From contig JAJYXQ010000033.1 of the NCBI GenBank assembly GCA_021796385.1, forward strand, positions 1 to 64,000: a stretch of DNA of 64,000 nt, given 5' to 3'. Positions 1-64,000 of this stretch are shown piece after piece (the first letter of the stretch is position 1; every line of letters starts with the position of its first letter). The DNA comes from Thermoplasmata archaeon (lineage in GTDB: Archaea > Thermoplasmatota > Thermoplasmata > Lutacidiplasmatales > UBA184). The notes beneath the pieces are model-generated. The model ran no database searches and was not told the origin of the DNA. It saw nothing but the letters and a program-made list of their open reading frames with translations. Both the position numbers and the translations under genes were made by a program.

Positions 1-1
1 C

Positions 2-133
2 GCCATCGATTCTTCCGTCCTGCGCGAAGCGCTAGGGTGGCGCCCCCGACATTCGTTCGATGAAGCACTGCGAGTGACCGTGCAGTGGTACACCGACCAC
101 CGGGAGTGGTGGGAGCCGCTCGTGACTTCCTGA
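2..133 (+). CDS. rmlB: C-terminus of dTDP-glucose 4,6-dehydratase (truncated by window start)
   Basis: Own translation from nt 2: AIDSSVLREALGWRPRHSFDEALRVTVQWYTDHREWWEPLVTS*, a typical RmlB C-terminal motif (LGW.P...F.EAL..TV.WY..N..WW.PL); rmlC and rmlA lie nearby. Not in the ORF track. Confidence 0.8.
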   Translation, partial: AIDSSVLREALGWRPRHSFDEALRVTVQWYTDHREWWEPLVTS

Positions 134-584
134 GGGGAGCTCGGTCTTTGGGCCGCTCACTCAGAACTGACGTTATCATCGCTTGGGGGCAAGGGCTCAG
201 ATTTCAGGAACTAAGCGAATGGGTGAGGGTCAACCAGAGCAGTCATCCCCGCGGCTTGAAGCGATTTCCCGAGATAGCTCTGGACCGGACCATGGAGGAT
301 CCTTTGCCATGGTATCGAACCGTCCGGGTTTGGCTCGCCCGAGCCACCCTCGACGACGAGCGCGATGCTTCGTAGCTTGGGCCCAAGGACCGACAGGACG
401 TCGGGTCTTCCCTGGTCCATATCAGCTGGACCAAGATGCTCTGAAGCCGGGGTAATCATTTTCAATCCCCTAAGAGCTCCATGTGAGATTTTTAGGGTGG
501 CTCCCTGGCAGGACCAGGGCGTTGGGGAAGTCTGATATACCGTTACCGACTAGATATGCCACAACATAGCGCGTTGCCAAACTC

Positions 585-2057
585 ATGATTGTTCATAGGG
601 AGACATTGGGTAGGGAGAGGAGCGTCCACGGCTCACGGTGGGGATTCCGTGCTTCGATCGCGCTCTTCATGCAAGCGGTCGTGGTCTCTGCCGCCGTCGG
701 GACCTCCTTCATCTACGGCACTTCGTCCGGCACGATCACAGCTCAGACCGCCTACTTGCATGGTTCGGAAAACTGGATGCATTTGTCGGCGGGGGACTAT
801 AGCTGTGCTGGAGGGGTGCTACCCGAGGGTAAAGTTGACCCGGGAATGACCTACGATCTGAACGGCAACCGGGTCGTCATGTGGGGCGGATACAATGTTT
901 GTACGGCAACGACCGACCGGAACACTTCCGTTTACCACGGGGAGACGGGTGGGAAGAATGGGCAGTGGAGCACCCTCTCAACCTCTGGCACCACGCTCTC
1001 CTCAGAACAAGGGGCTGCGATGGCCTACTGCCCCGCCGAATGTGTGTATCTTGCCCCGGACAACGGGTTTGACTTTTTGTATGGGGGGATCAATCCCAAT
1101 GGGTACTTCAACGGAGTCTTGTTCGGACTCGAAGGCACCACGTGGTCGGCCGTTTGTAATCCGGCAAACCAGCCATGCTTCTACTCAAGTTACGTATATT
1201 CCGGAAACACTATCACAACAACATGCTCGGCCACGACAAATGGCTTTGATGTCTGGCAACAGTATCTAGAAGGGGCAAGCCTCGCCTGGGATCCGGCCGA
1301 CCAATCCCTCTATCTCTTCGGGGGCCTGGGGTTGACTTACATCAACGGTTGCTACAAGACGAGTTCGAACGGGTGTGCGTACCAATCTTCGGTATGTTTC
1401 TTTGACGACATGTGGCGGCTCACCTACAACACGGCCGACTTCGGAGCCACCTACCCCATTGGATGGGAACCCGTGTGTGGTGAGTTTGCGACAGGGACTG
1501 CGTGCGGCCCCAGCAATCGGGCGTATGCTTCCATGGCGTACGATCCATCGACAGGCTACCTTGTGCTCTATGGGGGCTATGGCTGCTCCACAGCCTCTAA
1601 TCTCCTGTGTACCACGACTTCGAGCCCGGGGGTACTCACCGACACCTGGTATTTCGCCCCAAGTGGAACTACTTGGACGAAGTGCACCTCCACTACCACG
1701 GTCTATTCCTGTGCGAGCACTCCTGCGAACGGCGCTGACGCGGCAATGACCTACGATTACGCGAACGGTTCCCTACTCCTCTTTGGTGGATGCTCGGCGG
1801 GCTTCAGCTTAGCAACGAACGATTATCCAAACGGTTGCACCACACCGGTACAGAACTCCTGGGTCATGGGTAAGTGGACTGGGACAACCCCTCTCTTGGA
1901 AAGGGAATGGGTCGGTCTAGGTGTCCTGTCCCCGTCCCCTCCTGCTTCCTGGGGAGCCAGGATGGTGTACGACCTCGCCGATGGTTACATCGTATGGTAC
2001 GGGGGTGAGGGCAGCGCGTACTGGGCCCAGACGTGGATTTACTCCTACGGCCATTGA
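585..2057 (+). CDS. Secreted Kelch-repeat-like protein
   Basis: N-terminal hydrophobic segment and repeated motifs MTYDLNGNRVVMWGGYN, SLYLFGGL, ASMAYDPSTGYLVLYGGYG, AAMTYDYANGSLLLFGGC, RMVYDLADGYIVWYGGEG. Confidence 0.8.
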   Translation: MIVHRETLGRERSVHGSRWGFRASIALFMQAVVVSAAVGTSFIYGTSSGTITAQTAYLHGSENWMHLSAGDYSCAGGVLPEGKVDPGMTYDLNGNRVVMWGGYNVCTATTDRNTSVYHGETGGKNGQWSTLSTSGTTLSSEQGAAMAYCPAECVYLAPDNGFDFLYGGINPNGYFNGVLFGLEGTTWSAVCNPANQPCFYSSYVYSGNTITTTCSATTNGFDVWQQYLEGASLAWDPADQSLYLFGGLGLTYINGCYKTSSNGCAYQSSVCFFDDMWRLTYNTADFGATYPIGWEPVCGEFATGTACGPSNRAYASMAYDPSTGYLVLYGGYGCSTASNLLCTTTSSPGVLTDTWYFAPSGTTWTKCTSTTTVYSCASTPANGADAAMTYDYANGSLLLFGGCSAGFSLATNDYPNGCTTPVQNSWVMGKWTGTTPLLEREWVGLGVLSPSPPASWGARMVYDLADGYIVWYGGEGSAYWAQTWIYSYGH

Positions 2058-2090
2058 GCGAATGGTCTCCGTACGAGAACCGGGTAACGC

Positions 2091-3662
2091 TCAAGCGAAA
2101 AGGTCGGGCACCGTCCGATCAATCTCCACATTGAGGAGCGCGGGGCCATCGGCGGCCTTGAACCGCTGGAGCTCTGCCTCCAGGTTCTGCGGAGCTTCCA
2201 CCGTCGTCGCGGGCAAGCCGTACCCCCGGGCGATCTCCGGGATGTCGATCCGGGGCAACTGGAAGTAGTCCACATCTACGAGCGTCGGGTGGTAGGCCTT
2301 GGAGTAACTGCGCAGGATCGAGTAGCTGTGGTTGTTGACGACGAGGATCTTCACAGGGAGGTGGTACCGGGCGATCGTCCCCAGGGACTGCACGCTGTAC
2401 TGGACCGATCCATCTCCCAGAACGGTGAGGACCTTGGGCCGGCGGACCGAGATGCCCACGGAAGCGGCGAGCCCCCACCCCAGCTGGCCACTTCGGTATC
2501 CGAAGTAACTGTCCTTCCCACGGTACACCCCGAGCGATTTGAGCGTGGGGGTCAGTGAGACCGCTTCGTCCACGATGGTATGATCGGAGAAGATGCGGGT
2601 GGCGGCCTCGAGGACGAAGTAGCCCCCCATGCTCTTCGCTGCCCGGGCCGCCCGGCTGGCCCGCATGAGGTCAGGCGGGGCGCGAAAGCCTCCGGGTCGC
2701 TGGGGGAGGAGGGGGAGGAGGTCCTGGAGGCTCTTCTTCAGGGAACCGAATGCCGCCGGACACTTCAAGCGCCCTGGGACCGCAGGGTCCGTCCCCAGAT
2801 AGAACACCTTCGGTCCGGAAGGGAGAGGGACGGGCGTATACGGATAGACCGTGAAATCGGCCCCGAGAAGGAGGGCGAGGTCAAAATCCGTTAAGGTGGA
2901 TGTGATGAGGGCGGATGCGGGCAGGAGGTCCCCCACGAACTGGGGGAGCTTCTCGGGGACCATCGCGCGCGAGGCGAGGGGTTCGCCGTAGACAGGGCAG
3001 CTCAACTTCTGGGCCAGTTGCCGGAGCTCGTCGAACGCATCCCAGACATCCACCTCGTACCCGGCGACGATCGCCACCTTGTCCGCGCTCCGGATCCGCT
3101 CCGCCAGGGCCTCCATCGAAGCGCCCGGCACAGGATAGGCCGCCTCCACGGACGGCGATGTCGCCTCCGCTGCTTCCGCCTCCATGACATCCATGGGGAG
3201 GCTGACGAGCGTGGGTCCCCACGGTGGGCGGGTCGCCATCGAGATAGCGGTATCGATCGCTCCCGGTACCTCCGCGGGCGTCTTCGGCTCCGAGGAGTAC
3301 TTGACGAGTCCGGCCACCATGCGCTCCATGTTCGCATTCAAGAGCGGGTCGTAGTCCATGTGGCGGAGGTCCTGCTGGCCGACCAGGATCACCACGGGAG
3401 AGCGGTTCCGCTGGGCGGAGTAGACGAATCCGATCGAATTGCCAAGCCCGACGGCCGCGTGGAGGTTGGCCACGGTGGCCTTCCGATCCACCTGGGAAAG
3501 GCCGTCGGCCGCCCCGACGGCGATCGAGTCGTGGAGTGTGAGATAGTACTTCTGCTCGGCGATCCCTTCGAGGAAGGGGAGCTCGGTCGTGCCCGGGTTC
3601 CCGAACATCTCATGGATCCCTCGCCGGGCGAGTTGGGCGGAGATGGACCGGGCGACCTTCAT
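2091..3662 (-). CDS. Thiamine-diphosphate-dependent enzyme, benzoylformate decarboxylase-like
   Basis: N-terminus GIHEMFGNPGTTELPFLEGI and C-terminal ThDP motif LGDGSVQYSVQSLGTIARYHLPVKILVVNN. Confidence 0.85.
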   Translation of the reverse strand: MKVARSISAQLARRGIHEMFGNPGTTELPFLEGIAEQKYYLTLHDSIAVGAADGLSQVDRKATVANLHAAVGLGNSIGFVYSAQRNRSPVVILVGQQDLRHMDYDPLLNANMERMVAGLVKYSSEPKTPAEVPGAIDTAISMATRPPWGPTLVSLPMDVMEAEAAEATSPSVEAAYPVPGASMEALAERIRSADKVAIVAGYEVDVWDAFDELRQLAQKLSCPVYGEPLASRAMVPEKLPQFVGDLLPASALITSTLTDFDLALLLGADFTVYPYTPVPLPSGPKVFYLGTDPAVPGRLKCPAAFGSLKKSLQDLLPLLPQRPGGFRAPPDLMRASRAARAAKSMGGYFVLEAATRIFSDHTIVDEAVSLTPTLKSLGVYRGKDSYFGYRSGQLGWGLAASVGISVRRPKVLTVLGDGSVQYSVQSLGTIARYHLPVKILVVNNHSYSILRSYSKAYHPTLVDVDYFQLPRIDIPEIARGYGLPATTVEAPQNLEAELQRFKAADGPALLNVEIDRTVPDLFA

Positions 3663-4627
3663 CCCTGTTTTCCGACCGAAGGACCGTTGTCGACGCGGTA
3701 GAGCGGTTCCTTGCCCTGCACGTAGCGGAGCACGTTCTTCACGGTCTCCTGGAGGAACCGGGCCTGGGCCTCCATCGTCACCCCGGCGAGATGCGGAGTG
3801 AAGAGGGTCCCGGGTGTGGCGAAGAGCTCGTCGGAAAAGTCTGGTGGTTCCGTCGGAAAGACGTCCAAGCCCGCGTACAGGCGGCCGTTCTTCACCTCCT
3901 TGCGGAGCGCTTCGAGATCGACGAGCTCGGCCCGAGCCGTGTTGATGAGCATCGCCCCATCCTTCATCAGCTTGAGACGATCGGCGTTGAGCAGTGCCCG
4001 GGTTGCCTCCGTCAGGGGCAGATGAAGGGAGATAATATCAGACTGGGAAAGGAGCTCTTCCAACGGGAGGTAGGTGACCCCGAGCCTCCCTTCATCCTCC
4101 GGTGATGCCCGGACGACATCATAGTACACGACAGCGACCTCGAACGGAAGGAGTCGGGCTGCGAGCTCCTTTCCGATCCGGCCGAGCCCGAGGATCCCCA
4201 CGGTCCTCCCGGCAAGGTCGTGCGAATCGGTCAGCATCGGCCATTCCCCACGCCGCAGGTCGGCGTCCATCGTGGTGAGATTCCGGAGCAGCGCGAGGAT
4301 CATGAGGACCACGTGTTCCGCGACCGTCTTCGAGTTGGCGACGGGAATGTTCGATAGCATGATGCCGCGGGAACGGCACGCGTCGAGGGCAACCCGGTTG
4401 TATCCGGTGCTCGCCACTTGGATGAACTTGAGGGCGGTCATGTGCTGGATCGCATCGGCCGGCAGATCATGGAAGGTCGTGAGGATGAGCACGTCGATCT
4501 CGGATGGGGGATAGAGCCCCGGGGCCAGAGGCTCGTCGACAACATCCACGCCCGGGAGCAAAGCTCCCACCCTCCGCTTGATCTCTTCGACCGGCAAGAA
4601 TCCCGGGATCACCGCTCGGATCTTCAT
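3659..4627 (-). CDS. D-isomer-specific 2-hydroxyacid dehydrogenase
   Basis: Rossmann motif GRTVGILGLGRIGKELAARL and INTARAELVDLEAL; overlaps the downstream ThDP gene by 4 nt. Confidence 0.85.
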   Translation of the reverse strand: MKIRAVIPGFLPVEEIKRRVGALLPGVDVVDEPLAPGLYPPSEIDVLILTTFHDLPADAIQHMTALKFIQVASTGYNRVALDACRSRGIMLSNIPVANSKTVAEHVVLMILALLRNLTTMDADLRRGEWPMLTDSHDLAGRTVGILGLGRIGKELAARLLPFEVAVVYYDVVRASPEDEGRLGVTYLPLEELLSQSDIISLHLPLTEATRALLNADRLKLMKDGAMLINTARAELVDLEALRKEVKNGRLYAGLDVFPTEPPDFSDELFATPGTLFTPHLAGVTMEAQARFLQETVKNVLRYVQGKEPLYRVDNGPSVGKQG

Positions 4628-4757
4628 CGCCCGGCCCCAGTCCCACCGCCATCATAACGCTTCGGGGCCGGCTGTACCCGCCCCCTCCCAGATCGGTGTG
4701 ACCCTTGGGGGTTACCGTTCGCCATCTTTATGGCCCTGGACCCATCCCCTCCGGCTG

Positions 4758-5324
4758 ATGGTGCGACTTCCTACGATAACCCCCCCGGAGATATCGATCC
4801 AGGGAGTGGTGGCCTTTCCTCGAGTGGTCCACCACGACCCGAGAGGGTTCCTCGTCGAGACCCTGCGGAAGGACGATGGGGGAGTATCGGGGGCGACGTT
4901 CGCCATGACCTACACCTCCCTCACGCTCCCCGGGGAAAAGCGGGACATCGACCGGTGGCATGTGCACCGCCTGCAGGAAGACCGGTTTGTCGTGCTCTCA
5001 GGGGAGATGATATTGGCGCTCTATGATGGGAGAAGGGAAGTCCCCACCTTTGGCACGCTGCACGCCATCCGGATGGTGGGTGCCTCTGACGGGACCGGGA
5101 CCGAACCCCGGCGAAAGCAGGATGGCCTCACCCACATGGTCACGATCCCGGCCGGGGTCTACCACTGCATCGGGAACCTCTCCGACCGTCCCTTCATCCT
5201 CCAGAACTTCCCTACCCAACTCTACAACGCGGAGGATGAGGGACGCGTGCCGTTCTTGGAGGTTCCCATGAAGGACCTGGCGGGAGCTCCTTTCTCATGG
5301 GACGCTGTCGAGGTGCGACGGTGA
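4758..5324 (+). CDS. rmlC: dTDP-4-dehydrorhamnose 3,5-epimerase-like cupin protein
   Basis: MVRLPTITPPEISIQGVVAFPRVVHHDPRGFLVETLRKDDGG...DRWHVHRLQEDRFVVLSGEMILALYD; ATG at 4758 preferred over the ORF-track start. Confidence 0.75.
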   Translation: MVRLPTITPPEISIQGVVAFPRVVHHDPRGFLVETLRKDDGGVSGATFAMTYTSLTLPGEKRDIDRWHVHRLQEDRFVVLSGEMILALYDGRREVPTFGTLHAIRMVGASDGTGTEPRRKQDGLTHMVTIPAGVYHCIGNLSDRPFILQNFPTQLYNAEDEGRVPFLEVPMKDLAGAPFSWDAVEVRR

Positions 5325-5352
5325 GCCACGGGAGGCTTCCCCGAGGGCTCCC

Positions 5353-6429
5353 GTGAAGGGACTCCTCCTTGCGGGTGGTCACGGGACCCGGCTCCGGCCA
5401 CTGACCTTCCGTGGGAACAAGCACATGCTGCCGATTGCCAACCGACCCCTCCTCTTCTACGGTCTCGACCACCTCAAGGAGGCCGGGGTCTCGGAGGTGG
5501 CCATCATCCTCGGCCCGATCAAGGAGGACATCGAAGAACAGATTGGCGACGGGAGCCGTTTCGGTGTCAAGGTACGGTACATCACGCAAGGGGACCCGAA
5601 GGGCTTGGCGCACGCCGTGCTCTGCGCCCGGGACTTCCTTGGCGAAGACGACTTCCTGATGTACCTCGGGGACAACCTCCTCGAGCACGGGGCGGCCCCC
5701 TACCTCAAGCGCTTCGCCCGGGGGGATGCCTCCGCCGTGGTGGGGGCCGTGAAGGTCCGGGATCCCCGGCACTATGGTGTCGTCGAACTGGACGGGGATG
5801 GGAACATCCTTTCGATCGAGGAAAAGCCCGCCGCCCCAAAGAGCCACCTGGCACTGATCGGGGTCTACCTTTTCACGCCGGAGATCCACGCGGTCATCGA
5901 GCGCCAGAAGCCATCGAAGCGGGGTGAACTTGAGATCACGGATGCGATCTGGACCCTTCAGGAAAGGACGCACCGGGTCCGGGCCATCCAGTTGGAGGGG
6001 TGGTGGAAGGACACCGGACAGCCGAGCGACCTCATCGAGGCGAACGAGCGGGTGCTCGCCAGCCGTGCGGCAGAATTCTTCCAGGTGAAGGGGGAGATAG
6101 ACCCGCACGCGAATGTGAGCGGGCACGTGGGCCTCGGGGAAGGGGGCGGGATCGCCGCCGGAGCCACGGTTCGAGGCCCGGTGATCCTCGGGAAGAACGT
6201 GCGGATCGAGGCCGGCGCCTACATCGGCCCCTACACTTCGGTCGGTGATGGCTCGGTCATCCGCCGGGCGGAGGTCGACCGCAGCATCCTCATGGAGCAC
6301 GTGACGATCGATGTGCCCTTCCGTATCGTCGACAGCATCGTCGGCCGCGGTACCACGATCTCCGAGCGCACCCAGCTCCCGAAGGGGCACTCGTTCATCC
6401 TGGGCGATTCGAGCCAGGTCGTTTTGTAA
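5353..6429 (+). CDS. rmlA: Glucose-1-phosphate thymidylyltransferase (long form, left-handed beta-helix C-terminus)
   Basis: MKGLLLAGGHGTRLRPLTFRGNKHMLPIANRPLLFYGLDHLKEAG plus C-terminal hexapeptide-type repeats. Confidence 0.9.
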   Translation: MKGLLLAGGHGTRLRPLTFRGNKHMLPIANRPLLFYGLDHLKEAGVSEVAIILGPIKEDIEEQIGDGSRFGVKVRYITQGDPKGLAHAVLCARDFLGEDDFLMYLGDNLLEHGAAPYLKRFARGDASAVVGAVKVRDPRHYGVVELDGDGNILSIEEKPAAPKSHLALIGVYLFTPEIHAVIERQKPSKRGELEITDAIWTLQERTHRVRAIQLEGWWKDTGQPSDLIEANERVLASRAAEFFQVKGEIDPHANVSGHVGLGEGGGIAAGATVRGPVILGKNVRIEAGAYIGPYTSVGDGSVIRRAEVDRSILMEHVTIDVPFRIVDSIVGRGTTISERTQLPKGHSFILGDSSQVVL

Positions 6430-6525
6430 CTCGGTTTTCCCGGGCATACCGGTCGATACGCCATCCTCGTCCCTTCGGAGCGGGACCCTAGGACGGAGTG
6501 TGGGCGAGGTCGCATGCGGAAAAGA

Positions 6526-7479
6526 CTATTCCAAACTGACGGACGACCCGCGGCGGGAGCTTTCCGAGACCGGCTCGATGATGAGGTGCCTCACGGACGG
6601 ACACTCGGCCATGACGAAGCGGCGGAGCTGGTCGATGTGCATCTCGATGTCGTCGGTCGTGAGCATGTCGATGAAATTGAGGCGCAGGATCACAAGGATG
6701 TCGTCCGGGCCAAGCATCATGCTCTGGATGCCCACCACCCCGCGGATGAATGGGTATCGTTCCACGATGGATAGTATCTCCTTACCCTCTTCGACGGGGA
6801 TGGCCTTGCCGACGAGCAGTTCGCGCGCCTCCAAAGCGAACTCGATCCCTGTCCCGACGAGGAGCGCCCCCACGAACGTGGCCGCGGCGCCGTCGAAGCG
6901 CTCATCGTGGGTCATGAACACGAGATAGATGCCGACGATGGCGATGATCGCCCCCAGGACGCCGAGCACGTCCTGGACCACCATCACCTTCATCTCCTGG
7001 CGGTCGGAGCTCATCAGCTCTCGCAGGGTAAGATGGTCTCGCCGCGTCTCGCTGATCGCGATGGCGAGGGACAGGGCACCGGCTGCCAGGGTGGCCCCCA
7101 CGACGAGCAGGTCGCTTCGGATGTCCACGATCCGGGCGGGATCGAGGAACTGGAGGAGACCGACGATCATGACCACGGCCCCCGTGAGAGAGAACGTGAC
7201 GAGCCCGGCCGTGAAGGCCCAGAAGAACCGCTCCTTTCCCCGGCCGAACGGGTGGATGTGGGACGGGGGTTCCCGGCTCACCCGGATCCCCCAGTAGATC
7301 ATGAGCCCACCCACGATATCCGTGACGGCGTAGAGGGATTGGGAGAGGACCGCCTTGCTTCCGCTGTAGATGAAGGCGAGCAGGTTGGCGATAAAAAATG
7401 TGGAACTGATGATGGTGGTGAGGAGCACCACTCTCCGGGTCCTCATTCTGAATGCGGTCGGTACCAAGCGCTTCGGCAC
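6526..7479 (-). CDS. Cation diffusion facilitator (CDF) family transporter
   Basis: Multi-TM protein with SKAVLSQSLYAVTDIVGGLMIYWGIRVSREPPSHIHPFGRGKERFFWAF and a CDF-like C-terminal cytoplasmic domain. Confidence 0.85.
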   Translation of the reverse strand: MPKRLVPTAFRMRTRRVVLLTTIISSTFFIANLLAFIYSGSKAVLSQSLYAVTDIVGGLMIYWGIRVSREPPSHIHPFGRGKERFFWAFTAGLVTFSLTGAVVMIVGLLQFLDPARIVDIRSDLLVVGATLAAGALSLAIAISETRRDHLTLRELMSSDRQEMKVMVVQDVLGVLGAIIAIVGIYLVFMTHDERFDGAAATFVGALLVGTGIEFALEARELLVGKAIPVEEGKEILSIVERYPFIRGVVGIQSMMLGPDDILVILRLNFIDMLTTDDIEMHIDQLRRFVMAECPSVRHLIIEPVSESSRRGSSVSLE

Positions 7480-7524
7480 GTAAGGTTGACGCGCCGACCG
7501 GGGCCCCCAAGTGCGGAGGTTGCC

Positions 7525-8073
7525 CTACCGAAGGAATACACAAGCGGCGATGCAGACCCCGTAGTGATCCATGGGGATGGAGAGTTCTTCGGTCCTGTAA
7601 TTGATCTTGAGGAGCTCGACTCCCCGGAAGTGGGCGATCTCCTCCATGCGCCAGCGCAGGAACTCCTTGAGGGCCTTCTGGGTCCCGTGCAGATGCCCTT
7701 CGGCAACGTACCCACCGCGCCCATCGGCCCGGAAGGCATAGGCGATACCGGCACTGATGACCTCCCCCTCCCCGCCCGCATGGCGGGCGAGCACGCAGTG
7801 GGTGACGGCCCCCATGGGGATCGGCTTGCGTTCGATCTGCTTGATGCCGTTCGGGAGGATGCTCGAAACGCTGACGAGGTTCTGTTCCCCGATGCCGGCC
7901 TTGAGCAGGGCCAGATCGAAGGCATTGAGCTCGCTCGTCTTGTTGATCGCCCGTCCGGAGGTCACAAAGAACCGGGAGGGAATGGGTACTAGTGACGAAT
8001 CGTCTGCCTTGGAAGCCTTCGCGATTGGAGGCACGAGGGGGGGTAAGTGGACTCCCCCTTTAAAGGTGCCCAT
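7525..8073 (-). CDS. pdaD: Pyruvoyl-dependent arginine decarboxylase
   Basis: SRFFVTSGRAINKTSELNAFDLALLKAGIGEQNLVSVSSILPNGI spans the self-cleaving serine region of archaeal PvlArgDC. Internal ATG (MGTFKGG, codon ends 8073) preferred. Confidence 0.85.
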   Translation of the reverse strand: MGTFKGGVHLPPLVPPIAKASKADDSSLVPIPSRFFVTSGRAINKTSELNAFDLALLKAGIGEQNLVSVSSILPNGIKQIERKPIPMGAVTHCVLARHAGGEGEVISAGIAYAFRADGRGGYVAEGHLHGTQKALKEFLRWRMEEIAHFRGVELLKINYRTEELSIPMDHYGVCIAACVFLR

Positions 8074-8244
8074 CCCGACGGGCCGGATGCGGCCCCTCCC
8101 AAGTGGAGCATCGGTCCGTTCTCCTTCAACGCATGCGTGGGTCTTGCCAGCGGAGCGCCGGTACGCATCGCCCCAACCGATAAACGACACCCGGGCAAAA
8201 AGCCAAGTTTGAAATAGTCGGGCAGACATAAGGAAACCTTGTAG

Positions 8245-8778
8245 GTGGCGGATTTGCGGGCAGGTCTGTTGGTCGCAGGAATTGTACTATTGTTGATCGG
8301 CGTCGTGCTCGTCGAATACCCGCTCGAACCCCAGGCCATTCCGGTCAACAACAAAGGGGCCTCGAGCATCGAGGCCGTTCAGGTCAACTCGCCCCTCATG
8401 TCACAACACTTTGAGGTCAGCTGGAGCGCGTCTGCCGTTGGGACGATGCAGTATGGCGTCTGCGCCCAGATCCCTAATGCTCCCACCGGGCTCGTCGGCA
8501 ACTGTTCACAAACGGGGTCCGGTTCCGGCACGAGTGGAACGTTCAGTTTCAGTGCTTCGAACGGCCAGTTCGTAGTCCTCTTCTTCAACGGTTCGAGCGG
8601 GACAGCCTCGGCCAAGACCACCATCCCGACCGCGGGCGTCCTCGTCATCGTCATTGGTGTGATCCTGCTCCTAGCGGGTGCAGCGCTCCGCTCGCAACCG
8701 AAGGTCCAGGCAGCCCAGTCGGGCCCGACCCCACCGGTCCCCCCGGACCAGACGGCAACTCCCCCGGCCTCCAAGTAG
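8245..8778 (+). CDS. Small membrane protein, two TM segments flanking an extracytoplasmic domain
   Basis: Hydrophobic segments near both ends (LLVAGIVLLLIGVVLV; AGVLVIVIGVILLLAGAAL). Confidence 0.55.
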   Translation: MADLRAGLLVAGIVLLLIGVVLVEYPLEPQAIPVNNKGASSIEAVQVNSPLMSQHFEVSWSASAVGTMQYGVCAQIPNAPTGLVGNCSQTGSGSGTSGTFSFSASNGQFVVLFFNGSSGTASAKTTIPTAGVLVIVIGVILLLAGAALRSQPKVQAAQSGPTPPVPPDQTATPPASK

Positions 8779-8874
8779 GCGCGGGCCTCCCAACCTCGGC
8801 ACCGTCCCAAGCGGTAGGGGGCGTCGGTCGGTGGACGAACTTATTAGCCGGTGCGGTGATGCCCCGGGACACGT

Positions 8875-8980
8875 GCCCGCGTGGGGTAGCTACGATCGGG
8901 GGACCTCCCCTGCTCGCTACAATGGATTATCCTAGAGGCCTGCGGAGCCTCGGACCTGGGTTCAAATCCCAGCGCGGGCG
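8875..8980 (+). tRNA. tRNA-Arg(GCG) with a 31-nt D-loop intron (8892-8922)
   Basis: Acceptor GCCCGCG/CGCGGGC (8875-8881/8973-8979), anticodon arm GAGGC-CTGCGGA-GCCTC (8935-8951, anticodon 8942-8944), T-arm CTGGG-TTCAAAT-CCCAG (8956-8972). Removing 8892-8922 gives a 75-nt tRNA with D-loop AGCTTGGATTA. Confidence 0.85.
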
Positions 8981-9067
8981 CTCAGTCCCCGATGAGGGCA
9001 AAAACTGTTGCCACCGAGGGCAATGAACACATATCGGCCCCATGGTAAGTAGGCCGGCGCCGTGCTC

Positions 9068-10030
9068 TCAGGACGAGTGTTCCACATTGGGGCTTACCCC
9101 CGGTTCGTCGATCGGGTGACGGGTGACCTCCCGATAGGCCTTCCACAGGCTGCTGCCCCCGACCACTCCCACGACGAGAACGACGAGGAACGTGGCATAG
9201 CCTATCGAGTCGAGATTGGGGATCGGGTTCCCCGTGGAGAGGGCGTAGTTCGAAATGCTCGGGAATGCGATGATCAACATGCCCACCGCTGCGAACGCGA
9301 GCCCGCCCAGGTAGAGGGTCCGGGCCGCCGTCCTTCGGCCCATCTGCTGTATCTGGGACTGGGAAAGTTTCCGGACGCGGGCCAACTGGGCGAAGAGCGC
9401 CCCGATGACGATCTGCATGACCATCGTTCCCAAGCCGAACATCGTGCCGACCAGCGCGGCCCACCAAACGTTCGGCATCTGCGGAGCCAGGATGAACACA
9501 AGGATGGTGGCGAACCCTCCGAAGCCCCAGCCTGCGACGAAGCCATGGACGATCGCCATCCGGAGCGAAACCGGTTTGACCTCGAACTCGGGCGGTGACT
9601 CATGGCGGGCCTCGGTGGCGTGGTGGGTGTGGTCCCCGAAGAACGAGCCGAGGGCCCGCTCGAAAAGGGCGTCGAACGGCAGGTGGATGTCGGAACCCCG
9701 GATGAGATACCAGCCGGCCGCGAACATCACCACGCCCACGAGGACGTAGACCACGCCGTCCAGATTGTAGATCCGATAAATCGCGGCGAGTCCGAGAAAG
9801 CCCAAAGCGGCGAGGATGGAACGCTGGATGGTGAACCCTGAGGAGAACACGAGGCCCGCCTTCGCCCCTCCCCGGCTGCTGTAGCTACCCACCGAATAGC
9901 TGAAGGTGATGGGCCAAGTGTGCTCGTCGGGTGTGGCCCCATGCAAGAGCCCGAGGATGAACCCGAACGTCAGGATCGCCGGGATGGTCATGCCCTGGGG
10001 GGGATTGAGGATGGCGTTGAGATCCCACAT
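9068..10030 (-). CDS. NicO/RcnA-like metal (Ni/Co) efflux-type membrane protein
   Basis: Multi-TM protein with LLHGATPDEHTWPITFSYSVGSYSS and His-rich loop GDHTHHATEARHE; next to a DtxR regulator. Confidence 0.6.
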   Translation of the reverse strand: MWDLNAILNPPQGMTIPAILTFGFILGLLHGATPDEHTWPITFSYSVGSYSSRGGAKAGLVFSSGFTIQRSILAALGFLGLAAIYRIYNLDGVVYVLVGVVMFAAGWYLIRGSDIHLPFDALFERALGSFFGDHTHHATEARHESPPEFEVKPVSLRMAIVHGFVAGWGFGGFATILVFILAPQMPNVWWAALVGTMFGLGTMVMQIVIGALFAQLARVRKLSQSQIQQMGRRTAARTLYLGGLAFAAVGMLIIAFPSISNYALSTGNPIPNLDSIGYATFLVVLVVGVVGGSSLWKAYREVTRHPIDEPGVSPNVEHSS

Positions 10031-10464
10031 CAACTCTCCTCCTTTCCACGGTGGGGGCAGCGGGGGATGGGCTCCCCGTGTGGGCAGGTCCCGGGGTGGC
10101 CATCGGCGACGCACAGCCGCTCGATGGTGGCGTGTCCGATGGAGAGATCGACCTCCCGGGCAGCTTCGCACAGGCGTTCCCGGGGCAGGCCCATCCGGTC
10201 GAACATCCGTTCCACGATCCGGTGGTGCCGTTCGTACTCGAGGAGGCAGGACTGACCCTTGGGCGTGAGCCGGGACCTTCCCCGGTACCGATCCACGAGC
10301 CCGAGGCTCTCGAGTGCCGTCAGGTGGGCGAGGGCGGAGGGAGCAGAGATGGCGAGAATCTCAGCGACCCGGCCCAAGCGGACGCCCGCGCGGGCTTCCT
10401 CACCATCCTTGAGGGCGCGAAGTGTGTCTACCTGCCTCCGGGTGAGCCTTTCGAGGAGCTCCAT
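10030..10464 (-). CDS. DtxR/MntR-family metal-dependent transcriptional regulator
   Basis: Winged-helix N-terminus, LTPKGQSCLLEYERHHRIVERMFDRMGLPRERLCEAAREVDLSIGHATIERLC (DtxR dimerization/metal-binding pattern). Confidence 0.85.
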   Translation of the reverse strand: MELLERLTRRQVDTLRALKDGEEARAGVRLGRVAEILAISAPSALAHLTALESLGLVDRYRGRSRLTPKGQSCLLEYERHHRIVERMFDRMGLPRERLCEAAREVDLSIGHATIERLCVADGHPGTCPHGEPIPRCPHRGKEES

Positions 10465-10500
10465 GGTGCATATCTATTACCCACCACCATATATAAGGGA

Positions 10501-10518
10501 TACCCTAATTTTTAGGTA
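10501..10518. promoter_or_regulatory. Possible DtxR-type operator (inverted repeat TACCcTAA-ttt-TTAGGTA)
   Basis: Imperfect palindrome TACCCTAATTTTTAGGTA about 40 nt upstream of the dtxR-like start, in an AT-rich promoter-like stretch. Confidence 0.5.
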
Positions 10519-10586
10519 TATCCAAATACCAAAGAACTGCACCCTTCACTGTCCTCTCCGGGACCATGGCGGGACCTACAACGACC

Positions 10587-11975
10587 TCAGGAGGAGGCGC
10601 GGGGGCCCTGGGCTGGTCGGGTCACCTGGTGGTACTTGGCCCACCAGTTGTTCAGGGTGAAGACGAGCTTCTTCCCCATGACCCGCTCCAACCAGATGGG
10701 CACAAGGAATCCCCGGTCGTTGGAGAAGTACCGATAGTACTTCCGCTCCTCCGGTTGGGCATCACCGAGGACCATCCGTGCGACGAGATCGCCGCAGAAC
10801 GTCGCCCAAGGAAGGCCGACGCAACCAAGCACGTAGTGGACCCAGGGCGCCTCCGGGTCCCGGAACACGGTCGGAAGAAGGTCCCGTGTCATGTCAATGC
10901 GCCCGGGCCAATACTCGATGAAGCGTACCCCGTCCAGGCAGGGCAGGGCCCGCTTGAGCTTGCGGATCACCTGTTCGATGATCGCCGGCCCTGTCGTGTC
11001 GTTCGCCGCATAGGTCGACCAGAGCGTTCCTCCTCCGACGAGAAGACGATGATCGCCGGTGGGACGGAAGTACGTGTAGATCAGGCGGCTGTCCCAGCAC
11101 TGGAGGGGTTCGTCCGGAAAGAGGGTCCGGTACTCGCGGTCGCTGAGCGGTTCGCTGATCGAAAGGAATGTCTGGGCATGATAGACGTTCGTGCTGTACT
11201 TGGAGAGACTCGGACGCAGCTTGTCCGCGCAAAAGATGATCTCCTTGGCGGTGACCGAGCCCATGTGGGTCCGTACCGTATGCCCTTCGATAGAGCGCAC
11301 GGAGGTCGATTCGTGGATCGTTGCCCCCCCGTCCAAGAGGGCCCTCTTCACCCCCTGGGAATAGAGGAGCGCATCGATCCCGTAACAATCCGGGTACCGG
11401 ACCCCACAGGAGTAGGCGGAGGAGCCCAAGATGGAACGCAGTGTTCCCGCATCGTAACTCCGATATGGGAAGCCCAGCCGTTTCCGTGCCTCGGACTCTT
11501 CCCGGACCTCTCGGGAACCGCCCGAGCCAACGCCCAGGAATAAACTGTCTTCTTTCACGAGATCGCAGGGAAAGTGGTGCCGCCCCACGAGCTCGAGCAT
11601 GCGTTGGATCCCTCGGACCGGGGCATCCCAGAGGTCGCGTGCCCCTTGAAGACCGAAACGGCGCTCGATCTGGGAGAGCTCGAGCTCGCTGTCCGGCGTC
11701 AGGAAGCCCGCGCTCTTCCCGGTGGAGCTTCCACCACAGATGTTCCTATCAAGAAGGATGACCTGCTTGCCGCGCTCCGTGCATCGCAGGGCCGCTGCGA
11801 GCCCGGCAGCCCCGGCCCCTATGATGACGACATCCGCCTCGTGGTCACCCCGGAGCGGGGGTTGAAGGGGGTCCCGGACGTTAAGCAGACTCGTGTACCA
11901 CCAATTCTGCTCGAGCATCCCCAGTGCCGGGTACGCTCCCCAGAATATAGACTTGCGCGGGTGTCGCAATGACAT
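10587..11975 (-). CDS. FAD-dependent oxidoreductase (DAO/glycine oxidase-like family)
   Basis: ADVVIIGAGAAGLAAALRCTERGKQVILLDRNICGGSSTGKSAGFL dinucleotide-binding motif and DAO-like C-terminus (YWPGRIDMTRDLLPTV). Confidence 0.85.
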   Translation of the reverse strand: MSLRHPRKSIFWGAYPALGMLEQNWWYTSLLNVRDPLQPPLRGDHEADVVIIGAGAAGLAAALRCTERGKQVILLDRNICGGSSTGKSAGFLTPDSELELSQIERRFGLQGARDLWDAPVRGIQRMLELVGRHHFPCDLVKEDSLFLGVGSGGSREVREESEARKRLGFPYRSYDAGTLRSILGSSAYSCGVRYPDCYGIDALLYSQGVKRALLDGGATIHESTSVRSIEGHTVRTHMGSVTAKEIIFCADKLRPSLSKYSTNVYHAQTFLSISEPLSDREYRTLFPDEPLQCWDSRLIYTYFRPTGDHRLLVGGGTLWSTYAANDTTGPAIIEQVIRKLKRALPCLDGVRFIEYWPGRIDMTRDLLPTVFRDPEAPWVHYVLGCVGLPWATFCGDLVARMVLGDAQPEERKYYRYFSNDRGFLVPIWLERVMGKKLVFTLNNWWAKYHQVTRPAQGPRASS

Positions 11976-12244
11976 CTTAACGAGAAGTGGGAAAGTCGCG
12001 CCTGGGGGATTCCTTCATCGAAACTTGTCCGCGTTCTGCGGGGTCCCGCTATACCACGGCATGGTCCCCTTCGACACTGGCAGGTTCAAGGTTCCCGATC
12101 TGAGGGATGCCTCCTCTTGCTTTCAATTCGACAATTACCAAGGTCGCCCATCGAACCGTTTTGGGGGGGATTCCCCAGGGAGAACCATGTAGTTGTACGC
12201 ACTCCAGTCGCTGGCCTGACTCGACCGGGCCCGGGCGGGTGTGG

Positions 12245-12260
12245 ATGCTCCTGGGGGGAT
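12245..12260. repeat. Distal attachment site of the integrative element (direct repeat of the tRNA-Glu 3' end)
   Basis: ATGCTCCTGGGGGGAT is identical to 52961-52976, i.e. the last 15 nt of tRNA-Glu (minus strand) plus 1 flanking nt. Confidence 0.65.
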
Positions 12261-12603
12261 GTATACCCGTATGGGTTCAAATACCACAGTACAAGGCTCA
12301 ACCAAGTCACCGCCGGAGCATTCTGTCGACGCGTCGCAGCGGATCACGTTTGACTCCCTTGGACAGGGTGCGCCGCTTAAGAGAAGGATTTCCCCAGGGT
12401 CTTGTCGGTCCCGGATACCATAACCATTCACGAACCGTGCTCCGGTGAAGGATAGCCTCTGCAGGGGATAACCCGGCGAGGGACCCTTCCTCACTGTTAC
12501 CGCCAGCTACGGTTGCACCCGGTGAGTATCACGGAAGAAGTCTTGTGACTTCTTGCCTCCTCCACGGTGGTGGATTCCACCTGCGCAAATCTCTCCGCCA
12601 TCC

Positions 12604-12960
12604 CTATTTCGGCAATAGGTTGTTGCCGACCATCGGCGGCTCCCCCGATAGCCCCGTGAGCGTTTTTGCCGTGACCAGGGCCTCCTCGCTCACCATAGCA
12701 AACCGGGCCGCTTGACGGCACAGGCTCCCGTAGACCCACCGGACGTATCGCGGACTGCGGAGGTTCTCATTCAACGGTAGCCTTGGAGCCTCCCGCTCGC
12801 TCTTGCCTTGGCCCGGAAAGTCGCCGAGGCGTCGGCGCAACGATTGAGGGGTAACGCCGTACAGTTGGGCGAGGTCGGTCACATCGTTTCCGGTAAATCC
12901 ACCGGCGTTCGCGTTACGTTCCTGCAGGGCTTGCCGCAGGGCTTCCCTCGATATCCTCAC
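12604..12960 (-). CDS. Small protein with a possible HTH
   Basis: 118-aa ORF with NDVTDLAQLYGVTPQSLRRRLGDFPG resembling a helix-turn-helix. Confidence 0.35.
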   Translation of the reverse strand: MRISREALRQALQERNANAGGFTGNDVTDLAQLYGVTPQSLRRRLGDFPGQGKSEREAPRLPLNENLRSPRYVRWVYGSLCRQAARFAMVSEEALVTAKTLTGLSGEPPMVGNNLLPK

Positions 12961-13057
12961 ATCCGAACGGAAGCCGATTTGCAGAATACAGGTACGGGGA
13001 TAGAAGGTTCTACTCAGTCAGGGAAGTGCCGTCAGACCATCCGGTGAACTTGATAGT

Positions 13058-13225
13058 TTCCAGGGGAACGCTCGCCTTATAGAGGGGGTCTTCTCGGCGG
13101 TGAAACGGAAGTTCGGGGAGAACACAGTATCGCGGACCCCTGAGGGATTGTTCACGGAGGGGTATCCGAGGTTGTGGGCTCATGACGAGTTGAGGGAGTT
13201 TGGGGAGAGAGGTGGGGTGAGGTAG
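13058..13225 (+). pseudogene. Transposase C-terminal remnant
   Basis: Own translation: FQGNARLIEGVFSAVKRKFGENTVSRTPEGLFTEGYPRLWAHDELREFGERGGVR*, resembling DDE transposase C-termini (IE.vFS..KRkFGE). Confidence 0.6.
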
Positions 13226-13396
13226 TCGTCAGGTCATCCGGCTCACGGTTGGCTATCCTCACCAGATTCATTCAACACAGCAGAAGTAGCCGACACTTTC
13301 AAATAGCATTTCACGATAGGATGGCCACCATGGCGAGTCGATCTCCTCCCAACGCCATCACGATCACGCACTGACCGGCACGCTATTGCAGGAACA

Positions 13397-14392
13397 ATGC
13401 TCGGAATAGATAGGGGGGCAAGTAGTCCTATTGAATCTCATGCGGGCGTAGTCGAGGGGGTTCCCACTACAGGTCAGCCTCGCACCACCACACCTCCCTC
13501 TCGACGGAGAGGCAAGCGGGCAGCCAAATTTTGGGCACTCGTGGCTGCGATGATCGCCATAGGAACTGCTTCCTCAGTCATCTTATTGGACTTTGAAAGA
13601 TCCGAATGTGTTATGGGCCATGCGGTGAAGACCGTCCAGGTTTACACTCCCGTTGCGCTTATGAATCCGCCCTACGGGGGAAGTGTCGCTCTGAACATGA
13701 CTCTCACTCCAACGAAAGGGAACCCCGTGGGGCCAATGTATTCATTCTCGTCCGGTGGATTGAAGGTCACCTCAACGCCCTTGGTCAGCATCTTTGGCCG
13801 CTTGATGTTTGGGCCTGGACCTGTGGGAGGCAACTATTCTGGCTCTGGAGGAGCGTTCCGGATTTTCAATTGGACGGTCTACCCAGTGATAAATGAAACA
13901 GCCTTTACTTTCGGACCGACAACAGTCTGTACAACTAAGTATGTTGCCGTCGCAACCATTTATGGACCTCAAGACGGCATGGATTTTTCTACGATTAACG
14001 TAACAAACAACACTACCGATGCTAGTGAGGCCCATTTTCCCACCTTGCCCTCAGGTGTAAGTCTTCCTCCAAACACGACGATGATGTGGTTCGACAACGG
14101 TTTCCACTTTGCGAACTTTCCTTCTGTGGACACATGTGGCAAGACATCACCCTCGGTGATTACCGTAAATGGGACTGTGTCCTTGCTTATCTCCTTCACT
14201 ACGCTTATTGGAAGTCGAAACGTGACACTTGACGGGACGCTATACTGGACCAACCAAGACCAACCCGCGGGCAACATGATCGGCCCCACGATGACCTATG
14301 TATTTCCAGCGAACTTTGGTGTTTGGCAGATATACTCTCCCGCCGGTGCAAACACCCTTGGCGCGCTTGCCTTTCAATATCACCCTTGCTGA
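13397..14392 (+). CDS. Membrane-anchored extracytoplasmic protein
   Basis: N-terminal TM segment AAKFWALVAAMIAIGTASSVILLDF; N-glycosylation-like NxT/S sites in the remainder. Confidence 0.6.
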   Translation: MLGIDRGASSPIESHAGVVEGVPTTGQPRTTTPPSRRRGKRAAKFWALVAAMIAIGTASSVILLDFERSECVMGHAVKTVQVYTPVALMNPPYGGSVALNMTLTPTKGNPVGPMYSFSSGGLKVTSTPLVSIFGRLMFGPGPVGGNYSGSGGAFRIFNWTVYPVINETAFTFGPTTVCTTKYVAVATIYGPQDGMDFSTINVTNNTTDASEAHFPTLPSGVSLPPNTTMMWFDNGFHFANFPSVDTCGKTSPSVITVNGTVSLLISFTTLIGSRNVTLDGTLYWTNQDQPAGNMIGPTMTYVFPANFGVWQIYSPAGANTLGALAFQYHPC

Positions 14393-14499
14393 CTGGATCA
14401 ACGGGAACTTGCCTGTTTTGTGAGGCGCGGATACCCCCTATTCATGCGATAGAGAAGCGTTTATGTACTTCACCGTTTTGGGCTCGCTTCGTGAAGCCT

Positions 14500-15777
14500 A
14501 TGAAGAGACTAGCAACAATTTGTATGGCTGTACTAGTTGTTGCGACAGTATCTCCTATCTTGACTGTTAACGGAAGTGCCCAATATGCGTGTTGCGGCGG
14601 TGGGGGTGGCGGAGGAGGTGGTGGCGGGAGTGCATACGACATTGCCGGCCAAGTTAGCACTGTCTCCGGAGGTAAGGTAATCAATGTGGCTAACCAACCA
14701 GTTTACATTAGTTACACTACTTCTTCCGGCAGCATAAATCATTGGTGCACCACCACTACTTCCACTGGGATCTTTTCCACCCCAGTATCCCCTGATAACG
14801 GCTACAACATGTACGGAGACTTGGCTTATAAAAACGGCGTCACGTACAGTGTCATGGCTTTTGTAGACCCGCCATTGGGCTACGAACAGTGGTGTAATGC
14901 AAACGGTTTTAACGTTCCGGAACTGTCACTTGACAATCAACCGTATTGGTCCGTTATTTTCTATGGGACTGGTGCGAATTACTGGACGATGTTGATTGAA
15001 GACCCGGTAGGTCAGTCTCCTATCGACGTACCAATTGGTACAATGTGGAACAACGGGCAAGGGGGAACAGCTGAAGTTGGTGGAAGCAGTGAACAATCTA
15101 TGAGTGTTTCTGGGAGTGTCAGTGCGTCGCTGTCAGTTGCGGGGGGACCGACTGGCTCTGTTACCTACTCTTCGAGCACAGCAAATTCACAAACGTTCCA
15201 AAGTTCCTACAGTTGTTCTGCGCCGTGTGGAGTTACCACTTATGCCATAGACAAAAGTGTGGGACAGATCACGGTGTACAGTGAACAACCATACAGTGAA
15301 TACCCGGACCTTGTAGAACCAAACTGGGTATATGTACACGAAATACCTGGATCATTCTTCCCGTACAACTTCACATCAGGTAGTCCTGGACCAGACCCCT
15401 ACAGTCCATCAAACCTCCCTTCAGGGTATTGGGTAGGGTCCAGTTCCTCCTATCCAGAGGGGACAAGTTGGCAGGCAATCCCCCATTACCCAGCTAATTT
15501 CTATTCGAGTTCGGAGACTACATCGAGCATTAGTTGGGGGTACTCGGGCGGGAGTTCGTTTAGCGCTTATGGAGTAGACTTTGGCATCGACGCGTCCTTT
15601 TCATTCACCACTGAGACAAGTCAAGGTAGTTACTACCACGCCTTAATGCCTTGGTACCAAGATCCCACTTACAATGATGCATCATGTCTCCTTTACAAAG
15701 TGTTCCAACAGACTTCCGTTATCAATGGCCAAGTCGTAAACGGCCCAGTTCATGTCTGGGTCACGGGAACTTGTTGA
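14500..15777 (+). CDS. Secreted protein with a poly-glycine tract after the signal peptide
   Basis: MKRLATICMAVLVVATVSPILTVNGSAQYACCGGGGGGGGGGGSAYDI; ATG at 14500 gives a conventional signal peptide. Confidence 0.6.
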   Translation: MKRLATICMAVLVVATVSPILTVNGSAQYACCGGGGGGGGGGGSAYDIAGQVSTVSGGKVINVANQPVYISYTTSSGSINHWCTTTTSTGIFSTPVSPDNGYNMYGDLAYKNGVTYSVMAFVDPPLGYEQWCNANGFNVPELSLDNQPYWSVIFYGTGANYWTMLIEDPVGQSPIDVPIGTMWNNGQGGTAEVGGSSEQSMSVSGSVSASLSVAGGPTGSVTYSSSTANSQTFQSSYSCSAPCGVTTYAIDKSVGQITVYSEQPYSEYPDLVEPNWVYVHEIPGSFFPYNFTSGSPGPDPYSPSNLPSGYWVGSSSSYPEGTSWQAIPHYPANFYSSSETTSSISWGYSGGSSFSAYGVDFGIDASFSFTTETSQGSYYHALMPWYQDPTYNDASCLLYKVFQQTSVINGQVVNGPVHVWVTGTC

Positions 15778-15939
15778 ACTCACCTTGAATGAAAGCCTAT
15801 CGTCTTCAGGCATAGCGTGGGGTGTCGGTAATGTGGAAGGCCCCGTAGCGGGGCATAAGTTCGACGTGAGTAGCTGATTTCCCATCGATGGTGGCGTGGG
15901 CCTAACGAAGGACTCCACGGAGTGGATGGAGGGAAAGTT

Positions 15940-16960
15940 ACACCGGGGTCGGCATTTCAACCAAGAACTTCAACCGGGAGACCAACTCTGCCTCCCCCAA
16001 CCCCAACTCTTCGAGCACCCACCCGGATCTTCCCGAGCCGATCCACCAGTTCCTTCACCGACAGATGAAGGGCACTCACTTCCCATTGGAGATAGCGCAA
16101 CAGCGTTAGCCCCATGTTGTCACGACCACATATGCCGCGGGATCGCGGCATCGTGTCGTTCCCACATCGATTTCAGCGAGACTACGTAGCGGTCCTTCAA
16201 CCATTTGAAATGTTCCTCAATCTCTGCCCGGGCCACGGAGGGGTCCAGAGGCTTCTCATCCGGCAGTTCCGGGGCCGCCATATCCCTGATGATCGCCGCC
16301 TTCCCGAAGGACGCTCTCAGCCCCGTCTCCGCCTTCACGTCCTCTTCACACGGGGGCAGGTAGCGCTTCACGCGTTTCCGTTTTGGCGTCATGGCCCCCA
16401 CCTCCTCCACCCCGTAGTCGAAGACGCCCGGGTATCCCTTCGGGATCAAGTCAACCAGCTTGTTCATCGCCACTCTCTGCTTCTTGTGTGGACAGGGCTC
16501 ACGTATCCGGACCACCCCGGTGGTCACCCTCGTCTTTGCCATCTCCCACCTGCGTTTTTGGTAGCGGGCCTCCACAGGGTGATATGTGACCAATACCCGC
16601 CCGTTCCCGGGCCCATACTATCCTCTTGAACCGGAGAACGTTCCCAGGGACTCGACGGGGTCGTTGCATGGGCGGGCAAGGCCCTAGTGAAGGCCCAGCA
16701 AGTACAGGAAGTCATGCGGGGCTGGAAGAAGGTCGTGAACACCAATTTGGGAGTCTATTACCCCGAGGATTACCGCCCTCTCCGCCTCGGAGCGGTCGAT
16801 CCCCGCCTCCCTCAACATGTCGTTCCCTCTCCCCCTGTTCCCGTAGCCTGCTGGTTGGTTCTGGCCGGACTGCACCGGCGTTATAGTTCGTGGGAACTGT
16901 AACTTCGGGGTGAGAAGAGCCCTCCTCCGCCCCCCCTTCAGAATTTGCGAAGTTTCGCAA
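15940..16960 (-). pseudogene. Frameshifted transposase remnant (IS4/IS1634-like)
   Basis: Two minus-strand frames join: EIEEHFKWLKDRYVVSLKSMWERHDAAIPRHMW (16120-16593 ORF) then NMGLTLLRYLQWEVSALHLSVKELVDRLGKIRV (15957-16151 ORF), resembling transposase C-termini. Confidence 0.5.
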
Positions 16961-17237
16961 TTTCTATGAGGGCATTAACCTATAGCCACGGAGATCCCTG
17001 ACTGACCTCGGGCCCAAGTCTCCAACCTGGGAGTCTCTCGAACCTTTCACAAGCAACAGTGGACAACATCAGGAATCCCTCACACGTAGGCATGGCATCT
17101 TGCGAGGGCTTCGGACCCATCCGGTCAAGCCCTCGGAGGGTATGGGGGAAGACGGTGAGAGAAGACTCCCAGAACTGGGTGTGCTACCTCCCCCTTAATA
17201 TCGCACTCTCTCTTCCCGACACACAGGTGGCATCTGC

Positions 17238-18467
17238 ATGGAGCTGAACAAGAAGCCGTGGCCGCTGGCTACCGTCTGCGGAGTAAAAGAACGAATCGAC
17301 GCCCGGCCTGATTTTCAGAGGCCTCCGGTGTGGAAACGTGGGCAGAAGCAGTTCCTGATCGATACCGTGCTGCAGAACCTCGACATCCCCAAGCTGTACT
17401 GGAGGAAAACTGGGAAGAATCCAGACCAATATGAGGTCGTTGATGGGCAGCAACGATTGAGAGCTATCTGGGAGTTTCATGACGGACAGTTTCGCCTCTC
17501 TTCGGAGATGGACGCAATCGATGGTCACACCATTGCGGGACTAACGTACTCTGAACTTCCAGATGAACTAAGAATACGATTCGACACCTACCCTCTCGAC
17601 GTAGTTATCGTTTCGGACGCGGATGAGGATGATGTTCGGGACATGTTTCTACGCCTACAGAATGGCACACCATTGAAGGCGCAAGAGAAGCGAAACGCGA
17701 TGGGAGGGAAGATGCGCGACTTCGTGAAGGACCTAGCAACCGACCAATTCTTCACCAGTGTGCCATTCAAGGATTCCAGGTACACATTCGATCTCGTCTG
17801 CGCACAGATGACTCTCTTGGAGCTATCAGGGAAACCTTGCGATGTGCGCAACAGCGACCTGAACGAGATGTATGCCTCGAATACGAGTTTCGAAGTGAAT
17901 GGTCCGACGGCAAAGAAGGTCAGAAGAGTACTGTCTTTCTTGAAGACCGCGTTCCCGGAGAAGACTCCGGAGTTGGAACGTTACAACGTTGTCTCCCTAT
18001 ATGTATTGGTCTCGAACTTGTTTGAAAAGTTTGTAATGACAGACCGTGAACAGGACCTCAAGAAGTGGTTTCTTGACTTCGAGACGAAGAGAAGCCAGGA
18101 TGAAGCACTACCCGACGCCAACCGTGATGCTGAACTCTTGGCATACCATGATGTCATCAGCCACTCTACTGACAATGGTTGGTCCATTGCCAAGCGATAC
18201 GATGTTCTGTCGCGCAGCTTCCTTATCGCATACCCAGGTATCAAACAGAAAGACAATCAACGTGAATTTACGCATGAACAGCGGATGGCGATATTCAGGA
18301 GGGACGGTGGGAGATGTCAGGTCAGACTGAAGTGCGATGGGGCAGAGTGCTCATGGGACAATTGGCATGCCGATCACAAGATACCGTGGAGCCAAGGTGG
18401 TTTCACCGTGGTAGAGAATGGACAAGTCGCATGCGTTGCTTGTAATACTACGAAGAGCGACTCCTGA
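17238..18467 (+). CDS. DUF262-HNH protein (type IV restriction/defence-like)
   Basis: N-terminal DUF262 signature DFQRPPVWKRGQKQFLIDTVL...YEVVDGQQRLRAIWEF; C-terminal HNH-like RRDGGRCQV...WDNWHADHKIPWSQGG...VACVACNTTKSD. Confidence 0.85.
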   Translation: MELNKKPWPLATVCGVKERIDARPDFQRPPVWKRGQKQFLIDTVLQNLDIPKLYWRKTGKNPDQYEVVDGQQRLRAIWEFHDGQFRLSSEMDAIDGHTIAGLTYSELPDELRIRFDTYPLDVVIVSDADEDDVRDMFLRLQNGTPLKAQEKRNAMGGKMRDFVKDLATDQFFTSVPFKDSRYTFDLVCAQMTLLELSGKPCDVRNSDLNEMYASNTSFEVNGPTAKKVRRVLSFLKTAFPEKTPELERYNVVSLYVLVSNLFEKFVMTDREQDLKKWFLDFETKRSQDEALPDANRDAELLAYHDVISHSTDNGWSIAKRYDVLSRSFLIAYPGIKQKDNQREFTHEQRMAIFRRDGGRCQVRLKCDGAECSWDNWHADHKIPWSQGGFTVVENGQVACVACNTTKSDS

Positions 18468-18558
18468 TGTGGATGCTTTGGGCGAGAGGGGGGTTGAGCG
18501 ACCAGACCATGGTTCTCTGACGATGTCGGGTTCCGTCGCCTTGTCATAGGTTAGTCGG

Positions 18559-18732
18559 ATGGCCGATGATAGAGACACCGTAGTGGGAGTCCTTCTCGGC
18601 GTTGCTGCGGCTGCGGCTATTGGTTATTTCCTGTCCAAGGTGCTGGGCTCCACTCCCCCGAGGTGCCCTCAATGTGGAGCATACATCTCCAATGATGCTC
18701 GATCTTGCCGCAACTGCGGGGCGAGGTTGTAG
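18559..18732 (+). CDS. 57-aa TM plus zinc-ribbon protein
   Basis: Own translation: MADDRDTVVGVLLGVAAAAAIGYFLSKVLGSTPPRCPQCGAYISNDARSCRNCGARL*; shorter than the ORF-track cutoff. Confidence 0.6.
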   Translation: MADDRDTVVGVLLGVAAAAAIGYFLSKVLGSTPPRCPQCGAYISNDARSCRNCGARL

Positions 18733-18740
18733 AGTGGTTT

Positions 18741-19913
18741 ATGGTCAGGAATGAGGCGATGGACAGTGTGAAGTCCATCCAAGTTTCCAACGGTTATGCC
18801 CTTTCTTACTCTTGGAACTCGAAGAGGAAGAGTCTAAATGCGTCCGCCCTCTACTTGGACCTCCAAGCAGGAGATGGACTTCTCACTGAAGAGTTCTTGA
18901 AGCATGTAAAGGAACTCTTGCAGCGAAGCGATGAGATTGAGTTGTTCCTGACCTTCGCTCGGACCCTCGGCTCACCCACACCGGATGGCACTCTGCAGAC
19001 GATGGCTCAAAGACTCCCACTTGCCATCAACTTCCTCGGGGAGACTTTCGAGAGTCTCTCGCAGAATCTTAAGGTGTTAAACAGTTACCTTGGTACATCT
19101 CCAAGGGGAGTAGTCGAGAGAAATGGTCCACCTCCTGAACTTGCTGAGACAAAGGGTTGGCTGCGGGTCATCGAGCCCTTGTCAGAAGATCTTCCCCAGA
19201 CCACACTTGACTGGGACCTTGTGACCAAGCTCTTAGAGAACAGGCTTACCGATGCTGAGAGGGGAAACCTGTCGCAGAAGATTCTCAATGTTATCACCGC
19301 AGATTCGATGGAGATTGCCAAGATTCAAAAGACGCTCTCCGAGATTCTGAGAGGGCCGTCGCATTTCACCAAGCCCCTCTCCCTTTTCAGATGCAAGTGT
19401 GGGACTCTGCTTGTAGAATTCGAGGTGCAATGTCCGAGATGTAGGGAGCCACTTTCAGAGGCCCCGCTTTCTGTTCTGCTTGCTGACCAGTCCTTGAAGC
19501 ACATAATGGAGAAGAATGTCTGGCTAGAACTTGCAGTTGCCAAGGCGTTGGCGGACGCAGGTTTCGAGACAATCATAGGTGCGGATGTCCTTGGCATCTC
19601 CGGTGTTTCTCACGAGGTTGATGTGCTCGCCATTGATTGCCATCGTGGAATAGCGTTCATTGTCGAGGTCACCATGGCCAACGCATCAGTAGACGAATTG
19701 GCTAATCTCATGGTCCGTCGTGCAGACATTCACAATCACGGTGCGGCGCTAGTAACACTGGGCCCCTCTGATGATAAGGCAAGGAAGTTTGCAAAGGCCC
19801 AAGGGCTGGGCTTGATCACAGAGGTCAGAAAGAACATTGCTGACCTTGCTAAGTGGGCTAGAAATCACCGATCGAACTATGGTATCGGAGATTCAATGTC
19901 GGAGACCACCTAA
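18741..19913 (+). CDS. Zinc-ribbon protein with a C-terminal restriction-endonuclease-like (PD-(D/E)XK-like) domain
   Basis: CKCGTLLVEFEVQCPRCREPL zinc ribbon, then LELAVAKALADAGFETIIGADVLGISGVSHEVDVLAIDCHRGIAFIVEVTMA, consistent with a nuclease fold core. Confidence 0.6.
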   Translation: MVRNEAMDSVKSIQVSNGYALSYSWNSKRKSLNASALYLDLQAGDGLLTEEFLKHVKELLQRSDEIELFLTFARTLGSPTPDGTLQTMAQRLPLAINFLGETFESLSQNLKVLNSYLGTSPRGVVERNGPPPELAETKGWLRVIEPLSEDLPQTTLDWDLVTKLLENRLTDAERGNLSQKILNVITADSMEIAKIQKTLSEILRGPSHFTKPLSLFRCKCGTLLVEFEVQCPRCREPLSEAPLSVLLADQSLKHIMEKNVWLELAVAKALADAGFETIIGADVLGISGVSHEVDVLAIDCHRGIAFIVEVTMANASVDELANLMVRRADIHNHGAALVTLGPSDDKARKFAKAQGLGLITEVRKNIADLAKWARNHRSNYGIGDSMSETT

Positions 19914-19954
19914 ATGGCCGAGAAACTTTCCCTAGATGAACTGGAGCGTTTCCC

Positions 19955-20263
19955 GTGGCAAAAAGCTACGGTGAGAGAGTGCCCCTCTATGCCGCCAAGT
20001 TGGATGTCTCCCCCAAGAAGAACATCGTCAAGGAGCAAGGCAAGCGCTGGGGGAGCTGCTCGTCGGAGGGGACCATCAACTACAATTGGAAAGCCATCAT
20101 GACCCCAGTGTCCGTTATCGACTATGTCATCGCCCATGAACTGGGCCACCTTAAGTATCCGCATCACCAGCCCGAGTACTGGCAGGCCCTTTCTTCGATC
20201 GTCCCAGACTGCAAACAACGAAGAGATTGGCTCAAACGAAATGGAAGTCTCTTGACGGTGTAG
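19955..20263 (+). CDS. YgjP-like (DUF45) metallopeptidase, short form
   Basis: GKRWGSCSSEGTINYNWKAIMTPVSVIDYVIAHELGHLKYPHHQPEYW with zinc motif HELGH; GTG start. Confidence 0.8.
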   Translation: MAKSYGERVPLYAAKLDVSPKKNIVKEQGKRWGSCSSEGTINYNWKAIMTPVSVIDYVIAHELGHLKYPHHQPEYWQALSSIVPDCKQRRDWLKRNGSLLTV

Positions 20264-20747
20264 CAGCGTGACTCGACCATGGAGAAGAATCCAAGATCGA
20301 GCTAGGTTGATATACGCCAGCGGTGTTTCACCTCATGCAGTGTCCTCTAGCGGAAGCTATCCCGGATACCCACCCGACTGCCCCCCAGTGACGACGCCCC
20401 TTCCCAACAGTTACTTCAGGATTGTGCGAAGGAAGGAAAGAGTGAAGCGGAAGGACTTCTTTTCACCCTATGAATTGGGCCTCCGTGAAGATATGGAGAT
20501 TACTTCCCCTTGCTATCGCCGTAGTATCTCTATCCATTCAACAATATCGGATTCAAGGCGTATCATGGACCTCTATCCTGGTCTAGGTCGATTCATAGCC
20601 ATAGTCAAATTGCAAGGGACTCATGGTGTCGTTCAACATACCCCCTCGAATGAAGGCGGGCAAAGCCACCACGATTGGTGGGTACCAGCCAGCGTAGATC
20701 CTTGTGGTTTCTGGGTTCCTCCCATTCTTGGTCTTGGAGAGTAATGC

Positions 20748-21980
20748 ATGACTGATGATACGGATCCTGTTCCCAGCATGAAACCTTCTCGGGAGATGTT
20801 CAAGGGGTTCAGGAAGGGGGAAGTGCTGGTGAGTTATGACTTCCCACTGCTTCAGGTCCTTCACTCCCCGTCAGGAAAGACGTGGCTTGCCAGTTGGAGG
20901 GACAGCGATGATACGGGTGAAGATTCCGAATCGCCTGGAGCACTTCATCGGTGGCTTATTCTCCCAGTACGAGCAGAGGTCGTCAAGAGCCTCGAAGAGA
21001 ATGAGATACCTCTTCGCGACATTCTCGAGACATGTCCGGATTGGTTGTACCTGGTTGAAGGAAGAGACGTACTGCGGCCATCAAAGGTGAAGGCAATCCG
21101 TTCCTTCCAGATCGGTGAAGATTACCTCCCCAAGAGGAACATCTCAATTAGAGGGAACAACCTCCGCCAGCTCGAACTTCCCTCGATTGACCGAAAGCGT
21201 CTGGTTCTGGACATTCGTCTCTCACTCAAGGGCATGGAACCTGGGAAAGTCTCATTCTTTATCTCAGGACCGGTGAAGGAGTCTGTTCAACGGATCCTCT
21301 CGTCCACCGGACATAGCATTACGGAGACAAGAATGAAGGTTGTTGACTTGGCCTATGGTCTTGGTGACGCCTTCGAGATGTGCGAAGTGGCTACGACGAT
21401 TGGCTCATATCGCATTGTCGCTCAGCCGTCCAATCCCGATCCTGGCGGAGATAGGAAGATTGTTGAAGCTTTGTCATTGGTGAAGACCCTGATAGATGCA
21501 AGCTCCACTGGCAAGCAGCTTGGAGAAGTCGCCGCTACGGTGGGAGCAAACGCAACGATACAGATCGATTCTCTTCTGAAATTCGTCAAGAGTAATGACC
21601 TAGTCATGACCATCAGCTGGACCGTGGAAGGCATCGAAGACTCGATGGTACTCGATGCAGTCAGGGCATCAAGCCTACTTGCGAAGCTACGGCCTGCTCT
21701 AGCAAAACTGGAGAGTTCTGCCAGGCTAATGGTGAAACTTGGTCCAGATGAGGCAGAAAGGCTGCGTCTGCCTGCAAGGGGCGAAGGTGGAATGCAATCA
21801 CTTCAGCGTCAGCTTCAAGCACAGCTGACAGCGGATGGCACGTTGACAATAACGCCGGTTCAGGTCGAGAAAATCGTCCGCTATGCCCAGAGCTACGGAG
21901 AAGGAGGATTCCAAGGTCGTTTCCAAGGAATACTCGGTGCGGTCAAGAGAATGGGGATGGCGTTCTCTGAGGTACGGTAG
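20748..21980 (+). CDS. 410-aa protein of unknown function (possibly DUF6575-like N-terminus)
   Basis: Long ORF between defence-type genes; N-terminal FRKGEVLVSYDFPLLQVLHSPSGKTWLASWRD resembles DUF6575-type starts (from memory, unverified). Confidence 0.55.
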   Translation: MTDDTDPVPSMKPSREMFKGFRKGEVLVSYDFPLLQVLHSPSGKTWLASWRDSDDTGEDSESPGALHRWLILPVRAEVVKSLEENEIPLRDILETCPDWLYLVEGRDVLRPSKVKAIRSFQIGEDYLPKRNISIRGNNLRQLELPSIDRKRLVLDIRLSLKGMEPGKVSFFISGPVKESVQRILSSTGHSITETRMKVVDLAYGLGDAFEMCEVATTIGSYRIVAQPSNPDPGGDRKIVEALSLVKTLIDASSTGKQLGEVAATVGANATIQIDSLLKFVKSNDLVMTISWTVEGIEDSMVLDAVRASSLLAKLRPALAKLESSARLMVKLGPDEAERLRLPARGEGGMQSLQRQLQAQLTADGTLTITPVQVEKIVRYAQSYGEGGFQGRFQGILGAVKRMGMAFSEVR

Positions 21981-21988
21981 TCTGCATT

Positions 21989-22885
21989 TCAGATTAGCGA
22001 CTGTTTGAGCAGTTTCACGCTTGTCTCATAGTAAGACTTGTCGATCTCGAAGCCGATGCACCCCACACCTAGCTTTCTACAAGCTAGTGCGGTGTTCCCT
22101 ATTCCCATAAATGGGTCCAGAACGGTAGTTGGGTTCAGTCGGATGCCATGCAGTTTGATACACATCTCGGCAATCTCGATTGGGAAACTTGCAGGGTGGG
22201 GCCTTTCCCTCTCACGCGAGTTGATAGTCTTGTATGGAACGTACCAAGTATTGCCCCGACACCTCAGACCGGCGGACCCGTTCCTCCACCGCTCAATGTT
22301 TCCCTTATCCTTGTAGGGTACTCCAATAGACAGCCTGTCGAGTGGTACTCTCCCGGTCTTCGTGAGGTGGAAGATGTATTCGTGGGTGTCGTTAAGGAAC
22401 CGGTTCCCATTTATTGGTTTGTAATGTCCCACGTTCAGGGACTTTCTCTCACCGTAGCTGTCATTCTCAACGTAGATGGACTTGATCCAGTGTATGGAGT
22501 TCTGCAACACGAAGTAGGGCCTAAGCGCGGAGATGACTTCGAAGGGTCCCCACGGACTTGACGGTGCTGAACCAATGTTAAGAAAGAGGGAGCCGTCAAG
22601 TTTAAGTTTCGTCTTCAGCCCCTTGAAGACCGAAATCAGCCAAGAGATGTAGCGATCTCGCGGCAGAGTGTCATCATACTCGTTGTAGGATATTCCAAGG
22701 TTATATGGTGGGGAAGTGACAATGCAATCAATAGAGCTGCTGGAGAGCTTGGTCATGCCCTTGGCACAATCCAAGTTGTAGAGTACGATATCTCCCACCC
22801 GAGACTCAGGGGTGTTGAGATGTCCATTTGATGAGGGAAGGTTAGTGAACTCAGGAGGAAGTCTGGGGCGAACCGTTGTCACCAT
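21989..22885 (-). CDS. DNA methyltransferase (N6-adenine/N4-cytosine, PF01555-like)
   Basis: Motif IV TSPPYNLGISYNEYDD and motif I VLDPFMGIGNTALACRKLGVGCIGFEID. Confidence 0.9.
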   Translation of the reverse strand: MVTTVRPRLPPEFTNLPSSNGHLNTPESRVGDIVLYNLDCAKGMTKLSSSSIDCIVTSPPYNLGISYNEYDDTLPRDRYISWLISVFKGLKTKLKLDGSLFLNIGSAPSSPWGPFEVISALRPYFVLQNSIHWIKSIYVENDSYGERKSLNVGHYKPINGNRFLNDTHEYIFHLTKTGRVPLDRLSIGVPYKDKGNIERWRNGSAGLRCRGNTWYVPYKTINSRERERPHPASFPIEIAEMCIKLHGIRLNPTTVLDPFMGIGNTALACRKLGVGCIGFEIDKSYYETSVKLLKQSLI

Positions 22886-23619
22886 TAAGATGCCCTAATG
22901 GCCCTTCGGCTTTTACACTATCCCTTACCCAGCCATATTCTCCCTGAAGTTCAGGTGTCTGCTTTGATGTTGGTCTCCGGTAACCCTCGCTGAGACTGCG
23001 GCAGATAGTCCGAATGGTCCTGCGCTCTGGGAAAGTGGCCCCAGCAAGGAGCCTACACTCCAGAGTGATTCGATACTCCCAGTCCCTAACCTGACAGTCT
23101 CGCGCCTCTCCAGACAACTCGGCTGCCGCAGCCTTCAAAAGGTCAACTGACGTCTATGTTATTCGAACATGCCCTTCGAAATGAGGCTCACTCAAACCAC
23201 CTCCCTCGGGCAAGTGACTGACCTTCTTGGCCATGCGCCCCAGAGAGACGCACCTCTATTAATCTCCACCCCACGGGCTGGCTTTGCTAAAGGATCGCCC
23301 GAAAACCCAATCCTGTAAAAAGATCGGCGGATGTGCAAATAGTTCGGGCTATGGAGGCGGCCTTTTAACGGTTCATCCGACATTTTCGGGGGTAAACCCC
23401 GGGAAGCACTCGGTCGGCTCCGAAGTTCTGCAGGTCCTCTCTCGGCTGATTCTTCGGAGGGGGGATTGCAGGAACTGCTTCTGCGACCCCTCCTTCATGA
23501 CCCCCGGAGAACCCGGAAGAACCCTTTTAACAAAGCCAATGCAGTGGGCTTTGAAGCCTATCCGCTTTCTTGAAACACACCCTTGTGCTTGCTCACCTAA
23601 CTGAGACATTGTGATTCCT

Positions 23620-26600
23620 CTAGCTCCATTCAGCGCAGAGCAACTCTGCCTGTTGTAGGACAGTCTGCGTCGCCTCCTCTCTCTTGGAGGGCGGATACCC
23701 GCGGTCCTTCAGCACTCGCTTGACCATGACCCGAAGCTTCGCCCTGACGGTCTCCTTCACCGTCCAATCGATACTTACGTTCTTGCGGACGGTCTCGACC
23801 AACTGCCGGGCTATATCTCGCAACGTTCCGTCCCCGAGGACTCCCACTGCGGTTTCGTCGGCTGCGATAAGGGCATCGTAGAACGCCTCCTCCTCTTGGG
23901 ACAGTCCGAGCTTGGCGCCACGCGACCTGGCCGACTTCATGTCCTTGGCCAAGTCGATGAGCGAGGAGATCACCTCCGCCGCATCTATGGAACGGTTCTG
24001 GTACTTCCGGATGGTCATCTCCAGCATCTCCGAGAACTTCCGTCCAAGGACGAGGTTGCGTTGAGACCATGCCTTGGTCTCTTCGTTGAGCAGTTTTCGC
24101 AGCACCTCCAAGGCAAGGTTCCGGTAGGGGAGTCGCTGGACTTCGTCCAGGAACTCATCCGAGAAGATGGAGAGTTCGGGTTTCTTGAGCCCCGCCGCGG
24201 TGAAGATGTCGACCACATCGTCAGAGACAACCGCCCTCGATACGATCTGACGGACGGCGCTATCGAGTTCCTCTGGCGTCCTGCGCCCTTCCACGGTAGC
24301 CTTGGCGAGGGATGCACGGACGGCCTGGAAGAAGCCTACGTCGTCTCGGATTGCCAGAGCCCGCTCATCAGGGACTGACAGGGCAAAGGCTTTCGAGAGA
24401 TCGGAGACCGACTTGAGATAGCGCTTCTCCCCGTTTTCCAGGCCGATGATGTGCTGCATAGCCCTTGGTATGACCGCAGTCCTCTCGTGGGGGGTTCCAG
24501 AGAAGTAGGGCTTCCAGTCGAAACCGTGGTACATGTCCCGCACAATCTCGTAGTGCCTTTGCATGAGACGAACCGCTTCCTCAACCGGCACTCCCGCCTT
24601 CTTCTTGTCCTGGTCGGAGTACTCCGCCAGTGCTCGCCGTAGCTCGTCGGCGATTCCGAGGTAATCGACGATGAGACCTCCGGGCTTGTCTTTGAAGACC
24701 CGGTTCACCCTAGTGATGGTCTGCATCAGGCCATGCCCCCGCATCGGCTTGTCCACATACATCGTGTGTAGGCTTGGGGCATCGAATCCCGTTAACCACA
24801 TATCCCGGACGATGACCATCCTGAACGGGTCCTTGGGATCACGGAATCGGGTGGCGAGCGCCTCCCGGTGCTGCTTGTTGCGGATGTGCCCCTGCCACTC
24901 GGGTGGGTCATGGGCCGACCCCGTCATGACCACCTTGAGCGAGCCCTTGGCATCCTCCGAGTCAGTCCACTCGGGCCGGATCTTCCGAACCTCGTTGTAG
25001 AGGTCTACGCAGATCCGGCGGCTCATGCAGACGACCATCGCCTTGCCATCTAGTATCTCCAGTCGGTTCTCGAAGTGGTCTACAATGTCCTTTGCAAGGA
25101 GGCGCAGACGCCGAGGGGTGCCTACCATCGCCTCCAGTTGTGCCCACTTCCGCTTGAGACCCTCCTTGGTCGCTTCCTCTTCCCCCTCCGTGACCTCCTC
25201 AAACTTGGGATCGATCCGGGGGACCTCGTTCTTCTTGAGTTCGAGCCTTGCAAGCCGTCCCTCGTAGTAGATGGTGACTGTGGCGCCGTCCTCGACGGCC
25301 CGGTGGATGTCGTAGGTATCGATGTCGTCTCCGAAGACAGCCCGAGTGTTTCGGTCTACCTTCTCGATAGGTGTGCCCGTGAACCCGAGGAACGAGGCAT
25401 TGGGCAGCGCCTCCCTCATGTGCCGGGCGAACCCATCTATGAAGTCGTATTGGCTCCGGTGGGCCTCGTCAGCAATGACGATGACGTTCCTTCGATCCGT
25501 GAGGAGCGGGTACTTTTCTCCCATCTCAGGCAGGAACTTCTGGATTGTGGTGAATACGATCCCACCAGACGCTACCTTGAGGAGTCGCTTCAGGTCATCT
25601 CGGCTCTCGGCTTGGACGGGGGTCTGGCGGAGGAGGGAATGGCAGACCGCGAACTTGCCGAAGAGTTGTCCGTCGAGATCGTTGCGGTCCGTAAGGACAA
25701 CGAGGGTGGGGTTTGCGAGGTCGGGATGACGGGCGATCTTCGAGGCGTAGAACGTCATGGTGAGGCTCTTCCCGGAACCTTGGGTGTGCCAGACCACTCC
25801 TACACGCTTGTCTCCCCTGACCGAAGCCGCCTTGACCGTGGCCTCTACCGCCTGATTCACCGCATGGAACTGATGATAGGCGGCGATCTTCTTCGAGATG
25901 GTTCCGCCATCGTCCTCGTACACGATAAAGTTCCGCAAGAGGTCGAGGAGTCGTCTTTTCTCGAAAACTCCCCGGACGAGCGTCTCCAGTTCGAGGGTGC
26001 CTTTGGGGGCTCCCTCGGTGCCATCAACGGTTCGCCAGGGCATGAAGCGCTCCCGACTTGAGGTCAGGCAACCAAGCCGTGCCTCAACCCCATCGGAGAC
26101 CACGAGCAGTTCGTTGGGGTGGAAGAGGGAAGGGATCTCGGTCTGATAGGTCTGGAGTTGAGTGTATGCCGTCCATATCGTGGCTTCCTCGTCGGCGGGG
26201 TTCTTCAACTCAAAGATGGCCACCGGGAGCCCGTTGAGGTAGACGACAATGTCTGGTCTTCGGCTGTGGCCGTTCTCGATGACTGCAAGTTGGTTCACGA
26301 CCAGCCAGTCGTTCTTCTCGGGATGATCAAAGTCAATCAGCCAAGCCTTGTCACCCGCGATGCGACCATCTCTTTGACGGGTCTCCACATCTAAGCCATT
26401 CACTAGGAACTCATGCAGACGACGGTTGGAGACGGTGAGACTTGAGGACTCAGCACGCAGAACCTTTCGTAGCACCTCCTCCCTCGTGTCGGAGCCTAGG
26501 TGTGGATTGAGTCCGTCGATTGCAGCCTTCAACCGACCAGGGAGGATTACATCGTTCCAGTTTTCTCGCTCCTTCTCCTTACCGTCAGGGGCGATGTCGG

Positions 26601-26697
26601 GGGCGAACTTCGTCTCGTAGCCCAAGTCGTGAAAGTAGCCGAGAGCGGCCTCCTCGACGACGCTTTCATGGAAGGTCAGTAAGGGGCGTGGAATCAT
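23620..26697 (-). CDS. hsdR: Type I restriction enzyme, HsdR subunit
   Basis: [72 protein letters not shown]-terminal nuclease domain [21 protein letters not shown]. Confidence 0.95.
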
Positions 26698-28007
26698 GAG
26701 TCGACCTTGACGCGAATCTCGCCCGAGAGGAGCTTTGGGAGGAGAGTGTCGCGCGCCTCGGCGAGTGTCTCTATCAACCTGAGATTCATTAGGACCCCAT
26801 TCATCAGCGGGTCGGTTCGGTCCGCGAACGCCGCAAGGACTGGGGGCGCTGGCAACACGACTTGAGTGGCCGAGAGATTCTTGGTAGTTATCGTATCGAA
26901 TATCGTGCCGTAGGACTCTTGCTGAAGGCCCTCGACCGCACCTTCGACCGCGAACCGAAGGAAATTGTCAGGGACTCCGTTGACGGCCTTCAATCCGTAG
27001 TTGGTCTGGCTAATACACATGGGCTCAGCCAAGATCGCCAATGCCCCTACCGTCCCTCTCGCAGTAATCACCACGGTCCGAGCAGGTAGCGGACTCGTGT
27101 GGCTGTGAGCGATTCCCTTGTCGCTCACTGTTCGTTCTGTCCTCAGCAGAAAACTACCCTTCGCAGATGAGACATCCTTCCCAGAGACCCACGGTATCCC
27201 CCCGCCCCAATAGGAGCGCTCCGAGGTGGTGGGAGTCCCACCACTGTGGAGAGTTGCAATCTCAAGAAGGCCACGAACCGCCCACCCCTTCGGAATCCCC
27301 CCGATCTCCGACTCTTCGAACTCCCTCGGCCAGAGGTCCCACATGTCGGCGGGCATCCCAGGCAGACTCTTACCCTTCCTCCAGCGACCCTCAGCCTTCG
27401 CATGGGCGGGTCCGAAATCAACGAACCAGAACTTGAACAGGGCGCGGCAGATTTCTTCGAGCGTCTGGTTCACTCGACGGTTGATCTCGATCTTGTCGTC
27501 GAGGACACCAAGGACGCGAGCGATGGCGCACTGCTCTGGGTACGGAGGGAGGTCCATAGGAACCTGACTCAGCCCCCCCTTTGTCAGAATCAATTGGGCC
27601 GACCCCGCACTCGCTCGCTGTCGAAGCTCCTCGCGTCGTCTCGACAGGTCGTAGAAGACGAATTCAGATAAGGTCCCTTCATTGGTGACGATGGAAGTGA
27701 TCTGCTGATTCGTAACGCAAGACATCCCAGTCATGGCGACGCTTCCCATCCCCATCCCAATCGAGTACACCATCACGGAGCGGGGCGGAACTCGACAATT
27801 GGGCATGGTCGCCAAGCCACGCTCGCTCAGTGATCGCTCTGTGTTGAAGATAGTCCGTTCTTGGTTGAAGTCACGGGGTGTCACGAATGGTATGGGGCCA
27901 TCAAAATTGGAGGAAATCTTGGTGCTCGGGGTCTTCCCCGTTACGAGTTGCGCGATACGTCCTATTGTCGTCCGGGTCCAACCTTTAGGAGTACTGTGGT
28001 CCGGCAT
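26694..28007 (-). CDS. hsdS: Type I restriction enzyme, HsdS specificity subunit
   Basis: Two target-recognition-like halves with central and terminal repeats ([45 protein letters not shown]). Confidence 0.9.
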
Positions 28008-28023
28008 TGTACCGTTGGCACGC

Positions 28024-29604
28024 TCAGAAATCGAACCCCAACATCGTGAGATTGTCGCGGATTCCCCTGCTCAGCGCTTCTGATTCCGCGATCTGCTCCC
28101 CCAAAGCTCGGGTCAACTTTACCATCTTCTCATGGAACGGCTCCCCATCATCCTCAGTCTCCTCGGCCCCGACGTACCTTCCAGGCGTCAGGACGAACCC
28201 GTGCGACTCGACATCCTTCAGCGTCGCTGACTTACAGAATCCAGCTACATCGACGTAATCCCCCATGTCCTTCTCGCCTCTCCATGCGTGGTAGGTCTTC
28301 GCAATCTTGGCGATCTCCTCGTCCGACAGTTCGCGATGCCTTCGGTCAATGAGGGTCCCCATCTTGCGGGCATCGATGAAGAGTATCTGCTTGCGTCGGT
28401 CCCTGAACCTCCCATTCTCTTTGTCCCGTGACAGGAACCAAAGGCAGACTGGAATCATGGAACCATAGAACAACTGACCAGGGAGAGCGACCATGCAATC
28501 AACGAGGTCCGCCTCGATAATGGCCTTCCGAATCTCCCCCTCCCCACTGCTGTTCGAGGACATCGAACCATTCGCCATCACGAATCCTGCCACTCCACTT
28601 GGCGCAAGGTGGTGGATCATGTGTTCGATCCATGCATAATTTGCGTTCCTCACGGGGGGAACCCCGTACTTCCACCGCACATCGTCCCTGAGACCTTCAC
28701 CCCCCCAGTCGGAAATATTGAACGGGGGGTTGGCAAGGATGAAGTCCGCCTTCAGGTCTTTGTGGAGATCATTTCGGAACGTGTCCGCGTGATGAGGCCC
28801 TAGGTTCGCCTCGATGCCTCGAATGGCGAGGTTCATCTTGGCAAGCTTCCAGGTCGTCGGGTTCGACTCTTGACCATAGATTGAGAGGTCCCCGAGCTTG
28901 CCTCCATGCTCCTTGATGAACTCCTCGCTCTGGACGAACATTCCTGAAGAGCCGCAACAGGGGTCGTAGACACGGCCCTTGAACGGCTCGATCATCTCAA
29001 CAAGGAGCCGCACCACACAACGAGGGGTGTAGAACTCTCCTCCCTTCTTGCCTTCTGCAGAGGCGAACTGTCCAAGGAAGTACTCGTAGACCCGCCCGAG
29101 AAGATCCTTCGAGCGATTCTCTTTGTCTCCCAGCCCAATTGTTCCGATGAGGTCGATGAGTTCCCCGAGCCGTTGCTTGTCGAGGGAGGCACGGGCGTAG
29201 TCCTTGGGAAGTACCCCCTTCAGCGTCGAGTTCTCTCGCTCGATGGCATCCATCGCATCGTCTACGAGCTTCCCAATGGTCGGCTGCTTGGCATTGGCTT
29301 GGAGGTGGGGCCAGCGAGCCTCCTTCGGAACCCAGAACACGCCCTCCGCAGAGTAGGAGTCCTTGTCCTCTGCCTCGTCCGGGTAGCTCTTGACGAGGGT
29401 TGCGTGGTGTTCTTGGAAGGCGTCGGATATGTACTTCAGGAAGACCAGACCAAGGACAACGTGCTTGTATTCGGCGGCGTCCATCGAGCCCCTGAGTTTG
29501 TCGGCAGCGGCCCACAGGGTCCGCTCGAAACCAAGGTTGGCACCTCCATTTCCATTGGACCTTCGTTTCGGCAACCGCATCAGTCGAGCCATTGGTGTAG
29601 GCAT
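28024..29604 (-). CDS. hsdM: Type I DNA methyltransferase, HsdM subunit
   Basis: HsdM N-terminus [34 protein letters not shown], motif [34 protein letters not shown]. Confidence 0.95.
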
Positions 29605-29716
29605 TGCTGCAGAGCCTTAAGAATGCGCCTCGCAGGAGTTGCGGTAGTCCCTTCCATCAAGCATCATCTGTTCTTGACCCAAACCTTATTGAGACCAAGA
29701 CACCTCACCGCCCAAT

Positions 29717-30037
29717 GTGACGTCTCAGGTAGAAGTTGTTGCTGGGCCCCGGTCCAGGGTTTGGAACGCTGCAGTCTCATCGGTGAGGTCCTTGGGCTGG
29801 GCTGTTGACAACTCGGATGAAACACGTGGGCTTCTCAAGGTGAGTGTTCCCGGAGGGTTACGATCTTGGGGTGAAACCCTTGAAGTTCAACTTGAAGAGG
29901 ACTCCGACCGACACGTAATCGTAACCGCACGATCGTCTGCAAGAGCACAACTCTTCAGTTGGGGCAAGACAGAGGAGAATCTGACATCATTCTTTACCGC
30001 CCTGCTGCGCAGGTTGGCGGCCAAAGACGAGGACTAG
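29717..30037 (+). CDS. 106-aa protein of unknown function, first gene of the DUF4062-GTPase cluster
   Basis: ORF ends 2 nt before the GTG start of the next gene; same strand. Confidence 0.55.
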   Translation: MTSQVEVVAGPRSRVWNAAVSSVRSLGWAVDNSDETRGLLKVSVPGGLRSWGETLEVQLEEDSDRHVIVTARSSARAQLFSWGKTEENLTSFFTALLRRLAAKDED

Positions 30038-30039
30038 GC

Positions 30040-30753
30040 GTGGAAGCGACTGGTGGTTTGTCCCTCAATCCTCCCGGAAACAGTATGGGAATCCGCCCGT
30101 CTCCGCAGGCAGCCAAGTCAAGGGAAGTAAGGGAAGTCGGGATATTTCTCTCGGGGCCGGACGATGTGGAGGGGGAGATTCGCAACGCATACTGGGTAAT
30201 CGACCATCTCAATCTCGTGCTTGGTCCAAGGCTGGGAATTCGGCTTCGCGGCGTGCGGGGATCACGAGACGCCCGAGCAGGCGTAGGCCGGCCCCAGTCG
30301 TTGATAAATCCCCTGATCGACTCTTGCAGCCTGGTCGTGGTCGTGTTCCATCGAAGGTTCGGCACTCCCACGGGGGCATCCGCCTCAGGAACCAAAGAGG
30401 AGTTCGACTACGCCTTCTCGCTCCGGGAAAGGACCGGGGAGCCAGAAATATTCCTCTTCTTTGGCGATATAGAACGCACCCAGTCCAGCAGACAAGATTC
30501 CCAAGTTGAAGCCGTACTCAGATTTAAGGGTGAGATTAGGGCGGGACGTAAGCTGTACCCAATGGATTACTCGGGTGGTGGTTCCTTCTTCGTGAAACTC
30601 CTGGAACAAATGACGATGTGGATGCTTTCGGTGTACGACTCCCTGCCTCCACTCCCCACCATGAGCACCCTTCATGAGCAAAGGCCCATTCCCCATCACT
30701 CAGTTGAGATGCTACCAGTTCAAGTTGGGAAAGACACGGATGGTGTGACTTGA
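30040..30753 (+). CDS. DUF4062 (TIR-like) domain protein, predicted defence effector
   Basis: VGIFLSGPDDVEGEIRNAYWVIDHLNLVLGPRLG...PQSLINPLIDSCSLVVVVFHRRFGTPTGASASGTKEEFDYAFSLRE matches the DUF4062 pattern (RRFGTPTG...SGT.EEF). Confidence 0.75.
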   Translation: MEATGGLSLNPPGNSMGIRPSPQAAKSREVREVGIFLSGPDDVEGEIRNAYWVIDHLNLVLGPRLGIRLRGVRGSRDARAGVGRPQSLINPLIDSCSLVVVVFHRRFGTPTGASASGTKEEFDYAFSLRERTGEPEIFLFFGDIERTQSSRQDSQVEAVLRFKGEIRAGRKLYPMDYSGGGSFFVKLLEQMTMWMLSVYDSLPPLPTMSTLHEQRPIPHHSVEMLPVQVGKDTDGVT

Positions 30754-32012
30754 AGTCCGTTGCTACCCTGCCCGAGACTCCTCTTGACTTAACTCGGAAA
30801 GGTCCACCTGCATTCGTGATTGTCGGAAGAGTTGGGGCTGGGAAGTCCACCCTGCTCAACACCCTCTTTGGTTACAACGTTGCCGAGACCGGGACCCGCT
30901 CGGATGTTACTACCGAAGTTTCTAAGTACACACTGCCCCGGACTGGTGTTGAGATATACGATACCCCCGGAGCCGGCGGACTGAGTTCTAACGCCGAAGT
31001 GGCCATGAGACAATTTCTTCGGTTGCGGGCCCCACCTGGCGAGAAAGAGCCTCTCGCTGCGGACCTAGTCATCTTTCTTTTCTCATATGAACGAGTAAAC
31101 CGACTTGACCTTGAGTTTTTCTCTGAGGTGGATGCTACCTACGGTCCAAGGGTATTGGTAGTCAAGAATTACGCATCTCACGAGACTACCGATGATCGAC
31201 TACGCAACATCGAAGCTATTGAAGCTCGCTGCGGGAAACGCCCCCTCAGTGTAGATGCAAAGATGGGCACGGGGATCGGTGATCTGATCAGAGAGATTCT
31301 TAGACTCCTGCCTCGCCAGAGACTCTTGGCATTCAACAATAGCTTGGACAACCACCGACAGCGTGCCCAGGACATGGCCAAGGCTTTCACTGTCAAGTAT
31401 GCAGCTCAGGCCGCAGTTGCAAGCAGCGAGGGAACAAGTGAAGCCAGTGCCAGATTGACGGACCTTAGGAACGAGATGTTCAGGTCAATCTCAACTGCGT
31501 ATATCGATGATCTTGAGATCAGCCATGGCCGTCCACCTATTTCCCTCACCGAGGAGGGTCAAGCTGGCAATGCGATGGCCCGAGCAGGACTCGGGTCTGT
31601 CGCAGGAGGGCTGATCGGACTTCTCGGTGGACCCCTTGGTGTCCTACTTGGTCTGTTCCTTGGGGGGCTCATCGGTGCCAGTACCATGCCCAAACGTTTC
31701 AGAGGTGGAGCTTCGGCTGTGACCGAGTTCCTTTCCTTGGGGTGGTGCCAATCCCAGTTGCTCGATAGGGCGCTCGCCGAGCCCACCATTGCTCTCTCTC
31801 GCGGTGAGGCACAGGCTAAGGCGTGGCTCAGACAGCACCAACACGAGTTTCAGGGCATGGTTGAAGACTCTAGAAAGGACGTGGCTGGGGCGATATTGAG
31901 CGGCTCCTTGGTAGAGGCTCTGAATAGTCCCAACACCCGTGATCCGTCCGACGTTGAACTATGGCTTAGACCTGTCGCTGACGAACTCTTCTCATCACGG
32001 GCTCTCAGTTGA
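30750..32012 (+). CDS. Dynamin-like/GTPase protein with C-terminal glycine-zipper hydrophobic segment
   Basis: P-loop GRVGAGKSTLLNTLFG, G3 DTPG, later GSVAGGLIGLLGGPLGVLLGLFLGGLIGAS; TTG start overlaps the upstream stop (TTGA). Confidence 0.75.
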   Translation: MKSVATLPETPLDLTRKGPPAFVIVGRVGAGKSTLLNTLFGYNVAETGTRSDVTTEVSKYTLPRTGVEIYDTPGAGGLSSNAEVAMRQFLRLRAPPGEKEPLAADLVIFLFSYERVNRLDLEFFSEVDATYGPRVLVVKNYASHETTDDRLRNIEAIEARCGKRPLSVDAKMGTGIGDLIREILRLLPRQRLLAFNNSLDNHRQRAQDMAKAFTVKYAAQAAVASSEGTSEASARLTDLRNEMFRSISTAYIDDLEISHGRPPISLTEEGQAGNAMARAGLGSVAGGLIGLLGGPLGVLLGLFLGGLIGASTMPKRFRGGASAVTEFLSLGWCQSQLLDRALAEPTIALSRGEAQAKAWLRQHQHEFQGMVEDSRKDVAGAILSGSLVEALNSPNTRDPSDVELWLRPVADELFSSRALS

Positions 32013-32121
32013 CCGCAGTTCGTGCTGCCCATTACCGCGTGCGAGTAGGTTCAAGAGTGGCGTCTATCCCTGCTCAGGAGACAAGAGCCTTGTACGACCC
32101 CCGAATCTTGAGTTCCGGCAT

Positions 32122-33591
32122 ATGACCAAGCTTAGGACTCTGATTGACACCAACGTCATCATTGCCCTCGAGGACGACAAGAAGCTCGAAGAGGAAGTCA
32201 CCACGTTCTATCGGGAGGCGTCCAAGAACAGCACCCTCCTGATCCACCCCCGCATCGGGGAAGACATTCAACGAGACAAAGATGCCCAACGGCTTGAAAA
32301 AACTCTATCGAAGGTTGCGAAGTACGAGACCCTCGAAGACCCACCAAGGCCCACTGATGAGTTCCTTCGGAGAATAGGTGCCAAGAGGAACCCCCACGAC
32401 TTGGTCGATGCCGACTTGCTCTACACCGTCCACAAGCATTGCGTGAACTTCCTTGTCACACAAGACGCTGAAATCCACCGCTGGGCGAAGGATCTTGGTC
32501 TGAGCGAGCAGGTCCTCCGTGTTCCCCAAGCTGCTGCGTTCTTCCAACAACTCTCACGAAGGTACGTTCCCAGACATTCCCTCGTTCAGCACCTTCCGGT
32601 GCATAATCTGGACATCTCGGACCGATTCTTCGACAGCTTGCGGAGATCGTACGGTGATTCCAAGTTTGATGACTGGTTCCGCAGAATTTCCAGGGAGGGA
32701 CGGATGTGCTGGGCCATCGTCGAGGGTGGTGCTGTCCGAGCCATTTGCATCTACAAGGAGGAGCGAGACGCCGCAGACTCTCCTCAGATACCCTTGCCGA
32801 CGCTCAAGCTGGCCACATTCAAGGTGGATGACGCTCTCTCAGGGATGAAGGTAGCCGAGTTGATGCTGAAGCTGGCGTTCCAGTATGGTGTCAAGAATCA
32901 CCTTGAGAGCGTTTACCTTACCACGTACCCAGCGAATGAGTCTCTCCGGTATGTGATCGAGGATTTCGGCTTTTGCCAAGTTGGCACAAAGGGGGAGGAA
33001 CTGGTCTACGTCAAGAACCTCAGTCAGCCCGCAAACATTCCAACTGCCATTCCCCCGTTGACCTACGCAATACTCTACTATCCCCTGTATCTCGATGGCC
33101 CCGAGGTTCGGAAGTTCATCGTACCGATTCAACCTTCCTATCACGACCGCCTCTTCCCAGATTGTCCTGGCGGTCGGCAGATGTCGCTGCGGGAGTTCTC
33201 TGAAGCCATCCCTGAGGGGAACACCATCAAGAAGGCGTACATCTGCAAATCTAAGATCCGTGGAATCAGACCCGGCGACCTGTTGCTGTTCTACAGGTCA
33301 CATGATCGAAGGGAGCTTACCACCGTTGGGGTGGTGGAAAGGGCGGTACGCACCAAGGAACCATCGGAAGTTGCGGCATTGGTCAGCAACCGGACGGTTT
33401 ACACCTACGGGGAGATCAGCCACCTCGCCTCGAAGGGGGCGCTCGCCATCATCTTCCGTCACCACGTCAATCTTGCGAAGCCCGTCCCCGCGCAGCAACT
33501 GACTGAGGACTACCATGTGCCAGGGCCAATCCAGAGCATAAGGGAGATAAGCCACGAGACCTACGTCAAAATTGCGGGGGCTTGGAAGTGA
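32122..33591 (+). CDS. PIN-GNAT-EVE/ASCH-like multidomain protein
   Basis: N-term LRTLIDTNVIIALEDDKK (PIN-like), middle KVAELMLKLAFQYGVKNHLESVYLTTYPANESLRYVIEDFGFCQVG (GNAT-like), C-term GIRPGDLLLFYRSHDRRELTTVGVVERA (EVE/ASCH-like). ATG at 32122 preferred. Confidence 0.7.
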   Translation: MTKLRTLIDTNVIIALEDDKKLEEEVTTFYREASKNSTLLIHPRIGEDIQRDKDAQRLEKTLSKVAKYETLEDPPRPTDEFLRRIGAKRNPHDLVDADLLYTVHKHCVNFLVTQDAEIHRWAKDLGLSEQVLRVPQAAAFFQQLSRRYVPRHSLVQHLPVHNLDISDRFFDSLRRSYGDSKFDDWFRRISREGRMCWAIVEGGAVRAICIYKEERDAADSPQIPLPTLKLATFKVDDALSGMKVAELMLKLAFQYGVKNHLESVYLTTYPANESLRYVIEDFGFCQVGTKGEELVYVKNLSQPANIPTAIPPLTYAILYYPLYLDGPEVRKFIVPIQPSYHDRLFPDCPGGRQMSLREFSEAIPEGNTIKKAYICKSKIRGIRPGDLLLFYRSHDRRELTTVGVVERAVRTKEPSEVAALVSNRTVYTYGEISHLASKGALAIIFRHHVNLAKPVPAQQLTEDYHVPGPIQSIREISHETYVKIAGAWK

Positions 33592-34037
33592 CGGTAATCA
33601 TCCTTTCGATCAAGAGGAAATACGCCGAGGCAATCCTCTCAGGCGTCAAGAAGTGCGAACTCAGGAAAGGTTCGTTTCCTCGGGATGTCAGTCTTGCGCT
33701 CATCTACTCCTCGAACCACGATGGGCTCATCACGGGCTGGTTCACGGTGAAACGCAAGGTGGAAGGCACGCCTAAGCAAGTCTGGGAAAAGTTTTCAGAA
33801 GATGCTCATATCAGCAAAGAGGATTTCGACCGGTACTACGAGGGCTCGAAGAAGGCAGTTGCGCTTGTCATTGGGAAATATCAGAAGCTGGATGCCCCTA
33901 TCAATCCCTTCAAGGAGTTCAAGGGGTTTGTAGCTCCTCAGTCATTCATGTACCCCCGAGAGAGCGACATGACCCTCTTGACCCAGAGAATCGAACCGCT
34001 ACGGGAGCAGACTCTGGAAAGCAGACTCGGCCCCTGA
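33582..34037 (+). CDS. ASCH domain protein
   Basis: VIILSIKRKYAEAILSGVKKCELRKGSFPRDVSLALIYSSNHDGLITGWFTV; overlaps the upstream gene. Confidence 0.75.
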   Translation: MEVTVIILSIKRKYAEAILSGVKKCELRKGSFPRDVSLALIYSSNHDGLITGWFTVKRKVEGTPKQVWEKFSEDAHISKEDFDRYYEGSKKAVALVIGKYQKLDAPINPFKEFKGFVAPQSFMYPRESDMTLLTQRIEPLREQTLESRLGP

Positions 34038-34192
34038 AGCGCCCCCTCCGGTCACTGTCCTCTCTGGCGCCGTTGATTCTCCCTGTATTCGAGAAGCCTG
34101 CGTATGCGCTCTCTCTCGGCAGCTTCTCGCTTTGCGCCCTCGCCACCGATCTCGTGGATGTTGGCGCTTCCACCAACGACGTCCGCTGACCA
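34021..34192 (-). pseudogene. 172-bp duplicated fragment of the surface-protein gene 3' end
   Basis: 169/172 identical by eye to 43391-43562; minus-strand translation ends GGEGAKREAAERERIRRLLEYRENQRRQRGQ*. Confidence 0.8.
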
Positions 34193-34200
34193 AGTTCAGG
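34182..34200. repeat. Left copy of 19-bp inverted repeat
   Basis: TCCGCTGACCAAGTTCAGG; reverse complement at 38724-38742. Confidence 0.75.
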
Positions 34201-34338
34201 AGAGGTTTCCACTTTGTCGGGACCCGGCTGGGAGTGGAACAACCTACCGGTGAGAACACAGCAGACACGATAATGTCGAATCCGTCAGCAACACCCCACT
34301 AGGTGGCCCGGAAACGGTCTCCTTCCCGGCTTGGACAA

Positions 34339-37300
34339 TTATCCCTTTTTCTCAGGGGAAGATCCGGTCCCCTCTTTGGTCTCTATTGATTCTGCAGACT
34401 TTCCCTCTTCAGACCCACCCATCGACGGGGTCTTCACAGGTGCCCGGGACTTGAGCTTCTTTATCGTCAGCACGATCACGATCGTTGCTGCCGCAGCGGC
34501 GATGGCCTCAATTAGAAAGTATCCGTCGAGACCGGGAAGGCCAAGGAAGCTTGGTGTTGGCTTGACGTGGATCAAGAGGGAGGTGTTCGACCAAACAGTC
34601 TTCCCGTTCAGCCCGACCTCCAAATAGAGAATCACGGACCCGGTCCTCGACCCGGCTCGAAAGAGGGTCGAAGGACCGGCGGTCGTGCTAAGGGTGCCCA
34701 TCGTATTATCGGACAACGACCAAGCATACGTGAGCCCAGACCCAGGGCATGGCCCTCCAGTGCAAACTGGGGTGGCTGTGAAATTCACAGAGGTTCCGAC
34801 CTGGAGAACTTCGGAAGAGGGGTTTACGCTCACCGAAGTGAGCGAGATGCTGGTGAGCGGTGCCGGGGTCACATGCACCGATCCTCCCGCTATGGTGACC
34901 GTTCCTGTATAATCATAGTTCGGGTACCCAGTCACAGTGATGGAGAAGGCATACGTCCCATTGGGCTCGTAGAAGACGATGGAGGGTCCGGTGGAGTTTT
35001 TCGTTATGGAAGTGTCAGGGTTGGAGGCACTGAAACCAGCCCCGGTGCCCGATAGAACCACCGACCACATAGTCCCATTCGGGACACCTGCTGGTGCCTC
35101 GAAAGTGAGCGGATAAACGTACGTGATGGTCACCGTAACCGAGACCGCCAGTCCAGAGACCGTCACAAGGCCACTAGTGGGCACGACCCGCCAGAAATTG
35201 TTCAAAGGCCCGACAGAGAAGGCGTAAGAGCCGTTCCTATCGTGGAAGATAATGGTCGAGGTACTTGAACTCAGTACCGTCCCGTTCAGATTAACTTGCC
35301 AAGTGGCGCCCGGAGTGAATCCGGTTTCTTGGAAGGTGACGGGGTACGTCGCTCCGGACACAACAGAGAAATGGATCTGCACCGTGATAGATGCTCCCGT
35401 CACGTTTACGATACCAGACGAAGGGGTAGCTGCGTAGCCGATTACTGAGCCCACTGTGTAAACATAGGAACCATTCGGTTCCACAAATCCAATGGATTGG
35501 GCTGAGGAGTTCGTGACTCCTCCCAGAGTAACGCTCCAGGAGGTACCGGACGGAATGCCCGTTTCTGTGAAAATCACAGGGAATGTGGCATTGTGGATTG
35601 GCCCTACCGATGTAATAGTGCCTCCGTAATAGTTGTCGATGTAAATGTTCCCATTGGAAGGATCATACGCTTGGTAGACGTCCCCGTACCCAATGTCGAC
35701 GCTCCCGAGGGACGCGTATGTTGTGTCGGAGAGGTAACTCACTACGGGAGTCGAGTTGACAACATGGCCCACCACGATTGCGTTCTGTGCCGGGTCGTAT
35801 GAGATCCCGGTGGGGTCGGCGGGAAGAGGGATGCTCGCGACCACCTTGTGGAGGGTGTCGGAGATGACGCTCACGTTGCTACTTCCCGTATTGCTAACGA
35901 ATATCTCTCCTTGGGCCGGGTCGTAAGCCATCCATTCATTTGGATAGGTGCCCACGGCGATGTTTGACACTACCTTGTTGGTAGTGTCGTTGATGACGCT
36001 TACGTTGTTGTAATCTTGGTTGACTGCGTAAATCTCCCCCGTTCCCGGGTCGTAGACGATTCCCTGTTCGCCGAACGAAGCCCCGATCCGCGCCACCACG
36101 GCCTCGGTGGTGACATTGATGACCGAAATGCCACCCCCGATGCAAGAGACAAAAAGCTCCCCTTTTTGACTGTCGTACGCGATACCCTCAGGGCCAAATC
36201 CTCCGGATGAGATGTTAGCTACGAGGTTGTCCGTGGAATCGGAGATCACGCTGATGTCCCCGGCGAGAACATCGGACACGAAGATCTCTCCCTTGACTGG
36301 GTCATACGCAACCGCGAAAGGGTTGGAGAGGGTGGGAATGACCTTCACGACCTTCCCTGTCGATGTCGAGACCACGACCACGCCCGCGCCGCTCTGATTG
36401 GCAACGAAAAGTTCCCCCCGGGCAGAATCGTAGGCCAACTGCATCGGATGGATCCCGATGGGGACTGTGGCGGCTACTGCGTACGAGCTGCTGGAGATCA
36501 CGGTCAGCGTGCTGGTCTCTGAGTTCGCTACGACGGCCTCCCCAGTCCTAGGGTCCACACACACGCTCGTCGGCCAGATGTCCGTGTTGACGCTCCCAAG
36601 AATCGTGTACGTCGTGTCAGAAACAGCCGAGACCACATCATTGAAGTAATCCACTACCAAGACTGCGTGGCGGGACGGATCGTAGGCAATCGAGATTGGA
36701 TGAGGCCCCGACGAGAAGTTCGCCACAACTTTGTTGGTGGCATCGGAGATTACGCTGACGTTCCTGGTTCCCGGGGTCGCCACGAAAACCTCCCCAGTAC
36801 CCGAATCAAACGCGGCAGACGCGGGGCCGGTTCCCACGGAGGTCTGAGCGATAACGGTACGATTCGAAACTGTAATGACACTGACCGTGTTTGAGCCGTC
36901 GTTGCCCACAAACACTTCCCCCTTCGCAGTATCGATCGCAAGAGCGTCCGGGGTGGTGCCAACGGCGATTGTACCAACTACCCTGTCGCTTGTGTCGTTG
37001 ATCACACTAACGTTTGCCGACCCTCCGTTTGCCACAAAGACCTCCCCTGCGGCGGGATCGTAAGCGACTGCATCTGGAGAAGACCCTACCGTGATGTTTG
37101 TGATGGCCTTGCCCGTGGCCTCAGAGAAGACACCGACTCTATCCGTTGAGGCTTGCGCAGCAAAAACCACGCCCTTCCCCGTGTCAACGGTGAGAGCTTG
37201 GGCGGTGTACCCCAAAGAGAAGTTAGCGATCAACTGATTCGAAGTGGGAGTTAGCACACTGACCGATTCTGAGATCGAGTTGGCAACGAACACCTCCCCG

Positions 37301-37662
37301 GAGGTGCCATTGCAGACGACGGCCTGCGGCATCCCCTCATCTTGGGCGATGTAATTGCCCTTCACAATGGTGTTGTTGCTCAGTACGAGAGTGTTCAATG
37401 TCCGGTCGATGAAAGCCTGGGGGACGGGGGTACCCGCGGGGTGGGGACGGACGGCCCGTTCAGAAGTCGTCGCGTCGGAAGTGGGCGTAACAAAAGGGGA
37501 GACGGGACCTAGAAGAAAGTGAGCAGGCGTGATGTCTTCGCTCTGTGCTATACTTCCATAAGAGCGGGCAGATGCTCTTCCGCCAACCAATCCCTGGGCC
37601 GGGAGGAGTAGAATGATCACGACCAACGCCAGTTTCGCCCGCGATAGGCCTCTCAGAGGCAT
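34339..37662 (-). CDS. Giant surface YVTN beta-propeller protein with C-terminal TM anchor
   Basis: Signal peptide from internal ATG (MPLRGLSRAKLALVVIILLLPAQGLVGG, codon ends 37662); repeated YDPAxGEVFVANxGSxxVSVI motifs; C-terminal YFLIEAIAAAAATIVIVLTIKKLKSR. Confidence 0.8.
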   Translation of the reverse strand: MPLRGLSRAKLALVVIILLLPAQGLVGGRASARSYGSIAQSEDITPAHFLLGPVSPFVTPTSDATTSERAVRPHPAGTPVPQAFIDRTLNTLVLSNNTIVKGNYIAQDEGMPQAVVCNGTSGEVFVANSISESVSVLTPTSNQLIANFSLGYTAQALTVDTGKGVVFAAQASTDRVGVFSEATGKAITNITVGSSPDAVAYDPAAGEVFVANGGSANVSVINDTSDRVVGTIAVGTTPDALAIDTAKGEVFVGNDGSNTVSVITVSNRTVIAQTSVGTGPASAAFDSGTGEVFVATPGTRNVSVISDATNKVVANFSSGPHPISIAYDPSRHAVLVVDYFNDVVSAVSDTTYTILGSVNTDIWPTSVCVDPRTGEAVVANSETSTLTVISSSSYAVAATVPIGIHPMQLAYDSARGELFVANQSGAGVVVVSTSTGKVVKVIPTLSNPFAVAYDPVKGEIFVSDVLAGDISVISDSTDNLVANISSGGFGPEGIAYDSQKGELFVSCIGGGISVINVTTEAVVARIGASFGEQGIVYDPGTGEIYAVNQDYNNVSVINDTTNKVVSNIAVGTYPNEWMAYDPAQGEIFVSNTGSSNVSVISDTLHKVVASIPLPADPTGISYDPAQNAIVVGHVVNSTPVVSYLSDTTYASLGSVDIGYGDVYQAYDPSNGNIYIDNYYGGTITSVGPIHNATFPVIFTETGIPSGTSWSVTLGGVTNSSAQSIGFVEPNGSYVYTVGSVIGYAATPSSGIVNVTGASITVQIHFSVVSGATYPVTFQETGFTPGATWQVNLNGTVLSSSTSTIIFHDRNGSYAFSVGPLNNFWRVVPTSGLVTVSGLAVSVTVTITYVYPLTFEAPAGVPNGTMWSVVLSGTGAGFSASNPDTSITKNSTGPSIVFYEPNGTYAFSITVTGYPNYDYTGTVTIAGGSVHVTPAPLTSISLTSVSVNPSSEVLQVGTSVNFTATPVCTGGPCPGSGLTYAWSLSDNTMGTLSTTAGPSTLFRAGSRTGSVILYLEVGLNGKTVWSNTSLLIHVKPTPSFLGLPGLDGYFLIEAIAAAAATIVIVLTIKKLKSRAPVKTPSMGGSEEGKSAESIETKEGTGSSPEKKG

Positions 37663-37979
37663 GACTTCCGTGAGCGGTCTCAGGGCTAAAGACTTTTCGC
37701 CATCTTGGCCTATGTGGACTTTCGCACTTTCTGGGAGTCCCCCACCCATCGATAGATAGAGCGTAGCTGACCCGCCTCGATCCTCAGTGAGACGCTTCCA
37801 GTGGAACTCCACCCTTATGGAACGATGCTCAGCGTCGTCTAGTTGTGACGCCAACACTCCACGGAGCAGGAGGCAAACCATGACCAAGGAAACCTCACCC
37901 TGCGAGTAGGAAGCCTTCGTTTCACTGGAAGTGCACCGACCCGCCGCTCGTGTCCCCCTTCCACGATGGAAAGCCGCGG

Positions 37980-38440
37980 AGACGTGACCTCTCCTGCTGG
38001 CCCTCTTCTCCACAGTCTTCACCGACCCCGCATTCGCCATCTTCAAGGAGCTGGCCACCGCTTGGGCGCTCTTCCAGTCCGCTGCACCGTCACCGGCCTG
38101 ATTCGGGGAGGGGGTCTCCTCGACAAGCGCCCCCATGATGCCTACCACCGGCTGGTCCGCGCCGCCTCCTGGTCCCTCGACGAACTCTGGACGCCCACGG
38201 CCCGACTGCTTGCGCACCACTTCGCTCCTGAGGGACGAATCGCCCTCCTCACCGACGACACCCTTTTTCCACCGCCCGGGGCGCCACATCAACAGTGCCG
38301 GCACTCTCCGGGACGCCGTGCACTCTGGGGTCAAGAGCGTGGTCTACGACCGCGGCCTCAATCTGGTGCCCCTGACTTTGCGGGTCCGTCTTTCTTGGGT
38401 TGGAGAGCCATTTGCTCTCCCCTTGGATATCCGTCTAGAC
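37980..38440 (+). pseudogene. Frameshifted DDE transposase remnant (IS701/DDE_5-like)
   Basis: GLLDKRPHDAYHRLVRAASWSLDELWTPTARLLAHHFAPEGRIALLTDDTLF in one frame continues as HRPGRHINSAGTLRDAVHSGVKSVVYDRGLNLVPLTLRVRLSWVGEPFALPLDIRL in another. Confidence 0.7.
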
Positions 38441-38660
38441 CAAGGTATCGACTACACCGCAAGCGCCTATCGGGGGGCCCACATCGAATCGGGGCACATA
38501 CCCAGACTTCATGAGATCGTTTTGGAATTTTGGCGTGTACAAGGGGGGCGGGGGATCCCCACCCCAACATGGGGAGGTGACCAGTTGGCTCACCTCGGCG
38601 GGGACCGAAGGCTACCCCTCGTCCCCTGCACCCCCGACGGCCACCTCGTCCGGCTCTTTG
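38436..38660. repeat. Copy A of a ~225-bp dispersed repeat
   Basis: Starts TAGACCAAGGTATCGACTACACCGCAAGCGCC and ends near CTACCCCTCGTCCCCTGCACCCCCGACGGCCACCTCGTCCGG; diverged copy at ~47009-47235. Confidence 0.7.
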
Positions 38661-38723
38661 GGGTCGTCCTGCACGATTAGGATGAAGTTCCGCCCGATGA
38701 GATGCCTCGGCAGCCAGACATGA

Positions 38724-38742
38724 CCTGAACTTGGTCAGCGGA
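38724..38742. repeat. Right copy of 19-bp inverted repeat
   Basis: CCTGAACTTGGTCAGCGGA, exact reverse complement of 34182-34200. Confidence 0.75.
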
Positions 38743-38904
38743 GTCGATTCTTCGGCGAGGAATCTGTAGCGCTACACCGTTCCCCCGCCTTTCCCCTCAC
38801 GCCGAAATGAACTGCGCAACAGATTCCTCGTGGAGAGTCCCGGGGCCTAGTAAGGATTGGTATGCCCTAGGGTGGTCCAAGGTGGCCATCCTCCTTCTGG
38901 GCTC

Positions 38905-41900
38905 CTACTTATCTCCCTGATCTCTCGGTTTGTCGGTCTGATCCACTCCGAATCTACTCTTTTCTCTCCGCTCCTTCTTTGCCCGTTCTATGAGAATCTG
39001 GGTTCGTTTCTCGGCGTCAATCTTCTCGCCGGGGTCACGACTGTCTATGCCCCGGTCCGACTGCACCCGCATCTCCATCGGTTGGAGAACCTCCTTCGGG
39101 AGAGGTTTCTGCCCCTTCAACTGAGGATTGACATCTTCGGGTCGAATTGTCTTGAAGGGCGTCTCCTCTTCCAGCGAGCCCCGCTCCTTTCCCACAGGAT
39201 GGATGTCCTGAAGTGTGGTCCCTTTCTCTAGTCGGATCGCCTGATACGTACCGGTATTCTTCCCAGATGGGAGCTGGGGCCGCTTCGAGGTTTCTGCCAC
39301 TCTCCGAGTGTCCCTTTCCCTTTGACTTCCGATGAACCGTCGGGCGACCTTCCGGCCTAATGGGGTGAGTACGAAGACCGTCGCCTCGGAGTCCTTCTTC
39401 GTCCCTCGGGCAATCAGCTTTGCCATGCTAAGGGCTCCAAGGACGGCGAAAAGGGCATCATCACTCAGATGTACCTCCTGCTTTACTCCGTCAAGGCTCC
39501 GTGGCTTGCTCGCAAGGCTCTGCATCACGGCATAAACATCGGCGGGGGAAGGACCAGTCAAGCTCGATGTCGAAGGTTCTGTTCTTCCTCCGGGCGGTGT
39601 AGAGAACTCAGCGTCCCTGATGCGCGGGCTGACGTCAGCTCTTGGAGTCTCCTCGACCCGGACTCCTTCAGGCGTGATCTTGAGGGAGAATGACCGGTAT
39701 GGATCCAATTCAGGGGCCGTTCCAGACATCGAGGCACTGCCCAAAGTCGTTCCTGCAGGGCCCATGGTGTACGTTCCGTAGGCGCGGGCGGTCTCGGCGG
39801 ACTCATCCCAATCACCGGGTGACACTGAGATTCCATCCATGTAGCCGACAGGCGGTTTGGGAGGGATGGGCGAACTCTCAATAGGGGGAGGGGTTGGTGC
39901 GAAACCACTCTCATCGTCCTTCCGTCTTCGCAGGAGAAGACCAGCCAATAATACTGTGAATCCAACAACGATAAGCAGAATCAACCCCAAGAGCCACCAT
40001 GGGAAAGCTTGACCCGCAGGACTCACACTGAGCGGGAGTACTTTCACCTCGACTGCATTAGATCGGACAATCACGTTCTGGGAGTCTCTGACCCACGCGA
40101 CGTACGTGTAAGTTCCCGGATGGGTAATCGCAAAGGTCCAAGTGGTGCCGGCCTGACTCACATTCGACCCGTTCACCGACCAGATGACTACGTAAGGTCC
40201 GATCCCTCCGGATATGGCGACGTTCAAGGAAATGGCCCCACCCGCAATGATCTGGGTTTCGTTGGATGAGAGAACCGCTGTCAAGAAGCCTGATTCCACA
40301 GACAACCTGGCAGTTGCAGTCGCGCTGTGTCCAACCGAATCGTTGACAAACACACGGACGGTGTAAATGCCCTCCAGTGTAGGAGTGCAACTGAACGTCG
40401 ACTCATTCATAGTTACGCAGCCTGGTGGCAAGCCGTCGTAGGAATAAGTGAAGGTTCCAATCCCTCCAGTAGTGGTGACCGAGGCAGTCGATGTCGAGTT
40501 TACCATCACTACCGATGGGTAGAAAGTAAAGGACACGATCTGCGGCCCTCCGGCTACCTGCGTCACTGTCAAGGTTGTGTTACCCGATGCGGAATGTCCG
40601 GCCTGATCGGTTACGATGACAGTCACGTTGAAGACCCCTGCCGAAGAGGGACGACACGGAAAACTCGAAGCGTCCAACGCTTGACACTGACCAGGGGGAA
40701 GTCCGCTGTAATGGTAGCTCAGAGTACCCTTCCCACCTATCGTAGCTACCGTGAAGTTCGCCAGAGAACCGACGCTGATACTGGCGGGGCTAACCAAGAA
40801 CTCTGATACCATCAGCTGAGTGGTATTCGAGGTCACCGTGAAGGTTGCTTTGTAACTGGCGGAATCGCCCGCGCCGTCTGTAACGGACACGGTAACGGTG
40901 CAGTTGCACACTGAAGTGGGTGTGCAAGGTAGGCTAGACGCATTCTGGGAACTGCACCCGGCGGGCAACCCAGTGTATGTATAGGTGTACGGCGCGGTCC
41001 CCCCGGCGACGGTCACGTTAAGTTGGATTGTATCACCGAGTATGGCAATGCTTGGAGTTGCTGTGAAAGAGGCGATGCTTAAGGGTCCATTCACAACGAC
41101 TTTCACTGCATTGGACACAGAGGAGTATCCGGGAACCCCCGAGTCGGCGACTGTCGCACAGTAGTTCGTGGTTCCGGCGGTTGACGTGGATGGAGAGTAG
41201 TAAGTTCCAGAAGTTCCAGTGTACGCTGAGGCCGCGTCACAACTGAGGTTCAGGGATTTGTACCATTCCACGGTCACTCCATTTGGTCCATTGTAACCAA
41301 CGGAGGCAGTGAGTTGAGCTGGAGTCTGTCCAATGTCGTACTTAAGTGGCCCGACTGGAGATACAGAGATTGTGGGGTCGGCGGTCACGCTTACCTCCAC
41401 GGCATTCGAGGTTGACTGGTACCCAGCGACCCCGCTGTCAAAGACCACGGCGCAGTAGTACGTCGTTCCTGCGTTCGTTGTTGGCGGACCGTAGCTTGTG
41501 ATCGAAACGCCCAAATTTGTGGAGCTAGCTCCGCAACCACCACTGAGAGAACTGTACCACTCAATTGAAACGGAGTTGGGACCAGCATAGGTCACTGTAG
41601 CGCTTAGCGTCCCTGCGGACTGGCCCACATCGTATCTCAAGGGCCCCGAAGGGGCGACATTGACCGTCGGATCTGCGTAGACAGTGTAGGCCGCAGACGC
41701 TGTCGCCTGCTGAGCCAGACTGTCTGTCACGGTGACCGCGATGTTGTAACTTCCCGGCGCACCCGGAGCACAAGAGAAAGTACTGGTGGTTGGGGATGGC
41801 GAACACCCGGTTCCGGCGTACGAATAGGTGAAAGGCTTCTCTCCTCCGTTAGTTCCTGTGGTACAAGTTGCTGCCTCTCCCAAATCGAGTTTTGTGGAAG

Positions 41901-43122
41901 TACAGCTGAGAGCCGCAGACAATGGGGTAACGAAGGCCCAGGTGTCTCCCAAGTAATTGCTGTCGTATCCTCCGAACATGACTGAAAAACCGTCCGCCGC
42001 ATCGTAGGCGATACCCGCGGCGCTTCTCGCAGCGGGTGAACCGGAAGGAGCTTGCTGTCCCCACTGCCCACCTGAAAAACTCCAAGTGTCCGATAGATAG
42101 GAGCCACCGTTGTACCCCCCGAACATCAATACGTACCCGGATGCTGAATCGTACACCATGGAGGCTGAGTCTCTGGGCCCCGGAGGGGTCGCGGGAGACA
42201 CTGAAGTCCATTGCCCTCCCAAATACTCCCATGTGTCACCGAAATACCCTCCGTTGAACCCTCCAAACATCACAACGTAACCGTCGGCGGCATCATATGC
42301 CATCGCCGCTGCGCTCCGACCACTGGGAGAATTTGATGGCGACAGAGCCACCCATTGTCCTGCCGTAAACTTCCAAGTCCCCGACAGATATGATCCGCCA
42401 TTGTATCCTCCAAACAAGACCACATACCCGTCAGCCGCATCATACGCCATGGATGCGGAGTCCAATGGCCCAGGAGAAGAAGTGGGAGACAATTGTGACC
42501 ATTGCCCACCGACAAACATCCAAGTGTCCCCAAGATACCCACCGTTGTACCCTCCATACATCAGAACGTAACCGTCCGCTGCATCGTAAGTCATCGCCGC
42601 CGCACTTCTCGCCGGGGGTGCTGTAGCAGGAGTCAGTTGAGTCCATTGCCCCCCGGAGAACTCCCAAGTGGCAGACAGGTACGACGACCCGGTATATCCC
42701 CCAAACAACACGACGTAGCTGTCCGCGGCATCATACACCATGGATGCCGAGTCAATAGACCCCGGCGATGTTGACGGTGATAGTTGGTTCCACAAGGGTG
42801 AGGTGTGTGTGCTGTGGCACGTTGAGCTTTCGTTGGGTCTATGAGCTGCGCAACTTTGGTGCTCTAGAGTAACCGGGTGGTATGCCCGTTGCAGGGAGTC
42901 TCGTGCCTCAGAGATTTGCACCGCACCTACGACTCCTACCCCGGCTTGGGAAGGCCCATTGTGAAGTCGGACCTTACCGACCCCGGTGGATGATGTCATA
43001 ACGGGGTGATATAGAGTATTTCCGGTAAAAATCGAGGTTGAATACATCCCACTCATGAATGATAGGCCGATGATTGCGGAAGCCAAGAGAGCGGGCATTA
43101 CCCTCTGCATCCGTTCACTCAC
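38905..43122 (-). CDS. Giant Kelch/Ig-like surface protein with TM and cytosolic winged-helix-like domain
   Basis: N-terminal hydrophobic segment, Kelch repeats (SASMVYDAADSYVVLFGGYTG...), Ig-like repeats, TM FPWWLLGLILLIVVGFTVLLAGLLLRRRK, then cytosolic VYAVMQSLASKPRSLDGVKQEVHLSDDALFAVLGALSMAKLIARG...FVLTPLGRKVARRF. Confidence 0.8.
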   Translation of the reverse strand: MSERMQRVMPALLASAIIGLSFMSGMYSTSIFTGNTLYHPVMTSSTGVGKVRLHNGPSQAGVGVVGAVQISEARDSLQRAYHPVTLEHQSCAAHRPNESSTCHSTHTSPLWNQLSPSTSPGSIDSASMVYDAADSYVVLFGGYTGSSYLSATWEFSGGQWTQLTPATAPPARSAAAMTYDAADGYVLMYGGYNGGYLGDTWMFVGGQWSQLSPTSSPGPLDSASMAYDAADGYVVLFGGYNGGSYLSGTWKFTAGQWVALSPSNSPSGRSAAAMAYDAADGYVVMFGGFNGGYFGDTWEYLGGQWTSVSPATPPGPRDSASMVYDSASGYVLMFGGYNGGSYLSDTWSFSGGQWGQQAPSGSPAARSAAGIAYDAADGFSVMFGGYDSNYLGDTWAFVTPLSAALSCTSTKLDLGEAATCTTGTNGGEKPFTYSYAGTGCSPSPTTSTFSCAPGAPGSYNIAVTVTDSLAQQATASAAYTVYADPTVNVAPSGPLRYDVGQSAGTLSATVTYAGPNSVSIEWYSSLSGGCGASSTNLGVSITSYGPPTTNAGTTYYCAVVFDSGVAGYQSTSNAVEVSVTADPTISVSPVGPLKYDIGQTPAQLTASVGYNGPNGVTVEWYKSLNLSCDAASAYTGTSGTYYSPSTSTAGTTNYCATVADSGVPGYSSVSNAVKVVVNGPLSIASFTATPSIAILGDTIQLNVTVAGGTAPYTYTYTGLPAGCSSQNASSLPCTPTSVCNCTVTVSVTDGAGDSASYKATFTVTSNTTQLMVSEFLVSPASISVGSLANFTVATIGGKGTLSYHYSGLPPGQCQALDASSFPCRPSSAGVFNVTVIVTDQAGHSASGNTTLTVTQVAGGPQIVSFTFYPSVVMVNSTSTASVTTTGGIGTFTYSYDGLPPGCVTMNESTFSCTPTLEGIYTVRVFVNDSVGHSATATARLSVESGFLTAVLSSNETQIIAGGAISLNVAISGGIGPYVVIWSVNGSNVSQAGTTWTFAITHPGTYTYVAWVRDSQNVIVRSNAVEVKVLPLSVSPAGQAFPWWLLGLILLIVVGFTVLLAGLLLRRRKDDESGFAPTPPPIESSPIPPKPPVGYMDGISVSPGDWDESAETARAYGTYTMGPAGTTLGSASMSGTAPELDPYRSFSLKITPEGVRVEETPRADVSPRIRDAEFSTPPGGRTEPSTSSLTGPSPADVYAVMQSLASKPRSLDGVKQEVHLSDDALFAVLGALSMAKLIARGTKKDSEATVFVLTPLGRKVARRFIGSQRERDTRRVAETSKRPQLPSGKNTGTYQAIRLEKGTTLQDIHPVGKERGSLEEETPFKTIRPEDVNPQLKGQKPLPKEVLQPMEMRVQSDRGIDSRDPGEKIDAEKRTQILIERAKKERREKSRFGVDQTDKPRDQGDK
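41930..42790 (-). repeat. Tandem Kelch-coding repeats
   Basis: Repeated AAAMAYDAADGYVVMFGGxNGGYxGDTWxFxGGQW units inside the 38905-43122 gene. Confidence 0.7.
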
Positions 43123-43390
43123 GAGTGCATAGCATGGGGCAACATCTACAAGACGGTTTCTCCAGTTGTGTCCTCTTGTCGTTTCCAGAAATGTGTTCCA
43201 CCAAGGGGAGAGATCGGAAGAGGAAAGTTGTCGGAAGAAGATCCGAGAGGATACACGAACGCATGGTACAGCCTCTTGCTTTCTTCGTTGACCACACTGA
43301 CCGACGAGAAGCCCTCACATCTGGCTCCCCGAGCCAAGTCCAAGTGACAGTCTCCATTAGAGTGACCACCTGATGGCTGCGGAAGTTTCA

Positions 43391-43562
43391 GCAGACTTGG
43401 CCCCTGAAGCGCCCCCTCCGGTCACGGTCCTCTCTGGCGCCGTTGATTCTCCCTGTATTCGAGAAGCCTGCGTATGCGCTCTCTCTCGGCAGCTTCTCGC
43501 TTTGCGCCCTCGCCACCGATCTCGTGGATGTTGGCACTTCCACCAACGACGTCCGCTGACCA
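43391..43562. repeat. 172-bp repeat, copy 2 (spans the 3' end of the 43422-46826 gene)
   Basis: 169/172 identical by eye to 34021-34192. Confidence 0.8.
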
Positions 43563-46500
43563 CGCTTGGTAGGAGCCCTTGGGAACGGCTCTCGCTTGGG
43601 GATTGACATCTTCAGGCCGTAGACCGTCCATTTCCACGCCTTCCACAGGTCTCGATGGTCGTGGTTGCGGAGATGGAGGAGGGCCTCCCTTGCTGGCGGA
43701 TGCACTCCGGGCAGGCGGAAGCGCCTCAGAGGGTGGTACCGCATTGCTCGCCTCCCCCAGCGCACTTTGGAGGAAGTGTCTCCCAACGGGCGTGATAGCG
43801 TAGACCCTGATTCTTGTCGTCGAATTTGTTCCCGTCACAATCATGCTCGCCTTCTCCAAAGCCCTCAGCAGACTGGCCAAGGAATCGTCTGGGAGGTTCA
43901 CCACCTGTTTGATGGCGTCCAAGCTCCGGGGCCGCTGGGCGATGACGTAGAGGAGCATGTAGGCATCCTCGGTGGAGGGAACGCCTCGCTGAGGCCCGGG
44001 CGAAGTGGTGGCGACCGACGCATCAATGGTAGTGAACTCAGCATCTCTCACGGGGGCAGCTTCCTTCTGGTGCCCAATCTCTTCGACAGCAATCCCCTCC
44101 GGTGTCACCCTTAGTGCCCAAGAACGGTAAGCATCAGGATTGAGCTTCTCTGATGGAAATGCATGCGATTGCCTGTCCGGCTCCGGGGCTGGGGGCGGAG
44201 GAGCGGGTGCCTGGTAGGTCCCGTATGCGGCCGTCGGATCGACCTGCCATTCGGGCGGAGGTTGTGGAAAGGTCACTCCGGAGAAGTAGTCCGGCTGCGG
44301 TTGTTCGAACTGCCATGCACCAGAATCTGAGGAAAGCGACTCTCCCGGCAGCGCTTCCTGATCCAAGCCTTCCCTTTCCGTGTGAGAGTTTCTCTTTCGT
44401 CGGCGTGGAACGACAATAATGACGACTACGAGGAAGAGAAGAAGCGCCGCAACGAGTACAACGATTGCCAACAGTGCCCACAGCGGGAACGCCGTGGCAG
44501 ATGGGCCGGTTTGGGTTTGGGTACTGACGGGTGAGACTTCAATCGTTACTGGATTGCTCACTGCGACGTCGCCCTTCGAGTCGGTGACCCAGAGTCGATA
44601 GGTGTAGTTCCCAGGATTGGAGAACTGTAGATTCTGAGTGGGCAGGATGCCGAGCGAGGATTCGTTCACACCGTTCAGACTCCAAACGTAGGTGTAGGGA
44701 GCCAAGCCCCCAGATGCCGATCCCGTCAGTGCCACCCTTGCCCCTACGTGGACCCGGGTTGTGTTCGCCGATAACGCCACGGTCAAGGGGAGGTAGACCC
44801 CGGGAGGAAGGACCCTAAGTACGACTCGTTGAGTGGTCCACTGACCGACGGAGTCACTCACATTCACCGAGAACGTGTAGTTTCCCGCACCGCGCGGGGT
44901 GTAAGCGACGGTGCTTCCCGAACCCAACGACAGCGTCGAGTTCAATGTCCACACGTACCCGTAGGGTTCTTTCCCCCCCGATGCGGTGGCGTTGATCCAT
45001 ACCTTGGTTCCAGGATGTACCGAGTAGGCCGAGAGAGTCACGTTGGCGACAAGGGGGCCAGGGCCGGGAACCAATGTAATGGTCGACGAGTTAGTGACCG
45101 TGTGAGAACCGAGTGTCGCAACGAGTGTAAGTTTCGTTGATCCACTATTCGCAACCGCCGTGGCCTTCACCGAGGTCCCTGTCGTGATATTCAGGGTCAC
45201 CAGACTGTTGTTCAGCGACCATGCATAAGACGTTCCTGCGGGGCAAGAGCCGCCCGAACACACCGGAAATGTCGAGAAGACCGCCGCGGTTCCGTTCTGT
45301 ATGGTGATCGAAGTTGGTGATATTGAGACTGAGGTCAACCACGCGGTGACGTTGAGTGTTGTGGTGGCGCTGGCAGATCCATAGCTGTTGTTGGCGAAGA
45401 CTCTGACAGTGTAATTCCCCGCGGTGGTCGGACGGCAAGGTAGTGTCGAGACATTCTTAGAGGCACACCCGCTAGGTAAGCCTGTGTAGGAATACGTCAA
45501 GGTGCCTTGACCCCCATTGGCCGCTACCGTGAGGTTCGTCCACTCTCCAGCCAACAGCGATGGTGGGCTAGCGGTGAATGATGAGATCGCGGGACGTGTC
45601 CCGTCAGCAATCACACTCAGGTTGTCTGAGTATGAGTTAGCGACGAAAACCTCCCCCGTTCCACTGTCATACGCTACGCCATCGGGACCCAACCCCACAG
45701 GGAGGGTCGCTACGACATTGTCAGTTGAATCTGAGATAACGCTTACAGTGTTTGAGCCGTTGTTTGCGACAAAGACCTCGCCCGTCCCACTGTCATATGC
45801 CATCGCATCAGGTGACGATCCCACGATAATCCCTTTCACTATCGAATTCGTCGCATCCGAAATTACGTCCACGGAGTTCATTCCCCGGTTTGCGACAAAG
45901 ACTTCCCCCTTCCCGCTGTCATAGGCTAATGAGACTGGACTCGTACCCACGCCGACTGAGGCCACTACCTTGTTGGTTGCATCCGAGATCACGCTCACAC
46001 TGTTCCCGTTGGTGGCGAACACCTCCCCCTTCCCGCTGTCATACGCCACGCCAGGGCCCCCGACCGGGATGGATGCAACCACCTTGTTCGTCGCGTCCGA
46101 AATCACGCTCACACTGTTCGAGCCATCGTTGGTGGCGAACACCTCCCCCATTCCCCCGTCATATGCCACGCCCACGGGGAATCCTGCGAAACCCCCAAGG
46201 TTGACGGTTGCCACCACGGTGTCGGTCGCATCTGAGATTACGTCCACGGTGCCCGAACCAAAGTCGCCGACAAAGACTTCCCCCTTTCCCCCGTCATACG
46301 CTACGCTCTCAGGATACCATCCCGAACCGACGATGGTTGTCACCACCGTATTGGACGTATCGGAGACCACGCTCACGGTGTTCGAGTCATTCCAGTTCGC
46401 GACAAAGACCTCCCCCTTGCCGCCATCATACGCCACACCCCATGGGTCCACTCCCACTGGCACAGTTGCCACCACGCAGGGGTAAGTGGCACATCCGGAG

Positions 46501-46826
46501 GTTGGTTGAGTGCGCTTCAGGGGGAGAACCAGATGGGGACTGTGTTCCTGACCGCTGGGCGGCAGGGTCACCGCACCCTGCCCTGCAGACATGGTGAGCA
46601 CAACAGTCACGATTGGTAGCAAGAGAGCAATGGATACCACGATGCTCGCTCCCGAGAACACAAATGAGACGACACTTGGTGGACGCTTCCGATCAAGCCG
46701 CACGAATGGATGAATGGTGCCGAGGTTATCAGGTTTGCCGACTCCTACACCGACTAATACCTCTACTAATACGCCGACAATGCCCTTGCTTATATTGCAC
46801 ACGCTGGCATCAGAAACGGATGCCAA
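43422..46826 (-). CDS. Giant YVTN/PKD-like surface protein with TM and cytosolic winged-helix-like domain
   Basis: YVTN repeats (YDSGKGEVFVANRGMNSVDVISDATN), TM FPLWALLAIVVLVAALLLFLVVVIIVVPRRRK, cytosolic AYMLLYVIAQRPRSLDAIKQVVNLPDDSLASLLRALEKASMIVTG...YAITPVGRHFL, and RPEDVNPQ motif shared with the 38905-43122 protein. Confidence 0.8.
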   Translation of the reverse strand: MASVSDASVCNISKGIVGVLVEVLVGVGVGKPDNLGTIHPFVRLDRKRPPSVVSFVFSGASIVVSIALLLPIVTVVLTMSAGQGAVTLPPSGQEHSPHLVLPLKRTQPTSGCATYPCVVATVPVGVDPWGVAYDGGKGEVFVANWNDSNTVSVVSDTSNTVVTTIVGSGWYPESVAYDGGKGEVFVGDFGSGTVDVISDATDTVVATVNLGGFAGFPVGVAYDGGMGEVFATNDGSNSVSVISDATNKVVASIPVGGPGVAYDSGKGEVFATNGNSVSVISDATNKVVASVGVGTSPVSLAYDSGKGEVFVANRGMNSVDVISDATNSIVKGIIVGSSPDAMAYDSGTGEVFVANNGSNTVSVISDSTDNVVATLPVGLGPDGVAYDSGTGEVFVANSYSDNLSVIADGTRPAISSFTASPPSLLAGEWTNLTVAANGGQGTLTYSYTGLPSGCASKNVSTLPCRPTTAGNYTVRVFANNSYGSASATTTLNVTAWLTSVSISPTSITIQNGTAAVFSTFPVCSGGSCPAGTSYAWSLNNSLVTLNITTGTSVKATAVANSGSTKLTLVATLGSHTVTNSSTITLVPGPGPLVANVTLSAYSVHPGTKVWINATASGGKEPYGYVWTLNSTLSLGSGSTVAYTPRGAGNYTFSVNVSDSVGQWTTQRVVLRVLPPGVYLPLTVALSANTTRVHVGARVALTGSASGGLAPYTYVWSLNGVNESSLGILPTQNLQFSNPGNYTYRLWVTDSKGDVAVSNPVTIEVSPVSTQTQTGPSATAFPLWALLAIVVLVAALLLFLVVVIIVVPRRRKRNSHTEREGLDQEALPGESLSSDSGAWQFEQPQPDYFSGVTFPQPPPEWQVDPTAAYGTYQAPAPPPPAPEPDRQSHAFPSEKLNPDAYRSWALRVTPEGIAVEEIGHQKEAAPVRDAEFTTIDASVATTSPGPQRGVPSTEDAYMLLYVIAQRPRSLDAIKQVVNLPDDSLASLLRALEKASMIVTGTNSTTRIRVYAITPVGRHFLQSALGEASNAVPPSEALPPARSASASKGGPPPSPQPRPSRPVEGVEMDGLRPEDVNPQARAVPKGSYQAWSADVVGGSANIHEIGGEGAKREAAERERIRRLLEYRENQRRQRGP

Positions 46827-47011
46827 GATCGTACGAAGCCAAAGTGCAACGAGTGGTATCGAGATCCGAGTCCCTGAGAGTGACCGTGCCCCAAGTCATC
46901 GTGGCCCTTCTGGACCTGAAGGACGGGGACACCCTTGCATTCACGGTTGAGCCGGGGTCGGGCAAGGTCTCCGTGACCAAGAAGGAAGGACCGACCTCAC
47001 AACGAAGATAG
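46820..47011 (+). CDS. AbrB-like small DNA-binding protein
   Basis: MPRSYEAKVQRVVSRSESLRVTVPQVIVALLDLKDGDTLAFTVEPGSGKVSVTKKEG (SpoVT/AbrB-like swapped-hairpin pattern). Confidence 0.6.
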   Translation: MPRSYEAKVQRVVSRSESLRVTVPQVIVALLDLKDGDTLAFTVEPGSGKVSVTKKEGPTSQRR

Positions 47012-47235
47012 ACCAAGGTAGCGACTACACGGCAAGCGCCAATCGGGGGACTCAAATCGGATCGGGGCTCATATCCTGACCTCTTGTGACCGCTTGGAAT
47101 TTCGGTGTATACTAGGGGGATGGGGACCCCATCCCCAAGATGGGGAAATCCACTTGGCGCACCTCTGGGGCTGGGGTCGAAGGGCCTACCCCTCGTCCCC
47201 TGCACCCCTGACCGCCACGTCGCCCGGGTCTTGGG
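47009..47235. repeat. Copy B of the ~225-bp dispersed repeat
   Basis: Starts TAGACCAAGGTAGCGACTACACGGCAAGCGCC; ends near CTACCCCTCGTCCCCTGCACCCCTGACCGCCACGTCGCCCGG. Confidence 0.7.
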
Positions 47236-47348
47236 CAGGAGCGACGAAACCGCCGATCCTGATGTATTAGGGGTTGTAAGGGGGAAGAGGTACGAAAAGC
47301 GGGCCGAATTTTTTCGTATGGGTCACTAGTTTCGTCGGACCTCGCAAA

Positions 47349-47528
47349 ATGCAGGGCGCTCGAGCCGATGAAGACGAGTTCCGGAAGGCCATGGTCATCG
47401 ACGTCGGAAGTGAAGGTGACCGGGTCAAGGCGTTGGACTGGCCGGATGACCTAGGAGAGAACGACGATAGTCTTGACGAAGCGTTCCGTGGACATCATGG
47501 AGATGGCTACGACGAGGAGGACGGTTGA
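47349..47528 (+). CDS. Acidic 59-aa protein
   Basis: Own translation: MQGARADEDEFRKAMVIDVGSEGDRVKALDWPDDLGENDDSLDEAFRGHHGDGYDEEDG*; TTGA overlap with the next gene. Confidence 0.5.
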   Translation: MQGARADEDEFRKAMVIDVGSEGDRVKALDWPDDLGENDDSLDEAFRGHHGDGYDEEDG

Positions 47529-47695
47529 CCCCCAAGAGAAAGCCGTCCGCCAGGAGAGTCGGACCGGACTTGGATGCGCTGAGCTACCGGGGAAAGAAAG
47601 AGTATCGAGTGGCGTTTCTGAGCTTGGAGGTCCCAAGAAGCCTGCCCCACATTGAGTGGCTTGACGCGTATCGGAAGTTCTTCCGGAGCATCTGA
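47525..47695 (+). CDS. Basic 56-aa protein
   Basis: Own translation from TTG: (M)TPKRKPSARRVGPDLDALSYRGKKEYRVAFLSLEVPRSLPHIEWLDAYRKFFRSI*. Confidence 0.5.
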   Translation: MTPKRKPSARRVGPDLDALSYRGKKEYRVAFLSLEVPRSLPHIEWLDAYRKFFRSI

Positions 47696-47717
47696 GGTGG
47701 TAGATGGGCACAGGATC

Positions 47718-47939
47718 CTACCAGTGTGTGTCTATGGGCCGGGCGGAGGTTTTGTGCACGGTCTGTACCCTGTGAAACTCGCATGCCCGAGCGCGCAACG
47801 TTCCTGCATTCTGACCCATGTCTGAAGCGATGCTCTTCCATGACTCGCCCTTGGCCCTCCGCGCCATGGCGATTGGGATGATTCCCAGCGGGAACGTCCT
47901 GGGACGCCCTCCGCTCTTGCGGTGAGAACCTTCGCTCAT
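47718..47939 (-). CDS. Small HTH protein
   Basis: AMARRAKGESWKSIASDMGQNAGTLRARACEF resembles a helix-turn-helix; overlaps the upstream ATPase gene. Confidence 0.5.
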   Translation of the reverse strand: MSEGSHRKSGGRPRTFPLGIIPIAMARRAKGESWKSIASDMGQNAGTLRARACEFHRVQTVHKTSARPIDTHW

Positions 47940-48631
47940 TTCACGGATTGGAAACCATCAGAGGTCAGCCTTAGTGAGCACTCCGAAGATTTACATTCAG
48001 TTTTCAAAGTTGAGCGTAACGCAATGATGGTTGGGTTGATGCTCGTCCGTTGCATCTCAATTCTAACGTCCTCCCAGCCCTCGAGGGTTCGTTCCGCCAC
48101 AGGGAGCACTCTGCCTGTGGTGTAGTCGATCCAGGTCTGACCGCTTGTCGAGACCATGACGCCAGGAGAGCGGGCAGCCTCTCTCAGATAGGACATCTGC
48201 ATTGAGAGTGACTGTAGTGCCCATGGTTCCCGATTTGTTCTGATGTGGAGCCTGACGAACTCGGTCAGAGAGTCGACGATGATCATGGCCGGGCGCAGTG
48301 AGGTCTTGGCCGACAGGATGCACGCCTGGTTGATGGCGGCTTCCTGCGTTCGCAGGGATCTTACCTTCTGGACTTGGAGGCGATTCAGGGTTTTCTCGCC
48401 ATCTATTTCTTGACCGTGACTCATGTGGGCGAGTCTCTGAATGGGGATACCAGCGGTCTCTATCCAGTATACCTTCCCCCCGATAGACAGCGCCCGAGCC
48501 GCCAGCCAAAGTAGGAGATTCGTTTTTCCAGATCCACCGGGCCCGAAGAAGAACGTGATGTGGTGTTCACGCAAGCCACCACCCAATAGATCGTCCAGAC
48601 CATGGAGCCCGGTCGAGAATGTCCCTCTCAT
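47936..48631 (-). CDS. RecA/RadA-superfamily ATPase
   Basis: STGLHGLDDLLGGGLREHHITFFFGPGGSGKTNLLLWLAARAL (Walker A) and PAMIIVDSLTEFVRLH (Walker B). Confidence 0.8.
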   Translation of the reverse strand: MRGTFSTGLHGLDDLLGGGLREHHITFFFGPGGSGKTNLLLWLAARALSIGGKVYWIETAGIPIQRLAHMSHGQEIDGEKTLNRLQVQKVRSLRTQEAAINQACILSAKTSLRPAMIIVDSLTEFVRLHIRTNREPWALQSLSMQMSYLREAARSPGVMVSTSGQTWIDYTTGRVLPVAERTLEGWEDVRIEMQRTSINPTIIALRSTLKTECKSSECSLRLTSDGFQSVK

Positions 48632-49596
48632 CGAAGATCCTCATTGCCCATGCGATCAGGAGGGCGATCTCCACCTTCGTTTTCTAGGTCATCGATGGAA
48701 GTCGCTACCGGCGTCTTCTTTTGTGGCACGTTTGATTTTCGTCGGAAGTCTCCGAAGGGTACTACGGCTGGGACTCCGGGAACTATCGGCGCATGATCGA
48801 GCAAATACAACATTACGTGGAGGATGCTTTCGCCGCGTATAGTGCTAAATGGACCCCCTTTCCGTCCTCTCACAACCTGGACATGCAGGCCCTCATCGTT
48901 GCTTTCATAATGTTCGAATCGAACGCCGAGACATAGCAGGTGAGCGTGAGGACCCCACGTTCCCCAACCCTCTCCGACCCATCGGTTTCCCCATAATTGG
49001 GGAACGATGACCCCCGCGTATCCTCCCCATGCATACTGTCGGGCCTTTTTCAGCGCAGCCTTCCGCAGGTGGTTGATTACGTCTCCGTGATCGTCATCCT
49101 CAGCGTATCTTTCCTTGGGGGGAGAGATTACAACGTGGTAGAGCGCGAAGATCCTCAGTTTATTCATCATCGCGGTCAGTTTCATCTTGTACCGCAATCC
49201 CACGGTGTGAGACCAGGCTCCTCCTCTGTGGGGAACCGGATGATGCACCGGACACCATTTGCCGCCCGAGCATAACCCCGAGCATCGCGAACACTCCCGG
49301 TGACCACAGCATCGCTTTCTCGGCCCTTTGTCGGTCTCGAAAATCCTTCCGCAACCTGGTGTCGGCCTTCCCATGCCCGGGTACGTCGCTCTTCTCTTCG
49401 CTCTGTCCGTTCTGGCCTTCTGGTGTCGCTCCTTCTCGTTGCCCGGTTCGTCCGTTGGGACAGTCTGTGGTGAAACAAGACTAGAGGGGAGTGTGAGGGG
49501 GGTTTTTGGTGGGTCAGAATCGCGTATGGAATCGGAGGTGGAACGCGGCATCATCGCGTCCTTAGGCGTATTAGCTGGGCGAGCGTCCTCGGACAT
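48628..49596 (-). CDS. HUH-type rolling-circle replication initiator-like protein (Rep)
   Basis: Cys-rich region (CGRIFETDKGPRKRCCGHRECSRCSGLCSGGKWC), FALYHVVISPPKERY, HUH-like WGPHAHLLCLG, ILHVMLYLLDHAPI. Confidence 0.65.
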   Translation of the reverse strand: MSEDARPANTPKDAMMPRSTSDSIRDSDPPKTPLTLPSSLVSPQTVPTDEPGNEKERHQKARTDRAKRRATYPGMGRPTPGCGRIFETDKGPRKRCCGHRECSRCSGLCSGGKWCPVHHPVPHRGGAWSHTVGLRYKMKLTAMMNKLRIFALYHVVISPPKERYAEDDDHGDVINHLRKAALKKARQYAWGGYAGVIVPQLWGNRWVGEGWGTWGPHAHLLCLGVRFEHYESNDEGLHVQVVRGRKGGPFSTIRGESILHVMLYLLDHAPIVPGVPAVVPFGDFRRKSNVPQKKTPVATSIDDLENEGGDRPPDRMGNEDLR

Positions 49597-49603
49597 GGAC
49601 CTC

Positions 49604-49771
49604 TCACTCCTCCCTCGCTCGAGCGAGAGGGATCAAGATGCGGAGTACGCCGAGGTACTCGTCGTCGGCCACCGTGTCGGGCAACGCCTCGACCGCAACG
49701 CGATAGGGGTCGCCGGAAGGGCGGTTCTTCTTGGCCTCCGCCTTCAATTTGGTGATGTCTCGCAAGGTCAC
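49604..49771 (-). CDS. Small protein, translationally coupled to the AbrB-like gene
   Basis: VTLRDITKLKAEAKKNRPSGDPYRVAVEALPDTVADDEYLGVLRILIPLARAREE from a GTG overlapping the upstream stop (GTGA). Confidence 0.4.
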   Translation of the reverse strand: MTLRDITKLKAEAKKNRPSGDPYRVAVEALPDTVADDEYLGVLRILIPLARAREE

Positions 49772-49977
49772 GGGACCTCCGCGGGGAGTCTGGCCAAAAC
49801 GCTCTGTACGCTCTCCTCCTGGCCCGGCGGAAATACTATCAGTATGGAACCAAACACCATGGTCAGTATAGTGCCCTTTTCGATCCCGACTGCCGCGCAC
49901 CACGCTCGTGGCATCGCCACGTACAGCGAGCGGCCCGCCCCCATCTGTCGCGCCCTCCGTTGAGTTTTCCCCGGCAT
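49768..49977 (-). CDS. AbrB-like protein
   Basis: GRSLYVAMPRAWCAAVGIEKGTILTMVFGSILIVFPP resembles AbrB/PhoU-type N-terminal motifs. Confidence 0.5.
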   Translation of the reverse strand: MPGKTQRRARQMGAGRSLYVAMPRAWCAAVGIEKGTILTMVFGSILIVFPPGQEESVQSVLARLPAEVP

Positions 49978-50032
49978 CCTTTTGTAAGTCCAAATGTTAC
50001 AGGGTGCAGCGGGAGATTTGAGTCATTGACCA

Positions 50033-51349
50033 GTGGGATTTTCGTTTTTGTGGGAGGATAGTACATTGGCGAACAAGACGGTAATCGAGCCCCCTGTCAC
50101 CCCACGCGAGCTCGAAGAACTGAATATCTTGGGTTCCGAGGAACAACCGTGCAAGACGTGTCGCAGGCGTGCAAACATCATCCTTGGTCTCTCTGAGGGC
50201 AAGACCGGGGTGACAGTTTCTCACGATCTGAGTGTCAACAAGAACACCGTGACCAGTGTTAGAAAACTGTTCACGATGGAGGAAGACGGTCGCGTATCTA
50301 GACTCAGGTGTGCAGAGCACAACTTGTCCAAAGGCCAACTGTTGCGAGAGGACGACCCCGGGAGAGTCTTACAGCGCGCTCCTCAAGCCGACACGCCAGA
50401 GGTCTTCCTCCAACGCCTCTACGCTCGCATGTTGGCAAATACGCCAAGACGGAATAGAAAAATAGCGGAACATATCAACTCGAAGATGAAAGGTGGGCGC
50501 CTCCCTACCCTTTCTGCCAGTGATCTGGAGCAACTCAAGAATGCTCGGCGGCGGCCTCCTCTCCCTCCCCGTTCCTTGGAAGCCTTTCACCGGGTTCTTG
50601 GGCACGATCCCGACCACACCCTGATGTGGGAATCTGCGCATCATCTGAGACACATCCGAGTTAAGAGAAACGAAGTCGTAAGCTCATACGACACGAACCC
50701 GAAGACCATCCGGAGTGTATGGAAGAGACTCTTATTGAGTTCCGACCTCCGCCGCGAGGGACGCAACTTGTGGAACGGACTGATCAAGCGTTACCACTGG
50801 AACGGCGAGGGGATTGTTGTGATGGCCCCCGCCACCCATTATCCCAACGGGATTCTTGTGGCCATGTTCAGGATTGGGGCGGTGAAGGTGAAAGTAAACC
50901 CTGAGCCCAAAGCATGCAGTCGTTGTCTTAGATCGATCGAATTCCTCCAAGAAACAGAGGCAGACCGGCTGGCCTTCCTGATGGCACACAACAAATCATC
51001 TGTGCAAACGAAGGTGACCGAGCGTGACCTCCTTTCACCGGCATTCGATAGGATTGTGAGCGAGAATAAGCTCGGTGGACGTGGGAAGAACAAGGCACTT
51101 ACCCTCCTGCTAGCCTACCCTAAGTTGAGTCGCAACGCTTCCAACGTGGAGCGAACCCATGGACACCCCGGTCTCATCGTTGTCTGGGCGAAGGATCTGG
51201 AAACATGGCTGGAGCGATACAAGGTACTTGTTCTCTGGGCTCTATCGAATCCCAACCTCATATCGTTCGTCTCTGAACCAGGCGCAGGGGCTGAGTCCAT
51301 AGAGCGTGTCGCTCCAAAGGTTGTTGAAGGAGGCCTGCCCTATCGATAG
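50033..51349 (+). CDS. 438-aa protein of unknown function with N-terminal HTH-like region
   Basis: ADIILGLSEGKTGVTVSHDLSVNKNTVTSVRKLF-like homeodomain/HTH pattern (sequence: ANIILGLSEGKTGVTVSHDLSVNKNTVTSVRKLF); intact long ORF. Confidence 0.65.
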   Translation: MGFSFLWEDSTLANKTVIEPPVTPRELEELNILGSEEQPCKTCRRRANIILGLSEGKTGVTVSHDLSVNKNTVTSVRKLFTMEEDGRVSRLRCAEHNLSKGQLLREDDPGRVLQRAPQADTPEVFLQRLYARMLANTPRRNRKIAEHINSKMKGGRLPTLSASDLEQLKNARRRPPLPPRSLEAFHRVLGHDPDHTLMWESAHHLRHIRVKRNEVVSSYDTNPKTIRSVWKRLLLSSDLRREGRNLWNGLIKRYHWNGEGIVVMAPATHYPNGILVAMFRIGAVKVKVNPEPKACSRCLRSIEFLQETEADRLAFLMAHNKSSVQTKVTERDLLSPAFDRIVSENKLGGRGKNKALTLLLAYPKLSRNASNVERTHGHPGLIVVWAKDLETWLERYKVLVLWALSNPNLISFVSEPGAGAESIERVAPKVVEGGLPYR

Positions 51350-51597
51350 AGATTGGTGTTTGTGCCACCGGGCTCACTCGCCGCCAGTTGAAGAAGACAC
51401 CTCGGGCAATTGGTTTCCACCGGTGAACCGGTCAACGGTGGTAGCACCGGATCCTTCGAGGCTGCGCCGCAGAGCGCTCTGCCGCAGTGGCGACACTTCG
51501 CGTGGACGACCACCTCCTGCTGGTTTTCATTTCCGGTGTACTCCTTTGATTGTTCCTCGGAAGCGGTCTCTCCGTCCCCCTCTCCAAGCACGGTCAT
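51340..51597 (-). CDS. Small zinc-ribbon-like protein downstream of integrase
   Basis: CRHCGRALCG...CPRCLLQL; overlaps the integrase stop region (ATGA). Confidence 0.55.
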   Translation of the reverse strand: MTVLGEGDGETASEEQSKEYTGNENQQEVVVHAKCRHCGRALCGAASKDPVLPPLTGSPVETNCPRCLLQLAASEPGGTNTNLYR

Positions 51598-52922
51598 GCG
51601 TCACCTTTGGGTTCCGGACCCGCTCCCGGTGGAGCCTGAAGGATGACTCGGTCAGGACCGAGAGAAGCGACGTACTGCCATCCGCCAGCGAGTAGTTTGT
51701 CCACTTCGGATGAAGAGACGGCCTTTTGGGTGGACCTCGCCTCCTTTCCCGGAGAGGTCTTGCCCATCTTCTCCTTCGCGAACTCCAGCAACTCCTTGTC
51801 CGACATTGCACTGATGTCGAGCTTGTCGACCTCCTCCTGAGAAGCTCCGGCGATGAGCAACATCAGCTTCACTCGTCCCTCGTCTAGGGAGGGGTCGCGT
51901 TTGCTCGGCACAGTGGAGAGAAACGGTTCGCAGCGCTGGTAGGCGCTCCGCATGTCCTCGATCATGTCCTTGGGGAGGCGGCCCTTATTGGTCGTGTAGC
52001 GGGCCTCCATTGACCCCTTGTGCCCCATCCAGAAGACCCTGTAATCGTGGGCCACCTTGCCTTTACTCTCCGCAAGGAGGAGTTGGGTGTCGAAGTAGGC
52101 CCTCAAGACGTAGGGTCGCATCTTGAGGCCCGCTGCCCGCAAGGAGTTCCTCACCAAGTCACCGACGTTGGTCGTCCTGACGAACTGCTTGCCCTCGAAC
52201 CTCGGATGAAGGAGGTCGCTGTCTGGACCCAGCGTGGCTCCCACCCTCAGCCGCTCCTCAAGGTAGTCCTTGACGTACCGGCAACCCTCCTCACCCAAGA
52301 AGGAAAAGTACTTGTGGCCAGCCTTGGACAACTCTGGCCTCACGACAACCATTGCTGGAGTCTGGGTCCATAACACTTCCTTCCCTTGAATGATTAGGTC
52401 CGGAAAGTCCTTGACTCTCAGACCATCCTTCCCCAGGTAGTTCCCTAGGACCTCGGGTCTCAGGCCAGCGTGGGCCATGAGGACACAGGCGACCCTGCTG
52501 TTGGGGGTTGCACCGAGGAACACCTTCTGTAGCTCATCCTGTGTTGGCGTGCGCTCGTCAGTGAGGGTGGGGGTCGCCATGGCCCCTGCGACCTTGATGG
52601 GTCTGTCGATCCTGACGCCGTTGTGGACGAGCCACGACTTGACGTGCTTCAACCGAGTGGCGATGGAACTTCCTGCTTGCCCTCTCTTCTCCTCGCCTGC
52701 GATGAAGTCGAGGAGAAGGTCGTGGACCTCCTTCTCTTTCAGATAAACCATTGCCTTGGGAGAGGTCTTCATGGAGGTGCAGAAGAGCCCGAGGTTGCGG
52801 ATCGCCACATCGGCGGTCTTCTGAGAACCCCGAGCCATGTTCTCGTACCAACGCTTGACGTCGGGGTCCCTCAGGTAGGACCAGCCCTGAGAGGGCTCTC
52901 TCCTCAACCTCACGCTCATCAC
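51594..52922 (-). CDS. int: Tyrosine recombinase (integrase)
   Basis: SAM-like N-terminal domain, LMAHAGLRPEVLGNYLG (catalytic Arg region), VLRAYFDTQLLLAESKGKVAHDYRVFWMGHKGSMEARYTTNKGRLP (R..F / H-x-x / Y region); adjacent to tRNA-Glu. Confidence 0.8.
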   Translation of the reverse strand: MMSVRLRREPSQGWSYLRDPDVKRWYENMARGSQKTADVAIRNLGLFCTSMKTSPKAMVYLKEKEVHDLLLDFIAGEEKRGQAGSSIATRLKHVKSWLVHNGVRIDRPIKVAGAMATPTLTDERTPTQDELQKVFLGATPNSRVACVLMAHAGLRPEVLGNYLGKDGLRVKDFPDLIIQGKEVLWTQTPAMVVVRPELSKAGHKYFSFLGEEGCRYVKDYLEERLRVGATLGPDSDLLHPRFEGKQFVRTTNVGDLVRNSLRAAGLKMRPYVLRAYFDTQLLLAESKGKVAHDYRVFWMGHKGSMEARYTTNKGRLPKDMIEDMRSAYQRCEPFLSTVPSKRDPSLDEGRVKLMLLIAGASQEEVDKLDISAMSDKELLEFAKEKMGKTSPGKEARSTQKAVSSSEVDKLLAGGWQYVASLGPDRVILQAPPGAGPEPKGDA

Positions 52923-52960
52923 AGGGTACAGGGAGGCGAGGTATTTAAACCCTTGTGGGT

Positions 52961-52976
52961 ATGCTCCTGGGGGGAT
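52961..52976. repeat. Attachment site at the tRNA-Glu end
   Basis: ATGCTCCTGGGGGGAT, identical to 12245-12260. Confidence 0.65.
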
Positions 52977-53036
52977 TTGAACCCCCGTTGGCGGGTCGAA
53001 GGCCCGCTATCCTTGACCGGACTAGACTACAGGAGC
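52962..53036 (-). tRNA. tRNA-Glu(TTC)
   Basis: Minus strand GCTCCTGTAGTCTAGTCCGGTCAAGGATAGCGGGCCTTCGACCCGCCAACGGGGGTTCAAATCCCCCCAGGAGCA; acceptor GCTCCTG/CAGGAGC, T-arm GGGGG-TTCAAAT-CCCCC, anticodon loop CCTTCGA. Confidence 0.9.
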
Positions 53037-53223
53037 GTGGGTTCTCGGGAACCCATGTAGCGGATGAGAAAAGCGCTTCGGTCGGGGACTCGCTGCCTCA
53101 CTCGGCCTTGAACGCCACTCGGGGCCCCTCTCTCCCAGGAAGTCATCCACCGACGGCATGTCCCGGTCGCCTCCACGATGACCGAGCCACGAGCGCCGCG
53201 CCGGGATAGCGTGCGGATCCGCG

Positions 53224-54528
53224 TTATCCCACGCGCTCCCAGCGCTCGAGCTGCTGGACCTTGGAAAGCGTGCTGCCCCGCTTGATCTCCTCCCGTACTC
53301 GGTTCTCGTGCTCCAACACATCGAGGGACCGATTGGCGATCTCCTGGGCGCGCTCCCGGGGGACCACCACGACCCCGCTCAGGTCCGCCACGATCCAGTC
53401 CCCGGGCCGGACGCGCTGCCCACCGCAAGAGATCTCGATGCCGATCTCCCCATGCCCTTTCGGCTCGCCGGCATCCGGGGCGGTGTGCCGGCTGAAGAGC
53501 GGGAAGCCGAGGTCCATGATGGAATCGATGTCCCGGGCCGCCCCGTCGATCACGACCCCGGCCACGCCTTTGACATGGGCCGACCAACTGGCGAGCTCGC
53601 CCCATAGGCCGGTGGTACCTCCTTTGGCATCGATGACGATCACGCTGCCTCGCTCGGCCCGGTCGATGGACTCGACGGGCTTGGCCCAGTCGCCATCCAT
53701 CGTGCTCACCGTGACCGCGGGGCCGACGGCCTTGAGGTGGGGATCCTTGAGGTGCGCAAGGATCCCATGCATCGCCCCCTTGCGCTGCAGGGCATCAGTG
53801 ACATTGGGGGCGGACACCTTGAGGAAGGCTTCCCGGATCTCCTGCTCCCCGTAGCGGTGGTAGAGGTCGGTCGCCCTTCCCACCCCGGTCGCCATGGCCT
53901 CCTTGATGATCCGGGTGGCCTCCGTGATGTTGGCGGATTTGGTGATGGCTCCTCCGACAATGACCACGCGGGCCCCGGAAGTGACCGCTTTCCCGGCCGT
54001 CTCCGAGTTGAGACCCCCAGCGACGGCAACGGGGATCGGGGACTTGGAGGTGAGCACCCGAAGTTCCTCGAACGGGTCCCGGCCCTGCATCTGCTGGTCG
54101 ATCCCGACGTGGAGACAGACCATGGCGGCTCCAAGACGGGCCACGGTCTCGGTCCGAGCGACCTTGTCCGGTACTCCGAGGAGGTCGACCATGACCTCGA
54201 CACCGTACTTCTCGCCCCCGCGGACGGCGTCCGCGATGGTCCCGTCGTCGCTCGCCCCCAGGACGGTGACCACATCGGCTCCCGCCTTGGCGGCGATCTC
54301 CACTTCGAAGGCGCCCGTGTCCATGACCTTCATGTCGGCGATGATGTGACGGTCCTTGAAGTTGCGCTTGAGCTCCCGCACCGCCTCGAGCCCCTCGCTC
54401 TTGATGAGCGGCGTGCCGGCCTCGACCCAGTCCGCTCCGCCCGCCACGGCCTCCTTGGCGGCCTGGAGCGCCCGGGCGAGGTTCTCGAAGTCCAATGCGA
54501 CCTGCAACACGGGACGCTCTGTCGTCAT
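53224..54528 (-). CDS. Hexulose-6-phosphate synthase/RraA-like fusion protein
   Basis: N-terminal HPS (LQVALDFENLARALQAAKEAVAGGADWVEAGTPLIKSEG) and C-terminal RraA-like (VVIDGAARDIDSIMDLGFPLFSRHTAPDAGEPKG...GDWIVADLSGVVVVPRERA). Confidence 0.9.
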   Translation of the reverse strand: MTTERPVLQVALDFENLARALQAAKEAVAGGADWVEAGTPLIKSEGLEAVRELKRNFKDRHIIADMKVMDTGAFEVEIAAKAGADVVTVLGASDDGTIADAVRGGEKYGVEVMVDLLGVPDKVARTETVARLGAAMVCLHVGIDQQMQGRDPFEELRVLTSKSPIPVAVAGGLNSETAGKAVTSGARVVIVGGAITKSANITEATRIIKEAMATGVGRATDLYHRYGEQEIREAFLKVSAPNVTDALQRKGAMHGILAHLKDPHLKAVGPAVTVSTMDGDWAKPVESIDRAERGSVIVIDAKGGTTGLWGELASWSAHVKGVAGVVIDGAARDIDSIMDLGFPLFSRHTAPDAGEPKGHGEIGIEISCGGQRVRPGDWIVADLSGVVVVPRERAQEIANRSLDVLEHENRVREEIKRGSTLSKVQQLERWERVG

Positions 54529-54539
54529 GTTCCCCTCCT

Positions 54540-55586
54540 TCACACCGTACTCGATATCGGTGCGCCACAGACGCCACAAAACGCATCATCGGGGGAAACG
54601 GGTTTCTGGCAACGAGGGCATAGCGGTTCTGCGAGCGGTTTTCCGCAACCGCGGCAGAACTTGTTCGTGACCGGGTTCTCCCGCCCGCACCGAGAGCACC
54701 GCATAAGGACCGGTCTCGCCTCCCCGGTCCCCGGTTCGGGTACCACATCCTTCACCACCGGTGGGGCAGAGGATCGGGCCGCGGAAGGGAGCGGGGCATC
54801 GGGTGGTGTTTCCACCACGGTGGCGGGAGAGAGCGAGATGGTCTCTTCCGTTCCGGTACCGACGATCTTGCGGCCCCGCATGGCGAGCCGTAGCGCATCG
54901 GAGTAGTCCCCGCGGTCGAATGACCGCTGTGCCAAGGTGAGGAGCTTGCGGGCCTCCGCGAACGACCCCTCGCCCGTCTTCTCCAACGACTCTTCGAGCA
55001 CGTTGATCTCGAAACGGGACTCGAGCTGGTTCTTGGGCACCCCCTTACGAAGTTCGGGGATCGAGGGGGGATTGCCCGAACCATCGGATTCTGGGATTTC
55101 CGTTTCTTCCATGGATGCTCCAGCGGGCGAGCCTGCGGCAGGTTTCGCTCCGCCGCGGCTGCCCTCTGCGATATCCCGGTACAGGAGTTCCTCCTTTTCT
55201 ACTTTCCGAGGACTGGCGGGCACCCGGACCCGAGAGGTCACGGGAGCCGACGTGGCTCGAGGGGCCATCGAATTGCGCGCTTCCCGGGCGAGTTGGAGCG
55301 CCTGGGCGTACCGACCGGCCTCCAGCTTTCCTTGCGCTTGCTTCAGGATCGCCTTCGCCGCTGTCACATCCTCCCCCTGGGATTCCAAGCGCTTGAGCAC
55401 CGCCCGGGTGGTCAGGATCTGGTTGTGCGCCGCGTCCTCCCCGGACTCGGAGGTCCCCGCTTCGAGCTCTTTTAGGAACCGCTTGCGCCGGAGGCTGAGC
55501 ACCCTCAGGACCCAGATGGAGAACAGGGCGACCGTGATGATGGCCAGCGTGATCCCGATGATCTGGCCCTCGGTCAACGCTGCCAA
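54540..55586 (-). CDS. Membrane-anchored protein with C-terminal double zinc ribbon
   Basis: N-terminal TM IIGITLAIITVALFSIWVL; C-terminal CSRCGRENPVTNKFCRGCGKPLAEPLCPRCQKPVSPDDAFCGVCGAPI. Confidence 0.75.
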   Translation of the reverse strand: MAALTEGQIIGITLAIITVALFSIWVLRVLSLRRKRFLKELEAGTSESGEDAAHNQILTTRAVLKRLESQGEDVTAAKAILKQAQGKLEAGRYAQALQLAREARNSMAPRATSAPVTSRVRVPASPRKVEKEELLYRDIAEGSRGGAKPAAGSPAGASMEETEIPESDGSGNPPSIPELRKGVPKNQLESRFEINVLEESLEKTGEGSFAEARKLLTLAQRSFDRGDYSDALRLAMRGRKIVGTGTEETISLSPATVVETPPDAPLPSAARSSAPPVVKDVVPEPGTGEARPVLMRCSRCGRENPVTNKFCRGCGKPLAEPLCPRCQKPVSPDDAFCGVCGAPISSTV

Positions 55587-55622
55587 GAAATCAACTCTCC
55601 AAGTGAAAGTATGACCGGGTCG

Positions 55623-56423
55623 CTATATACTCTTTATCGGGCCGCTCGGTGGTCTCGAAGCGAAGGGCTCGGCGAGGCGATGCGCCAAGGCGTCCAGGTC
55701 CCGGGTCATCGGCTCGAGCCCGAGCGCTTCAAGGGAGGTGAGGTGCTGTCCCTGCACGAGCGCCGGCATTCCGAAGATCGACCGGACCCGCCCTGGATTG
55801 TGCACGACCGTCACGGTACCATGATGGAGGAGCGCCCGCGCGTTCAGGTGCTGGCTCGCCCCGCCCAAGGCCCGGTCCTCGCAGACGAGGACGGATCCCC
55901 GACCGGAGAGGAAGCAGTGCAGTGGGAACGTGGGGGACGAAGCGACCCAGGCGGCCCTCCGGCCCTCGCTGGAGAGGGCGGATGCCCACCCTGCGCCGAG
56001 CCGGGCGTAAGCCCTCGTGTAGTCCCGGCCGACCCAGCGGGACTCTCGGGGCAGAACGACGGACCAGAACAGGTCCCCGCGTTCGTGGACCAGGGCGCTT
56101 CCCCCGGACGAGCGCCGATAGACCGGCAGCCCCTCGTGGCGGGCGTTCTCCGCTGGAGGCACTGCGGGGTCCTGGGTGACCCCGAGGGTGACGCCGGGCT
56201 CTTCGCACCGTCCGACCCAGAACCGGGGCGCCCCGATCGCCAAGGCCGCTTCGTCCGAACGGATCGCCTCATCGATGCGAATGCTCTCGGAGATTTCAAT
56301 CCGCATACTCTCGGGGGTTCGTTGCCCGGGCATCCTGGACTCCACCCTGTTCCATAAATACTTAGAGTTGTCCAAGGGAGTGATGAAGCTGCCGGCGAAG
56401 CGTGTGACCCCCGGAGTGGTCAC
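55623..56423 (-). CDS. Lipoate-protein ligase/octanoyltransferase-family protein
   Basis: EGLPVYRRSSGGSALVHERGDLFWSVVLPRES (LplA/LipB family RR.SGG.AV.H..GDL). Confidence 0.8.
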   Translation of the reverse strand: MTTPGVTRFAGSFITPLDNSKYLWNRVESRMPGQRTPESMRIEISESIRIDEAIRSDEAALAIGAPRFWVGRCEEPGVTLGVTQDPAVPPAENARHEGLPVYRRSSGGSALVHERGDLFWSVVLPRESRWVGRDYTRAYARLGAGWASALSSEGRRAAWVASSPTFPLHCFLSGRGSVLVCEDRALGGASQHLNARALLHHGTVTVVHNPGRVRSIFGMPALVQGQHLTSLEALGLEPMTRDLDALAHRLAEPFASRPPSGPIKSI

Positions 56424-57192
56424 GGGTTACGTTGCCCTGAGCTCCGTCCCAATGTCCTTCCTTGGAGAACTCGACCCCGAGACCGGCCGCATCGACAACA
56501 GCCAGAGCGAACTCCATGGGACGACGGTGGCCCATCGTATCCTCACGTTCCCCGAAGCCCGGGGGAGCACTGTCGGACCCTACGTCCTCTACGGGGCCCG
56601 GAAGCACGGTGTCGGCCCCCTCGGGATGATCGTCCACCAGGCCGATGCCATCGTGGCATGCGCTGCGGTGTTGGCGGGCATTCCGTGCGTTGCCGGTGTG
56701 GATGTGACGGCTCTTCGTCCGGGGGAAACGGTCACCATCGATGCCGATGCCGGATTCGTCGACATCCACGGGGTGGAAGAGGTCCCCGTGGTGACCTCGA
56801 TCCTCGAGGACGCGACCGGCAGGGTGCTCCTGCTCAAACGCTCAGAAAAGGTGGGTTCGTTCCAGGGCTTGTGGGCGGGGGTCAGCGGGTACATCGAGTC
56901 GGGGGTTACACCCCGGGATCAGGCCACGACGGAGGTGCGGGAGGAGACGGGGATCGCGGTCGATGCCCTCACACTCCGGAAGGAGGGGCCCGTCGTCTAT
57001 GCACGAGACGGGGCCCGGATGTTCGCCGTCCATCCCTTTCTATTCCGTGTCCCGAACTCTGCGGTGACGCTCGACTGGGAGCACACGGAGTACCGATGGA
57101 TCGAACCGTTCTCCCTGCCGAGCTTCGCCACCGTCCCACGACTGGACCGGGTATTCCGTGCCCTGGGACTTCCCTCCGGCCCGAGGACCTAG
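56383..57192 (+). CDS. DUF126 (AcnX/phosphomevalonate dehydratase small-subunit-like) fused to NUDIX domain
   Basis: VTGYVALSSVPMSFLGELDPETGRIDNSQSELHGTTVAHRILTFPEARGSTVGPYVLYGARKHGVGPLGMIV, then LWAGVSGYIESGVTPRDQATTEVREETGI (NUDIX box-like). Confidence 0.8.
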   Translation: MKLPAKRVTPGVVTGYVALSSVPMSFLGELDPETGRIDNSQSELHGTTVAHRILTFPEARGSTVGPYVLYGARKHGVGPLGMIVHQADAIVACAAVLAGIPCVAGVDVTALRPGETVTIDADAGFVDIHGVEEVPVVTSILEDATGRVLLLKRSEKVGSFQGLWAGVSGYIESGVTPRDQATTEVREETGIAVDALTLRKEGPVVYARDGARMFAVHPFLFRVPNSAVTLDWEHTEYRWIEPFSLPSFATVPRLDRVFRALGLPSGPRT

Positions 57193-57205
57193 GCCCCGCC
57201 AGCCC

Positions 57206-60200
57206 TCAAAGGGAATCCCCGAGGGGATCGCTGGGAGCAGGGGGTACCGGGGCACTGGGCCCGCCACCCCGGCGAGTCTGGCCGGACGCACTGGGCGGCG
57301 GCATTGCGTGATAGCGCTGGTAGGGACCAGGGAGAGCCAAGGGATGGGCCCCCATGCCTGCGAGCTTCCGCTTTTTCCCCTGCACGAGCATTACCACCAC
57401 GATGATGGCCACGACGGCGGCAAGGGCCATGAGGGCGAGGTAGAGCCACGGGAATGTCGTGGCTCCCGGACTCTTCGCGGCCACCGAAACCTCAGGATGC
57501 GAAGGAGCCGAGGCCTGCGACGACCAAAGGACGGAGTTACCGGAGGCATCGATCACCATGAGCTCGGGATCGTACGTGCCGGGAGCCCGGTACGTATGGG
57601 TGACCGGGGCGAGCGAACTGGTCGTGACCACGGTACCATCACCGAAGTTCCATGTGAGGAGGTACGGGGCGGTGCCCCCTACGACAAGGGGAGTGAAGGT
57701 CACGGACAGCGGGGCCGTCCCGTGCATGTTGTACATGCTCACCAGCACCTTGAGTGGGCTGCTCGAGGCGTTTCCACCGGTCACATCGACGATGACCCCG
57801 GTCTCCGCCACGTTCCCGGCGGCGTCGGTCACGGCCAGGGTGACGACAAAATCTCCCGCATGGGTGTAGGCGTGGGCTACGGAGGCCCCGGTGGCGTTCG
57901 TCGAGTTATCCCCGAAGTTCCACGCATACGAATACGGAGACGTGCCACCCGTGGCCGAGGCAGTGAACTGTGGGCTGAGCGGGGCGGGGCCGGTGAGTGG
58001 AGTGGCCGAGAGCGAGACCTCGATCCCGCCGGTCTGGTTCCCTGAGGGGGTCGGGTAGACCACAATGTTCGAGGTCGTCTGTGCCACCGCTCCCTTGGCA
58101 TCAACCGTGGTCAGAACGACGCTATAGGTCCCGGAAACAGTGTACAAGTGGCTCACGGTGGACCCAGAACCGGTGGTGCTGTCCCCGAAGGTCCACGTAT
58201 AGCTATAGGGCGCAGTGCCACCGTTTGCAGATCCAGAAAAGGCCACGGTGAGCGGGGCGACGCCGGTCGCCGGGGAGGCGCCCATTGTCACCGTCAGGAC
58301 CGACTGATTGCTCGTGAGCACCGTCACCTGTCCGGAGGCCGTGGCAGTCTGGCCTGAGGCATCGGTAGCGGAGAGCATGATGGCGTAGGTGCACCCGGCG
58401 CTTCCACAGCCAGAAGCAGGGGCCTGGTAGATGTGGGTGACCGAGGAATACCCCGATTCCGTGGTCCCGTCGCCGAGCGTCCAGTGATAGGAGACGGGCT
58501 GGGAGACGTTCGACACCTGTGCGTCCATGGTGACCGTGAGGGGGGCATAACCGACCGTTGGGGTCGTGAAGGCGATCGCGACGCCGAACTTCCCTGTGGT
58601 CGAGTTCGGATTGGCCACGATGACGTCTCCGGTGGCGATCGATTGGGACCCCCGGGCGTCCTTTCCGGTGAGTGTCACGACGAAGGTACAGTTGGTGGCC
58701 GACCCGCACCCCGAGGTGTAGCGGAAGGTGTGGGTCACGAGGGTTCCGCTCCCGGTCGAACCATCTCCGTAGGTCCAACTGTAAGTGTACGGAGCGACCC
58801 CACCCACCGAACTCGCCTTCATCGTGACATTCAGAGGGCTCGTGCCCGTGTTGGAAGTGGTGAATGTGAGGTGCGTCAGGAGAGGCGGAGGGGAGGAGGT
58901 TGGCGAGAGCATGGAGATGGAGTCCGAGAAGAGGTTTGCGGTGTAGACGCACTTGCAGGTCGGAACATAGGCCATTCCCGAAGGGTGATCGCCGATCGCC
59001 AACGTGCCTTGCAGGAAGTTCAGGGAACCGTTGAGGATGGTGAGTTCTCCTGGCGATCCAGAATCGCTCAGGAAGACCGTGTCGGGGGCCACCGCCAAGG
59101 CGTCCTGGGGCAGGGAACCTGTCGGGAGGGTCTCGGCAACCGTGTTTGTCGTGCCGTTGATCACATCCACGTTGGAGACGTTCCACTCGGGGACGTAGAC
59201 CTCGGCATTGGCGGGGTCATAAGCGAGTGCCCCCGGGTTTCCTCCGGTGGGCACCGTGGCGATGACCCGGGCCGTCGAGGGGTCGATCACCGACACGGCT
59301 CCCCCACCGTCATCCGCGACGTAGATATCGTGGTTCGAGGCATCGTAGGTGATCCCATACGGTCCATTCCCCACGGAGATGTTGCCGATCGCCCGGTCGG
59401 TGGAAAGGTTCACGATAGTCACGTTGTTCGAGCCCGCGTCCGAGGCATAGAGCAACCCGTTGAGCGGGTCGTAGGCCATCTCCCATGGCTTCCAGCCCAC
59501 GGTGATGTTCCCCACCACCCGGTTCAACGTGGTGTTCACGATCGAGATGATGTTGCTGTCGTTGCTGAGATACCCCGTGTTCGCCACGAGGAGCTCATGG
59601 GTGTAGGGGTCCAGGGCGAATCCTTCCGGATTGATCCCTACGGAGAAATTGGCGACCGCCAGCCCACTCGCGGGATCGATCACGGCGACCCTTCCGATCG
59701 CCCGTTCACTCGCGTAGACATCCCCGGTGTACGGGTCATAGAAGAGGTCGTGCGGCTCGATCGATGTGGTGTAGGGGGGGACGTAGTTTCCCGGAACTAC
59801 GGAATCGTTCCCTAGCAGGAGGGTGGCGTAGACCTGCCATGGGTTCGCTGCGGGGAGGAGAGGGTAGAAGGGGATGTACTCTCCATCGACGGGATCCGAC
59901 GCGAGAGCCACATGAGTAGACGGGTCCACTGCAATCCCGGCCGGATAACCACTCGCTTGGGAAGCCACGGGCGGGAGAAAGGTGTGGTTCGCCATATCGA
60001 AGGGGAGCAGCATCCAGCCTCCGGCCGCAGTGTTGTACTCCCAAAGCAGCGCTTCGTCGACACCGCCGCCCACCATGGCGAGGGCACTAACCTTCGTGCC
60101 ACTCGGCACGGAGAGATTGACCACCCCGGCGGGGTTCCGGGCGGGCACGAGGCTCAACTGGCCGCTCGAGACGGAGTTTCCGAAGAGGAAGTCACCGGAG

Positions 60201-60952
60201 ATAGGATCGTAGAGGATCGCGTTGGTGTCCGGGGCCCCGGTGGCATTGCCGATCCATCGGCCCGTCGTCTCATTCAGGAGCCCGAGGGAAGTGTTCTGGT
60301 ACGCGACCCCGATGATCCCGTCACCCGTGTCGATGGCGATCTTCGACGGGAAGACCATCGGGACGCTTGCGATAGGCGTCCACGTCCGGTAGTTCACCAC
60401 GCTGACGACCGAACCGTTCACGTAGGCCACGATCTCCCGGACCGGATCGACAGCCACTCCTACGTCGAACGCGGTGGGCACAGTGCGTACTACCTTGAGC
60501 GTCGAGGCGTTGATCTCAGTAAGGCCCGTGGTATTACCGCCCACCACGAACAACACTTGGTGAACTGGGTCGAGGGCCAAGTCCGCGCCTAGACTGGAGG
60601 TGAGGTTGATCTGTCCAAGCGGCTTCCAATCGCTCTCGCTGATCGCGACGAGAGAATCGACGTGGGTCACGGAAAAGAACTCTTGGTTCGCCGGATCGAA
60701 CGCGACCCGGTAACCATTTCCTGAGAAGGGGCCTCCTTCCGCGTAGCTGAACACCGAGAGCGCGGAAGTGTGCGGGGCAGCCCACTCCACCTGCCCTTCG
60801 GACGGAGAGGACACTCTCGCCGCCGCCGACACGGGGTGGAGTGCGTATCCAAGGGCGCCCGACAGGATGAGCAAGACGATGAGCCCGAAGAGGGGGATGG
60901 AACTCCGGTGTTTCGGTGGGGACAACAATCGAGGCAAGGTTCTCGCATGCAT
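57206..60952 (-). CDS. Giant YVTN/PKD-domain surface protein
   Basis: Signal segment SSIPLFGLIVLLILSGALGYAL, YVTN repeats (AYDPLNGLLYASDAGSNNVTIVNLSTD), PKD repeats (YSYTWTFGDSTTGSGSTVSHLY), C-terminal TM. Confidence 0.85.
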   Translation of the reverse strand: MHARTLPRLLSPPKHRSSIPLFGLIVLLILSGALGYALHPVSAAARVSSPSEGQVEWAAPHTSALSVFSYAEGGPFSGNGYRVAFDPANQEFFSVTHVDSLVAISESDWKPLGQINLTSSLGADLALDPVHQVLFVVGGNTTGLTEINASTLKVVRTVPTAFDVGVAVDPVREIVAYVNGSVVSVVNYRTWTPIASVPMVFPSKIAIDTGDGIIGVAYQNTSLGLLNETTGRWIGNATGAPDTNAILYDPISGDFLFGNSVSSGQLSLVPARNPAGVVNLSVPSGTKVSALAMVGGGVDEALLWEYNTAAGGWMLLPFDMANHTFLPPVASQASGYPAGIAVDPSTHVALASDPVDGEYIPFYPLLPAANPWQVYATLLLGNDSVVPGNYVPPYTTSIEPHDLFYDPYTGDVYASERAIGRVAVIDPASGLAVANFSVGINPEGFALDPYTHELLVANTGYLSNDSNIISIVNTTLNRVVGNITVGWKPWEMAYDPLNGLLYASDAGSNNVTIVNLSTDRAIGNISVGNGPYGITYDASNHDIYVADDGGGAVSVIDPSTARVIATVPTGGNPGALAYDPANAEVYVPEWNVSNVDVINGTTNTVAETLPTGSLPQDALAVAPDTVFLSDSGSPGELTILNGSLNFLQGTLAIGDHPSGMAYVPTCKCVYTANLFSDSISMLSPTSSPPPLLTHLTFTTSNTGTSPLNVTMKASSVGGVAPYTYSWTYGDGSTGSGTLVTHTFRYTSGCGSATNCTFVVTLTGKDARGSQSIATGDVIVANPNSTTGKFGVAIAFTTPTVGYAPLTVTMDAQVSNVSQPVSYHWTLGDGTTESGYSSVTHIYQAPASGCGSAGCTYAIMLSATDASGQTATASGQVTVLTSNQSVLTVTMGASPATGVAPLTVAFSGSANGGTAPYSYTWTFGDSTTGSGSTVSHLYTVSGTYSVVLTTVDAKGAVAQTTSNIVVYPTPSGNQTGGIEVSLSATPLTGPAPLSPQFTASATGGTSPYSYAWNFGDNSTNATGASVAHAYTHAGDFVVTLAVTDAAGNVAETGVIVDVTGGNASSSPLKVLVSMYNMHGTAPLSVTFTPLVVGGTAPYLLTWNFGDGTVVTTSSLAPVTHTYRAPGTYDPELMVIDASGNSVLWSSQASAPSHPEVSVAAKSPGATTFPWLYLALMALAAVVAIIVVVMLVQGKKRKLAGMGAHPLALPGPYQRYHAMPPPSASGQTRRGGGPSAPVPPAPSDPLGDSL

Positions 60953-61036
60953 GGCACTTCGACCATCGGAGGGGGCAATTATAAGTAACAGGCCGATTTT
61001 GGGAACTTTGGTTTGGACACCATGCTATAGTTCGTC

Positions 61037-62116
61037 ATGGCTGCAGAAGCGCTTCCCGGTCAACGGAACCTCACCCGCAATGAGGCCGCGGTGCTCAAGC
61101 ACCTCCTCGGACGGAGATCCGGTTCGGAGGAAGACCATATCCGGGCTTCGGGACTTCCCCGGTCCACATACCTCGATATCAAACAGCGGTTGTATTCCCG
61201 ACAAGTGCTGGAGGACCGCTACATCCCGGTCCCCTCCGTGATCGGGGTCCCCCGAATCTCCCTCCTGCTCGCACGGCCCTTCACCGAAGCCCGGGTTCGT
61301 GCAGGGGAATTCTTGTGCCGCGTACCGGGAGCAGTACTGGTCTGGTCCGGTGTGCAATCCCAGCTTGCAGTGATATTCCATCCCTCGCTCGCCGAAGCCG
61401 AGCGCTTCGAACGGGTGGTCGGTGTGGGGGCGACTCTGGGCCAGAAGTCGGTCCACCTTCTCTTGCGAGCCGATGAACCCACGATTCCCGCCTTCTTCGA
61501 CTATGAGGGGGCGTGGAACCACTTCTGCGGTCTCGAGGGGGCATCGGGATATCCACGAGGACTGCCGTTAACGGCGATGGTCCGGGGACTGGGACCTACC
61601 CTCGTCGGGCGCCCGCGGGAAGCGATCGAACAACTCCTCCGCCGCCCCTTCGGGATTGGCGTCTCGGAGCGGGCCCCCCACCGGGTCGGTCCCGCCACAC
61701 TCGCTCGGTCCCAACGGCGTTTGCTCGAAAGTGGAACGGTGGAGTGGAGGACGTTCCTCAACCTGAAGAACCTTCCTAACTTCGATGACCGTAACATCAC
61801 GGACGTGGTCTTCGTCACTGGAGAACTCCAGCACCCCGATGCGCTCTACTTGACCTTCCAGGAACTCACCGGAGAGAGCGGTGTCTATCCCTTCCTGCTC
61901 GCATCCGGCGGAGAGCGAGTGCTCCTGGGGATATTGGCGAGCCGTAGCGGTCCGAAGCTCGTGACCTCCGGCGCCGCCCGCCCCCGCTCCGCGGTCTTCC
62001 CAGTGATCTCGCGCCATCTGAAGGCGATCGAGGTGGTCCGGGAACCCCTCGCCCACCTCGACGTGCTTCGGTCCCACCGATACGACCTCTTGATCCCTCC
62101 GCAGCAGGAGGCATAG
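61037..62116 (+). CDS. Winged-helix-type regulatory protein
   Basis: N-terminal LTRNEAAVLKHLLGRRSGSEEDHIRASGLPRSTYLDIKQRLYSRQVLEDRYIP. Confidence 0.55.
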   Translation: MAAEALPGQRNLTRNEAAVLKHLLGRRSGSEEDHIRASGLPRSTYLDIKQRLYSRQVLEDRYIPVPSVIGVPRISLLLARPFTEARVRAGEFLCRVPGAVLVWSGVQSQLAVIFHPSLAEAERFERVVGVGATLGQKSVHLLLRADEPTIPAFFDYEGAWNHFCGLEGASGYPRGLPLTAMVRGLGPTLVGRPREAIEQLLRRPFGIGVSERAPHRVGPATLARSQRRLLESGTVEWRTFLNLKNLPNFDDRNITDVVFVTGELQHPDALYLTFQELTGESGVYPFLLASGGERVLLGILASRSGPKLVTSGAARPRSAVFPVISRHLKAIEVVREPLAHLDVLRSHRYDLLIPPQQEA

Positions 62117-62169
62117 TCGATCGGGGGTCTCCCGAGGATTTATTCCTTCTCCCGCCTCTCCTGTGACCT

Positions 62170-62847
62170 ATGGGCCGAGTCCGCTCGTCTCGCCACGGTA
62201 CCCCCCGCCTGGAGAAGGACCGTTGGCGTGACACCTACGAACGGACCCCCTACCAGTCGCTCCCATGGTTCGATGAGGGGCCCAGTCCCCATGTCGAACT
62301 CGCGGTCCGCGAGAAGGTTCTCTCCCCGCCGTCTTCCGTCTTGGATATCGGCTGTGGTGCGGGGTCGAACGTGCTCTTCCTGGCCCGATCCGGTTTCGTG
62401 GCTCATGGCATCGACCTCGCCCCGGGAGCCGTGGCGACCGCCCGTCAGAGAGCCCAAGAGGAAGGGCTCACCGTGCATGTGCAAGAGGGGGATGCACTGA
62501 CCCTCCCGTTCCCCGATCGGACGCTCGACGGAGCCGTGGACAACGGATGTTTCCATACGATTGCCGTTTCCCGAAGGCCCCGCTACGCCCGCGAGGTCGC
62601 CCGTGTGCTCCGCCCCGGGGGAGCCTTTCTTCTCGGTTGGATCGGACGGGAGACCACCACCCCCGAAGGTCCGCCGCACCGGCCCTCCCTGATGGAAGTC
62701 ACCACCTCCTTGGAACCGCACTTCGTCTTCCTTCGGACATGGATCAGCGAACAACCCCTGAGTGAGCCTGGATCCTCCGAGAACCCATGGACGATGTATT
62801 ACTCCTTCCTGCGTCGCCGGAAAGGAAAGCAACCGCCGCCTCGGTGA
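62170..62847 (+). CDS. Class I SAM-dependent methyltransferase
   Basis: VLDIGCGAGSNVLFLARSGFVAHGIDLAPGAVATARQRAQEEGLTVHVQEGDALTLPFPD. Confidence 0.9.
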   Translation: MGRVRSSRHGTPRLEKDRWRDTYERTPYQSLPWFDEGPSPHVELAVREKVLSPPSSVLDIGCGAGSNVLFLARSGFVAHGIDLAPGAVATARQRAQEEGLTVHVQEGDALTLPFPDRTLDGAVDNGCFHTIAVSRRPRYAREVARVLRPGGAFLLGWIGRETTTPEGPPHRPSLMEVTTSLEPHFVFLRTWISEQPLSEPGSSENPWTMYYSFLRRRKGKQPPPR

Positions 62848-62898
62848 CAGGAGGGTCGGCCGCAGAGGTTATGTCTTCTGGCCGGTGAGGTGAGTGGC

Positions 62899-63867
62899 AT
62901 GACGCTCTATTGTAATTCGTGTGGTGCCCAGAACCCCGACGAAGCCCGCTTCTGCTTCAAGTGCGGCAAGCCCATGGCCGCAGGGACCGGGACCCCGACA
63001 CCCCCGTCGAAGTCGGGTGCGACGGACCCGAAGAACCTCGTCTGCCACTCCTGTGGGGCCCCGCTCAAACCCATGGCCGGGGAGACCATTGTCACCTGTG
63101 AATATTGCGGCAGCTCGGTCGCACTCTCCGGGGACGGATGGAAGGATATCAAGACCCATACCATGCTCCTCCCCAAGGTCTTCGACGAGAAGGAAGCCCT
63201 CGAGGTTTGCCGGGGCTGGATGGATCAGGGATTCCTCCACCACCACGACTTCGAGGAGAGCCACCTGGTCGAGGGGAAGCTCTCGCTCGTGCCGTACTGG
63301 ATCGTCCCGGCATCCGCCGCGACGCATTACACCTACGAGGACGTCGCCATGGAATCGGCGAAGATCGGGGGCTCGATCGCCGCGGCCGCGCTCGTGGGAG
63401 GAATGCTCTCGGGGGGAAACCGGGGTGGCGGGGGCTTCATCGTCGCGCCCATGTTCATCGGGGGTGGCGGTAGCAGCCGACGGGCCGCTGAGATCGCCGG
63501 GCAGTACGAGTATCCGGTGGTCGCGGTCCAAGGGCTCCAGTCCTACCAACCCCGGGACTACCAGTTCGACCTGCTCGCGCGGGTTCCCTTCGAGAAGCGC
63601 AAGGTCCCCTCGGGGTACCCGATCCTCAACGGGGACATCAGCGAGGATTCCGCCAAGTACATGGCCAAGAACTACATTGTGGCCGTACAGGGGGAAAAGG
63701 CGCACAAGGCGCATCGGATGGTCCAAAGCCTCCAGACCGATGTGAATGTGCAGGACGGGGAGCTCATGCACGCCCCCATCTGGTACTTCACGTTCGACAA
63801 GAAGGGCCAGAAGAGCATCCTCCTCGTGGATGGCAACCGGATGCAGATTCTGAACTCGGTCCACTGA
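62899..63867 (+). CDS. Double zinc-ribbon protein with glycine-rich hydrophobic segment
   Basis: MTLYCNSCGAQNPDEARFCFKCGKPM and LVCHSCGAPLKPMAGETIVTCEYCGSSV; hydrophobic GSIAAAALVGGMLSGGNRGGGGFIVAPMFIGGGG. Confidence 0.75.
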   Translation: MTLYCNSCGAQNPDEARFCFKCGKPMAAGTGTPTPPSKSGATDPKNLVCHSCGAPLKPMAGETIVTCEYCGSSVALSGDGWKDIKTHTMLLPKVFDEKEALEVCRGWMDQGFLHHHDFEESHLVEGKLSLVPYWIVPASAATHYTYEDVAMESAKIGGSIAAAALVGGMLSGGNRGGGGFIVAPMFIGGGGSSRRAAEIAGQYEYPVVAVQGLQSYQPRDYQFDLLARVPFEKRKVPSGYPILNGDISEDSAKYMAKNYIVAVQGEKAHKAHRMVQSLQTDVNVQDGELMHAPIWYFTFDKKGQKSILLVDGNRMQILNSVH

Positions 63868-64000
63868 GAGTCTGGGGCAGACCCAGGTACCACCTCAGCC
63901 CCGGCAGTGGGAGCGTTTCACCGACGCATCCTTTGCAACGATGCGACACGTCCGCAACGCAGGTCCGGAACCCCTCCTCAAAAATCTTCCACCAAAGGTT

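Follow-up and report, generated by a model that had tools for sequence, protein, structure and literature searches.

A D-loop intron in the only tRNA-Arg(GCG) gene found in a Thermoplasmata archaeon genome is shared across its family

The window, the 64,000-nt stretch of DNA analysed here, carries at 8875-8980 (+) a single-copy tRNA-Arg(GCG) gene whose D-loop is interrupted by a 31-nt intron. We are highly confident that this is a D-loop intron with a relaxed bulge-helix-bulge (BHB) motif, lying in the only tRNA for CGC and CGU, and that it would be cut out by the splicing endonuclease EndA and the exons joined by a tRNA ligase. The host is a soil and mine-water archaeon of the Thermoplasmata, and its relatives point to a place in the Lutacidiplasmatales group. 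Its assembly, of which the window is contig C77, comprises 2.28 Mb in 81 contigs and is 92% complete.

The interrupted gene and its splice motif

The sequence and coordinates of the gene in the original prediction were exact on re-reading, and the perfect pairing described there was found in all three stems, i.e., the acceptor stem (8875-8881/8973-8979), the anticodon stem (8935-8939/8947-8951), and the T stem (8956-8960/8968-8972). The gene product is the only tRNA found in the genome for codons CGC and CGU, which make up 52 of 139 arginine codons across five ORFs that were sampled. A search of the genome for a second tRNA-Arg(GCG) found none, the sole other DNA match being tRNA-Glu(CUC). The features of the gene are as follows, with frequencies taken from 87 distinct interrupted genes aligned at both ends of the intron:

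8840-8846 (+): TATA-like box CTTATTA upstream of the gene, a putative promoter element
8875-8980 (+): tRNA-Arg(GCG) gene including its D-loop intron; the G at 8980 is position 73
8875-8891 (+): 5' exon, tRNA positions 1-17, GCCCGCGTGGGGTAGCT; 99% column identity in the 87 genes and the same as in intronless orthologs
8886-8889 (+): central helix, 5' strand GTAG, positions 12-15; paired with 8917-8920 in 87/87 genes
8890-8892 (+): 5' bulge CTA, predicted cut after its second base; C in 86/87, T in 87/87, A in 80/87
8892-8922 (+): intron of 31 nt, separating position 17 from 17a; in almost every relative it measures 30-35 nt
8893-8895/8914-8916 (+): intron-side helix, CGA with TCG; covarying, the first three pairs 98-100% paired
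8897-8912 (+): terminal hairpin of the intron from the RNA fold, 6 bp, loop 8903-8906
8917-8920 (+): central helix, 3' strand CTAC (CTGC or CTAT in relatives); T-A in 44 and T-G in 43, G-C in 81 and G-T in 6
8921-8923 (+): 3' bulge AAT, within a larger loop, predicted cut after its second base, which varies freely; the last base is an invariant T
8923-8980 (+): 3' exon, positions 17a-73; first base T in 87/87, anticodon and T arms 98% column identity
8942-8944 (+): anticodon GCG, from ARAGORN

A TATA-like box occurred at -62 to -28 in 78 of 85 relatives, against a mean of 0.5 in shuffles. On a practical level, the gene was missed or mis-called by two standard searches: ARAGORN called a truncated tRNA-Arg at 8912-8981 of the raw window, giving it a spurious 5' strand of the acceptor stem, and the Rfam tRNA model gave the raw gene 26.5 bits, under its cut-off of 29. 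When 8892-8922 was deleted, a 75-nt RNA remained, and ARAGORN called it as a clean tRNA-Arg(GCG). It is likely that genomes of the Lutacidiplasmatales group are mis-annotated at this gene.

In the alignment, every pair of the 4-bp central helix was kept in 87/87 genes, with U-A changed to U-G in 43 and G-C to G-U in 6. The first six positions of the intron-side helix were paired in 100, 99, 98, 86, 78, and 75% of the genes, by many pair types, giving 466 of 522 possible pairs, whereas 2000 shuffles gave 364 on average and never more than 388. Relatedness among the genes is not removed by such shuffles; it is removed by a control in which the partner strand is slid by one or two bases, and pairing then fell to 39-49% from 89% in register. 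Exons were 98-99% conserved, while interior columns of the intron fell to ~30%. Within the 3' bulge, the second base varied freely (A 35, C 29, G 15, T 8) and the base after it was T in 87/87, a pattern that fits a cut exactly between the two. Cuts shifted by one base were rejected: the freely varying base would then end up in the D-loop of the mature tRNA, or a base present in uninterrupted orthologs would be missing.

The original prediction had described a GTAG/CTAC helix, a CGA/TCG helix, and a terminal hairpin, all of which were found, within a relaxed BHB with two 3-nt bulges. The relaxed motif and the 5' bulge stand; the 3' cut site, however, sits in a larger loop, for an exon-side helix directly after the 3' bulge was seen in 0/87 genes at the three positions tested. 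Since this helix is absent from all 87 genes, the motif, as read from sequence, is of the relaxed HBh'/bulge-helix-loop (BHL) form and not a full canonical BHB. A continuous 5-bp helix, GTAGC/GCTAC, was also considered and rejected, because the pair adjoining the bulge covaries (C-G 85, T-A 2) and the CTA of the bulge is conserved, which speaks for a bulged structure. No Rfam match to a group I or group II ribozyme core was found at the intron at the gathering cut-off, and 31 nt is far too short for one. The gene's RNA fold was more stable than that of shuffled sequence (z = -2.93), and its unconstrained minimum-energy fold retained the intron hairpin and the CUA bulge. This lowest-energy precursor fold (-51.9), however, has its D/T region misfolded, which counts against the model; the cloverleaf that contains the motif (-48.6) is weaker by 3.3 kcal/mol.

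In the pathway we propose, transcription would begin from the upstream TATA-like box, and in the transcript exon GUAG (positions 12-15) would pair over 4 bp with CUAC at the 3' end of the intron, followed by the CUA bulge and the intron hairpin. The two-unit alpha'2-type EndA would then cut after CU of the 5' bulge (8891/8892) and after AA on the 3' side (8922/8923), and a tRNA ligase would seal U17 to U17a, so that the D-arm becomes normal. Since G12 and U13 regain the D stem, and G18 and G19 reach the T-loop, only after removal of the intron, splicing of this tRNA should be obligatory.

Distribution, uninterrupted orthologs and related introns

The comparison set consisted of 400 genomes of the class, 95 of which belong to the window's family (f1). 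The interrupted gene was present in 82 of these 95, that is, in every f1 genome where the gene was found, and an uninterrupted tRNA-Arg(GCG) in 0/95. The 3' half of the gene, searched for in five of the 13 f1 genomes that gave no match, was absent as well, as expected for assembly gaps. Because the same insertion occupies the same site in 82 of 95 family genomes, it is evidently not a product of chance. A second, intact tRNA-Arg(GCG), which the original prediction had named as evidence against an intron, was thus found neither in the window's genome nor in any of the 95 family genomes. When 85,462 named genomes were scanned for the interrupted-gene pattern, 88 stretches matched; among the 80 of these that were listed, nearly all came from organisms named Thermoplasmata archaeon, with two Euryarchaeota, one 'bacterium', and one Candidatus Lutacidiplasma silvani, a genus that NCBI places in Candidatus Lutacidiplasmatales, Thermoplasmatota. 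In family f3 of the same order, an intron of 21 nt with a quite different helix occupies the identical site.

The strongest single argument for both cut sites comes from orthologs that have no intron. Outside f1, 88 genomes matched an uninterrupted D-arm pattern, most of them reading GTAGCTTGGAYATCC, and the uninterrupted orthologs of other families read GGGGTAGCTTGGAYATCC or close variants. Splicing the window's gene in silico at 8891/8892 and 8922/8923 gives GGGGTAGCT^TGGATTATCC (^, junction), i.e., GTAGCT^TGGATTATCC, and the predicted product reads GGGGTAGYT^TGGAT in 87/87 genes. The predicted splice thus matches the uninterrupted orthologs, which argues that both cut sites, as first proposed in the original prediction, are right; the clean ARAGORN call on the spliced product agrees with this.

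Could the insertion remain in a working tRNA with an enlarged, structured D-arm? It is a stable hairpin, and D-arms are variable in some organellar tRNAs. However, the folded insert would tie up G12 and U13 in the central helix and displace G18G19, the hairpin drifts to ~30% column identity whereas the bases of the splice motif are held constant, and orthologs elsewhere are without the insert at precisely the predicted junction, so that we regard an insert that is never removed as very unlikely. A pseudogene or an assembly error could account for the ARAGORN mis-call and the Rfam score under the cut-off, but the stems are perfect, the TATA-like box is widely kept, the gene recurs in 82 family genomes, and no alternative gene for CGC/CGU was found; we give this explanation almost no credence.

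The D-loop intron of tRNA-Arg(GCG) is one of a set, as follows from T-loop insertions in the window's genome and from tRNAs of relatives that are interrupted at the same D-loop site. In this genome at least four tRNAs have T-loop insertions of intron type, each with an internal hairpin and located after TTCRA:

L229: T-loop insertion in tRNA-Arg(UCU); clean tRNA when spliced in silico
L230: T-loop insertion in tRNA-Ala(GGC); clean tRNA when spliced in silico
L232: T-loop insertion in tRNA-Asp(GUC); clean tRNA when spliced in silico
L234 (-): T-loop insertion in tRNA-Arg(CCG), with internal hairpin

The identical D-loop site is interrupted in tRNA-Pro(UGG) in f1 genera g3-g7 and family f28 (L268-L273, L289-L302), and in tRNA-Arg(CCG) in families f4, f9, f18, and f23. 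Hence one site is used in three isoacceptors (Arg(GCG), Arg(CCG), and Pro(UGG)), with hairpin sequences that are dissimilar between them. All three genomes of the window's genus that yielded tRNA-Pro(UGG) have it without an interruption (L286-L288), as does f3 (L285), and the family thereby offers a natural series for intron gain, with this gene uninterrupted in the window's genus and interrupted in sister genera.

Several further observations concern these genes. In a number of tRNA-Pro(UGG) genes (g4-g6) the 3' end of the intron reads CTCTAN, not CTACAN, which produces a mismatch in the central helix. The tRNA-Arg(CCG) of four other families (L274, L276-L278, L059) carries an apparent second intron in the T-loop besides that in the D-loop, as does the tRNA-Arg(GCG) of one f13 genome (G135, L275), whose D-loop intron is at the identical site. 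Family f2, which belongs to the same order, has a tRNA-Arg(GCG) whose D-arm is normal and whose anticodon loop holds an insertion consistent with a canonical 37/38 intron (L031, L032); intron position therefore differs between families of one order.

The splicing endonuclease

The EndA gene lies on contig C79 of the same assembly as one ORF with two PF01974 and two PF02778 units. Searches with both models found no further endonuclease unit or separate beta gene in the genome, which is ~92% complete, so that a second subunit could be missing from the assembly. The encoded protein aligns along its length with the two-unit EndA of relatives, and the EndA of a relative matches the Archaeoglobus enzyme across both units. 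No CSL/ASL loop insertion was seen ahead of the LSLxE helix in the catalytic unit in comparison with the M. jannaschii and Archaeoglobus enzymes, nor in 20 homologs. By these alignments, the sole splicing endonuclease found is a two-unit alpha'2-type EndA that lacks the CSL/ASL loop, and not the epsilon- or alpha2beta2-type enzyme that the original prediction had expected.

Carriers of the ASL and CSL loops are ARMAN and crenarchaeal enzymes. Efficient removal of relaxed introns has been ascribed only to (alpha-beta)2 and epsilon2 enzymes (PMC6379350), and relaxed motifs have been assigned to enzymes with CSL or ASL loops (PMC6379350, PMC12397907). The alpha4 and alpha2 enzymes are reported to cut only the canonical BHB, noncanonical introns being known among alpha2 archaea only from Korarchaeum, which has a crenarchaeal-type loop (PMC4033280), and the alpha'2 type is likewise described as narrow, accepting only the canonical BHB (PMC6379350, PMC4033280, PMC12397907). 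An opposing view holds that homodimeric enzymes are able to cut BHL-like motifs (PMC8707768), and the Archaeoglobus enzyme excises a BHL intron located at 37/38 when the pre-tRNA is full-length (PMC6379350). The intron described here bears on this disagreement.

Given the reviews that tie relaxed motifs to CSL/ASL enzymes, and an EndA without the insertion, the intron might instead be removed by a second endonuclease, or with the aid of a helper factor, and not by the two-unit EndA alone. Against this, the two domain models find two units in one gene and nothing else in the genome, and BHL-like motifs are, on the opposing view above, acceptable to homodimers; we therefore consider a second nuclease or a helper improbable. 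Removal by the two-unit EndA acting alone, the explanation that we prefer, may extend beyond this gene. It seems somewhat more likely than not to us that the Lutacidiplasmatales group is rich in noncanonical introns, that its loop-less two-unit EndA removes BHL introns from D- and T-loops, and that introns were gained recurrently at GTAGYT^TGG in several isoacceptors.

Comparison with known systems

Noncanonical tRNA introns are generally associated with (alpha-beta)2 or epsilon2 endonucleases bearing special loops, and Euryarchaeota with alpha4 or alpha'2 enzymes are generally held to have canonical introns only. Here, a D-loop intron has become fixed throughout a family of euryarchaeal grade, in a single-copy tRNA that is apparently essential, the window's genome has T-loop introns as well, and the only endonuclease found is loop-less. 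If a plain EndA does remove relaxed introns, the link generally drawn from noncanonical introns to specificity loops would no longer hold; since the sole EndA found is loop-less and the noncanonical intron is fixed, the loop rule is directly testable with one recombinant enzyme.

Noncanonical tRNA introns with a relaxed BHB (HBh'/BHL) are known from Thermoproteota, Nitrososphaerota, Nanoarchaeota, Korarchaeota, and ARMAN (PMC4090602, PMC6379350), and the remarks in the original prediction that such introns occur mainly in Thermoproteota and that one at ~17/17a here would be unusual were fair. The literature searched yielded no description of tRNA introns in Lutacidiplasmatales, and the paper naming the order, for which tRNAscan-SE was run, leaves introns unmentioned. 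Like the known introns, which also occur in D- and T-arms, the present one is short, lies outside 37/38, combines a 4-bp helix with a 3-nt bulge, and is predicted to be removed precisely to give a normal tRNA (PMC4090602, PMC6379350). Unlike them, it belongs to Thermoplasmatota and is accompanied by an alpha'2 EndA without CSL/ASL, and PMC4090602 does not list 17/17a in its example positions.

Another parallel is the D-loop intron in tRNA-Glu (both isoacceptors) of Methanopyrus kandleri, likewise a euryarchaeon, which was seen in RNA-seq (PMC3695527). The M. kandleri EndA also lacks CSL and ASL (PMC6379350). The M. kandleri case differs in that its D-loop intron is a second intron beside a canonical one, that its enzyme is of the (alpha-beta)2 type with constrained specificity, and that one species is concerned and not a whole family. 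The use of one site in several isoacceptors resembles the large-scale intron transposition described for Thermoproteales by Fujishima et al. (2010; cited in PMC4090602). Transposition would be expected to give near-identical introns in different tRNAs, and the hairpin sequences here differ between isoacceptors. The intron of tRNA-Arg(GCG) is thus an archaeal noncanonical tRNA intron of a known kind, and what is new is its lineage, its fixation across a family, the recurrence of its site, and its mismatch with the endonuclease loop rule.
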